A DNA stretch of 40,432 nucleotides. It comes from Gemmatales bacterium (GTDB lineage Bacteria; Planctomycetota; Planctomycetia; Gemmatales; HRBIN36). Both the position numbers and the translations under genes were made by a program. Shown here one piece after another: positions 1 through 40,432 of the stretch (positions are counted from its first letter, which is position 1; each line of letters begins with the position of its first letter). The stretch lies in NCBI GenBank assembly GCA_025055835.1, contig JANWWR010000155.1, positions 1-40,432 of the forward strand. Direction: 5' to 3'. Under the pieces are notes generated by a model. It saw nothing but the letters and a program-made list of their open reading frames with translations. It was not told the DNA's origin and ran no database searches.

Positions 1-1119
1 TCCCTGTTCGGTGCATCGTCCTGCGCGCCGACGGATTCGCCGAGCGGCTCGAAAGCGGTTGACACTGACAAGGCCGGGGAACCGATCCCTTCCCCGCCAA
101 CACCTCGGATGGATCAGGTCAAGGAGCGCATCGAGGCCGCCATTGAGCAGGCTCGTCGTCGCGAATTGCTGACGACCAACGGCTTTTGGACCGTGTTCCA
201 CGGCATCCTCGGCATGGGCCCAAGCCTGACCCTGACCAACCCCGATACCGGCGAGAAGGTCAATGCCCTGGAGTACATCTGCTCCGGCGGCGAGCTGCGC
301 GGACTTCGCTTTCTGCCCACCCGCTGGGGGCTGGACGTGCAGATGGGTCCGCCCTTCGTCGGACAGGGCCATCAGGACCAGTTCATCGCCGAGATGGCCC
401 AGTGGAACATGCCCCTGGATCGCAAGTTTATCGTCAACGGCAAGGAATACACCTTCGCGGACTTTGTCAACCACGCCAAGATGCGGGCCAAAACGACGGC
501 CAAGAATCCGCCCCAGGAGTTAAGCTGGGCCATCATCATCATCGCCCAGTACCTCGGCACCGACGCGGAATGGGTCAACGAGGACGGCGAACGGCTGACG
601 CTGGAAGAATGCGTCCGCTACGAGATCAACCAGCCCATCGAGACGGCGGCGTGCGGCGGGACGCATCGGCTTTTCGGCCTGCGCTGGGTCCACAACATCC
701 ATCTCTGGCGCGGCGGAAAGACGGAAGGCGTGTGGAAGGATCTCGACGATCAGCAGCGGAAATATCAGGAACTGGCCCGGAAGTTTCAGAATCCGGACGG
801 CTCCTTCTCCACCGATTTCTTCTCCGGTCCGGGCAACGTCCAGGACATGCAGCGGCGGATCAACACGAGCGGGCATACCCTGGAATGGCTGGCGTTGTCG
901 TTGTCCGACGAGCAGCTTCGCGAGTCGTGGGTCGAACAGGCGGCCAACGCCGTCGCTTTGATGTTTCTCGAAATCCAGAACCAACCCATGGAAGGCGGCT
1001 CGCTCTACCACGCCGCCCACGGACTCATCATGTACTACGCCCGCCGATACGATCCGGAATGGCTCGGCTCGAACAAACCGCTCATCATGCTTCCCAGCGG
1101 ACCGTTCGGCCTCCGCTGA
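1..1119 (+). CDS. Conserved protein of unknown function, 5' end outside window
   Basis: The frame is open from base 1 through the first internal ATG (109), so the gene almost certainly enters from the left; 372 codons are visible. The visible N-terminus contains ...GASSC followed by a Ser/Pro/Thr-rich stretch of about 30 residues. That is compatible with the end of a lipoprotein signal peptide and a linker, although the lipobox is weak. The remaining roughly 330 residues form a soluble, mostly helical domain with motifs such as CGGTHRLFGL and NPDGSFSTDFF. These resemble the Gly/Asp turns of alpha/alpha-toroid (prenyltransferase/squalene-cyclase-like) repeats, and the end is a clean TGA. I do not recognise a catalytic motif and assign no reaction. 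Restricting the gene to the ATG at 109 is possible but less likely, because coding-like sequence continues upstream. A free-standing promoter for it is not visible. Confidence 0.75.
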   Translation, partial: SLFGASSCAPTDSPSGSKAVDTDKAGEPIPSPPTPRMDQVKERIEAAIEQARRRELLTTNGFWTVFHGILGMGPSLTLTNPDTGEKVNALEYICSGGELRGLRFLPTRWGLDVQMGPPFVGQGHQDQFIAEMAQWNMPLDRKFIVNGKEYTFADFVNHAKMRAKTTAKNPPQELSWAIIIIAQYLGTDAEWVNEDGERLTLEECVRYEINQPIETAACGGTHRLFGLRWVHNIHLWRGGKTEGVWKDLDDQQRKYQELARKFQNPDGSFSTDFFSGPGNVQDMQRRINTSGHTLEWLALSLSDEQLRESWVEQAANAVALMFLEIQNQPMEGGSLYHAAHGLIMYYARRYDPEWLGSNKPLIMLPSGPFGLR

Positions 1120-1695
1120 TCGGTCCTGCTCACCAACTTGGCTGGGGTATTCAAAATCAAACACAGAGCGCCGCGGATGTATCGTCCCGCCTCAATGAGC
1201 GATGAGGTTCCGGTTCACCATCGGCCGCTTGTTCATGTAGCAACCCATTTTCGGTCAAGGACTTGCACTGAGGGTCGAGGTTCAAGTAGCGCTTGGCATT
1301 AAAACTGCTCAAGGTTTGTGCTATGCAATCCTGGTTTGGCCTGCGAAATGGGATCAGAAACCGACAGGAAAACGTCGCTCATGATGTCCAACGGTGAAAT
1401 GACAGCCCTCCAGGACCGGCCGGAAGCTCGGCGGCTGCGAGTTGTTCGGGAGCTGCTTCATTCCCTCAAATCGCAGACAGGATCGGCCACTGATCCGTCT
1501 TCAAGTGCCGGAGGGAGCCATCGATCTTCCGCAACCGGCGTTTCCCAAGGCCTCGTGCTGTTTCCAGCCATCCGCAACCGGCCTCATCCGTACTTCATCG
1601 TCACGCCATTCGATCAGCCGACCTTGGAACGCCTGTGCCGAATGCTGCGTCCCGGCGGCCGTCTGCGCTGCGGCTGATTGACAGCGGGCTGTCCT
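1120..1695. other. Gene-poor interval between the left-edge gene and the aminotransferase
   Basis: This stretch of 576 bases separates two genes whose 3' ends face each other. I see no strong terminator hairpin, no repeat of the families found elsewhere in the window and no convincing promoter. The only coding candidate is the short frame listed separately at 1381-1677. Base composition in the first half is less GC-rich than in neighbouring genes, as expected for non-coding DNA. Confidence 0.5.
1381..1677 (+). CDS. Possible small protein (98 aa), doubtful
   Basis: An ATG-ATG start at 1381 opens a 98-codon frame ending at TGA 1675-1677. A weak AGGA lies about 11 bases upstream. The last 40 codons have the GC-rich third positions typical of genes here and read as a plausible peptide (...HPYFIVTPFDQPTLERL...). 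The middle is Ser/Gly-rich and could be chance. The frame ends only 18 bases before the convergent aminotransferase stop. I recognise no family. It could equally be a decayed gene or a random frame in GC-rich DNA. Confidence 0.25.
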   Translation: MMSNGEMTALQDRPEARRLRVVRELLHSLKSQTGSATDPSSSAGGSHRSSATGVSQGLVLFPAIRNRPHPYFIVTPFDQPTLERLCRMLRPGGRLRCG

Positions 1696-2883
1696 TCACT
1701 CCAGAAAGCGGGCCAGGGCTTCGATGCCGCCCTCGATCTCCTCCCGGCTGGTGGCGAAGGACATGCGCGCGTATCCTTCCGCCCCGAACGGCGCACCCGG
1801 CACGATGTTGACGTGGGACGACTCCAGGGCCGCCTCGCAAAACGTCACCGAGTCGGTGATCCTGCGTCCGCCCAGTGTCCTTCCAAAGTGATCGGCGATG
1901 CGGAAGAAAGCGTAGAAGGCTCCCGTCGGCTTGACCAGCGACACGCCGGGCAGACGCGAAAGACGTTCGTACACCAGATCCCGCCGCTCCTCGAAGGCGC
2001 GCCGCATTTTTTCGACACAGGATTGATCCCCCTCGATGGCGGCCAGGGCAGCGGCCTGGCTGATGCTGTTGGGGCAGCCGGTGGCCTGGCTCTGCACGTT
2101 GGCCATCGCCTTGATGAGCGGCACCGGCCCGCACGCCCAGCCGATCCGCCAGCCGGTCATCGCGTAGGTCTTGCTCACTCCGCTGACCGTAATCGTCCGC
2201 TCCTTCAATTCCGGCCGCAGTCCGACGAAGCAGGTAGACTTTACGCCGTCGTATACCAGGTGCTCGTAAATCTCGTCGCTGAGCACAGCGATGTGGGACT
2301 CCAGAATTACGTCGGCGAGGGCTTCGAGTTCCTCGCGGCTGTAGGTCGTGCCGGTCGGGTTCGACGGAGAGTTCAGCATGAGCAACCGGGTGCGGGGGGT
2401 GATCGCTCGCCGCAACTGCTCCGGAGTCATCTTGAACTGCTGATCCTCGGTGGTGGGCACAAAGACCGGCCGCGCGCCCGTCATCTCCACCATGTCGCTG
2501 TAGCTGACCCAGTACGGGGTGGGGATAATCACTTCGTCACCCGGTCCGACCAGAGCGGCCAGGACGTTGAAGATCGAATGCTTGGCCCCGTTCGAGATTA
2601 GAACTTGATCCGGGGAGAAAGGAACCCCGTGGATGCGCTGGTACATCCGACAGATGGCCGAGCGAAGCTCCGCGGTGCCGCCAGCGGGCGTGTACCGGGT
2701 CTTGCCCTGCTGCATGGCCCGGATCGCTGCCTGGCAGATGTGTTCCGGCGTCGGGAAATCCGGCTCACCCAGACTGAAATCAAAAACGTGGACCCCCTCG
2801 GCCCGCAATTGCATGGCCTTGGCCCCGGCTGCCAGCGTCGCCGACGGCTTGATCGAGGCGGCCATGGTCGAAAGTTGCATCAT
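1696..2883 (-). CDS. PLP-dependent aspartate/aromatic-type aminotransferase (class I)
   Basis: A 395-residue cytosolic fold-type I aminotransferase, the usual length for AspC/AspB-like enzymes of subgroup Ib. The N-terminal FSLGEPDFPTP segment and the NSPSNPTGTTYS loop (about residues 171-182) are typical. So is the Schiff-base motif SGVSKTYAMTGWRIGW, with the PLP lysine at about K238 and the phosphate-binding arginine just after it. A C-terminal Arg in ...GYARMSFATS fits the alpha-carboxylate binder. It probably interconverts aspartate and glutamate with their 2-oxo acids; the exact donor cannot be read from sequence. The first of two tandem ATGs has GGGAG about 10 bases upstream. The gene stands alone, divergent from ndk across about 130 bases. 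Confidence 0.93.
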   Translation of the reverse strand: MMQLSTMAASIKPSATLAAGAKAMQLRAEGVHVFDFSLGEPDFPTPEHICQAAIRAMQQGKTRYTPAGGTAELRSAICRMYQRIHGVPFSPDQVLISNGAKHSIFNVLAALVGPGDEVIIPTPYWVSYSDMVEMTGARPVFVPTTEDQQFKMTPEQLRRAITPRTRLLMLNSPSNPTGTTYSREELEALADVILESHIAVLSDEIYEHLVYDGVKSTCFVGLRPELKERTITVSGVSKTYAMTGWRIGWACGPVPLIKAMANVQSQATGCPNSISQAAALAAIEGDQSCVEKMRRAFEERRDLVYERLSRLPGVSLVKPTGAFYAFFRIADHFGRTLGGRRITDSVTFCEAALESSHVNIVPGAPFGAEGYARMSFATSREEIEGGIEALARFLE

Positions 2884-2947
2884 CGCTGCGATTCTCCCAT
2901 TACATCCCTAATTGGGGCATTTTACGAACCGTTTCCCCGACCGACGC

Positions 2948-2975
2948 TTGCCGATGGCCCCGCAAGTCATATTCA
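2948..2975 (+). promoter_or_regulatory. Candidate promoter for ndk
   Basis: TTGCCG at 2948-2953 and TATTCA at 2970-2975 are separated by 16 bases, about 40 bases before the ndk start. The match to a housekeeping-sigma promoter is moderate. Confidence 0.35.
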
Positions 2976-3016
2976 GCATGGCAAACGCTCCAGCGGATCC
3001 GAGGAAGTGAATAACC

Positions 3017-3469
3017 ATGCAACGCACGCTGGTCCTCATCAAACCCGATGGCGTTCATCGCCGCCTCGTCGGCAGCGTCCTGCAACGCTTCGAGCAGAAA
3101 GGGCTTCGGTTGGTAGGCATGAAACTCGTCCAGGCCGACCGTGCCTTGGCTGAGAAGCACTATGCCGTTCATAAAGGCAAGCCCTTTTACGAGTCCCTGG
3201 TCAGTTTCATCACCGCGGGCCCGACGGTCGCCGTGGTCCTCGAGGGTCGGGAAGCCGTCGCTGTCGTCCGCTCTTTGATGGGGCCGACCGATGGGGCCAA
3301 GGCGCCGCCCGGCACGATCCGGGGCGACTTCGGATGCAGCATCCAGAACAATCTCGTCCACGGCAGCGACAGCCCCGAAACCGCCGCCGCGGAGATCGCC
3401 CTGTGGTTCCGGCCCGAAGAACTGATCGCCTGGCAACCCGTGGATCACGCCTGGGTCATCGGCGATTGA
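3017..3469 (+). CDS. ndk: Nucleoside diphosphate kinase
   Basis: A 150-residue protein transferring the gamma-phosphate of ATP to nucleoside diphosphates through a phosphohistidine, balancing NTP and dNTP pools in the cytosol. The N-terminal TLVLIKPDGVHR, the GPTDGAKAPPGTIRGDFG loop and the active-site motif NLVHGSDSPETA (His about 115) are all intact. Length is normal for bacterial Ndk. GAGGA lies about 11 bases before the ATG, a little far but usable. The gene is monocistronic and converges with hemF, leaving only 20 bases between the stops with no obvious terminator. Confidence 0.97.
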   Translation: MQRTLVLIKPDGVHRRLVGSVLQRFEQKGLRLVGMKLVQADRALAEKHYAVHKGKPFYESLVSFITAGPTVAVVLEGREAVAVVRSLMGPTDGAKAPPGTIRGDFGCSIQNNLVHGSDSPETAAAEIALWFRPEELIAWQPVDHAWVIGD

Positions 3470-3489
3470 GGCGGCTTACTTCGTCGGAG

Positions 3490-4374
3490 TCAGGGAGATT
3501 CCTCGGCCCAATCTCGCGGCCGCAGGAATTCCAGAAGCTCCGCTTCCCGTGAGCCGGGTTCGGGTTGATAGTCGTACTCCCACCGCACCGTGGGCGGCAG
3601 CGACATGAGGATGGATTCGATCCGCCCGGCAGTTTTCAAGCCGAAAATCGTCCCGCGGTCGTAGAGCAAATTAAACTCGACGTACCTCCCCCGCCGAATC
3701 TGCTGCCACATCCGCTCCCGCTCGCCAAACGGCTCGTTTTTCCGTCGACGAGCAATGGGCAAGTAGGCACCGAGGAAGGCGTCCCCCGCGTCCCGGACAA
3801 AGGCGAACAGCGGCTCGAAATCGCCCTGAAGATAGTCGAAAAAAATGCCGCCGACGCCGCGCGGCTCCTGACGGTGATGCAAGAAGAAATACTCATCGCA
3901 CCAGCGTTTCATGTGGCCGTAGTCGATCCTCGGCCCATGTCGAGTACAGACGGTCTTCCACACCCGATGGAAATGAATGACATCCTCCCGAAACGGGTAG
4001 TACGGTGTCAGGTCCGCGCCGCCACCGAACCACCAGGTGTTGCCTTTCATCAAGAACCGGAAGTTGGCATGGACGGTGGGGACGAACGGATTAAGCGGGT
4101 GGAGCACCAGGGAGATGCCGGTCGCCCGGAAGTTCCGTCCCTCGCCGGGCATCTGCTTGGCGAACTCTTCGCTGAACTCCCCGTGGACGTCCGAGAAATT
4201 GACCCCGCCTTTTTCCAGGACGGTTCCGTGGGCGATGACCCGCGTCCGTCCTCCACCACCGCCGGGACGCTCCCAGAGGTCCTCCCGAAAGCGGGCCGAG
4301 CCGTCGAGTTCTTCCAAAGCGGAACAGATGCGGTCTTGAAGGGAGCGGAAGTAGGCTGCACAGGCTTCGTACAT
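3490..4374 (-). CDS. hemF: Oxygen-dependent coproporphyrinogen III oxidase
   Basis: A 294-residue aerobic coproporphyrinogen oxidase that converts coproporphyrinogen III to protoporphyrinogen IX with O2 in haem synthesis. Visible family marks are [10 protein letters not shown] near residues 56-65, the conserved histidine region [19 protein letters not shown], and the signature [12 protein letters not shown] at about 117-128. The C-terminus carries the conserved [17 protein letters not shown] block. The start is supported by GGGAG about 8 bases upstream. The presence of hemF rather than hemN implies an aerobic route in this organism. It is preceded by a plausible promoter (4428-4456) and by the repeat island. 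Confidence 0.96.
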
Positions 4375-4427
4375 GGCGATCTCTCCCAGGCGGGTTGGCG
4401 GGACAGGTCTTCGCGGAGGCTGCTGTT

Positions 4428-4456
4428 GTTATCCGCAACGGAAGCCCCCCTGGCAA
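4428..4456 (-). promoter_or_regulatory. Candidate hemF promoter
   Basis: On the minus strand TTGCCA (4456-4451) and GATAAC (4433-4428) are 17 bases apart, about 55 bases before the hemF start. The -35 box matches the consensus at five of six bases and the -10 at four. Confidence 0.45.
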
Positions 4457-4493
4457 CGAGCATGCGTCCTCGTCTCGGGGAACTGCTCGGGAA

Positions 4494-4520
4494 CCGGGAA
4501 GCTGACGCTTCCCGCTCGCC
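4494..4520 (-). repeat. 27-bp palindromic element, copy 1
   Basis: On the minus strand it reads GGCGAGCGG, inner arm GAAGC, centre GTCA, inner arm GCTTC, CCGG-type end. The arms form a perfect 8-bp stem with a 4-base loop. Confidence 0.85.
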
Positions 4521-4557
4521 AAGTGGTGTCCCGCTCGCCGAAAGCGCGACGAAAGAC

Positions 4558-4584
4558 GGCGAGCGGGGCACGTTAGTGCCCCGG
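4558..4584 (+). repeat. 27-bp palindromic element, copy 2
   Basis: Same frame with arms GGCAC/GTGCC and centre GTTA. It is identical over all 27 bases to the inverted copy at 32810-32836, while the flanks differ. Confidence 0.88.
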
Positions 4585-4598
4585 TGCGCCACCGTACC

Positions 4599-4619
4599 CC
4601 CTCGCTGACGCTTCGGGTT
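4599..4619 (-). repeat. CCCGAAGC-type element, copy 1
   Basis: On the minus strand it reads AA followed by CCCGAAGCGTCAGCGAGGG. It has the same GCGTCAGC centre as the 27-bp family but imperfect arms. Confidence 0.8.
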
Positions 4620-4622
4620 ACT

Positions 4623-4649
4623 GCCGAGCGGAGGGCGTCAGCCCTCCGT
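4623..4649 (+). repeat. 27-bp palindromic element, copy 3
   Basis: Arms AGGGC/GCCCT around GTCA, starting GCCGAGCGG. The stem is perfect over 8 bp. Confidence 0.85.
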
Positions 4650-4656
4650 GAGATTC

Positions 4657-4721
4657 CCCTCGCTGACGCTTCGGGTTAAGATGGGAGTTGACTGCATTGA
4701 AACCCGAAGCGTAAGCGAGGG
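4657..4721. repeat. Facing pair of CCCGAAGC-type elements
   Basis: A minus-oriented copy (4657-4677) and a plus-oriented copy (4701-4721, with GTAA instead of GTCA at the centre) face each other across 23 bases. Together they form a larger inverted repeat of about 20-bp arms. Confidence 0.8.
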
Positions 4722-4729
4722 TTAAACCA

Positions 4730-4756
4730 GCCGAGCGGAGGGCGTCAGCCCTCCGG
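4730..4756 (+). repeat. 27-bp palindromic element, copy 4
   Basis: Arms AGGGC/GCCCT around GTCA. It is nearly identical to copy 3, differing at the last base, and is followed by TGCC as in the copy at 32884. Confidence 0.85.
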
Positions 4757-4849
4757 TGCCAGCCTGCCTTCACAGTTTACAGCCCTTTTCGGGTTGACCC
4801 GTCTCACTCCCGACGCAGACAATTCGACCCCCAAAGGGTAATCTGTCAG

Positions 4850-4867
4850 TTGGCACCAAAGTGCCAA
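4850..4867. promoter_or_regulatory. Short perfect inverted repeat, possible operator
   Basis: TTGGCAC, CAAA, GTGCCAA: a 7-bp perfect arm pair with a 4-base spacer, about 290 bases before the C45 hydrolase start. It partly resembles a sigma-54 -24 box, but the -12 element is one base out of register. Function unknown. Confidence 0.25.
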
Positions 4868-5147
4868 GGCGCTCACCGTACGCGCCGCAGGTAGGCCATG
4901 CCATACACCGTCGGACCCAAGAAGACCCAGAAACTTGTTGCGCGCGAATGTTGCGCGAACCGACCGTGGAATAATCGCATTAAGCGATGGAACTGTATGC
5001 TGTTTCACAAGTTCTGTCACCTGATTCCTCACAGAAGCGTCTCGGTGCGAGTTCGAGAAAATGCTGCGCCCTTCCTGGACGAAAAGAAACAGCGAGGCGA
5101 TACAATGGGCGTGGGGCCAATAAAGGAGATGTTGCGCGACATTCCCT

Positions 5148-5152
5148 GGAGG
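5148..5152 (+). promoter_or_regulatory. Shine-Dalgarno deciding the C45 hydrolase start
   Basis: GGAGG lies 8 bases before the ATG at 5161. That ATG opens directly into a signal peptide, so the longer in-frame start at 4987 is not the likely one. Confidence 0.75.
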
Positions 5153-5160
5153 AAAAGACG

Positions 5161-6381
5161 ATGAATCGCGATTGGAGCGGTCTTCGGTGGCCGGTGTTCC
5201 TGATAGCTTTGCTCGGCTTGGCGTCTCAGGCCGCGGCCAAGGAGCCGTTCCGCTATCCCGAAGCCCGTCACGGTCCAGCCGAACTGCGCTACATCAACCA
5301 CGTTCCGGTCTTGTTTGTTGAGGGGACGCCGGAGGAGATCGGTGAACAAGTGGCGGAACTGGGCCTCAAACCGAGCGGCCAGCTTCTTAATTATCCCAAG
5401 GATGTTCTGAACCAATTCGCGGCCGGTTTTTCGTGGAAGCTGTTCGTGTTGGCCGGCAAACGGCTGGAGCGAAATTTCCCCGCAGATTATCGCCGGGAAA
5501 TGGAAGCGATGGTGCGAACCGGCGTGGACCCAGAACGGCTCGTTACCGCGAACACCATGTTCGACGTGGTGAAGCTGATCGCGTGTTCCTCAATGATCGT
5601 TCAGCCAGAGCGGAGCGCCACCGGCAAGCCGATCTTCGGCCGCAATCTCGATTTCCCCACCGCGGGGTACCTTCAGGAATACAGCGTGGTGCTGGTCTGT
5701 CGGCCCAAGGGAAAGTACGCCTTCGTCTCGGTGGGATTTCCGGGACTGATCGGCTGCTTATCGGGCATCAACGAGAAGGGCCTTTGTCTGGCGGTGCATG
5801 AGGTGCTGGAAGCCGCCGACGGCTCGAAGAAATACGATCCGGACGGCGTGCCCTACGCCATGAACTACCGCCGCATCCTCGAAGAATGCGCCACCGTCGA
5901 AGAGGCCGAAAAAATGCTGCGGAGCCTTAAGCGGACGACGCGGAATAACCTGGCCGTCTGCGATCGCAATGGCGGCGTAGTCTTCGAGTTGACGCCGAAA
6001 AATGTAGTCGTTCGCCGGGCCAACGACGGCTTGTGCCCTTGCACGAATCACTTTTGCACGAAGGAACTGGCCCCGGCCAAGGTCGAGAACCGCGTTTACA
6101 CCTGCGACCGCTTCAATTGCCTGGTACGCAATGGCAATCACCGGAAGAGGCTTGGTCTGGAAGAGATCAAGCAGATGCTGCACGAGGTCAACGGCGGTGA
6201 CATGACGCTTCAGACCATGATTTTCGAACCCGTGGACATGAAGCTACACGTCGCTTTGGGTTCCTGTCCGTCGTCGGCCCTTCCGTTGCGTCCGCTGGAC
6301 GTGGCCGAACTGTTGAACCACCGTCCCGCCAAGGCCGACGTCACACCGTCAAGCCCGCTGGTTCCCGCAGCCGGACGGTGA
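5161..6381 (+). CDS. Exported C45-family (acyltransferase-like) Ntn hydrolase
   Basis: A 406-residue protein beginning with a signal peptide (MNRDWSGLRWPVFLIALLGL then ASQAAA, cleavage near residue 26), so it acts outside the cytoplasm. The body matches the acyl-CoA:6-aminopenicillanate acyltransferase/C45 peptidase fold. A candidate nucleophile Cys at residue 142 (IACSSM) is followed by GKPIFGRNLDFPTAGY, the strand and turn that define this Ntn family, then by GCLSGINEKGL and the RNNLAVCDRNGG region. In the family, autoproteolysis before the Cys frees the N-terminal nucleophile, which then cleaves amides. The substrate cannot be inferred. The Cys is preceded by Ala rather than the Gly seen in fungal enzymes. 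The last 41 bases overlap the convergent hflX 3' end. Confidence 0.85.
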   Translation: MNRDWSGLRWPVFLIALLGLASQAAAKEPFRYPEARHGPAELRYINHVPVLFVEGTPEEIGEQVAELGLKPSGQLLNYPKDVLNQFAAGFSWKLFVLAGKRLERNFPADYRREMEAMVRTGVDPERLVTANTMFDVVKLIACSSMIVQPERSATGKPIFGRNLDFPTAGYLQEYSVVLVCRPKGKYAFVSVGFPGLIGCLSGINEKGLCLAVHEVLEAADGSKKYDPDGVPYAMNYRRILEECATVEEAEKMLRSLKRTTRNNLAVCDRNGGVVFELTPKNVVVRRANDGLCPCTNHFCTKELAPAKVENRVYTCDRFNCLVRNGNHRKRLGLEEIKQMLHEVNGGDMTLQTMIFEPVDMKLHVALGSCPSSALPLRPLDVAELLNHRPAKADVTPSSPLVPAAGR

Positions 6382-7648
6382 CCTCCGGCCCTTGGACGTG
6401 ATGAAGCAGATGCCGAGGAAGCAGGCAGCGGATGACGACGCGGGAATCGAGATACTCCTTGCTCAAAACATCGGCATGGCTGTGCAGGTAGGCGACGACT
6501 TTGCCATTGGCGGCCGAGGTTTCGATTTCCGCCTCGACGAAGTCCGCGCTGAGCGTAGCCGCCACGGTTTCGGCCAGTTGTCCCAGGCCCTGCCCGGTGG
6601 CGGCGCTGATGGCTACCGCATGAGGATGCCGCTTGGCGAGCAAGGCGACCTGCGCATGATCGGTCACCCGGTCGAGCTTGTTGAGGACGAGGATCGTCGG
6701 CTTGGTTTCGCAGCCGATCTCGCGGAGCACCTGCTGCACCGCTTCGATCTGCTGCTCGGCCGTGGGGTTGCTGGCATCCACGACGTGGAGCAGCAGACGG
6801 GCCTGACGGGCCTCTTCCAGCGTGGCCTTGAACGAGGCGACAAGGCGATGCGGCAGATCGCGAATGAAGCCAACGGTGTCGCTGAGCAGAACCCGGCCCC
6901 AATCCTTCAGGTGCCATTGGCGCGTGCGAGTGTCGAGGGTCGAGAACAGCTGGTCCTCGGCATACACCCCCGCCCCGGTCAGGGCGTTCATCAGCGTGCT
7001 TTTGCCCGCATTGGTGTAACCCACCAGCGAGACGGTGTACTCCTCGGATCGGCTGGCGACTTCGCGGGCTTTCCGCGCCTCGACCTCCTGGAGCCGATGC
7101 CGCAAATCGCGGATGCGCAGGTCCACCAGACGGCGGTCTTCTTCCAACTGCGTTTCACCGGGGCCCCGCATGCCGATGCCGCCCTTGAAGCGCGACAGGT
7201 GCTTCCACATGTGCCGCAACCGGGGCAGGCTGTACTCCAACTGGGCCAATTCGACCTGGAGCCGAGCTTCGGTGGAACGGGCCCGGGTGGCAAAGATGTC
7301 CAGGATCAGTTCGCTGCGGTCGAGGACCTTGATGCCGGTGGCTTCTTCCAGATTGCGGGTCTGGGCCGGAGACAGATCGTTGTCGAAGATGACCACGTCG
7401 GCATCGGTCGCCTGGGCCAGTTGCACCAGCTCCTGGACTTTGCCCTTGCCGACGTAAGTGCTGGGAACGATGCGGTCGCGGCGCTGAGTGAGGGTGCCGA
7501 CAATGAACGCCCCGGCTGCTTCTGCCAAGCCGCGCAGTTCTTCGAGGGGATCAGAACCGACCCAGGGCCGCTCGGGCAATTCGACGCCAACCAGAATGGC
7601 TCGCTCCCGGCGGACGGTCAGTTCATCACGCGGGATCTCCGTGGGCAC
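6341..7648 (-). CDS. hflX: Ribosome-associated GTPase HflX
   Basis: A 435-residue GTPase of the HflX type that splits or rescues stalled ribosomes in related bacteria. The N-terminal HflX domain contains the STYVGKGKVQEL motif (about 63-74). The linker RFKGGIGMRGPGETQLE (153-169) is diagnostic. The G domain has G1 GYTNAGKS (210-217), DTVG (257-260) and NKLD (323-326). I place the start at a GTG (7648-7646): AAAGGAGG lies 11 bases upstream, a TTGCAT-17-TACAAT promoter lies just before that, and homologues begin near this point. A longer open frame reaches 7864, but it would start upstream of the promoter. The gene converges with and overlaps the C45 hydrolase. Confidence 0.93.
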   Translation of the reverse strand: MPTEIPRDELTVRRERAILVGVELPERPWVGSDPLEELRGLAEAAGAFIVGTLTQRRDRIVPSTYVGKGKVQELVQLAQATDADVVIFDNDLSPAQTRNLEEATGIKVLDRSELILDIFATRARSTEARLQVELAQLEYSLPRLRHMWKHLSRFKGGIGMRGPGETQLEEDRRLVDLRIRDLRHRLQEVEARKAREVASRSEEYTVSLVGYTNAGKSTLMNALTGAGVYAEDQLFSTLDTRTRQWHLKDWGRVLLSDTVGFIRDLPHRLVASFKATLEEARQARLLLHVVDASNPTAEQQIEAVQQVLREIGCETKPTILVLNKLDRVTDHAQVALLAKRHPHAVAISAATGQGLGQLAETVAATLSADFVEAEIETSAANGKVVAYLHSHADVLSKEYLDSRVVIRCLLPRHLLHHVQGPEVTVRLREPAGLTV

Positions 7649-7659
7649 TGAGAAAAACG

Positions 7660-7667
7660 CCTCCTTT
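7660..7667 (-). promoter_or_regulatory. Shine-Dalgarno of hflX
   Basis: AAAGGAGG on the minus strand, 11 bases before the GTG at 7648. It decides the start of hflX against any upstream codon. Confidence 0.8.
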
Positions 7668-7677
7668 CTTTTTTGGA

Positions 7678-7706
7678 ATTGTAAGCGGGCCGGACGCCGA
7701 ATGCAA
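7678..7706 (-). promoter_or_regulatory. hflX promoter
   Basis: On the minus strand TTGCAT (7706-7701), a 17-base spacer and TACAAT (7683-7678). Transcription would start near 7671, leaving a leader of about 23 bases that contains the SD. Confidence 0.65.
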
Positions 7707-7897
7707 ATCGCTCCAGGACGCATCCCGGAAGCCCTCATGAACCGTCTCGAGGCGGTTTCGCGCCGGACTCGAAATCGCAAGCTATAGTTGCGTTGGGATA
7801 TTCTGCGGCTTCCCGGTCCCCTCGGGGTGTCCCGCAAGGGATCGGCGAAGAAGCGATGGGACAAATATCATCGACCGGGGCCGGAAGCGAGGAGATC

Positions 7898-8617
7898 ATG
7901 GCGAATCCCTTACCCCCGTCCTACGGCAGTTCGCGCCTGACCGACGCCGACCCCCGTCCGCGCCACGACGACGTCGGCCCGGAACCCAATGGTTCGCTCA
8001 GCGATTCCGCCCACCTGCGGGCCTTGCGGCTTCACCACGACTTCGCTCACGGACCAGAGGCCCATCCCCGAAGCCCCGTCGAGCCAGACCTCGCAAAACC
8101 CGATGCCGGTTCCGCCGCCGTCATCCAGGAACTTCGCCAGGAGAATGAACGGCTTAAGCAGTCTCTCGAACAGGCTCGGGCCCGACTCGAAAAGGCTGAA
8201 CAGACGATCGGACAGATGCAGGCTCGGGAAGCCGACTATGAACGGCTTCTCGAAGAAAAGACCGATCTTATCCGTCAGCTGCACCAGGAACTCCAGGAGG
8301 CCGGGAGGCGTCGGCCCGAGGGAAGCACCATTCCCAATGAAGAGGAACTCATCGCCCTGCACCAGGAGTTGGAGCGCGAACGGGAACAGCTCAAGCAGGA
8401 CGAAGAAGCCCTCATGGCCCAGGTCCGCGAGATGGAAATTCAGATGTCCCGGGAACGGGCGGACCTGGCTCGGCAGAAAAACGAACTGATGCGGCTCCAG
8501 AATGAATTGAAACATCAACTGGAACTGGCTTCGCGGGACGCTCAGCTCCGGGAACGTCTCGGACCGCTGTTCCGCCTTCAGGAAGAGCTTCAGCGCCGCC
8601 GAGGTGGTGGCCGTTAG
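7898..8617 (+). CDS. Coiled-coil protein of unknown function
   Basis: A 239-residue cytosolic protein with no signal peptide. The first 70 residues are Pro/Asp/His-rich and probably disordered. From about residue 75 to the end it is almost entirely heptad-rich Glu/Gln/Arg/Leu sequence, predicting a long coiled coil interrupted around the GRRRPEGSTIPNEEE segment. The end is basic (RRRGGGR). The ATG at 7898 has GAGGAG three bases upstream, which is tight. An in-frame ATG at 7856 gives 14 more residues and cannot be excluded, so the N-terminus is uncertain. It is transcribed away from hflX. I recognise no enzyme motif; a structural or scaffolding role is only a guess from the coiled coil. Confidence 0.8.
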   Translation: MANPLPPSYGSSRLTDADPRPRHDDVGPEPNGSLSDSAHLRALRLHHDFAHGPEAHPRSPVEPDLAKPDAGSAAVIQELRQENERLKQSLEQARARLEKAEQTIGQMQAREADYERLLEEKTDLIRQLHQELQEAGRRRPEGSTIPNEEELIALHQELEREREQLKQDEEALMAQVREMEIQMSRERADLARQKNELMRLQNELKHQLELASRDAQLRERLGPLFRLQEELQRRRGGGR

Positions 8618-8684
8618 CTCGCGGTTTCCTTAACCCATCTGCAACGATTCCCATCCTTGAATCGCCCGGATTTTTGCGCGGCGC

Positions 8685-9143
8685 ATGACGGTCTTTGAAC
8701 GCATCGAGGAATTGTTGTCCCGCCATCGGGCCGCCTGCACGGTGCTGCGACATCGGCCCGTGTTCACCAGCGAGGAGGCGGCTGCGGTTCGCGGCACGCC
8801 GCTGTCCAGCGGGGCCAAGGCCCTCGTGGTCAAGGCGGGAGATCGCTTCGTCATGCTGGTCATCCCGGCGGATCGCAAACTCGACGGAAAAAAGGCCCGC
8901 GGCGGACTGGGTGTCAAGTCGCTCCGCTTCGCCAGCTCCGAGGAGGTGAATCAACTGACCGGCCTGACCCCCGGTGCCATTCCGCCCTTTGGAAGCCTGT
9001 TCGGCCTGCCGACTTACTGTGACCCGGCCCTGGCGGAGAACGAAACGATCAATTTCAACGCCGGCGACCATGCCATTTCCGTGCAGATGAGCCATGCTGA
9101 CTGGCTGCGGATCGAATCACCGACGCTTCTGCCAATGACCTAA
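8685..9143 (+). CDS. YbaK/ProX-domain aminoacyl-tRNA deacylase-like protein
   Basis: A 152-residue single-domain protein of the YbaK/EbsC family, members of which hydrolyse mischarged tRNAs such as Ala- or Cys-tRNA-Pro. Visible marks are the early RHRPVFTSEEAAAVRG helix, GAKALVVKAGDRFVMLVIPADRKLD with the conserved lysine, LRFASSEEVNQLTGLTPGAIPPFG (the family's GxxPPFG turn) and the terminal NAGDHAISVQMSHADWLR. Length is normal. No good SD precedes the ATG. The gene is 67 bases after the coiled-coil gene and may be cotranscribed with it. Substrate specificity cannot be assigned, and prolyl-tRNA editing as a stand-alone factor is an inference from the family. Confidence 0.88.
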   Translation: MTVFERIEELLSRHRAACTVLRHRPVFTSEEAAAVRGTPLSSGAKALVVKAGDRFVMLVIPADRKLDGKKARGGLGVKSLRFASSEEVNQLTGLTPGAIPPFGSLFGLPTYCDPALAENETINFNAGDHAISVQMSHADWLRIESPTLLPMT

Positions 9144-9241
9144 CCCCAAGCCGAGGATCCGACAGGGAGGAATTCCATTCCGAATCGGGCCGATATACTG
9201 TGCCTGAATCCTGCACGGAACGGAAAACCAGGGGGAAGACC

Positions 9242-9820
9242 ATGCGATTGTGGCTGGCGTTCGTGATCGGGGCGGGGCTGTGCTGGGGCACCTATGTGCC
9301 GCTGATTGCGTTTGGCGGCAAGAGTTTGAGCGACGGTTCGCCGGGCATCGCCAACCGCTTCGCCGCGATTTTGTGTGTCGGCGGGGCGTACTTCGTTCTG
9401 GGTGTGCTGTTTCCGCTGGCGTGGTTTCTGCTCAATGGCGGGATGGGCAATGCCCGTTTCAGTCTCAACGGCGTGCTGTTCTCCAGTCTGGCGGGAGCGG
9501 CGGGGGCCTTGGGAGCCATCTGCGTGGTCTTTGCCACCTCCTTCGCCGAGGTGAAGGACCGCATCTACATCGCACCGTTGATCTTCGCGTTGGCCCCGAT
9601 CATCAACGTGCTGGTCAGCCTGATCTGGCATCCCACCAGCGAATCCGCGTTCCACATCGCTTTGCCGTCCGAATGGCCCGGTTGGAAGCTCCTCGTCGGC
9701 ATCTTGCTCGCTGGCATCGGTGCCGGGCTGGTTCTCTATGCCAAGGAAGAGGCTGAGGCGAAGGCGGTCAAACCCCCACCCGCCCGGACCTCTACGGAGA
9801 AACCGTCGGCCTCCTCATGA
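9242..9820 (+). CDS. Small polytopic membrane protein, EamA/sugar-porter-like
   Basis: A 192-residue hydrophobic protein with about five membrane segments (near residues 4-23, 40-65, 76-98, 108-128 and 148-168) and a charged, Pro-rich cytosolic tail. The opening LCWGTYVPLIAFGGKSL and the segment spacing resemble one half of EamA/DMT or glucose/ribose-porter-type transporters. It is shorter than a complete DMT carrier of about 300 residues, so it would have to dimerise if it transports. The start is chosen at the ATG following GGGGGAAG; a longer frame from 9200 lacks an SD. TATACT at 9194-9199 may be its -10 box. It ends convergent with the S1 gene across 44 bases. Substrate unknown. Confidence 0.8.
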   Translation: MRLWLAFVIGAGLCWGTYVPLIAFGGKSLSDGSPGIANRFAAILCVGGAYFVLGVLFPLAWFLLNGGMGNARFSLNGVLFSSLAGAAGALGAICVVFATSFAEVKDRIYIAPLIFALAPIINVLVSLIWHPTSESAFHIALPSEWPGWKLLVGILLAGIGAGLVLYAKEEAEAKAVKPPPARTSTEKPSASS

Positions 9821-9864
9821 CCCAGGGCCTTGTCAGAAGAGGTTGGCTCATCGGGTCAGCAGAC

Positions 9865-11151
9865 TTAGCCGAGACCGCCCTTGAGCGGTTTCTTCAAGTG
9901 AGGCGGAGTGCCTTTGCGCTGCTTCGGTGGCTTCTGCGGCTGCTCGGAGGGCGGAGCTTCGGTCGCCGCCTTGAGCGACAGCGAGATCCGTTTCTGGGTC
10001 GGATCAACCTTCAGGACGCGAACCTGAACTTCCTGACCGGCATGGACGACGTCCGCGGGCCGACGGACGTGTTGATGCGAAAGTTCGGAGACGTGAACCA
10101 GACCTTCGATTCCCGGTTCAAGTTCGACGAAAGCCCCGAAATCCACCAAACGGGTGACTTTGCCCGTGACCAGGCTGCCGGGCGGGAAGCGGCTTTCCAG
10201 CGCGGCCCAGGGGTCTTCCTGGAGTTGCTTCAGGCCGAGGCTGATTTTCCGGGTGTTCGGGTCGATCTTGAGGATTTTGACCTGCACGGTCTGGCCAACC
10301 TGCACGACTTGCTCGGGCTTCTCCACGCGATGCCAGGAAAGGTCGGAGACGTGAATCATGCCGTCTACGCCGCCCAGATCGACAAACGCGCCGTAGTCGC
10401 GGATGCTGCGGACGGTGCCGGTGCGGACCTGTCCTTCAGCCAGTTCGGCCCAGAGACGTTCCTTCGCTTCAGCCCGCTCCTTTTCCAGAAGTGCCCGGCG
10501 GCTGACGACGAGATTGCGTTCCGCGGGATTGACATCCGTGACGATGCAGTTGATCCGTTGGTTAACGAAAGCTTGCAGATCCTCGACGCGGTTCAGGTCC
10601 ACCTGGCTGGCCGGCAGAAAACCGCGGATGCCGTTGACCACCACTTCCAGGCCGCCCTTGTTGACGGCGGTGACGCGGGCTTCGACGACCTGCCCCTTGG
10701 ACACGGTGGACCAGTCCACGGCTTCGGCATAGCCAACGCGGGCGCACAACTGAAGTCCGTTATTCCGGTCGTAGCCGGTGATAATGACGTCCACTTCCGT
10801 GTTGATCGGCGGTCTGCCGTCGGGGAAATCCGGGAAGTGCGCGCGGGGAACGACACCTTGGGTGCGAGCCCCGTAGTCCACAAAGACGTCATCACCATGC
10901 CAGGCGACGACCCGGGCCTTCTTCGGTCCGGTGTCGGGCGGACCGTGTTTGCGTTTCTTCTTGCCTCCGCCTTCGCCGTGAAGCGTCTTGACATCCATGC
11001 CAGCCATCGCTTCCTCAAGCTGCTTTTCGATCTCGGCGTCGAAGTCGCGGCGAGTCGGCTTGGCCGGGGTTTCTGCGGAAGCGGGTGGAGAGGGTTCCGC
11101 AGCGGTCGGCGAGGAGTTCTCGGGCATTTCGGTCATGGTCGGCTCGGTCAT
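9865..11151 (-). CDS. rpsA: S1-domain RNA-binding protein (ribosomal protein S1-like)
   Basis: A 428-residue protein. It has an acidic, Pro-rich leader (residues 1-40), a basic hinge (GGGKKKRKH) and four S1 OB-fold repeats at about 80-140, 150-220, 235-305 and 317-388, followed by a basic tail (KQRKGTPPHLKKPLK). The last two repeats are the most canonical (DYGAFVDLGGVDGMIHVSDLSW and DFGAFVELEPGIEGLVHVSELS, each shown here in part). This matches the four- to six-repeat bacterial S1 proteins that help mRNA bind the ribosome. Four repeats is short for S1, so a second S1-type protein may exist elsewhere. The start is the ATG with AAGGA eight bases upstream; a TTG 21 bases earlier is less likely. 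It is third in a run after the Sua5-YwlE fusion and rpiB. Confidence 0.88.
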   Translation of the reverse strand: MTEPTMTEMPENSSPTAAEPSPPASAETPAKPTRRDFDAEIEKQLEEAMAGMDVKTLHGEGGGKKKRKHGPPDTGPKKARVVAWHGDDVFVDYGARTQGVVPRAHFPDFPDGRPPINTEVDVIITGYDRNNGLQLCARVGYAEAVDWSTVSKGQVVEARVTAVNKGGLEVVVNGIRGFLPASQVDLNRVEDLQAFVNQRINCIVTDVNPAERNLVVSRRALLEKERAEAKERLWAELAEGQVRTGTVRSIRDYGAFVDLGGVDGMIHVSDLSWHRVEKPEQVVQVGQTVQVKILKIDPNTRKISLGLKQLQEDPWAALESRFPPGSLVTGKVTRLVDFGAFVELEPGIEGLVHVSELSHQHVRRPADVVHAGQEVQVRVLKVDPTQKRISLSLKAATEAPPSEQPQKPPKQRKGTPPHLKKPLKGGLG

Positions 11152-11190
11152 CGCTGGCGTCCTTCGCAACAAGCTCGAGCAGATTCCCCA

Positions 11191-11655
11191 TCAGCCGGAC
11201 GAACGACAGCGGGCATAGCGCTGCTCGAACTGCATGATCTTCTCGACTCGCCGGGCGTGACGGCCACCTTCGAACTCGGTTTCCAGCCAGATGCGGATCA
11301 TGCGGTCGATGACTTCATCGCCGAGCAGATCGGCGGAGAGGCACAGGACGTTGGCGTCGTTGTGGCGTCGGCTCATCTCGGCAGTAATGCTGTCGTGGCA
11401 CAGGGCGGCCCGCACTCCCGGCACCTTGTTGGCTGCGATGCACATACCGATCCCCGTGCCGCAGATCAGAATGCCGCGGTCCAGCCGGCCACTGCTGACC
11501 GCCTGGGCCACTTCGAAGGCGAAATCCGGATAATCCGACGACGCCTCCGAATGCGCTCCCAGGTCTACCACCTCATGCCCGGCGCGCTGAAGCATCGGCA
11601 CGACGCGGCGCTTCACGTCGTAGCCGCGATGATCGCATCCGATCCCGATTTTCAT
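11191..11655 (-). CDS. rpiB: Ribose-5-phosphate isomerase B
   Basis: A 154-residue RpiB/LacAB-type isomerase interconverting ribose 5-phosphate and ribulose 5-phosphate in the pentose phosphate pathway. The N-terminus GIGCDHRGYDVK holds the phosphate-binding DHRG. The catalytic Cys lies in ILICGTGIGMCIAANK (C65), followed by RAALCHDSITAEMSRRHNDANVL with the active-site histidine region. Length is typical. The gene sits 60 bases after the Sua5-YwlE fusion gene and 39 bases before the S1 gene on the same strand. The Sua5, YwlE and RpiB order matches the ywlC-ywlE-ywlF (rpiB) neighbourhood I know from Bacillus. Confidence 0.95.
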   Translation of the reverse strand: MKIGIGCDHRGYDVKRRVVPMLQRAGHEVVDLGAHSEASSDYPDFAFEVAQAVSSGRLDRGILICGTGIGMCIAANKVPGVRAALCHDSITAEMSRRHNDANVLCLSADLLGDEVIDRMIRIWLETEFEGGRHARRVEKIMQFEQRYARCRSSG

Positions 11656-11715
11656 GGCGAGTCCACAGATCAGTTCACTTTGGCCGTTTGCGATACGGCT
11701 AAAGCCCAGCCTATC

Positions 11716-12825
11716 CTAACCGAGCAGTTGGGGCAAGCGGGACCGCAAACAGCTTTCAATCTGCTCGGCACAGCGCTCATAACGCTCCCGGTCGCCGCCC
11801 ACCGGATCTTCGATGTCGCTGCCGTCCGGACACAACAGCTCGATCTTCGGCCCGTCGGTGAAATTCAGTTCCTCCAACGCGGCCAGATGGCTGCGAGTCA
11901 TGGCGAACACGTAATCTGCCTGCAAAATAAGGCGGTCGGTCAGAGTGCGGGTCGCATGTCGAGACAAATCCGCTCCCCGCGCCTGGGCCACTGCCACGGC
12001 TTCCTCGGTGGCCGGCGCACCCGGCAAGGCCCCAAGACCCGCCGAACGCACCAGGAAGCCCTTTTTGGAAAGCTCCTCGGGCGCGCAACCCAGACGCTCC
12101 GCCAGCATCTTCTTGCACAGCGTCTCCGCCAAGGGACTGCGACAGGTATTTCCCGTGCAGACAAAGAGGATCATCGTGCCGGTCAACTGGGCCAGGGTGT
12201 CAGCGGAAACGACACCTTCCCGCAGCATTTTCCACTGGCCGTCTTCGATCATGACGACGCTCGACGGCTTGCCATAGCGGGTCGGTCCCGAGTCGATAAC
12301 CAGCGGAATCGCTTCACCCAGAGCCTCGACGACCTGCTGCCCCGTGACGGCATCCGGCTCCCCGCTCCGATTGGCGCTGGTCAAAACGACCGGTCTTCCC
12401 AGCATGTCAATTACCGCGAGAATGGCTTCATGAGCAGGAATGCGAATGCCCAGCGTACCTTTGCCGCAAACGTAGCGATGCACTTCCGCGGGCAGCCTGC
12501 TGACGTCGAAGCCCCCGGCGAAGACCAGCGTAAGCGGTCCGGGCCAGCAGCGGCGGCTGAGCCGACGAGCCAGAAGGCTTGGATGCGGCACCCACTGCGG
12601 CAGATCGAGGGGATCGGACAGGGCCAGGGCCATCGGCTTGTCTTCCGGTCGGCCCTTGCAGTGGACCAGACGTTCGACGGCCTCCGGCGAACCCGCATCC
12701 GCCGCCAGACCGTACACCGTCTCCGTGGGAAAGGCGACAACCTGCCCGGCCCGCAACGTCTCGACGGCCTCGTGAACGACTGCCATCGGATCCGGTTCCT
12801 TGAGCCAATCCAGCACGCGCGGCAT
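11716..12825 (-). CDS. Fusion of Sua5/TsaC threonylcarbamoyl-AMP synthase and YwlE-type phosphatase
   Basis: A 369-residue fusion. Residues 1 to about 210 are a YrdC/Sua5 domain (PTETVYGL at 33-40, KGRPEDKP at 57-64, then SANRSGEPD), which makes threonylcarbamoyl-AMP for the t6A37 base of ANN-decoding tRNAs. From about residue 218 a complete low-molecular-weight phosphatase follows. Its P-loop is CTGNTCRSPLAE (nucleophile Cys about 223, Arg about 229) and its catalytic DP loop is DIEDPVGGD. The Thr five residues after TG (about 227) is the residue that, in Bacillus YwlE, favours phosphoarginine over phosphotyrosine. The phosphatase starts at an in-frame ATG that could be a former gene start. 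The frame is uninterrupted, so this is a true fusion unless the sequence has an error. Start SD is weak. Confidence 0.92.
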   Translation of the reverse strand: MPRVLDWLKEPDPMAVVHEAVETLRAGQVVAFPTETVYGLAADAGSPEAVERLVHCKGRPEDKPMALALSDPLDLPQWVPHPSLLARRLSRRCWPGPLTLVFAGGFDVSRLPAEVHRYVCGKGTLGIRIPAHEAILAVIDMLGRPVVLTSANRSGEPDAVTGQQVVEALGEAIPLVIDSGPTRYGKPSSVVMIEDGQWKMLREGVVSADTLAQLTGTMILFVCTGNTCRSPLAETLCKKMLAERLGCAPEELSKKGFLVRSAGLGALPGAPATEEAVAVAQARGADLSRHATRTLTDRLILQADYVFAMTRSHLAALEELNFTDGPKIELLCPDGSDIEDPVGGDRERYERCAEQIESCLRSRLPQLLG

Positions 12826-12881
12826 AGATGTTCTTCGCTTGTTGTTTCGAGTCCCGACGGTGCCGCGAACCTCGCAGCTTC

Positions 12882-13607
12882 ATGACTCCCGCATCGGAAC
12901 CCTCTGATGAACTACGGAAAGTCGAACCCTTCGGCGATCAAGGGGCGTTGGTCACGTTTGCTCGTGAGGAGGACGCCCTCCGCTTCGCCGCTGCCTGTCG
13001 GCAGATCTCCTGGAACTGGCTCGTCGATGTCGTCTGTGCCTACTTCAGCGTCGCCGTCTTTCACGATCCGCAACGCATAGCCCTTGGCGACGTCGTGAAT
13101 CTGCTCCGGGAACTGCCGTTATCCCAGGCAGGTTTTCGCGGTCGGCTCCACGAAATCCCTTGCTGTTATGAAATGCAGCTCGATATGGATCGCATCAGCC
13201 GGTTCACGGGTCTAAGTGCCGACGAAATCATCGCTTGCCACTCAGCCGCCGAATACAGGGTGTATGCCATTGGCTTCTGTCCCGGTTTTCCCTACCTGGG
13301 CTATCTCGATGATCGGTTGTCCGGCGTGCCTCGCCTGGAGCGGCCGCGACTTCGGGTTGAACCAGGCAGCGTGGCGGTGACGGGCCGACAGACCGGCATC
13401 TATCCGCTGCCTCGGCCCGGCGGGTGGAACGTCCTGGGTAGAACTCCGCTGGTCCTCGTGGACCTGGCCGACAACTTCTTTCCGATCCAGGTCGGCGACC
13501 GGGTTCGCTTCCGCCGCATAGACGAGGGCGAGTATCGCCGACTGCTCGGCGAACGCCTGCCGATCAGCGAACCGCCGTCTCAGGAATCTGCGGAAAATCA
13601 GGCGTGA
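12882..13607 (+). CDS. pxpB: 5-oxoprolinase subunit B (KipI-like)
   Basis: A 241-residue PxpB/KipI-family protein, the subunit that with PxpA and PxpC makes the ATP-dependent 5-oxoprolinase. Family marks are the opening VEPFGDQGALVTF, then IPCCYEM with the following helix, the GFCPGFPYLGYLDDRL loop, VEPGSVAVTGRQTGIYPLPRPGGWNVLG and the closing VGDRVRF. No pxpA or pxpC is adjacent, which is unusual. I chose the ATG at 12882, where family homology begins; an in-frame ATG at 12828 would leave only two bases to the divergent fusion gene. No clear SD is visible for either. The stop overlaps the ispH 3' end by 10 bases. Confidence 0.9.
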   Translation: MTPASEPSDELRKVEPFGDQGALVTFAREEDALRFAAACRQISWNWLVDVVCAYFSVAVFHDPQRIALGDVVNLLRELPLSQAGFRGRLHEIPCCYEMQLDMDRISRFTGLSADEIIACHSAAEYRVYAIGFCPGFPYLGYLDDRLSGVPRLERPRLRVEPGSVAVTGRQTGIYPLPRPGGWNVLGRTPLVLVDLADNFFPIQVGDRVRFRRIDEGEYRRLLGERLPISEPPSQESAENQA

Positions 13608-14533
13608 GTCAGCAGACGCAATTCCCTCGGCAGCGGAAAGCGGACGTGTTCTTCGCGGATGACTCGCTCTTCGACCTCGGCCCCGTAGCGCTTTTGTAGA
13701 TGACGAATGGCTTCTTCGACGACTTCTTCCGGCGCACTGGCTCCCGCCGTGACCAGGACGGTCTTTACCCCCTCGAACCAGGCGTCCTGCAACTCTCGAA
13801 CGCCGTCGATGAGATACGCCGGTTTGCCGTGATCCCGGGCGATCTCCTGAAGCCGTTGGCTGTTGGAACTGTTCTTGCTGCCGAAGACAAGGACCAGGTC
13901 GGCCTCGGGAACCAGTTCCTTGACCGCCTCCTGACGATTCTGGGTGGCGTAGCAGATGTCGTCCTTGCTGGGGCCGACGATCTGGGGGAAACGCTTCCGC
14001 AGCGCCTCGATGATCACATTGGCGTCGTCCACGCTCAGGGTCGTTTGGGTGAGGTAGGCCACCTTGGCATCGGGCGGCAGGTCGAGCTTTTCCACGTCTT
14101 CGACCGACTCGACGAGGCGAATCGCCTCGGGGGCCTCACCCATGGTGCCCACCACCTCATCATGCCCTTCGTGGCCGATGAGAATGATCGTGTAGCCCTC
14201 GGCGGCGAAGCGGACGGCCTCGAGATGGACCTTCGTGACCAGCGGACAGGTGGCGTCGATGGCGAAGAGATTTCGTCGCTGGGCCTCTTCTCGAATCGCC
14301 GGGGAGACGCCATGAGCGCTGAACAGCAGATAGGACCCATCGGGGACCTGGCTGAGATCGTCCACGAAGACGACGCCACGGCGGGTGAACCGCTCCACGA
14401 CGGGACGGTTATGAACGATCTCGTGATAGACGTACAGGGGCGTGCCGAACAGTTCCAAGGCCCGTTCCAGGGTTTCGATGGCCATGTTGACGCCGGCACA
14501 AAAGCCGCGAGGATTAGCAAGAATGACGCGCAC
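13598..14533 (-). CDS. ispH: 4-hydroxy-3-methylbut-2-enyl diphosphate reductase
   Basis: A 311-residue IspH/LytB, the last enzyme of the MEP pathway, reducing HMBPP to isopentenyl and dimethylallyl diphosphate with a 4Fe-4S cluster. The three cluster cysteines are C12 (NPRGFCAGV), C96 (DATCPLV) and C194 (DDICYATQNRQ). Substrate-binding histidines are visible at HEIVHN, SAHGVS and GHEGHDEVVGTMGE, the last also giving the catalytic Glu. The start is a GTG at 14533 preceded by AGGAGG ten bases upstream. The N-terminus VRVILANPRG then matches the family exactly, whereas an upstream frame to 14602 adds unrelated residues. It implies that isoprenoids are made by the MEP route. Confidence 0.96.
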   Translation of the reverse strand: MRVILANPRGFCAGVNMAIETLERALELFGTPLYVYHEIVHNRPVVERFTRRGVVFVDDLSQVPDGSYLLFSAHGVSPAIREEAQRRNLFAIDATCPLVTKVHLEAVRFAAEGYTIILIGHEGHDEVVGTMGEAPEAIRLVESVEDVEKLDLPPDAKVAYLTQTTLSVDDANVIIEALRKRFPQIVGPSKDDICYATQNRQEAVKELVPEADLVLVFGSKNSSNSQRLQEIARDHGKPAYLIDGVRELQDAWFEGVKTVLVTAGASAPEEVVEEAIRHLQKRYGAEVEERVIREEHVRFPLPRELRLLTHA

Positions 14534-14543
14534 TGTATCAGGC

Positions 14544-14549
14544 CCTCCT
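14544..14549 (-). promoter_or_regulatory. Shine-Dalgarno of ispH
   Basis: AGGAGG on the minus strand, ten bases before the GTG at 14533. It fixes the ispH start. Confidence 0.75.
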
Positions 14550-14561
14550 GAGTCTGAAGCT

Positions 14562-14590
14562 ATGTTAGGGCCGTGCGGCGTGGAGAGCAA
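14562..14590 (-). promoter_or_regulatory. Weak candidate ispH promoter
   Basis: On the minus strand TTGCTC (14590-14585), a 17-base spacer and TAACAT (14567-14562). Each box is a modest match. Confidence 0.3.
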
Positions 14591-14608
14591 ATTGCCGATC
14601 AAAAGCAG

Positions 14609-14639
14609 AACGCCGCGCGGAGCAGGCTCCGGCGGCGTT
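14609..14639 (-). terminator. Terminator after the small secreted protein gene
   Basis: AACGCCGC (14609-14616) and GCGGCGTT (14632-14639) pair, and CGGAG/CTCCG extends the stem inside with a one-base bulge and a short loop. On the minus strand it is followed by CTGCTTTTG. It lies 30 bases after the stop at 14669 and upstream of ispH. Confidence 0.6.
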
Positions 14640-14668
14640 GCAGTACTCCGTCGAATGAGAGCGGAGGA

Positions 14669-14989
14669 TTACTTGAACTCCACCTTGGAAACCGTGATGA
14701 TCTCCTTGCCGTCCTTCTTGCTCAGGGTGCCCGTCACCTTGCCCTTCTTGCCCTCGGTGCAGATCTTGGCGTGATGCTCCTTGTGGGCCTTCTCGTCGAA
14801 GTAGTAGATCACGTCCTTGCCATCCTTCTTGACGACGATGACCGTGGCGCAGGCCTTTTCCTTGTTGAGTTCGCACTTGGCACAGGTGATGTTGCCTTCC
14901 AGGGTGACTTGTTTCTCGTCGGCCGCTGAGACGCCGGCCACCAGAGCGAGGGCGAATACGAGGCACAACGCAGAGGCGATCAGACGCAT
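14669..14989 (-). CDS. Small secreted protein with CAKC motif
   Basis: A 106-residue protein with a clear signal peptide (MRLIASALCLVFALALVAGV then SAA) and a mature part of about 83 residues rich in Lys. It has a CAKC pair, a further Cys after EKA and another in KICTEGKKGK, spaced as in a small metal- or disulphide-bearing beta domain. The ending KVTGTLSKKDGKEIITVSKVEFK looks like an OB- or lipocalin-like strand pair. Similar short proteins recur in planctomycetes as uncharacterised families, and I cannot give a function. The start is fixed by AAGGAGG six bases upstream. A strong promoter (15067-15095) and a terminator (14609-14639) bracket it as a single-gene unit, divergent from the Gfo/Idh/MocA gene. 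Confidence 0.85.
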   Translation of the reverse strand: MRLIASALCLVFALALVAGVSAADEKQVTLEGNITCAKCELNKEKACATVIVVKKDGKDVIYYFDEKAHKEHHAKICTEGKKGKVTGTLSKKDGKEIITVSKVEFK

Positions 14990-15066
14990 GACAGACCTCC
15001 TTGGTACCGCATGGGAAGCGGACACAGAACCCCCCTGGCCCTGCCTCCTTTTCCCAACCGCCAAAG

Positions 15067-15095
15067 ATTGTAGCCATGTGAAGGATTCCCTGCAA
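15067..15095 (-). promoter_or_regulatory. Promoter of the small secreted protein gene
   Basis: On the minus strand TTGCAG (15095-15090), a 17-base spacer and TACAAT (15072-15067). It leaves a leader of roughly 70 bases. Confidence 0.6.
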
Positions 15096-15112
15096 CCAGT
15101 TTCACTTCCTTG

Positions 15113-15141
15113 TTGAACCCGCTCCTTGAGAGGCGTAAACT
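15113..15141 (+). promoter_or_regulatory. Promoter of the Gfo/Idh/MocA gene
   Basis: TTGAAC (15113-15118), a 17-base spacer and TAAACT (15136-15141). It lies back to back with the opposite promoter at 15067-15095, the two -35 boxes only 17 bases apart. Confidence 0.5.
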
Positions 15142-15212
15142 GGCGATGCTGAACGGTGTTAGCGAAATTCCGGCCAACTGGGTTGCCATAGTCCCAAGCG
15201 AAGGAGACACAC

Positions 15213-16586
15213 ATGAATCACCGTCAGGGGATGTCCCGTCGCGGCTTTCTGGCCCGTTCCGTGGGGGCGCTGGCGGCGGCGGGGTTGCCGCTCTGGTACG
15301 CCAAGGAGATCGTGGCCTTCGACGAAGAGCAGGCGGCCCGGGTGCGCCGCGTCGGACCCAACGACAAGATCCGCTTCGGGCTGGTCGGCTGTGGCGGCAT
15401 GGGTCGGGCCAACGTTGGCCGGTTCATCGGTCGACCCGACTGCCAACTGGTCGCCCTATGCGACGTGGACGCCCGGCATCTGGAAGCGGCTGCCAATCAG
15501 TTCAAGGAACAGGCAGCCAAGAGCGGTGTCGAAAAGTTGGCTACCTACCGCGATTACCGGGAACTGGTGGACCGCAAAGACCTCGATTTCGTCATCGTGG
15601 CCACCCCGGACCACTGGCACACGCTGCCTTCCATCGCTGCCATGAAGGCCGGCAAGGACGTGTACTGCGAAAAGCCCTTGACCCTGTTCATTGACGAGGG
15701 CAAGGCAATGGTGAAGGTTTCCAAGGCTACCGGCCGTATTCTTCAGACTGGCAGCCAGCAGCGTTCCGAAGGACAGCAATGGCGGCTGGCCTGCGAACTG
15801 GTCCGCAATGGCCGACTCGGCAAGCTCAAGCAGGTGACCACGTTCATTGGCGGCAACCCGACCGGCGGGCCGTTCCCGATCAAACCCGTCCCGCCGGAAC
15901 TCGACTGGGACTTCTGGCTCGGTCCGACCCCCAAGATGGAATACTGCGAAAAGAACTGCCACTACGACTTCCGCTGGTGGTACCAGTTCTCCGGCGGCAA
16001 GCAGACCGACTGGGGCGCGCATATGAACGACATCGCCCAGTGGGCCTTGGGCATGGACGATAGCGGACCCGTGGCGGTCTGGGCCGAGGGCACGCCTCCC
16101 AGCACGCAGCCCTACAGCTTCAACTGCCATCCGAGCTTCAAGCTCTACTACCAGTACGCCAACGGGGTGCCCATGACCTGCACCAGCGATCGGGCCAGTG
16201 CTCCGGGCCATGAGAAGTTCAAGGCTGCCGAAGGCGTCCGTTTCGACGGCGAGAACGGTTGGATTTTCGTCAGCCGGGCTGAGATCGTCGCCAGTGATGA
16301 AAAGCTCCTCAAGGAGCCGTTGCCCGCCGACGCGGTTCGGCTCGAAGTTTCCACCAGCCACGGAGGCAACTTCATTGATTGCATCAAGAGCCGCAAGCAG
16401 CCGATCTGCAACGTCGTCGTCGGCCATCGCTCGGTAAGCGTTTGCCACATCGGCAACATTGCCCTGCGGACGGGCCTGAAACTCCAGTGGAACCCGGCAG
16501 AAGAGAAGTTCGTCGGTCCCAATGCCGAGATGGCCAATGCCTGGCTGAGCCGACCCTATCGCACTCCCTGGAAGCTCGAAGCGTGA
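15213..16586 (+). CDS. Tat-exported Gfo/Idh/MocA-family oxidoreductase
   Basis: A 457-residue protein. The twin-arginine signal MSRRGFLARS (residues 7-16) followed by a hydrophobic stretch points to export of the folded, cofactor-loaded enzyme. Then comes the Rossmann NAD(P)-binding motif GLVGCGGMGRANVGR (56-70) and the family's EKP motif at 153-155 (VYCEKPLTL). The C-terminal domain carries the tract ending in WWYQFSGGKQTDWGAHMNDI, typical of planctomycetal exported members. In the family these enzymes oxidise or epimerise sugars or cyclitols; the substrate here is unknown. GGAGA lies before the ATG. A strong hairpin terminator follows at 16624-16660, so it is a single-gene unit. Confidence 0.93.
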   Translation: MNHRQGMSRRGFLARSVGALAAAGLPLWYAKEIVAFDEEQAARVRRVGPNDKIRFGLVGCGGMGRANVGRFIGRPDCQLVALCDVDARHLEAAANQFKEQAAKSGVEKLATYRDYRELVDRKDLDFVIVATPDHWHTLPSIAAMKAGKDVYCEKPLTLFIDEGKAMVKVSKATGRILQTGSQQRSEGQQWRLACELVRNGRLGKLKQVTTFIGGNPTGGPFPIKPVPPELDWDFWLGPTPKMEYCEKNCHYDFRWWYQFSGGKQTDWGAHMNDIAQWALGMDDSGPVAVWAEGTPPSTQPYSFNCHPSFKLYYQYANGVPMTCTSDRASAPGHEKFKAAEGVRFDGENGWIFVSRAEIVASDEKLLKEPLPADAVRLEVSTSHGGNFIDCIKSRKQPICNVVVGHRSVSVCHIGNIALRTGLKLQWNPAEEKFVGPNAEMANAWLSRPYRTPWKLEA

Positions 16587-16623
16587 GCCGACTGGCGGCA
16601 AGAGTCTGGAAAATCAGCGAAAG

Positions 16624-16660
16624 AAACGGGCGCGGCGGCTGTTCGCCTCCGCGCCCGTTT
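16624..16660 (+). terminator. Intrinsic terminator after the Gfo/Idh/MocA gene
   Basis: Perfect 12-bp arms AAACGGGCGCGG (16624-16635) and CCGCGCCCGTTT (16649-16660) with a 13-base loop, 38 bases after the stop. The symmetric A/T ends would let it act on either strand. Confidence 0.75.
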
Positions 16661-16697
16661 GTCCGTTCGCCGCGGCAGTTTGGCATGGGACTGGGCG

Positions 16698-16703
16698 TAT
16701 AAT
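16698..16703 (+). promoter_or_regulatory. -10 box very close to the ygiQ start
   Basis: A perfect TATAAT ends 8 bases before the ygiQ ATG at 16712 and no SD is present between them. Transcription would begin at or within a base or two of the start codon, giving a leaderless mRNA. No clear -35 box is seen 16-18 bases upstream. Confidence 0.5.
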
Positions 16704-16711
16704 CCAACATC

Positions 16712-18802
16712 ATGAAACGCATCAGTCTGCCGATGACTACCGAGAAGCGTCCGGCGTCCCAGCACCTGCCCATGACGCGGGAGGGAATGGCCGCGCGTGG
16801 CTGGAACGAGGTGGACGTCGTGTTCGTCACCGGCGATGCCTACGTGGATCATCCGTCCTTTGCGATGGCCATCCTGGGTCGGGTGCTGGAGGCGGCCGGG
16901 TTCCGCGTCGCCATCCTGAGCCAGCCCGATTGGCGCTCCTGCGAACCGTGGCGGCAGTTCGGTCGGCCTCGGCTTTTCTTCGCCGTCAGCGCCGGCAACA
17001 TGGACTCGATGATCAACCACTACACGGCGAACAAAAAGGTCCGCAACGACGATGCCTATTCGCCGGGTGGTCGGATCGGTTTGCGGCCTGACCGAGCGAC
17101 GCTGGTTTATTGTCAGCGTGCCCGAGAGGCCTATCACGGTGTGCCGATCATCGCCGGGGGTGTGGAAGCCTCTCTGCGTCGGCTGGCCCATTACGACTAC
17201 TGGAGCGACACGGTTCGCCGCGCCATCATGCTCGACGCCAAATGCGACCTCGTCGCCTACGGCATGGGCGAGAAGGTCATCGTCGAGATCGCCCGCATCC
17301 TCGATCAGGGCGGCACGGTGAAGGACCTGCGTCGGCTTCGGGGTGTGGCTTACGCCCTCGGCGCCAAGGAATCTCAAGCACTGGCGAGCGGGAGACGTCA
17401 TCCCTCCAGTATTCCGAGCGGGGGACGTCAGTCCCCCGTGTCGTCAAGCGAAGAACCTCAACCCTCGACTGATCTCCCCTTCCTCGACGACTTCATTCTG
17501 CTTCCCTCCTATGAGGAAGTGAAAGCAGACAAATACGCCTTTGCTGAGGCGACGCGGATCATCCACATCAACACGAATCCCTACAACGCCAAGACTCTGG
17601 TCCAGTTCCACGACCGTCAGGCCGTCGTGGTCAATCCGCCGGCGCTTCCCCTGTCGCAGGAGGAGATGGACCAGATTTACGACTTGCCGTACACCCGTCG
17701 GCCCCATCCCTCGTACACAGAACCGATTCCCGCCTACGAGATGATCAAGGATTCGGTGACGATCATGCGGGGCTGTTTCGGCGGCTGCACGTTCTGCTCG
17801 ATCACGGCCCATCAGGGGCGGATCATTCAGTCGCGGTCGCAGGAAAGCGTTTTGCGGGAGATTCAGCGGCTGAACGACGATCCGGAGTTCAAGGGCATCG
17901 TCAGCGACATCGGCGGACCGACCGCGAACATGTATCAGATGCGTTGCACCCGCCCGGAGGTCGAGGCGAAGTGCAAACGGTTGTCCTGCGTCCATCCGAC
18001 CATCTGCAAACTCCTGGGCACGGATCACGGTCCGCTCATCGAACTGATGCGGCAGGCCCGGGCAGTGCCAGGCATTCGCAAGGTGCTGGTCGCCAGCGGC
18101 ATCCGGATGGATCTGGCCCAGCTTTCGCCGGAGTATCTGCGGGAGCTGGCGGCCCATCACGTCGGCGGACATCTCAAGGTCGCGCCGGAGCATACCGATC
18201 CGCACGTCCTGGAGCGGATGAAGAAGCCGCCCATCGAAAACTTCCAGGGCTTTGCCCGTGCTTTCCGCAAGGCGTCGGAAAGGGCCGGCAAGCCGAAGCA
18301 GTATCTCGTGCCCTACTTCATCGCCAGCCATCCCGGCTCCGATCTTCATGCGATGATCGACCTGGCTTTGTTTCTGAAGCGCAACGGCTACCGTCCCGAT
18401 CAGGTGCAGGATTTCATCCCGGCTCCGTTCGACATCGCCACCTGCATGTACTACACAGGCATGGATCCGTTCACCAAGGAGCCGGTGTACGTCGCACGGG
18501 ACCTGCGAAACCGCCGGATGCAGCGGGCGCTCATGCAGTTTTTCAAGCCGGAAAACTGGTTCGAGGTCCGCAAGGCCCTGATCGAAGCAGGGCGGTCCGA
18601 TCTGATCGGCGGCTGCGACGGCCTCATCCCCGCTCATCCGCCCCGGGAGGCGATCGAGGCTCGGCGACGACGAGCCAACGAGAACTTTTCCGGCGAGTAC
18701 ACCCACGCCATCGCTCCGCCGCGCCGCAACACCGGCTACCGACCCGGCCGCAAGACCGCTCGGCGACAGATCAAGCCGGGCCGAGCACCAAAGCAGGCAT
18801 GA
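16712..18802 (+). CDS. ygiQ: YgiQ-family radical SAM protein with repeat-derived linker
   Basis: A 696-residue YgiQ-type radical SAM protein (UPF0313-like). The N-terminal domain contains [16 protein letters not shown] and [16 protein letters not shown]. The radical SAM core has C355, C359 and C362 ([19 protein letters not shown]), binding a 4Fe-4S cluster and SAM. The C-terminal extension contains [19 protein letters not shown] and [18 protein letters not shown], and ends in a basic tail. The reaction of the family is not known to me. Between the two domains, residues about 224-245 ([20 protein letters not shown]) are encoded by two tandem copies of the window's palindromic repeat, kept in frame. 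The start has a TATAAT 8 bases upstream instead of an SD. rluA follows after 12 bases. Confidence 0.92.
17383..17439 (+). repeat. Two tandem 27-bp palindromic elements inside ygiQ
   Basis: The first copy (17383-17409) starts GGCGAGCGG with centre GTCA but a decayed stem (GAGAC against TCCCT). The second (17413-17439) has perfect arms GGGAC/GTCCC around GTCA. They are 3 bases apart, so the unit pitch is 30 bases and the ygiQ frame is preserved. Confidence 0.85.
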
Positions 18803-18814
18803 CGCGAGGACCGG

Positions 18815-19828
18815 ATGGCTGACCAGGCTGTTTCCACCATGACTTCTCGTGAGGCGGTTGTTCATCACGTCACGGCCCAGCAGGCAAACCAGACCGTGGC
18901 GGCACTGCTGCGAACGCTGATGCCCGGGCAATCGTGGTCCCAGGTCCGCAACCTGATCGCCGTGCGACGAGTGATGATCAACGGGAACCTGTGCCTCGAT
19001 CCCGCTCGACGATTGAAGGAAGGCGACGTTCTCAAGATTCTTCCGCATCCCGGGCCGAAGCCACCGACCCAGGAAGACATCAAAATCCGCTATCTGGACG
19101 GACAGATTATCGTCATCGAAAAGCCCGCCGGCATCACCACGGTGCGGCACCCCGCGGAAGCCGACTGGCCGGCACGCCGCAAACAGTTGCAGCCGACCTT
19201 GGACGAATTGCTGCCACGGATCATCGCCCGCTACGAGAACAAACGGCTGCCCAAGGGCAAAATGCCCCGCATCCGGCCCGTTCATCGTCTGGACCGCGAG
19301 ACGAGCGGCCTGATGGTCTTCGCTCGCACCGCCGAGGCGGAACGGCATCTCGGCCTGCAATTCCGCAAGCACACCATCCATCGCCGTTATCTGGCGATCG
19401 TCCTGGGCGCACCCAAAGAGCAGACGATTGACACCTATTTAGTCCGAGATCGCGGCGACAAGCGACGGGGAAGCACGAAGCTCAAAGGCGTCGGCAAGCG
19501 AGCCATTACCCACGTCAAGCCTTTGGAACGGCTTGGCGATTACACGCTGATCGAATGTCGGTTGGAAACCGGAAGGACGCATCAGATCCGCATCCACCTG
19601 GCCGAGAAGGGGCATCCGTTGTGCGGTGAGAAGGTGTACAACCAGCCCCTGTTTCAGCCGCCGATCCCCGATCACAGCGGCGCGCCGCGGCTTGCCCTCC
19701 ATGCCGCCGAACTCGGCTTCGAGCATCCGACCACCGGGGAGCACCTGCACTTCGAGATGCCCCTGCCTTCCGACTTGCAGGAATTCCTGGATCGCCTTCG
19801 CCGTCAAGCCCGCAGACAGAAACCGTGA
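18815..19828 (+). CDS. RluA-family pseudouridine synthase
   Basis: A 337-residue RNA pseudouridine synthase with an N-terminal S4 RNA-binding domain (about residues 24-75) and the RluA catalytic core. The signature HRLDRETSGLMVFA places the catalytic Asp at about 160. The later GRTHQIRIHLAEKGHPLCGE motif is intact. In the family such enzymes isomerise uridines in 23S rRNA (RluC/RluD type) or tRNA; the target site cannot be read here. An extension between KPAGITTVRH and the signature contains a Lys/Arg-rich helix longer than in E. coli RluD. GAGGA precedes the ATG by four bases. It follows ygiQ by 12 bases, a likely operon. Confidence 0.93.
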   Translation: MADQAVSTMTSREAVVHHVTAQQANQTVAALLRTLMPGQSWSQVRNLIAVRRVMINGNLCLDPARRLKEGDVLKILPHPGPKPPTQEDIKIRYLDGQIIVIEKPAGITTVRHPAEADWPARRKQLQPTLDELLPRIIARYENKRLPKGKMPRIRPVHRLDRETSGLMVFARTAEAERHLGLQFRKHTIHRRYLAIVLGAPKEQTIDTYLVRDRGDKRRGSTKLKGVGKRAITHVKPLERLGDYTLIECRLETGRTHQIRIHLAEKGHPLCGEKVYNQPLFQPPIPDHSGAPRLALHAAELGFEHPTTGEHLHFEMPLPSDLQEFLDRLRRQARRQKP

Positions 19829-19844
19829 GCGCCGGAGGGCCGCT

Positions 19845-20597
19845 TCACGCGGCTCGACGGGCTTCGACGTGGGAGGTATATGCGGCGATGACCTGATCGA
19901 TTGGTCCTTCAGCCCGAACCTGCCCCTGGTCGAGCCACAGTCCCCGGTCGCACAGCCGCCTGAGACTGTCGAGGTCGTGGCTGACCACGACGATGATCTG
20001 CGCCTTGGCCATCATTTCGCGCATCCTTCGGCGAGCCTTTTCCTGAAATGCCAGATCGCCGGCACTGAGGACTTCATCCACGAGGAGAATCTCCGGCTCG
20101 ATGGCGGTGGCGATGGAGAAAGCCAGACGCACCAGCATCCCGGCGGAATAGTAGCGGACCGGCGTATCGAGAAACTCGCCGAGTTCGCTGAAGGCGGCGA
20201 TTTCATCGAGCTTCTTCCGCATGGAACGCGGCGTCTCGCCCTGAAGGTAGCCGCGGTAGAGGATGTTTTGCCGGCCGCTGGCTTCCATCTCAAAGCCAAG
20301 CGACAGTTCGAAAAGCGAACTGATGCGGCCGCTGACTCGCCGGATGCCTCGGCTCGGCTCGTAGATGCCGGCGAGCAGTTTCAGCAGCGTGCTTTTGCCC
20401 GCACCGTTGCCGCCGAGGACGCCGAGCCGATCTCCCGGTCGGAGATCGAGGCTGACGTCCCGCAGGGCGTGAATCTCCCGGATCGGATTGCGCGAGTTGC
20501 GGAACATGCCCCGAAGCAGGTATTCCTTGAGCGTGATCTGATACTGCTGCCGCACGCGGAAAGTCAGGTGGACGTGTTCGAGAAGGATGGAGGCCAT
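19845..20597 (-). CDS. ABC exporter ATP-binding protein (polysaccharide/teichoic-acid type)
   Basis: A 250-residue ABC ATPase of the Wzt/KpsT/TagH class. The N-terminal LKEYLLRGMFRNSRN segment before the core is typical of this class. Walker A GGNGAGKST is at 62-70, the signature YYSAGMLVRLAF at 149-160, Walker B ILLVDEVLSAGD at 170-181 and the H-loop His at 207. There is no C-terminal carbohydrate-recognition domain like that of Wzt proteins that bind a chain end. It pairs with the permease nine bases upstream to export a surface polysaccharide or polyprenyl-linked glycan. No glycosyltransferase is nearby, so the cargo is unknown. Its stop lies 16 bases from that of rluA. Confidence 0.93.
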   Translation of the reverse strand: MASILLEHVHLTFRVRQQYQITLKEYLLRGMFRNSRNPIREIHALRDVSLDLRPGDRLGVLGGNGAGKSTLLKLLAGIYEPSRGIRRVSGRISSLFELSLGFEMEASGRQNILYRGYLQGETPRSMRKKLDEIAAFSELGEFLDTPVRYYSAGMLVRLAFSIATAIEPEILLVDEVLSAGDLAFQEKARRRMREMMAKAQIIVVVSHDLDSLRRLCDRGLWLDQGQVRAEGPIDQVIAAYTSHVEARRAA

Positions 20598-20606
20598 CGT
20601 CGGCTC

Positions 20607-21389
20607 TCACAGGTAGTGGATCAAGTGCCTGCTGCCATACCGGAGGACCACGGCGGCCGCGGTGGTCGCTAATCCGGCGACGGCCATTGTCAGGGCGATG
20701 TCACTTCCGCTGGGCCATGAGCCGTACAGCACGGGATCGCGGATGAGGCTTTGGAAAGCGACCAGCGGATTGCACGCGGCCAGCCAGCCCAGGCCGTTCT
20801 GGTAAAGCAGCTCTTTCGGATAGATCACCGCCGACAGGTAGAAAAGAATCTGGAAAGTTACTTCGAGGAGGTGGTGGGTGTCCCGGAAAACGGTGTTGAC
20901 GAAGCCCGCCAGGACGCCGACCGACCAGCCCAGCAGCATCAACAGTGCCATCGTGGGCACGAGGGCGAGCAAGGCCGTCGGATGGTGCAGACCCCGCAAG
21001 GCCGCCGTCAGGGCGATGACGACACCCAGCGCCAGAGCCAGATGCACCGTGGCCCCCAGGGTGGTCCTCAGCGGATAGATGGCAAGCGGCAGGGCGTGTT
21101 GGCGGATGTACGGCTCGGCCTGCACGAAGCACTGGCAACCGGACAGGGTGACACCGACGAGGTAATTCCAGCAGGCCAGACCAGCCAGGAGGAAGGGGAC
21201 AAACTCGGTGACGTCGGCCTTGAGGAGTTTGTAATAGACCGCGCAGATGACAACGGTAGCGGCAAGCGGATGAGCCAGCGACCAGCCGATGCCCAGCACT
21301 GAACCCCGGTAGCGGTTCCGCAGGTCCATGCGGACCAGCGACAGCCAGAAGTACCGGCAGCTCCAGACGGAGCCAAGATAGGCCGTCAT
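20607..21389 (-). CDS. ABC exporter permease (ABC-2, polysaccharide type)
   Basis: A 260-residue inner-membrane permease of the Wzm/TagG/KpsM class with six membrane segments. The N-terminal amphipathic stretch LVRMDLRNRYRGSVLGIGWSLAHP is diagnostic (RYxxSxLGxxWxxxxP). The loop FRDTHHLLEVTFQILFYLSAVIYP matches the family's periplasmic re-entrant region. It forms the channel for the glycan powered by the ATPase encoded downstream. GAGGA lies before the ATG, and a TTGCCC-16-TATAAG promoter (21431-21458) would start transcription about 35 bases upstream. It forms a compact two-gene operon with the ATPase. Confidence 0.93.
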   Translation of the reverse strand: MTAYLGSVWSCRYFWLSLVRMDLRNRYRGSVLGIGWSLAHPLAATVVICAVYYKLLKADVTEFVPFLLAGLACWNYLVGVTLSGCQCFVQAEPYIRQHALPLAIYPLRTTLGATVHLALALGVVIALTAALRGLHHPTALLALVPTMALLMLLGWSVGVLAGFVNTVFRDTHHLLEVTFQILFYLSAVIYPKELLYQNGLGWLAACNPLVAFQSLIRDPVLYGSWPSGSDIALTMAVAGLATTAAAVVLRYGSRHLIHYL

Positions 21390-21430
21390 GCGCTTCCTCG
21401 TCGATTCCCTCCGCAGACAATCCCGATGGG

Positions 21431-21458
21431 CTTATAGCGGGGGGCTTGATTCGGGCAA
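21431..21458 (-). promoter_or_regulatory. Promoter of the ABC exporter operon
   Basis: On the minus strand TTGCCC (21458-21453), a 16-base spacer and TATAAG (21436-21431). It overlaps the last codons of the upstream 138-codon gene. Confidence 0.55.
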
Positions 21459-21848
21459 GGCGAACTGGTCGGGCCGATGGCGGTCGCAGTAGGCGAAGCG
21501 GCGGCGGAAAAGGGGCAAGAGTCCGAGCAGGCGATGCCAATCGGAGACGGCAACGACGGCGGCCCGGCCGCAGCGGCAGCAGCGTAGCGGTATGCCCTGG
21601 GCGTCCCGAAGGATCCGCGGCTTGAGACGACGGTGGTGCTGGGCTATGTCGTCCGGAGTGACCCCGCGGCGAGCCAGTTCGGCCTCGATGATTTCGACGG
21701 CGAACGGTTCCATGACCTCGCGAAAGACGGTGACCCGATCGAGCAAGTCTTCCGTTTCCGCTTTGCGAGCGTTGGCCAGTACCTTGGCGGGATCGGCGGG
21801 AAACATAGGGGCATTGTGGTCGGTGCTGGACCGCTCGAACAGGTCCAA
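21432..21848 (-). CDS. Small protein with Cys/His zinc-ribbon-like end, function unknown
   Basis: A frame of 138 codons from a possible TTG, or 124 from the in-frame ATG at 21806. Neither has a good SD, so the start is unsettled. The first two thirds is a charged helical region (DLLDRVTVFREVMEPFAVEIIEAEL and so on, in part) that ends in a Gly-Val-Thr turn. The C-terminal 55 residues carry CCRCGRAA and, 30 residues on, YCDRHRP, a spacing that suggests one zinc site. I do not recognise the family. Codon use is normal for the window, which supports a real gene. It is followed immediately by the ABC exporter promoter. Confidence 0.65.
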   Translation of the reverse strand: MDLFERSSTDHNAPMFPADPAKVLANARKAETEDLLDRVTVFREVMEPFAVEIIEAELARRGVTPDDIAQHHRRLKPRILRDAQGIPLRCCRCGRAAVVAVSDWHRLLGLLPLFRRRFAYCDRHRPDQFALPESSPPL

Positions 21849-21985
21849 ATGAACAGTTGCCGAGCTTGTGGAGAATGATTATTGATAACGGAGAAACCAG
21901 TTGGTGCTCCGACGGCCATCTATAAGATGCTGCCTGCGGGGTCTCCAGCGACATCAGAACCCCTTAAGGCGGCGAGGGTACAGAT

Positions 21986-22363
21986 ATGGCCAAAGGCGCG
22001 GGACAGAAACGCAAAAAGCTGCCGAAGGAACTAGCAGTCGTTTACGCGGACAACTGCACCGGCTGCGAAGCCTGCATCGAGGTCTGCCCGGTGGACTGCA
22101 TCTACAAGGTGCCCGGCGCGGACCAACCGACGGTGCAGTGGTTCGTGGACATTGACCTGGAACGGTGCATCGGCTGCGCCCTGTGCGAACGCTGGTGCCC
22201 CTGGGACGCCATTGAGATGGTTCCCACGGACCGCATCGCCGAGGCCGTCGCCGTCAAGGGTGGACCGCCGGAGTACGTCGAGAAGAATCAGGAACACCTC
22301 AATCGCGTCGCCCAGCAGTTGGCAGAGATCTACCGGGAGCAGACCGCTCCCGCCAAGAAGTGA
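21986..22363 (+). CDS. 8Fe-8S (dicluster) ferredoxin
   Basis: A 125-residue cytosolic ferredoxin with two complete CxxCxxCxxxCP motifs at C24/C27/C30/C34 and C61/C64/C67/C71, the residues predicted to hold two 4Fe-4S clusters. An extra Cys at 38 lies just after the first motif. The basic N-terminus (KGAGQKRKK) and a 45-residue helical C-terminal tail (PPEYVEKNQEHLNRVAQQL...) exceed a minimal ferredoxin and may dock to a partner. The redox partner is not identifiable. TATAAG at 21921-21926 could be its -10 box. The next gene starts 39 bases downstream on the same strand, so cotranscription with the di-heme peroxidase is plausible. Confidence 0.92.
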   Translation: MAKGAGQKRKKLPKELAVVYADNCTGCEACIEVCPVDCIYKVPGADQPTVQWFVDIDLERCIGCALCERWCPWDAIEMVPTDRIAEAVAVKGGPPEYVEKNQEHLNRVAQQLAEIYREQTAPAKK

Positions 22364-22402
22364 ACCTTCGCGGAGACATCCGAAAAGGGAGGGACGACGT
22401 CG

Positions 22403-24028
22403 ATGCGTTTGGCAACGTGTTGTGCAATCTTGAGCTTCTTTGTCGCGGGCCTGGTGGTCAGTTGCGTGCAATACAAACCCACGGGCACAGTAGCTAAGGC
22501 CACGGCAACTGCTGCTGCCACTTCGACCACAACGAACGAAGCGGCCTCTGCCCCCTCGGAAGAGAAGGCCGACCCTACCAAGGAAGCCCAAGTTCCCAAT
22601 CCCGCCTGGATGACGCCTTTCCATGAGGTCGTTCCGATTGTCTTCGTCAGCCGGGGCGCGAACCGGGCCGAGTGGGAAAAGCTGTCCGATTTCTGGAATG
22701 AAACCACGGAGAAAGCCATTGACCCCCGCACCGGCCAGCAGGTCGAACGCAAGGTGGTCAAGATCAAGGTCCCGCTCGGCCTCAATCAGCCGCCGCCGGT
22801 ACCGACGGAGAATCCGATCACCCTGGAAAAGTGGACCTTGGGCAAGAAGCTGTATTTCGACAAGGTTCTTTCCTCCAACAACACCGTAAGCTGCGCTACC
22901 TGCCACGATCCAACCAAGGGCTTTACGGATCAAGCCCCGGTTTCGACCGGCATTAACGGGCAGAAGGGCGGCGTGAGCGCACCCACGGTCATGAACGCGG
23001 CTTACAGTCCGCTCCAGTTCTGGGACGGTCGCGCCTTCTCGCTTGAGGACCAGTCCCAGGGTCCGCCGCAGAACCCCGTGGAAATGTTCGATGGAGAAGG
23101 GCACGCCTGGAATCGGGTCGTGGATCGGGTGCGGAAGAATCCGGAATACGTCGCTGCCTTCAAGCGCGTGTTCGGCACCGAGCCGACCCGGGACACCATC
23201 GCCAAGGCCATTGCCAGCTACGAACGCACCGTCCTGACCGGCTACTCGACGGTGGATCGGGCCGAACAGGCCAAACTGGCCCGGCTCGAAGAGGAGGGAC
23301 TCCCGGCTGCGTCGCCGCTGGAAGGTGTTGACGTCGAAAAGGTTCTCAAGGAAGACCTGGCCAAGAAAAACTATCAATCGCTGCGCGACCTCGGACTTGA
23401 TCCCGAAAAGGATGCCGACAGGATTCCCCAGGTGGCCAAGAGTATCGCCAACGGCCGAGCGTTGTTCTTCGGCAAGGCACGCTGCAATACCTGCCACGTC
23501 GGTGACAACTTCACGGACGGACTGTTCCACAATCTCGGTGTCGGTGTGACGGCGGGGGGCGACGTGCCGCCCAGCCAGTTTGGCCGCTACGCCGCTCAGC
23601 CGCTCGGCCACAAGAACCCCGAGCATATCGGGGCCTTCAAGACGCCGACGCTCCGCGGCCTGCTCAGCACCGCTCCGTACATGCACGACGGCTCGGAGAA
23701 GACTCTGGAAGCGGTGATCGACTTCTACGACCGTGGCGGCAACGCGAACGAGTTTCTCGACGTCAACATGCGGGACGTGCCCGCCGAGCAGTTCTACGCC
23801 GCCAATGGACCCGAGAAGTTCAAGGAGAAGTACGGGGCCAAGTATCCCGAGGTGAAAGTTTTCAACGGCAAGCCGATCATCCCCTTGAAGCTCGAGTTGA
23901 CGCCGCAGGAGAAGCAGGACCTGGTCAATTTCCTCAAGGCCCTGCAAGGCGCCCCGCTGGATCCGCTCGTGGCTGACCCGACGCGTTTCCCCGGCACCAA
24001 GCCGACGGTCGGCTCTGTCGTGCCGTAA
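22403..24028 (+). CDS. Di-heme cytochrome c peroxidase/MauG-like lipoprotein
   Basis: A 541-residue exported protein. The N-terminus ends in a lipobox (LVVSC, Cys 21), so it is probably lipid-anchored, with a Thr/Ala-rich linker to about residue 55. Two CxxCH haem sites are seen, CATCH (164-168) and CNTCH (361-365), with the family's NPITLEKWTLGKKLYFDKVLS lead-in, FWDGRAFSLEDQ, and FKTPTLRGLLSTAPYMHDG near the C-terminus. In this family such proteins reduce peroxide or catalyse cofactor oxidation. The C-terminal domain contains a roughly 40-residue insertion (EEEGLPAASPLEGVDVEKVL...) not needed for the core. GGGAGGG precedes the ATG, and a bidirectional terminator follows at 24045. Confidence 0.93.
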   Translation: MRLATCCAILSFFVAGLVVSCVQYKPTGTVAKATATAAATSTTTNEAASAPSEEKADPTKEAQVPNPAWMTPFHEVVPIVFVSRGANRAEWEKLSDFWNETTEKAIDPRTGQQVERKVVKIKVPLGLNQPPPVPTENPITLEKWTLGKKLYFDKVLSSNNTVSCATCHDPTKGFTDQAPVSTGINGQKGGVSAPTVMNAAYSPLQFWDGRAFSLEDQSQGPPQNPVEMFDGEGHAWNRVVDRVRKNPEYVAAFKRVFGTEPTRDTIAKAIASYERTVLTGYSTVDRAEQAKLARLEEEGLPAASPLEGVDVEKVLKEDLAKKNYQSLRDLGLDPEKDADRIPQVAKSIANGRALFFGKARCNTCHVGDNFTDGLFHNLGVGVTAGGDVPPSQFGRYAAQPLGHKNPEHIGAFKTPTLRGLLSTAPYMHDGSEKTLEAVIDFYDRGGNANEFLDVNMRDVPAEQFYAANGPEKFKEKYGAKYPEVKVFNGKPIIPLKLELTPQEKQDLVNFLKALQGAPLDPLVADPTRFPGTKPTVGSVVP

Positions 24029-24044
24029 GCGACTTTGAAAAGCG

Positions 24045-24086
24045 AATGCCCCGACTCGCCCTACTTGGAGCGGGTCGGGGCATTTT
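24045..24086. terminator. Bidirectional terminator between convergent genes
   Basis: AATGCCCCGACTCGC (24045-24059) pairs with GCGGGTCGGGGCATT (24070-24084), about 15 bp including one G-T pair. The loop is 10 bases and a short T run follows on the plus strand. It serves the di-heme gene and probably the convergent VWA gene. Confidence 0.7.
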
Positions 24087-24100
24087 GCCGTTTCAGGGCA

Positions 24101-25255
24101 TCACTCCGGGATCACGATGCCTTTCTTCGCCGCCTGCTCCTTGAGCATTTTGCGGATGGCCATGTCAAAGGTCTGTTCGCCGGTCTGCCTCTGCTTCCGA
24201 GTTTCCTCAGCAAGGAACGCGTGCCGTTTGGCGGAAAGGTCGGCGATTTTCTTCTGAATCTCCTTGCGTTTGGTGGCCAAATCACTGAGGTGCTTCTGCC
24301 GCTCCGAGGGTTTCAATCGCTGGAGTTCTTCAGGCAGGTCGGCGTCGGCCACTTTGGACACGTCGAACTTGGGATCGTCGAGCAGTTTCTGAACCAGGTC
24401 GTTCTCCGAGAAGCGGTAAAGCTCTCCCGCCTTGGTCAGAGCACGAGCGGCTGCCACGCCGAGACCGGCCTGAGCGGCGTTGGCGTCCTGAGCTACCTGC
24501 CGCGTTTGCAGTTCCTTGGCCGATCGCCCAAAGAAAACGAACGTCTGGTTCAGGTGGCCGCTCAACTCGGCGAGTTCTTTGTCGAACGGCGTGGTAATGG
24601 CGACCGTGCCGCGGTCCTGATCAATGCAGGAGAAGCGGCCCTCGGCCAAATCAGCCAGGCGCTTCCAGCCGAGGGCGTCGGGACTGCCTTGCCGGTCGCA
24701 GAGGATGGTGTTGACGACGATACCCCGTCGCACCGCCTTCTCAGCCGCCTGTTCCAAGGTGACCTGCGGGTCCTGCGTCGCTGGTTCGTTGCCGCAAACG
24801 AACAGAACCTTTAGCACTTTGTCATCCTTGCTCCAGTCCAGCTCTTCGACGGCAGCTTGAACCACGCGGGCCACATACTCCTCGCCGCCGTTAGTGGTCA
24901 GGCCGAATAGCTTCTCATTCACCTTGTCCAGATCAGTGGTGAAGTCCACCTCTTTGCGAACCCAGCCGCTCTCGCTCGGATAGCGAGGGGAGCCATAGCT
25001 ATACAGGGCCACGCGCAGCTCCGGCGTCGGCTGTCCCTTGGCCAGCGTATTGACAATATCCCACAGCTTCGCCTTGGCCGAGCCGATCAAGCCGTCCATG
25101 CTGTTCGACACGTCCAGACAGATCGCCACCTCGATCCGTCGGGTCCGGGCCGCATCCTCCGAGTGGGCGGACGTCGCAGCCCATAAGCCCAGACCCATCA
25201 GCGAAGCCGCGATCAGCAAGGGTCTGACGATTCTCGCCTGTCCACACGTCATCAT
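24101..25255 (-). CDS. Secreted von Willebrand factor type A domain protein
   Basis: A 384-residue protein with a signal peptide (hydrophobic residues about 10-28, cleavage after SAHS or nearby). The VWA domain follows at once: RIEVAICLDVSNSMDGLIGSAK contains the metal-ion-dependent adhesion site DxSxS at 48-52. Further VWA strands are seen (LRVALYSYGSP, KVLKVLFVCGNEPATQDP, GIVVNTILCD). Residues about 300-384 are a Lys/Glu-rich helical tail, likely coiled coil. VWA proteins bind partners through a divalent metal; the ligand here is unknown. AAAGGAG lies before tandem ATGs at 25255 and 25252. It stands alone with about 230 bases of upstream DNA in which I see no strong promoter. Confidence 0.88.
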   Translation of the reverse strand: MMTCGQARIVRPLLIAASLMGLGLWAATSAHSEDAARTRRIEVAICLDVSNSMDGLIGSAKAKLWDIVNTLAKGQPTPELRVALYSYGSPRYPSESGWVRKEVDFTTDLDKVNEKLFGLTTNGGEEYVARVVQAAVEELDWSKDDKVLKVLFVCGNEPATQDPQVTLEQAAEKAVRRGIVVNTILCDRQGSPDALGWKRLADLAEGRFSCIDQDRGTVAITTPFDKELAELSGHLNQTFVFFGRSAKELQTRQVAQDANAAQAGLGVAAARALTKAGELYRFSENDLVQKLLDDPKFDVSKVADADLPEELQRLKPSERQKHLSDLATKRKEIQKKIADLSAKRHAFLAEETRKQRQTGEQTFDMAIRKMLKEQAAKKGIVIPE

Positions 25256-25515
25256 GGCTTCTCCTTTCGCGTCGCCACCTCGGGGAAGGTTTGATTTCGT
25301 GCTGCCTCACTGTCCCTACTCTCCTAGACGAGCCACCGGCCCGGTTCGCTCTGGGCGAAAACAAAAAGTGCTAAGAGGCTTGGAAAGATGGGCGATTTTC
25401 GTCGCGGCCTGAAACAAACGACGGACAGCGAAGCAACAGCGGGATTTGTGAGCTAAGCTACAAGTGGCCCGTCGTCTGCCGTCGCGGCATGTTGAGCCGA
25501 ATTAGGATGGATTTC

Positions 25516-26586
25516 ATGTTCCCCTCGAAAAACAGATCCCGCAACAGTTCGGATACCAGGAACGGCCTTTTGATGCATGTCGGCTGGGCGGCGTGGGTCG
25601 TTTTGTCCGCATTCGGCTGGACGCTCATTCTGGTGCAGGAGCTTCCGGGCCAGACTTCGGGTGACCTCTCCGAACTTCATCAGTTCGCCATCGCCGCCTG
25701 GGAATCAGGGCAGATTATCCCCGGCCCGCTCAGCAGCCGGGACGATAGCAAACCTGCGTACAGCGAAACGCCGCGGGGAGCAATCCTGGTCGGTTTCGAC
25801 ATTGCCCTGGGCCAGGAAGGAGTGAGCGGTCTCCGGCCAATCTACCGAGTTCCAACTGGTTATTATTCAACCCGTGGCCTGGGCGTCTTCGCCGTCGGTA
25901 CGGAACGCAACGACTTCGTCATACAAGTCCGGGCGAAGCCGGGCTACGCCGTTGGCGCGGTTCGGCTGCGGCAGAGCGACGCCGTGCGGGCCGTCAATCT
26001 TGTGTATCGCAAGGTCAAGGGAACGGTCCTGGACGTTGAAGACGCCTACGAAAGCGGCTGGGCCGGCAATACCAAGGTCGGCAACGAGGTGGTCCTCGAG
26101 GGCCACGGGTCAGCCATCGTCGGCATCCTGGCACCAGCAGAGGGGAGCGACCGTGTTCCCGCTCTCGGCTTGAATTGCTTGCTGACCTCGCTGAGCGGAG
26201 ATCGTCCTTCGGCGACGACGTTTTTCGCCAACGGGACCAAGGAAACCCGCTACGCCGCCGATCCGTCCGACGCATCCTCTGAGGACAGCGAAATCCCGCA
26301 GCGTGCGGTTCTGATTTCCCTGGTCATGTTTGGCTTGGTGATGCTGCCGGTTCTGGTGCTTGGTGCCTGGTTTCTTGCCGTGCGAGGCCGCGGTTCTCGG
26401 AGGCGGTCAGGGTCTGCGACCGGACAGCTCACGCTGTCCGCTCGCCAAGAAAATTCCGCTCGCCAGGAAAACTCTGCTCGCCAAGAAGAGTCTGCTCGCC
26501 AGGATGTGTTTTCGCGCCCGGAGACGCTTGCTCGGCGGGAAGCGTCCGGTCGGCCTCCAGAGATCCGCCTGCGCTTCCGCCGCTGA
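25516..26586 (+). CDS. Membrane protein of unknown function with repeat-derived C-terminal tail
   Basis: A 356-residue protein with a membrane segment at about 18-41, a roughly 220-residue extracytoplasmic domain rich in beta strands (GAILVGFDIALGQ, VRLRQSDAVRAVNLVYRKVKG), a second segment at about 264-289 and a basic cytosolic tail. The tail starts inside a palindromic repeat element and continues as four tandem ARQENS-like hexapeptides. Its codons are 18-bp copies each beginning with the element's GCTCGCC half. The domain resembles jacalin-like or other lectin-type beta folds only loosely, so no function is given. The start at 25516 has AGGA eight bases upstream; ATGs at 25489 and 25507 are alternatives. 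It ends 7 bases from the convergent dapF stop. Confidence 0.75.
   Translation: MFPSKNRSRNSSDTRNGLLMHVGWAAWVVLSAFGWTLILVQELPGQTSGDLSELHQFAIAAWESGQIIPGPLSSRDDSKPAYSETPRGAILVGFDIALGQEGVSGLRPIYRVPTGYYSTRGLGVFAVGTERNDFVIQVRAKPGYAVGAVRLRQSDAVRAVNLVYRKVKGTVLDVEDAYESGWAGNTKVGNEVVLEGHGSAIVGILAPAEGSDRVPALGLNCLLTSLSGDRPSATTFFANGTKETRYAADPSDASSEDSEIPQRAVLISLVMFGLVMLPVLVLGAWFLAVRGRGSRRRSGSATGQLTLSARQENSARQENSARQEESARQDVFSRPETLARREASGRPPEIRLRFRR
26420..26446 (-). repeat. 27-bp palindromic element inside the membrane protein gene
   Basis: On the minus strand GGCGAGCGG, arm ACAGC, centre GTGA, arm GCTGT, CCGG end. Perfect stem. It lies in frame and encodes part of GQLTLSAR. Confidence 0.85.
26440..26511 (+). 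repeat. Four tandem 18-bp units encoding ARQENS-like hexapeptides
   Basis: Units begin at 26440, 26458, 26476 and 26494, each with GCTCGCCA then (A/G)GAAAA-like sequence. The first overlaps the end of the palindromic element, so the tandem appears to have grown from its half-site. Confidence 0.85.
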
Positions 26587-26593
26587 AACCGTC

Positions 26594-27466
26594 TCAGCCT
26601 TCAGGCCATTCGCCAGAGAAGACTTCCACGGCCGGTCCGGTCATGTAAACGTGGTTGTCTGCTTCGTTCCAATGCAGCTCGAGATCGCCGCCGGGGAGAT
26701 GAGCCAACAAGCGGCGGCGCGTGCGTCCCGTCAACACTCCTGCGACACAGACGGCACAGGCCCCGGTGCCGCAAGCCAAGGTGATGCCGCTGCCGCGTTC
26801 CCAGGTCCGCATCGTCACTTCGTCCGGGGAGTGCACCTGGACCACGTGAATGTTGCATCGCTTGGGGAAGATCGGAGCCTTTTCCCATTCGGGACCGAAC
26901 TGTTCCAGCGGAACAACAGTGACCCGGCGGGAGTAGAAGACGGCGTGGGGATTGCCCATCGAGACGCACGTCAGCCTCGGTTCGACGTGGGCTTCCCGGA
27001 ACACCTGCCCGGCCTTGTCTCCGTCGGCGGCCAGAGGGAAGTCAATGACGCGCGGAACGGGCAGCGTTGTCGGGATGGCGGCGGCGTCGAGGATCGGTTC
27101 TCCCATGTCCACGGTGACACGCTGGACTCTGCCGTCACGGATTTCCAGATCCAGTTCCAGCACGCCGCGGCCGGTTTCGATCCGCAGATGCGGTTTGCGA
27201 GCCAAGCCATGATCGTACACATATTTGGCGACGCAGCGGATGCCGTTGCCGCACATTTCCGCTTCGCTGCCGTCGGCGTTGAACATCCGCATCCGAGCGT
27301 CGGCCCGCTCCGAGGGGCAGATGAGGATCAAGCCGTCGGAACCGACGCCGAAATGGCGATCGCTGATGCGTCGGGCCAGGTCGCCGGGATCGGTCGATAT
27401 CTTTTCGCGGAAGCAATCGACGTACACATAGTCGTTGCCCAGCCCGTGCATCTTGGTGAAACGCAT
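26594..27466 (-). CDS. dapF: Diaminopimelate epimerase
   Basis: A 290-residue DapF converting LL- to meso-diaminopimelate for lysine and peptidoglycan synthesis. The two catalytic cysteines sit in MCGNGIRC (C72) and ACGTGACA (C232). The opening [17 protein letters not shown] is canonical. The start is the ATG preceded by GGAGA; an open frame to 27526 runs back through a palindromic repeat and is not part of the protein. It is the last gene of a minus-strand run after the ABC-2 permease, 56 bases away. The gene means the meso-DAP pathway is present, consistent with a peptidoglycan-containing planctomycete. Confidence 0.97.
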
Positions 27467-27480
27467 GCCTTCTCCCCATC

Positions 27481-27507
27481 TCCGAGCGGAGGGCGTCAGC
27501 GCTCCGT
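27481..27507 (+). repeat. 27-bp palindromic element in the permease-dapF spacer
   Basis: Frame TCCGAGCGG, arms AGGGC/GCGCT (one mismatch) around GTCA. The following GTCAGCCCTCC (27510-27520) repeats the second half with the matching arm. It lies in an operon spacer just upstream of the dapF SD. Confidence 0.75.
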
Positions 27508-27522
27508 GGGTCAGCCCTCCCC

Positions 27523-28470
27523 TCACGCCAGATCGCGATCTTCAAACAGAATCAGACCGAAGATCAAGGCGATGGCCGAGTAGATCGCACCGTGAACAAA
27601 GGCGGGAAGCACATAGCCGATCCACGGCACCTCCACCTCGCCGACGATGGCTGGTCCCACGTCATAGTAGTTCAAACCCGGAAGGACCGTGGCAAAAACC
27701 TGAGCCACGAAATTCACCAGCGTATTGCCTCGCGACTGCTCTTCCAGCACATGCGTCAAGCGCCCCAGGAGGAAAGCGGACAGGCAGATGATGACGTTGA
27801 CCACCATCGGCAAGCGGGTCGCCAGGGCCACGGCAATCGAGGTCAGGATCATGACTTGGCAAAAGTTCATGAACACGCCGGGAGCCAGAGCTTCGATTTC
27901 CGCGAACGTCAGGAGAATGTAGCGGACGGGAGCAGACAGCACAGGGACACGGGAGAATACCTCCTGGGCTCGCGTCACCTCGGCGGGATCAGGCGGACGG
28001 TCGAGCCGGTCATAGTCCCATTTGATGGTCACGCAAATGCCCATGACGACGGTCAGGATCAGCATGAGCAAGGCCCCGGCGGCGAGGATGCCGAAATATT
28101 TGCCAAGCAAAAACTGACGGCGTGAAACCGGTTTGCTCAACAGCGTGATGGCGGTGCGACCTTCGATTTCTTCCGAGATGGACATGCTGGCCGTCAGTAC
28201 CGTGATGATCAGGGCGGGGATGAGGATGGCGTCCAGTTGCAAATCCTTCATCATCTTCATGTCTTCGCCCAGCGTGAAGAAAGGCAGGACGATGCCGAAC
28301 ATCATGAGCACGGCGAAGAAGACGAGGAGCAGCCAGTAGAGCGGCTGTCGGATGGTTTCGCGGAAGGCGGCTTGAGCGACGGCCAGGGTCTTGGTCGGCA
28401 CCGGGGCCACTGTAAACCAGCTGAGCAAGCCGATCAGCCCGAACAAGATCAGCATCGTCGCAAGAATCAT
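27523..28470 (-). CDS. ABC-2 family transporter permease
   Basis: A 315-residue polytopic protein with about seven membrane segments. The cytosolic motif [33 protein letters not shown] is seen in part ([20 protein letters not shown]). This is the hallmark of ABC-2/NatB-type permeases that pair with a separate ATPase. No ATPase gene is next to it in this window. The N-terminus is a first membrane helix ([19 protein letters not shown]), then a cytosolic helix ([15 protein letters not shown]). The substrate is unknown. Its ATG overlaps the acylphosphatase stop (ATGA), and GAGGAG lies just upstream, so translation is coupled. Confidence 0.88.
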
Positions 28471-28757
28471 AAGGTCTCCTCGCTAGGCCAATCCCGACGA
28501 ATCCAGAAATTACGATAACCCGCCACAGGGATGTCAAAGATTTCCCGGTGGTGAATGTACCCCTGCATGGCCCGTTCGACACGGTCCAGGTAGTCGGCAA
28601 CGGCCTCAGGCTCGCCTTCGGCGACCAGTTCTACGGAACCATCCGGCAGATTCCGCACGAACCCCGTCACCGGCAGGTTCCGCGCGAGACTGTGGGCTGT
28701 GTACCGGAACCCGACCCCCTGCACATGGCCGAAGTATAGGACTCGCTTGGCTGTCAT
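28467..28757 (-). CDS. Acylphosphatase
   Basis: A 96-residue acylphosphatase hydrolysing carboxyl-phosphate bonds such as those in acetyl phosphate or 1,3-bisphosphoglycerate. The signature [12 protein letters not shown] (Arg about 18) and [17 protein letters not shown] (Asn about 36) supply the two catalytic residues. Length is typical. The start at MTAKRVLYF is chosen because homology begins there; an upstream frame reaching into nadK (28817) adds 20 unrelated residues. No clear SD precedes it, but it is 43 bases downstream of nadK and may be translated from the same mRNA. It overlaps the permease start by four bases. Confidence 0.93.
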
Positions 28758-28800
28758 GACCGTCGTTGCAGGCGTACTACGCCGCCGGTAGCCGGGAAGT

Positions 28801-29640
28801 TCACGCCGTCTGATCATGCCGCAAACCGGGCGACGTCCCCCAATGCAGCTTGGTGCGCAGCGTCTGGTAATAGCCGTGACCGGGCACCTTGATCAGTTGA
28901 AACTGCACCGGGGCACGGCGGAAAATGACCCGATTGTTGGTCGTCACCGGCACGAAGTGCTGCCCATCCACGATCAGCACTCCGCCCCATTCGCTGAGGA
29001 CCTGGATAGTATAGGTGCGGTTGGCTCCGTCCACCAACGGTCGGAAAGTGAGCGCGTGGGGACAAATCGGCGTAATAACGAACGCCTCCAGATCCTGTCG
29101 CAGGATAGGTCCGCCGGCTGACAGGCTGTGAGCGGTCGAACCCACCGGCGTGCTCAGGATCAACCCATCGCCGCTGAAGCGAGCCACCAGCGTGTCATCG
29201 ATGCTGAGATCGATGTCCACCAGATGCGGGGTTCCCGAACGCACCACGATCTCATTGAGGCCGAGCATGGAATGCGGTTCACCAGGACCGTCCAGCAGGC
29301 ATTCGAACATGAGATGGCGGGTCACGGAGTAATTCCCAGCCAGAACGGCGGGCAGATGGGTGCGGACCTCTTCGGGACTCAGATCGGCCAGGAAGCCGAG
29401 CTTGCCGAGGTTGACGCCGAGCACCGGTATCTGCCGATAGCCCATCTGGCGGGCAGCCCGCAGGATAGCTCCATCGCCGCCGAGCACCAGGGCGATGTCC
29501 GCTTCATGCAGACTGAGGTCAGCCTGTTGGGCCAAATCATAGATCACGACCTGACAGTGCATCCGCAGGAAAGGCAGCAGTTCTTCTGCCACCTCCCGAA
29601 CCCGCGGTTTGGAGCCATTACCAAGCAGAAAGATGCGCAT
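28801..29640 (-). CDS. nadK: NAD kinase
   Basis: A 279-residue NAD kinase making NADP from NAD and ATP. The GGDG motif ([10 protein letters not shown], about 54-57) and the GLNEIVV segment are present. So is the conserved [18 protein letters not shown] block that binds the substrate and shapes the active site. Length is near the bacterial norm. The start [13 protein letters not shown] lies where homology begins; an upstream GTG/ATG frame to 29694 runs into the WD40 gene. The ATG has a weak GGATC upstream. It lies 50 bases after the WD40 gene and 43 bases before acylphosphatase on the same strand. Confidence 0.95.
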
Positions 29641-29690
29641 ATGGCAAGATCCGGCGGTGCTGGTCGAGTTGGACAGCAATGCCGTCGTGC

Positions 29691-32600
29691 TCAATCGGGC
29701 TGAAGCAGGTACACAGTGCCGGTGCGATTCCCCGTGAGCAAGAACCCTGGCGATTCGTTAGCGGCTTCCTTCCAGGCTACCGAAGTAACCGGCGTGTCAA
29801 GCTTCCAGGTTTTGACTTCTTTGGCAGCTTCGCCCTGAATCTGCCAAAGCTTCACTTCGCCGTCGCTGGTCCACGAGACCAGTCGTTGTCCATTGCCGGC
29901 CAGCAGAAGTCCGCCGAGTCGGCGGTCGTGGGCTTTCCAGGTAGCGATGGACTGCCGTTTGTCGCGGTCCCACAGCTTGATTTCGCCGTCTGAACCCGCC
30001 GTGGCCATCCAGCGACCGTCGGTGGACAGGGCCACGTCGGCGACGTCTCCGTCGTGACATTGCAGCGGCGGTTGCGGCGTGGCATCAACGAGGCCCCAGA
30101 CCTTGACCTCCCCATTGGTGCAGCCGAAAGCGGCCAGCCGACCGTCACCGCTGAAGGCCAAAGAGCGAACCCGGCCGTCGTGGCCTTCGACTTTGCGGAC
30201 GGCGCGGCCCGTCGCGGTTTCCCATAGGGTTACACTCCCTTCGCGGTTGGCGTCCCATGCCACGACCAACTTATCCTTGTCGGCGAATGCCAGGGCCGAG
30301 ACGTATTCCAACTGTCCGTCGATCACCCGTGCTTCCCGGTAAGTTTCCAGGTCCCAGAGCTTCAGCGACGTGTCCGGCCGACGTGACCCGGAAACCAGCA
30401 CCTTGCCGTCGCTGCTGAAGGCCAGGGCGGTCACATCGCTTTCGTGGTTGCCCAGGGTCCGCAGCAGGTTGCCCGTAGAAAGGTCCCACAACCGCACGGT
30501 GCCGTCCGCCGATCCGGACGCAGCCAGTTTTCCGTTCGGATGGATGGCCACGGACAACACGGTGCGTTCATGACCGTATCGGGGAGTACTCTCCTGACCG
30601 CTGAACTCCCACAGGCGGATGGACTTATCCACACTGGCGGAGACGACATACCGGCCATCGTTGCTGAAAGCGACAGAAGTGACCCAGTCGGTGTGGCCGC
30701 GGAAGACGTGCAGTTCCGCGCCGCTGGCTCGGTCCCAGACTCTTACCGTGGCATCCGCCCCGCCGGTAGCCAGGAGCTTGCTGTCGCTACTGAAAGCGAT
30801 GGCAGAGACGGGAAGGCTATGGCCTTTGAAATCGCGGATTTGGTTGCCGGTACTGACGTCCCACAACTTCACTTGGGACGAGACATTGTCGCCCCCCGCC
30901 GAGGCCAGAAAGAGGCCATTCGGACTGAAAGCGATACTGGCCACGGCCGCCGTGTGTCCCGTGAGCAGCCGCTGCATTGTGCCCTTCTCCACGCTCCACA
31001 AACGGATCGTCTGGTCCCCGCCACAGGAGGCAAGCGTTTTGTCATCGGGAGAAAAGGCGACGGCCATGACCACCGAACCATGTCCGGTCAGGTTTGTCCG
31101 AGGCTTGCCGGTTTCCACTTCCCACAGGCGGACAGTGCGATCCGCGGCACCAGAGGCGAGGAGCTTGCCGTCGTTGCTGAAGGCCAGGCTCGTGACCGGG
31201 GCAGTATGACCGCTGAAGCTGCGTATCTCGCTTAGGGTGCTGGCGTCCCAGAGTTTGACAGTCCGGTCTCCGCCGCAGGAGGCGATCCGTTTCCCATCGG
31301 GGCTGAAGATGGCCGCGGTCACGGGAGCAGCATGGGCCGACACGCTGCGAATCAACTTCCCGGTCGCCGTATCCCATAGTCGCAGGGTGTGATCCGCTCC
31401 GCAGGATAAAAGGGTCCTGCCATCGGGACTGGGCTGCACCGACCAGACGTATCCCTCATGCCCGACAAATTCACGTGACGACACCGGCCCTTGGAGTTCC
31501 CATAGCCGAATCGTCTGGTCGTAACTCACCGAGGCCACCTGGCGGCTGTCCGGGCTCCAGGCCAGGGCCGTGACCGATTGCGCATGGCCGAGGAAAGTCT
31601 GACGCGGTTGACCCGTCTCCACTTCCCAGACCTTGACGGCCCGCTCGGAGGGCAAGGCCCGGTCTGAATCCTTGCCGCCGGACGCCAGCCACTTGCCGTC
31701 GGGACTCCAGGCCAGGGCCGCCACCGAGGCCGTGTGGCCTGCTAGCTGCCGCAGCTCCACGGTCGATTTAGGATCGTAGATGTGAACGACGTTCTCCTCT
31801 CCCGCCACGGCCAGACGAAGGCCGTCGGGGCTGAAAGCCAGGGCATTGACGGCGACGCGGGTTTTCGGGTTCATCTGGAACTGGCGGACGATGGCCGTCG
31901 TGGCGGCATTCCAGATGCGGACATTGCCCTGGCCGTCACCTGAGGCCAGCTGCGAACCGTCCGGGCTGTAAATCACGGCATTGACCACGTCGTTGTGCCC
32001 CGGCGGACTGGCCGTCTGCTTTCCGCTTTCGAGATCCCAGATGCGGAGCGTGTTGTCGGCAGCGCCGCTGGCGGCCTGTTTGCTCTCCGGGTGAATGGCG
32101 ACCGACAGCACGCGGGCCTTGTGCCCTGTGAGGACGTGGACATCCTCGCCGGTCTCCACATTCCACCATCGCAACACACCGTCTACGCCGCCGGAGAGAA
32201 TGTGCTTGCCGTCCTTGCTGTAGGCCAGGCAACGCACCCCCTCGCTGTGTCCGCGATACGCCAGAATCTCCCGACCCGTGGCCAGATCCCAAATACGAAC
32301 CGTGCCGTCCCGACTGCCCGTCGCCAGGCGTTTGCCGTCCGGGGAGTAGGCCACTCCATGCACGTCGGCGGCGTGGCGAAACTTGGACATGCCCAAGACC
32401 CGATTCACTCCTGCGGGCAGGTTTGGCGTCGGACTCGGCAGCAGCCACCGGGCTCGGCGGATGGCTTCCTTGGCGGTGGCGGTTTGCCCGGTTTGAAGGG
32501 CCTGACGGGCTGTCTGGGCCGCGGCGTCGGCTTGGGTAATTAGATCGGATGTGAAGCGGCTTTCGGCGTTTGCCTGCTTCAGCGCGGAGCGCTCCTGCTC

Positions 32601-32717
32601 GTAGGCACGCAGTTGCTCGGCAACCTCTTCCGCGGAATCGGCATTCCAACCGACCACAGCGCCGACGAGAACTGCCTGCCCAATAACCAAGCCGAGAAGA
32701 TAACGAAAAAGGCTCAT
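29691..32717 (-). CDS. Membrane-anchored protein with about 20 WD40 repeats
   Basis: A 1008-residue protein with one N-terminal membrane anchor (MSLFRYLLGLVIGQAVLVGA, about 5-24). A coiled-coil stretch at about 28-60 is followed by a helical Ala/Arg region, and then WD40 repeats to the end. I count 20 W-D-type repeat ends (VRIWDLATG, LRWWNVETG, LRIWDLESG, VKVWEVETG and so on) plus a final degenerate VYLL. That is enough for about three seven-bladed propellers. Such proteins usually scaffold other proteins. The ATG at 32717 is chosen because it starts the anchor; a frame from 32801 begins inside a repeat element. It leads the run into nadK and beyond. The partner is unknown. Confidence 0.9.
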   Translation of the reverse strand: MSLFRYLLGLVIGQAVLVGAVVGWNADSAEEVAEQLRAYEQERSALKQANAESRFTSDLITQADAAAQTARQALQTGQTATAKEAIRRARWLLPSPTPNLPAGVNRVLGMSKFRHAADVHGVAYSPDGKRLATGSRDGTVRIWDLATGREILAYRGHSEGVRCLAYSKDGKHILSGGVDGVLRWWNVETGEDVHVLTGHKARVLSVAIHPESKQAASGAADNTLRIWDLESGKQTASPPGHNDVVNAVIYSPDGSQLASGDGQGNVRIWNAATTAIVRQFQMNPKTRVAVNALAFSPDGLRLAVAGEENVVHIYDPKSTVELRQLAGHTASVAALAWSPDGKWLASGGKDSDRALPSERAVKVWEVETGQPRQTFLGHAQSVTALAWSPDSRQVASVSYDQTIRLWELQGPVSSREFVGHEGYVWSVQPSPDGRTLLSCGADHTLRLWDTATGKLIRSVSAHAAPVTAAIFSPDGKRIASCGGDRTVKLWDASTLSEIRSFSGHTAPVTSLAFSNDGKLLASGAADRTVRLWEVETGKPRTNLTGHGSVVMAVAFSPDDKTLASCGGDQTIRLWSVEKGTMQRLLTGHTAAVASIAFSPNGLFLASAGGDNVSSQVKLWDVSTGNQIRDFKGHSLPVSAIAFSSDSKLLATGGADATVRVWDRASGAELHVFRGHTDWVTSVAFSNDGRYVVSASVDKSIRLWEFSGQESTPRYGHERTVLSVAIHPNGKLAASGSADGTVRLWDLSTGNLLRTLGNHESDVTALAFSSDGKVLVSGSRRPDTSLKLWDLETYREARVIDGQLEYVSALAFADKDKLVVAWDANREGSVTLWETATGRAVRKVEGHDGRVRSLAFSGDGRLAAFGCTNGEVKVWGLVDATPQPPLQCHDGDVADVALSTDGRWMATAGSDGEIKLWDRDKRQSIATWKAHDRRLGGLLLAGNGQRLVSWTSDGEVKLWQIQGEAAKEVKTWKLDTPVTSVAWKEAANESPGFLLTGNRTGTVYLLQPD

Positions 32718-32750
32718 GGCAAAAGTTCCACCGTCCCTCCGCTTTATCAA

Positions 32751-32771
32751 AACCCGAAGCGTCAGCGAGGG
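32751..32771 (+). repeat. CCCGAAGC-type element
   Basis: AA followed by CCCGAAGCGTCAGCGAGGG, the same sequence as the copy at 32918 and as the inverted copies at 4599 and 4657. Confidence 0.85.
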
Positions 32772-32809
32772 TTCCCCCCTCCCCGTGTCCGTATACCTCA
32801 CCTGAGCTA

Positions 32810-32836
32810 CCGGGGCACTAACGTGCCCCGCTCGCC
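32810..32836 (-). repeat. 27-bp palindromic element
   Basis: Arms GGCAC/GTGCC, centre GTTA on the minus strand. Identical over 27 bases to 4558-4584 in the opposite orientation, with unrelated flanks. Confidence 0.88.
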
Positions 32837-32883
32837 TCCGAATCTCCGAGGCAGAGGCGAGAAGCGTAAGTTTTACACTCCCC

Positions 32884-32910
32884 GGCGAGCGGAGAGCGTC
32901 AGCTCTCCGG
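32884..32910 (+). repeat. 27-bp palindromic element
   Basis: Arms AGAGC/GCTCT around GTCA with a perfect 8-bp stem, followed by TGCC. Confidence 0.88.
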
Positions 32911-32917
32911 TGCCTAA

Positions 32918-32970
32918 AACCCGAAGCGTCAGCGAGGGTTCCTCATCGCGCATCACAGCGTCAGCGAGGG
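32918..32970 (+). repeat. CCCGAAGC-type element and a partial copy
   Basis: A full copy at 32918-32938 (AA then CCCGAAGCGTCAGCGAGGG) and a 14-base remnant AGCGTCAGCGAGGG at 32957-32970. Confidence 0.8.
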
Positions 32971-32992
32971 CCTACCGAACCCTTGCATCGCC

Positions 32993-33898
32993 TCACTCCA
33001 GCCAGTGCAACACGATCCCCGCGAAATAGGTAGCGCTGACGTTTCCCGGTTGTCCCGGCTGTACGGCATAGCTTCCGTCCGATTGACGGCATTTGGCGAC
33101 GAAAGCCCGACACCGCCCGACGTCCGGTTTTACTCCCAGCATGTGCAGGCACCGCATGACCCGGTAGGTGGTTTCCAGATCGGAACCCGGGGAGTCGGCT
33201 TTTCCCCAGCCGCCGTCTGGACGCTGGGCCGTCAGCAGCAGCTTCTTCGCTGCCTCCCGCGAGGCGTCATCCAGACTGCCCCCCAAACGCAGCACCGTGA
33301 CGACCGCGCTGGCAGTCTGTCGGGCCGCTCCCTCGCCGTCTCCGAAGGTGCCGTCCGACTTCCGCTCCTTCAGCACCTCGGCCAGCCACTTTTGCCGGAC
33401 CGTCTCCAGAGCCGGATCGGGCTGTTCCTTGTACCACGCCTCATAAGCCGCCGCGGCGATGCGGATGTCCTCGAAGGACTTGGCTTCGGTGGCCAAGTAG
33501 CCGGTGAACGTCTCGCGGACCTCCGCCGCTGTCAGCTTCGCCTCCGGCAGTTCCTTGCACGCCATCAAGCCCAGGGCCGTGACGCGAACCTCGGGTGGAC
33601 TTCCCGGCGTGGGACCGAAGCCGCCCCGACCGACGTGCCGACAACTCAGCAGGAACCGGGCCGTCGCCTGGGGATCGTCCGGCTTGCCGCCGAAGTAGCG
33701 GATGGCCCGCAAGGCCGAGGAGGTCGCGGCGACGGTCGCCGGGGAATCGGGCTTGTTCTCCGCTGCGTAACCGCCGTCCGCCCTCCGCAACGAGGCGAGA
33801 TACTTCAACGTGGCTGCCTTTTCCTCGGCCGTCGGTTCCTGACCGAGACCAGGCAAAGGCCCAAGCAGAATCAAAACGATCCACGTCCACCGCCGCAT
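32993..33898 (-). CDS. Secreted prenyltransferase/squalene-cyclase-like helical repeat protein
   Basis: A 301-residue protein with a signal peptide (MRRWTWIVLILLGPLPGLGQ). It then has an alpha/alpha-toroid domain with repeats of the prenyltransferase/squalene-oxidase-cyclase type: RRADGGYAAE, CRHVGRGGFGPTPG, KSDGTFGDGEG, QRPDGGWGKAD, RQSDGSYAVQPGQ. The DxxxxD catalytic motif of terpene cyclases and the zinc ligands of protein prenyltransferases are not evident, so it may be a binding rather than a catalytic toroid. GGGAG lies nine bases before this ATG; in-frame ATGs at 33922 and 34006 are less likely. A TACAAT at 33984-33989 could be its -10. It resembles the left-edge gene in fold only. Confidence 0.85.
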   Translation of the reverse strand: MRRWTWIVLILLGPLPGLGQEPTAEEKAATLKYLASLRRADGGYAAENKPDSPATVAATSSALRAIRYFGGKPDDPQATARFLLSCRHVGRGGFGPTPGSPPEVRVTALGLMACKELPEAKLTAAEVRETFTGYLATEAKSFEDIRIAAAAYEAWYKEQPDPALETVRQKWLAEVLKERKSDGTFGDGEGAARQTASAVVTVLRLGGSLDDASREAAKKLLLTAQRPDGGWGKADSPGSDLETTYRVMRCLHMLGVKPDVGRCRAFVAKCRQSDGSYAVQPGQPGNVSATYFAGIVLHWLE

Positions 33899-34104
33899 CG
33901 TTCCGTGCTCCCGAGTCCACATGGGTATCTCGCCGTTCACCTGCTTCCGCTGTGGCCGCCCGTTGGTCCTTCGGAACGCGTCTATTGTACCGGAAGGTGG
34001 AATCACGACGCCATGATTCCATGAGCAGGGAGATCGCTATTTCCGGGGGACCATCAGAACGAGAGGGAATACGCCCGGGGGGTCCGACAGGTTCGATAGG
34101 ACAA

Positions 34105-34187
34105 TGCCGAAGGTGGGACTTGAACCCACACCCCCTTGCGGGGACCGGATTTTGAGTCCGGCGCGTCTGCCATTCCGCCACTTCGGC
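34105..34187 (-). tRNA. tRNA-Leu (CAA)
   Basis: On the minus strand the acceptor arms GCCGAAG and CTTCGGC pair with discriminator A at 34105. The anticodon stem CCGGA/TCCGG encloses CTCAAAA, giving anticodon CAA (reads UUG). A long variable arm CCCCGCAAGGGG fits the class II Leu type, and the T arm GTGGG-TTCAAGT-CCCAC is canonical. CCA is not encoded. A TATAAT -10 box lies just upstream. Confidence 0.95.
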
Positions 34188-34197
34188 CTGCTGTTCG

Positions 34198-34203
34198 ATT
34201 ATA
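34198..34203 (-). promoter_or_regulatory. -10 box of tRNA-Leu
   Basis: TATAAT on the minus strand, 10 bases before the tRNA 5' end and touching the stop of the preceding enzyme gene. The transcript would carry a leader of only a few bases. Confidence 0.5.
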
Positions 34204-36678
34204 TCAGCCCGGCTCGCCGAGAAGGTAAACCTTTCCCGTGTTGCCGTCCACTTTGAGCCGCTGACCCGTGCGAATCCGATTTGCGACGTCGGGGACACCA
34301 CCCACCGCGGGCAGTCGGAACTCCCGAGCCACGATCGCCCCATGCGACAGGACGCCGCCCGACTCCATCACCAGCCCTCGAGCATGGACAAACAACGGCA
34401 CCCAGCCCGGATCCGTGGACGGACAAACAAGAATGAAATCCCGCCGATCTCCGACCGGCTCCGGCTGAGTCAACACCAAGGCGGGGCCCTCTGCGACGCC
34501 TGCCGAAAGCGGTGTGCCGTTCAGCGTTCCCGCTCCCCAGGGGACGAGAGTACGACCAATCGCTCCCAGGTCATCGCTGAACAACACCGTAGGAAGTTCG
34601 ATGCTCAGGGCGATCTGCCTGTGCCGCCGCCGCTGCCGAATCAGCGTCCTCAAGTCCTTCCCAGAGGCCAGATCATGGAGTTCATCCGGCTGCAAGAAGA
34701 AGATGCCGCCGCGCAGGCGGAAGCGTCGGTCCAGTTCCACGAGACATTGCCGCATGAGGGCGTAGCCCATGAGCAAATAGTGCTTGGAGGTTTCGCGCAA
34801 GCCTGTGTAGGTCCGGGCGAGATCGAAATCCGTCCGCAAGGCTCGGGCCTGTTCGCGTGACAAACCGGCTTTCTGAAGCAAGGTTTCCCAGGCGGTTTCC
34901 GCATCGGGCTGATGTGTCAGGGAAGGCAAAGGAACGGACCCCATCGTTTCCGGTCGTGGAAGCAGTTCTGGCTTTTCGCCCCAACGCGGCTCGGCCAATT
35001 CCATTTCGTTCGGTCCGCGATGACCGAAGTCACGCAGGAATTCCTCACGGGAAAGTTTGCCGGTCAGGAATCGGGCCAGGGCGTCCGCCACGTCCGCCTC
35101 CGGATCGGGTCGAGAACCGGCCATCGCCTCCCGCACTATCCGACCAGCCTCCTCGGGACCGACTTTGATCTTCAAGGCCTGTTCCAGATTCGCCATCGCC
35201 AGCGCGGCAAAGGCCGACGGTCGAACCGAGCGCCGAGCGAAATCCTCGAGCGTCCTGCGGTTCCAGTGCTCGAAACGCTCGATCAGTTCCTTTGCGGACA
35301 GGCGATCAAGGTCTTGTCGGCGGGCGGCTTCGACTTCGCCAAGAAACTGGGGATACACCTGCTGACGCAGCACATCGGCCCAGATACGCATCTGCCGAGT
35401 CATCTGCGAATGATTCCGCATCACTTTCCACAGGATGATCGGCAGGCGGAGCAAAAAGCGGGCGGTGATCCGACTGGCATCGGGAAGCGCCTTAGGATAG
35501 ATCGCCCGATCCGGATGCGATTTCAGGTCGTCGAAACGATGGCCGATGGGAAAGTCGCGGAAGTAAAGCTTCGGCTCCCGGCTCAGGTTCACGTAGGGCC
35601 GACCGCAGATGAGGTCAATGAATCCTTCCTCATCGAGTTCGGGGTCGGGATCGAAACCAAGGTCCCGGAACAGCAATCCATATCCGCCGCGACCGGACAT
35701 GAAGCGACGGACGACGGCCCAGGTCATCGGCGTGGGAGTCGGCAGGATTTCGGCCAGATTGTAGCGGGCCCAAACCGTACCGCGGGGATCCGTCTTGGCC
35801 TTCAGGGCGGCGATTTCCGAGCGGATCAGTTCTTCCCGCTCAAAGGCCCCTGGCGTGGTGATCGGTCGGGCCTGTAGCAGCCAGAATCGGCCCTCGGCAT
35901 AGGCCCATTCCACGTCACGGGCTTCGCCGAAGTAGGCTTCCACTTGTCGGCCCAGAGCCACGAGTTCCGCCAGTTGCGTGGAAGTCAGACACGGTTCCCG
36001 TTGTCGCTCCGGCGGCACCTCGTGCCATCCATCCGGTCCCAATTGCACTTTCTTGGTTCCGATGTGTTGTTCGACGAGTCGGCCGTCGTCGCGGCGGCAG
36101 TGAAAGCGGTCGGGGACCACCCGGCCGGACACGACGCTTTCGCCCAGGCCCCAGGATGCCTCGATCAGCATTCGTTCTCCCGTCGGGTCCAAAGGATCGC
36201 GAGTGAACAGCACCCCGGAGACCTCGGCGGGAACCATCCGTTGCACGACCACAGCGAGGGCTGTTTTCTCCTCGGCGACGTCCTGTCGCTGACGATAGGC
36301 CTCGGCACGCTGCGAATGAATCGAGTTGCGGCAGCGGACCACCGCATCGAGCAGTGCTGACTCTCCCAGGACGTTGAGCAGCGTTTCCTGCTGTCCGGCA
36401 AAGCTCGTATCCTCGCTGTCCTCGGCAAGGGCCGAGGAGCGGACAGCGACCGGACCGGCACCCAGACGCCGATAGGCTTCCACGAGAGCCTGACGCTCCG
36501 TTTCAGGGATGACCTCGCCTTCGGGGTACATGGGATTGCTGGCCTGCTGGGCAGGTAGCACGAAGCCGGGAGGCACCGGCAGACCGGCCCGGGTCATCAG
36601 TCCCAGACTCAGCCCCTTGCCGCCGACTTGCGAAAGCTGGTGCGGTTCGATGGAATCGAATGGAATGATCGGGGTCAT
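34204..36678 (-). CDS. PEP-synthase/rifampin-phosphotransferase-like enzyme
   Basis: An 824-residue protein. The N-terminal ATP-grasp domain of the PPDK/PEP-synthase type shows VGGKGLSLGLMTRAGLPVPPGF, DTSFAGQQETLLNV, VVVQRMVPAEVSGVLFTRDPLD and ASWGLGESVVSGRVVPDRF over residues about 12-300. A long middle domain follows (about 310-720). The C-terminal swivelling phosphohistidine domain has SGGVLSHGAIVARE, with His about 779. There is no C-terminal PEP/pyruvate TIM barrel. This three-part layout and length match rifampin phosphotransferases, which phosphorylate rifamycins with ATP, rather than full PEP synthases. The real substrate is unknown. Its ATG overlaps the stop of the PQQ-propeller gene by four bases. 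Confidence 0.88.
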   Translation of the reverse strand: MTPIIPFDSIEPHQLSQVGGKGLSLGLMTRAGLPVPPGFVLPAQQASNPMYPEGEVIPETERQALVEAYRRLGAGPVAVRSSALAEDSEDTSFAGQQETLLNVLGESALLDAVVRCRNSIHSQRAEAYRQRQDVAEEKTALAVVVQRMVPAEVSGVLFTRDPLDPTGERMLIEASWGLGESVVSGRVVPDRFHCRRDDGRLVEQHIGTKKVQLGPDGWHEVPPERQREPCLTSTQLAELVALGRQVEAYFGEARDVEWAYAEGRFWLLQARPITTPGAFEREELIRSEIAALKAKTDPRGTVWARYNLAEILPTPTPMTWAVVRRFMSGRGGYGLLFRDLGFDPDPELDEEGFIDLICGRPYVNLSREPKLYFRDFPIGHRFDDLKSHPDRAIYPKALPDASRITARFLLRLPIILWKVMRNHSQMTRQMRIWADVLRQQVYPQFLGEVEAARRQDLDRLSAKELIERFEHWNRRTLEDFARRSVRPSAFAALAMANLEQALKIKVGPEEAGRIVREAMAGSRPDPEADVADALARFLTGKLSREEFLRDFGHRGPNEMELAEPRWGEKPELLPRPETMGSVPLPSLTHQPDAETAWETLLQKAGLSREQARALRTDFDLARTYTGLRETSKHYLLMGYALMRQCLVELDRRFRLRGGIFFLQPDELHDLASGKDLRTLIRQRRRHRQIALSIELPTVLFSDDLGAIGRTLVPWGAGTLNGTPLSAGVAEGPALVLTQPEPVGDRRDFILVCPSTDPGWVPLFVHARGLVMESGGVLSHGAIVAREFRLPAVGGVPDVANRIRTGQRLKVDGNTGKVYLLGEPG

Positions 36679-39167
36679 GGCGGGTCGCCGATGCACAGGA
36701 CCTTTCCGCCGACGGCGACGTACAACCGGCCCTCGACGAGCACTGGGCTGGAGAAGGCATCGTCCACATCTTCGTCGCCGAGCGGTCCCAGCGTCCAAAG
36801 TTCCTGGCCGTCCGCAGCATCCAGGCAGCTCAGGACGCCTCCGACGGTCAGCACATAGACCCGCCCGGCGGACACCACGGGAGAAGCCGCGAGTGGTCCG
36901 GACATCTGCCGCTTCCACAGCAGGTTCCCCGTCGCCGCGTCCAGGCTGTAACAGAAGCCGTCCAGGCAGGGCGCAAACACGCGGCCGTCGGACGCCGCCG
37001 GAGTCGCCATAACCGAATTGCCGGTGCGGAAGGTCCATAGTTCGCGGCCGTCCCGAGGATCGAGACACCAGACGGCCCCTTGTGGCACGTCGGCATCCTG
37101 TCCGAGCTTGCCGTTGCCCAGACCGAACACGACCCGACCATCGGCCCACGCAGGAGAACCAGTCACTCGCAGTTCATGCCGCCGCTGCCACAGCAGTTGG
37201 CCGGTCTGGGCATCCAAGGCGACGGCGTACAAATCCTGATGCTTATCTCCCACCGTGGAACCGGCGAACACCCACCCCTCGACGACCAGCGGCGAGACAT
37301 CGACATGGATGCCGGGGAATCGCCAGTGCAATTTCGGCTGCGGGACTCCGCCGTTGGCAATCACTTCCTCGGCATCCACGCACAGGATTCCGTCGTCTCC
37401 CGCTCCGAAATAGACACGGGAAGCCACGACGCAAGGACTGGACTCGACGTGGCTGCTGGTCGGCATCGCCCACAGGATCAGGCTGCTGTCCCGAGCGTCG
37501 AGGCAGATCAGCCGGCAGCCCGCATCCTGGTGATACCCCTCGCCGAGGAAGATGCGACCGCCGGCAATGATCGGCGTGGCGAAGACCGGCCGCAGCGTGT
37601 CCCCGGCGGAGAACCGCCACAGGCGAGCACCACCCGGCAACGGCACGGCCGATTCCGCTTCCCCTGTGCCGATGCCGACGCAGTAAAGGTAGCCGTCTTG
37701 AATCGCCGACACCTGCCGAAGCGCCCCGATGTACAGCCGTCCGTCCACGACCGTCGGCGACGAATGCAGCATCACCCGGCCGCGCGGCTCGGAGGGATCG
37801 AACGTCCAGAGAACCTTTGGCTTGCTTGGCCCAGGGTCGTCGGCCCGCAGCGCGCCAGTTCGCTGCGGGTTTCCGCGAGCCATTGGCCAGTCCGAGCGCA
37901 CCTCGGCTCCGGTCACGGTCATGTTTCCGTCGCGGAACAGGTGCCATCCCAAAGCCGACCCAAAGCCGCTCAGGCCTAGAAGAAAGATCAGTTCTGTGCT
38001 CCGCCACGGGGCCGGTGACGCCGATTCCGCAATTGCGGAAGGAGCCGCGTCCCGATCCGCCGTCACCCAGCGGACGCCGAGATGAGCTATGCCCAGCAGG
38101 GCAGCCCCGGTAACAACGCCCATTTCGTCCAAAAACGGCGTCTCTTTTCCCCACGCCTGATAGCCTGCCCAACCCAGCCCCGCGGCCAGAAGGACGGCCA
38201 AGGCAATGAACTCGACCCGAGCCGGAGCCGTCGCCGGATAGGGTCGCCGAGACCACCGCACCAGGGAAACAACCAAACCGAGGACGGCCACCCCGACGAC
38301 GGTGAACCACAAAGCCCGTTCCCCCGACCACCAGGTTCCGGCCAGCCACGGCCGCAAAGCCCAGTGCAGAATGATCAGCGTGGATTGCGTCAACAGGACC
38401 GAGACGGCCACGCTGTACCGCTGCCACTGGTCACGTAGCAAGGTCGGAAACAGAAGCTGAAGCAAGGCCGCGATGGGCATCAGGAACGGCAAGGCGATCA
38501 CGCCCAGCATCACGCTGCCGCCCGCCGTCGGCCCGCCTGGAAGCGATCTGTGCTGGGGAACGAATCCTCGCTGGGACGGCGAGGAAGCCCCGGGTTTGCC
38601 TTGCAATTCCGGGCCGAATCCCGGTTTCACTTTGGGATCGTAAGGCGGTGGGGCTTTCTTGCCCGCCAACGCATCGCGGACAATCTGGTCCAATTCGTCC
38701 GTCGTGCCGTGGAAAGTCCGTCGCAGGTAGATTTCGCAATGGGTAAATGCCCAGCGAATGCGATCTCCGTCCGGCGTGCCGATGACCTGAAACCAGGTGC
38801 CATGAGTGAACGCCAGCAGCATGTGCTGGTTTTTCTCGAAGACGTCGAAGCAGATCAGGGGGACGTCGGCGGCGACCCGTTTGAGCAGTTCCGGGGTGTG
38901 ATTCTCCTTGTCGCCGGTGAGGTTGATGGGCAAACGCCGAGCGGGAAATTTGCCTTTATAGTCGCTCTCGACGACTACCACCATGGCCGGTCGGGACGGA
39001 TCGACGCTTTCCACCTTGGCCCGGAAGATGTACTCGCAATCGCGGATCAGGTCCTTCAGAAGGATTTTGTGCTCGATGAAACCTTCCGCCGAGGGAACCG
39101 CTCCCAGAACCATTCCCAGAATGCAGAGACCCAAGCCAACTGAGATGCGAGGTCGTCCGCGGATCAT
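36675..39167 (-). CDS. Membrane protein with PQQ-like beta-propeller
   Basis: An 830-residue protein with a signal sequence (about 1-28), an N-terminal soluble domain (about 29-190), then about six membrane helices between residues 215 and 420. From about 430 to the end it has a PQQ-repeat beta-propeller (SSPTVVDGRLYIGALR, TPIIAGGRIFLGEGY, SPLVVEGWVFAGS, ATPAASDGRVFAPC, ASPVVSAGRVYVLT, SSPVLVEGRLYVAVGG). Seven or more such repeats are seen, as in BamB-like and quinoprotein-like proteins. The propeller lacks obvious dehydrogenase catalytic residues. A sensor or scaffold role is inference. GGAGC precedes the ATG. The downstream gene starts within its stop (ATGA), and the TPR gene lies 95 bases upstream. 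Confidence 0.88.
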   Translation of the reverse strand: MIRGRPRISVGLGLCILGMVLGAVPSAEGFIEHKILLKDLIRDCEYIFRAKVESVDPSRPAMVVVVESDYKGKFPARRLPINLTGDKENHTPELLKRVAADVPLICFDVFEKNQHMLLAFTHGTWFQVIGTPDGDRIRWAFTHCEIYLRRTFHGTTDELDQIVRDALAGKKAPPPYDPKVKPGFGPELQGKPGASSPSQRGFVPQHRSLPGGPTAGGSVMLGVIALPFLMPIAALLQLLFPTLLRDQWQRYSVAVSVLLTQSTLIILHWALRPWLAGTWWSGERALWFTVVGVAVLGLVVSLVRWSRRPYPATAPARVEFIALAVLLAAGLGWAGYQAWGKETPFLDEMGVVTGAALLGIAHLGVRWVTADRDAAPSAIAESASPAPWRSTELIFLLGLSGFGSALGWHLFRDGNMTVTGAEVRSDWPMARGNPQRTGALRADDPGPSKPKVLWTFDPSEPRGRVMLHSSPTVVDGRLYIGALRQVSAIQDGYLYCVGIGTGEAESAVPLPGGARLWRFSAGDTLRPVFATPIIAGGRIFLGEGYHQDAGCRLICLDARDSSLILWAMPTSSHVESSPCVVASRVYFGAGDDGILCVDAEEVIANGGVPQPKLHWRFPGIHVDVSPLVVEGWVFAGSTVGDKHQDLYAVALDAQTGQLLWQRRHELRVTGSPAWADGRVVFGLGNGKLGQDADVPQGAVWCLDPRDGRELWTFRTGNSVMATPAASDGRVFAPCLDGFCYSLDAATGNLLWKRQMSGPLAASPVVSAGRVYVLTVGGVLSCLDAADGQELWTLGPLGDEDVDDAFSSPVLVEGRLYVAVGGKVLCIGDPP

Positions 39168-39262
39168 TGCTCGCTCCAGGTTGTCTGCATCGGGGTGTCT
39201 GTCGGATCGGGGCGAGGGGTAGCACGGCGGGGAGGGCCGATCAGTGGCCGGGCTGGGACCGG

Positions 39263-40432
39263 TCAGGGTTTGGCCTGTTCGCGTTCTTTGAGCTTTTTTT
39301 CAATTTCAACCTTGCGTCGCTGGTCCCGCTGCGATTTGCCACTGACCTTGAGTGCCTTTTGCCAAGCGGCGATGGCATCGTCCTTCTCGCCCAAGGCCCA
39401 GTGCACGTCCCCAAGGTGGTCGTAGATCTCCGCGTGCTGGCCTTCCGGATCCTGGATTGCCCGCAGCAGTTGCTCCTTGGCCTCCTTGTATTTGCCCTTC
39501 TTGTACAGCACCCAGCCGAGGCTGTCGATGTAACTTGCCCGGTTCGGGTCCTTGTCAAGCGCCTTGCGAATCAACCGCTCCGCCTCATCCAGTTCCATGT
39601 CATGGTCGGCCAGCATGTAGCCCAAATCGTTGTTGTAGCTAGGATTTTCCGGGTCTTTCTGGATCAGAATCCGCAACTGCTGGATGGCCTTTTCAGTCTG
39701 GCCGATTTCGCTGTAAACGCCGCTGAGCAGGTAGCGGATCCGTTCCTTACTCTCGTCCGTAGTCGCTTTCGTCAGGAGGGATTCATAAATCCCTACCGCC
39801 TCTTCGGATCGCCCGGCTTCCAGAAGCACCCAGGCCTTCAGGCGGAGCATCTGGACGTCGTCGGGAAAGCGTTGCAGCAACGGTTCTAGCTGTTTCAGGG
39901 CTTCGTCCGTTCGACCTTGGAGCGTCACAGCCTGGATGTTTCGGGAAATGGCGTGGACTTTGGCAACCGCAAAGGCTCCCCCATAGGGCGCTTCCAGAAT
40001 CTCTTTGGCCAGCTTCTCGACCGCCTCATAGCGTTGGTTATCAAAGAGCAGGTCGAGCAGATCAACGTACAGCCCAGTCAATTTTGTGATGGCCGAGGCA
40101 ACGTCCTCCGCCACGGCACGGCCCTCGACCCGCAACCGGGCCAGGCGACGTTCCAGGGCCGTCTTGGCCCGCTCGACGCTGAAGCGCAGCAGCCGTTCCG
40201 CCTCGTCCGCCGCCTCTACCTGCCGGGCTAGAATGGCCAGCATGTGAATTGCCGCAGAGTTGAGCGGCTTGCGTTTGTCCTTGTCCTCGCGCTGCCAGGC
40301 TTCCACTTGCTGGACGACTACCTCGACGACCCGTTTCGTTTCCTCCTTATGCTTGGCAATCTCTTGCAGGAGGCTGAGCAGGGCCTGATCACCTTCGAGG
40401 GTCAGTTCATCGGAATCGTCGCCGGAAAGCGA
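39263..40432 (-). CDS. Tetratricopeptide repeat protein, 5' end outside window
   Basis: 389 codons are visible, open to the right edge, so the start is beyond the window. The first 60 visible residues are acidic then Lys/Arg/Val-rich helical sequence (GDDSDELTLEGDQALLSLLQ). The rest is helical and resolves from about residue 150 into TPR units: AVTLQGRTDEALKQLEPLL, AWVLLEAGRSEEAVGIYESLL, SGVYSEIGQTEKAIQQLRIL, GYMLADHDMELDEAERLI, GWVLYKKGKYKEAKEQLLRA, GDVHWALGEKDDAIAAWQKA. A Lys/Glu-rich tail follows. TPR proteins mediate protein contacts, and the partner is unknown. It precedes the PQQ-propeller gene by 95 bases on the same strand and may be cotranscribed with it. Confidence 0.9.
   Translation of the reverse strand, partial: SLSGDDSDELTLEGDQALLSLLQEIAKHKEETKRVVEVVVQQVEAWQREDKDKRKPLNSAAIHMLAILARQVEAADEAERLLRFSVERAKTALERRLARLRVEGRAVAEDVASAITKLTGLYVDLLDLLFDNQRYEAVEKLAKEILEAPYGGAFAVAKVHAISRNIQAVTLQGRTDEALKQLEPLLQRFPDDVQMLRLKAWVLLEAGRSEEAVGIYESLLTKATTDESKERIRYLLSGVYSEIGQTEKAIQQLRILIQKDPENPSYNNDLGYMLADHDMELDEAERLIRKALDKDPNRASYIDSLGWVLYKKGKYKEAKEQLLRAIQDPEGQHAEIYDHLGDVHWALGEKDDAIAAWQKALKVSGKSQRDQRRKVEIEKKLKEREQAKP

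Follow-up and report, generated by a model that had tools for sequence, protein, structure and literature searches.

A TsaC domain fused to a YwlE-like phosphatase in Planctomycetota, with decay of the TsaC half in several lineages

The fusion gene and its TsaC half

The window, a stretch of 40,432 nucleotides from a Gemmatales bacterium, contains on its minus strand a single uninterrupted open reading frame of 369 amino acids that carries both a TsaC-type domain and a low-molecular-weight (LMW) phosphatase domain (Table 1). The two Pfam domains, Sua5_yciO_yrdC and LMWPc, are separated by a gap of about 14 residues. One continuous frame joining tRNA t6A synthesis to a phosphatase, as proposed by the sequence-only reading, is thus confirmed. 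The AlphaFold2 model of the protein, based on an alignment of 24 sequences, has mean pLDDT 96.1 and pTM 0.88, and in it the linker is mostly one short helix leading into the first phosphatase strand. An origin of the fusion by frameshift, sequencing error or assembly join is ruled out, since the single-frame fusion recurs in 154 Planctomycetota proteins, the copy in the window included.

Table 1. Features of the fusion gene and its downstream neighbour (positions in the window)
Feature	Position	Strand	Basis
TsaC-YwlE-like fusion protein, 369 aa	11716..12825	-	ORF listing, Pfam, NCBIfam, AlphaFold2 model
TsaC/YrdC domain, residues 23-204	12214..12759	-	Pfam PF01300, E 1.1e-47; TIGR00057, 162 bits (cut-off 123)
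KxR motif K57-G58-R59	12649..12657	-	Signature per PMC3223725, PMC9654439
SxN motif S150-A151-N152	12370..12378	-	Both S150 and N152 without variation in 82 fusions selected as intact
Short linker without SUA5 domain, residues 205-218; helix 208-214 in model	12172..12213	-	Pfam and model
LMW phosphatase domain, YwlE-like, residues 219-361	11743..12171	-	Pfam PF01451, E 3.2e-28; solved-structure relatives YwlE
P-loop C223-T-G-N-T227-C-R229	12139..12159	-	Thr/Ile rule from PMC8001253
General acid D340-P341	11803..11808	-	Invariant in 130 of 130 fusions
rpiB, 60 bp downstream of the fusion	11191..11655	-	Pfam, NCBIfam; also follows the fusion gene, in the same orientation, at 98 of the 141 loci whose flank was long enough

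The next gene on the minus strand is rpiB, as had been stated. On the other side lies a divergent pxpB-like gene, whose listed start at 12828 is 2 bp from the start of the fusion. Its translation probably begins further downstream, at an ATG close to 12879, which would leave space for a shared divergent promoter (12826-12878). An antisense frame of 1022 amino acids (9817-12885, plus strand) covers the S1, rpiB and fusion genes and is probably a by-product of high GC content.

The N-terminal half scores 162.3 bits with TIGR00057, the threonylcarbamoyl-adenylate synthase equivalog (cut-off 123.2). It retains the motif PTETVYG and, in K57-G-R59 and S150-A-N152, the complete KxR/SxN tetrad, a signature that tells working YrdC/TsaC proteins from YciO (PMC3223725; PMC9654439). 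The SUA5 C-terminal domain (PF03481) was not found in the protein by Pfam, and the protein is thus not of the two-domain Sua5 form. The earlier label "Sua5/TsaC" holds for the TsaC-type domain; the SUA5 domain of Bacillus YwlC is missing, with the phosphatase in its place. The fusion is the only match to TIGR00057 above the cut-off in its genome, and hence the only TsaC candidate there. The other matches are two weak halves below the cut-off on one 922-aa frame, as expected of HypF, to judge by its size. The sequence evidence suggests that the TsaC half is a threonylcarbamoyl-AMP (TC-AMP) synthase, probably the only such enzyme of the cell.

The phosphatase half and the arginine kinase

The C-terminal half contains the P-loop CTGNTCRSP and the pair D340-P341, that is, both the Cys-x5-Arg motif and the general-acid aspartate. 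Among LMW phosphatases its best relatives of solved structure are Bacillus YwlE. The residues C223, R229, S230, D340 and P341 are invariant in all 130 fusions compared. The threonine at the YwlE position of the P-loop, pointed out from the sequence alone, is indeed there, at residue 227. In YwlE/PtpB the corresponding Thr11 directs the enzyme to phosphoarginine, and replacing it by isoleucine redirects the activity to aryl phosphate (PMC8001253). Position 227 is Thr in 122 and Ser in 16 of the 154 fusions, that is, Thr/Ser in 138; the other 16 have Leu (8), Ile (3), Arg (3), Met (1) or Val (1). Among the 14 stand-alone LMWPc proteins scored in Planctomycetota, Ile is found in 12 and Leu in one; the remaining one, encoded beside rpiB, has Thr.

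We also observed that fusions of family f61 (e.g. L118, L131, L105) have the P-loop C-x-G-N-T-D-R-S, with Asp in place of the second Cys. The second P-loop cysteine of LMW phosphatases takes part in redox control.

A predicted arginine kinase, which the sequence-only reading suggested looking for, is present in the genome. Its McsB scores 452.6 bits with NF002194 (cut-off 385), and its best solved relatives are McsB proteins, although the Asp in the PEERD motif of the Geobacillus protein is matched in the alignment by Asn. Directly upstream of mcsB two short McsA-like genes with UVR motifs stand in tandem (L001:297-1351); Bacillus has one mcsA gene. McsB is encoded in 280 of 294 Planctomycetota genomes (151 of the 155 good-quality ones) and in all 12 further genomes checked, which have either the fusion, a YwlE-type domain on its own or TsaC in unfused form, among them Omnitrophota, Aerophobota and a Firmicute. 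As McsB is nearly universal in the phylum, comparing genomes with and without it cannot show what Thr227 means and was dropped as uninformative, the absences being few and mostly in incomplete MAGs. In family f45 McsB is present and no LMWPc protein was found in several near-complete genomes (e.g. G088, G217), and thus a YwlE partner is not obligatory for McsB.

The AAA_lid_9 domain, used to search for ClpC/ClpB, had no match in the genome of the window, which may be a gap of the assembly (94.9% complete, 221 contigs); in the same search the other 23 members of the class each had two or more such proteins. The Clp_N search was blind as a test for ClpC, as B. subtilis also failed it.

One possibility is that Thr227 is incidental and that this half acts on phosphotyrosine like an ordinary LMW phosphatase, or is an enzyme similar to arsenate reductase. 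Indeed, most annotations in the LMWPc family are of phosphotyrosine phosphatases, the low-scoring NCBIfam matches of this half include Wzb and arsC, and fused copies with Ile, Leu, Val, Met or Arg at position 227 exist. Thr or Ser at the equivalent position also occurs in arsenate reductases, and thus these residues are no proof of phosphoarginine specificity. The only other LMWPc protein of the genome (C35, P-loop CTGNSCRSQ) has Ser there, and its nearest models are those of arsenate reductases (arsC_pI258), below their cut-offs. However, the arsC models score far under their cut-offs on the phosphatase half of the fusion, the predominance of Thr/Ser in fused copies contrasts with Ile in most stand-alone phosphatases, and both the structural relationship to YwlE and the nearly universal McsB argue against an ordinary phosphatase. 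We therefore consider this reading rather unlikely. The claim that the threonine marks phosphoarginine specificity stands only in part: it occupies the YwlE position in a genome with McsB, but 16 of the 154 fused copies lack Thr/Ser, and most of their genomes still encode McsB. Taken together, the sequence comparisons indicate a YwlE-type enzyme that is probably a protein-arginine phosphatase.

Spread of the fusion and loss of the TsaC motifs

The fusion protein used as a query matches 280 of 294 Planctomycetota genomes, many along almost the full length. The 154 proteins with both domains in one frame were verified in the flanks of Planctomycetota loci. In a scan of named genomes the fusion was seen, among the matches listed, in Pirellulaceae, Phycisphaerae, Sedimentisphaerales and other Planctomycetota, and beyond the phylum in at least five Omnitrophota genomes and at least one Aerophobetes genome (a fragment at a contig end). 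Thus the relatives, which the sequence-only reading proposed to check, do carry the fusion, and the possibility that it is peculiar to this organism is rejected. In Candidatus Fermentithermobacillus (a Firmicute, L249) a Sua5 including the SUA5 domain is joined to a YwlE-like domain in a protein of 536 amino acids. In some relatives a Thr-type phosphatase adjoins rpiB and no TsaC was found in the flank examined (G242/L156, L253); L150/L156 and L253 are cited as cases in which the phosphatase lacks a neighbouring TsaC part. The tree of the phosphatase domain, built on only 160 columns and with numerous weakly supported forks, is compatible with one or several origins of the fusion.

The SxN motif is lost in 27 of the 154 fusions, often together with KxR and parts of PTETVYG, whereas the phosphatase half is intact. 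These are all fusions of family f2 examined and members of f3, f30, f33, f47, f79, f91 and others. Only SxN loss was counted as decay, since some apparent losses of KxR (KGERG, KNDRD, KGDRG) look like shifts by one residue. A protein with a long frame (L091/G018) has an intact SxN motif and stands outside the SxN-lost set. For one decayed protein (L211) a folded structure is nonetheless predicted, with mean pLDDT 90.8.

A second strong TsaC/Sua5 is encoded elsewhere in 26 of the 27 genomes with SxN lost, compared to 10 of the other 127 (among the matches listed, about 152 bits and above); six of these 10 have lost KxR. None of 13 rechecked genomes without a listed second TsaC had another match above the cut-off. 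All 16 second copies that were read have both KxR and SxN, and the two scanned with Pfam (L182, L190) contain the SUA5 domain. The exception is G274 (family f3), where SxN is lost and our recheck found no second TsaC. The association between SxN loss and a second Sua5 has Fisher p 3e-20 in genomes that are related. On the phosphatase tree SxN changes 10 times, giving 6 supported independent contrasts, about 4 of which agree with the expectation while almost none contradict it, with median p 0.125. Thus, with kinship taken into account, the association is not independently significant.

These losses bear on the earlier suggestion that the fusion reflects a functional link. With the phosphatase intact in all 27 decayed fusions, and another, stand-alone Sua5 in 26 of the genomes, TsaC activity is not needed for the role of the phosphatase. 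The two halves can thus be separated, and as evidence for a circuit between t6A and phosphoarginine the fusion is weak.

Interpretation and comparison with known systems

The explanation that we favour, and consider fairly likely, is that of a two-enzyme protein, fused from neighbouring genes, whose activities are independent. The N-terminal TsaC domain would make TC-AMP for tRNA t6A, and the C-terminal YwlE-type phosphatase would probably reverse the phosphorylation of protein arginines by McsA/McsB, the kinase whose genes lie in another part of the genome. Adjacent genes in a ywlC-ywlE-rpiB-like order are the most likely source of the fusion, and we infer that it is kept mainly for co-expression and stability. 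The activities would run independently; in lineages with a full-length Sua5 the TsaC half would decay to a folded pseudo-enzyme, while the phosphatase is retained.

Another possibility is a regulatory link, in which the TsaC domain, as a sensor of ATP, threonine, bicarbonate or TC-AMP, would control how active the arginine phosphatase is and thus couple translation capacity to protein quality control. It is consistent with the retention of the fusion throughout the phylum and in Omnitrophota and Aerophobota, with its other form in the Firmicute L249, with a TsaC domain that stays attached and is predicted to fold after its catalytic residues are lost, and with the short linker and confident two-domain model. 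However, co-expression and inertia explain the same facts, Thr-type phosphatases occur beside rpiB without TsaC in the examined flank (G242/L156, L253), and decayed forms have often lost both KxR and SxN. Since co-expression accounts for the data as well as a sensor does, the argument for a functional link is weakened, and we regard such regulation as improbable. The same low probability applies to the TsaC domain, active or decayed, being a built-in ligand sensor of the arginine phosphatase and a pseudo-enzyme regulator in several lineages; if it were, t6A supply or ATP/threonine status would be coupled to the erasure of the degradation marks set by McsB.

In the literature that we found, protein-arginine phosphorylation is described in Gram-positive bacteria and mycobacteria. 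With the kinase McsB spread through Planctomycetota and present in genomes of Omnitrophota and Aerophobota, and with most of these Planctomycetota having a YwlE-like domain joined to an enzyme of a universal tRNA modification, arginine phosphorylation outside Gram-positive bacteria becomes directly testable. In addition, one half of this conserved fusion has decayed repeatedly in genomes with a second copy of its activity, which clearly warns against inferring a functional link from fusion alone. No published description of a TsaC/Sua5-phosphatase fusion was found in the open literature searched, although domain-architecture lists of UniProt or InterPro may well contain it. The parts belong to known families; no description of their combination, of how widely it occurs or of the recurring pseudo-TsaC state was found in the literature searched.

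The phosphatase half shares with YwlE/PtpB of Bacillus, Geobacillus and Staphylococcus the LMW-phosphatase fold, the P-loop CTGNTCRSP with Thr and the DPxGG motif, at 32% identity to Lysinibacillus YwlE and 32-37% in structure matches. Unlike these proteins, it is joined to TsaC, and a minority of its relatives have neither Thr nor Ser. With the TsaC/YrdC threonylcarbamoyl-AMP synthases the fusion shares a single YrdC domain with KxR/SxN and a TIGR00057 score above the cut-off, but it bears a C-terminal phosphatase, and several related lineages have a decayed TsaC part. Sua5 (Bacillus YwlC) is likewise a TsaC domain followed by a second domain, which in the fusion is a phosphatase instead of SUA5. 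The protein L249 of Candidatus Fermentithermobacillus has the same two predicted activities in one frame, with the P-loop CSGNTCRSP; unlike the fusion in the window, it keeps SUA5 between the TsaC and phosphatase domains, and thus probably represents a separate fusion event. Finally, a TsaC domain is also built into the larger enzymes TsaN (PDB 8ide; TsaD-TsaC-SUA5-TcdA), HypF and TobZ. However, in these the partners of TsaC act in the same reaction, and none of them is a phosphatase.
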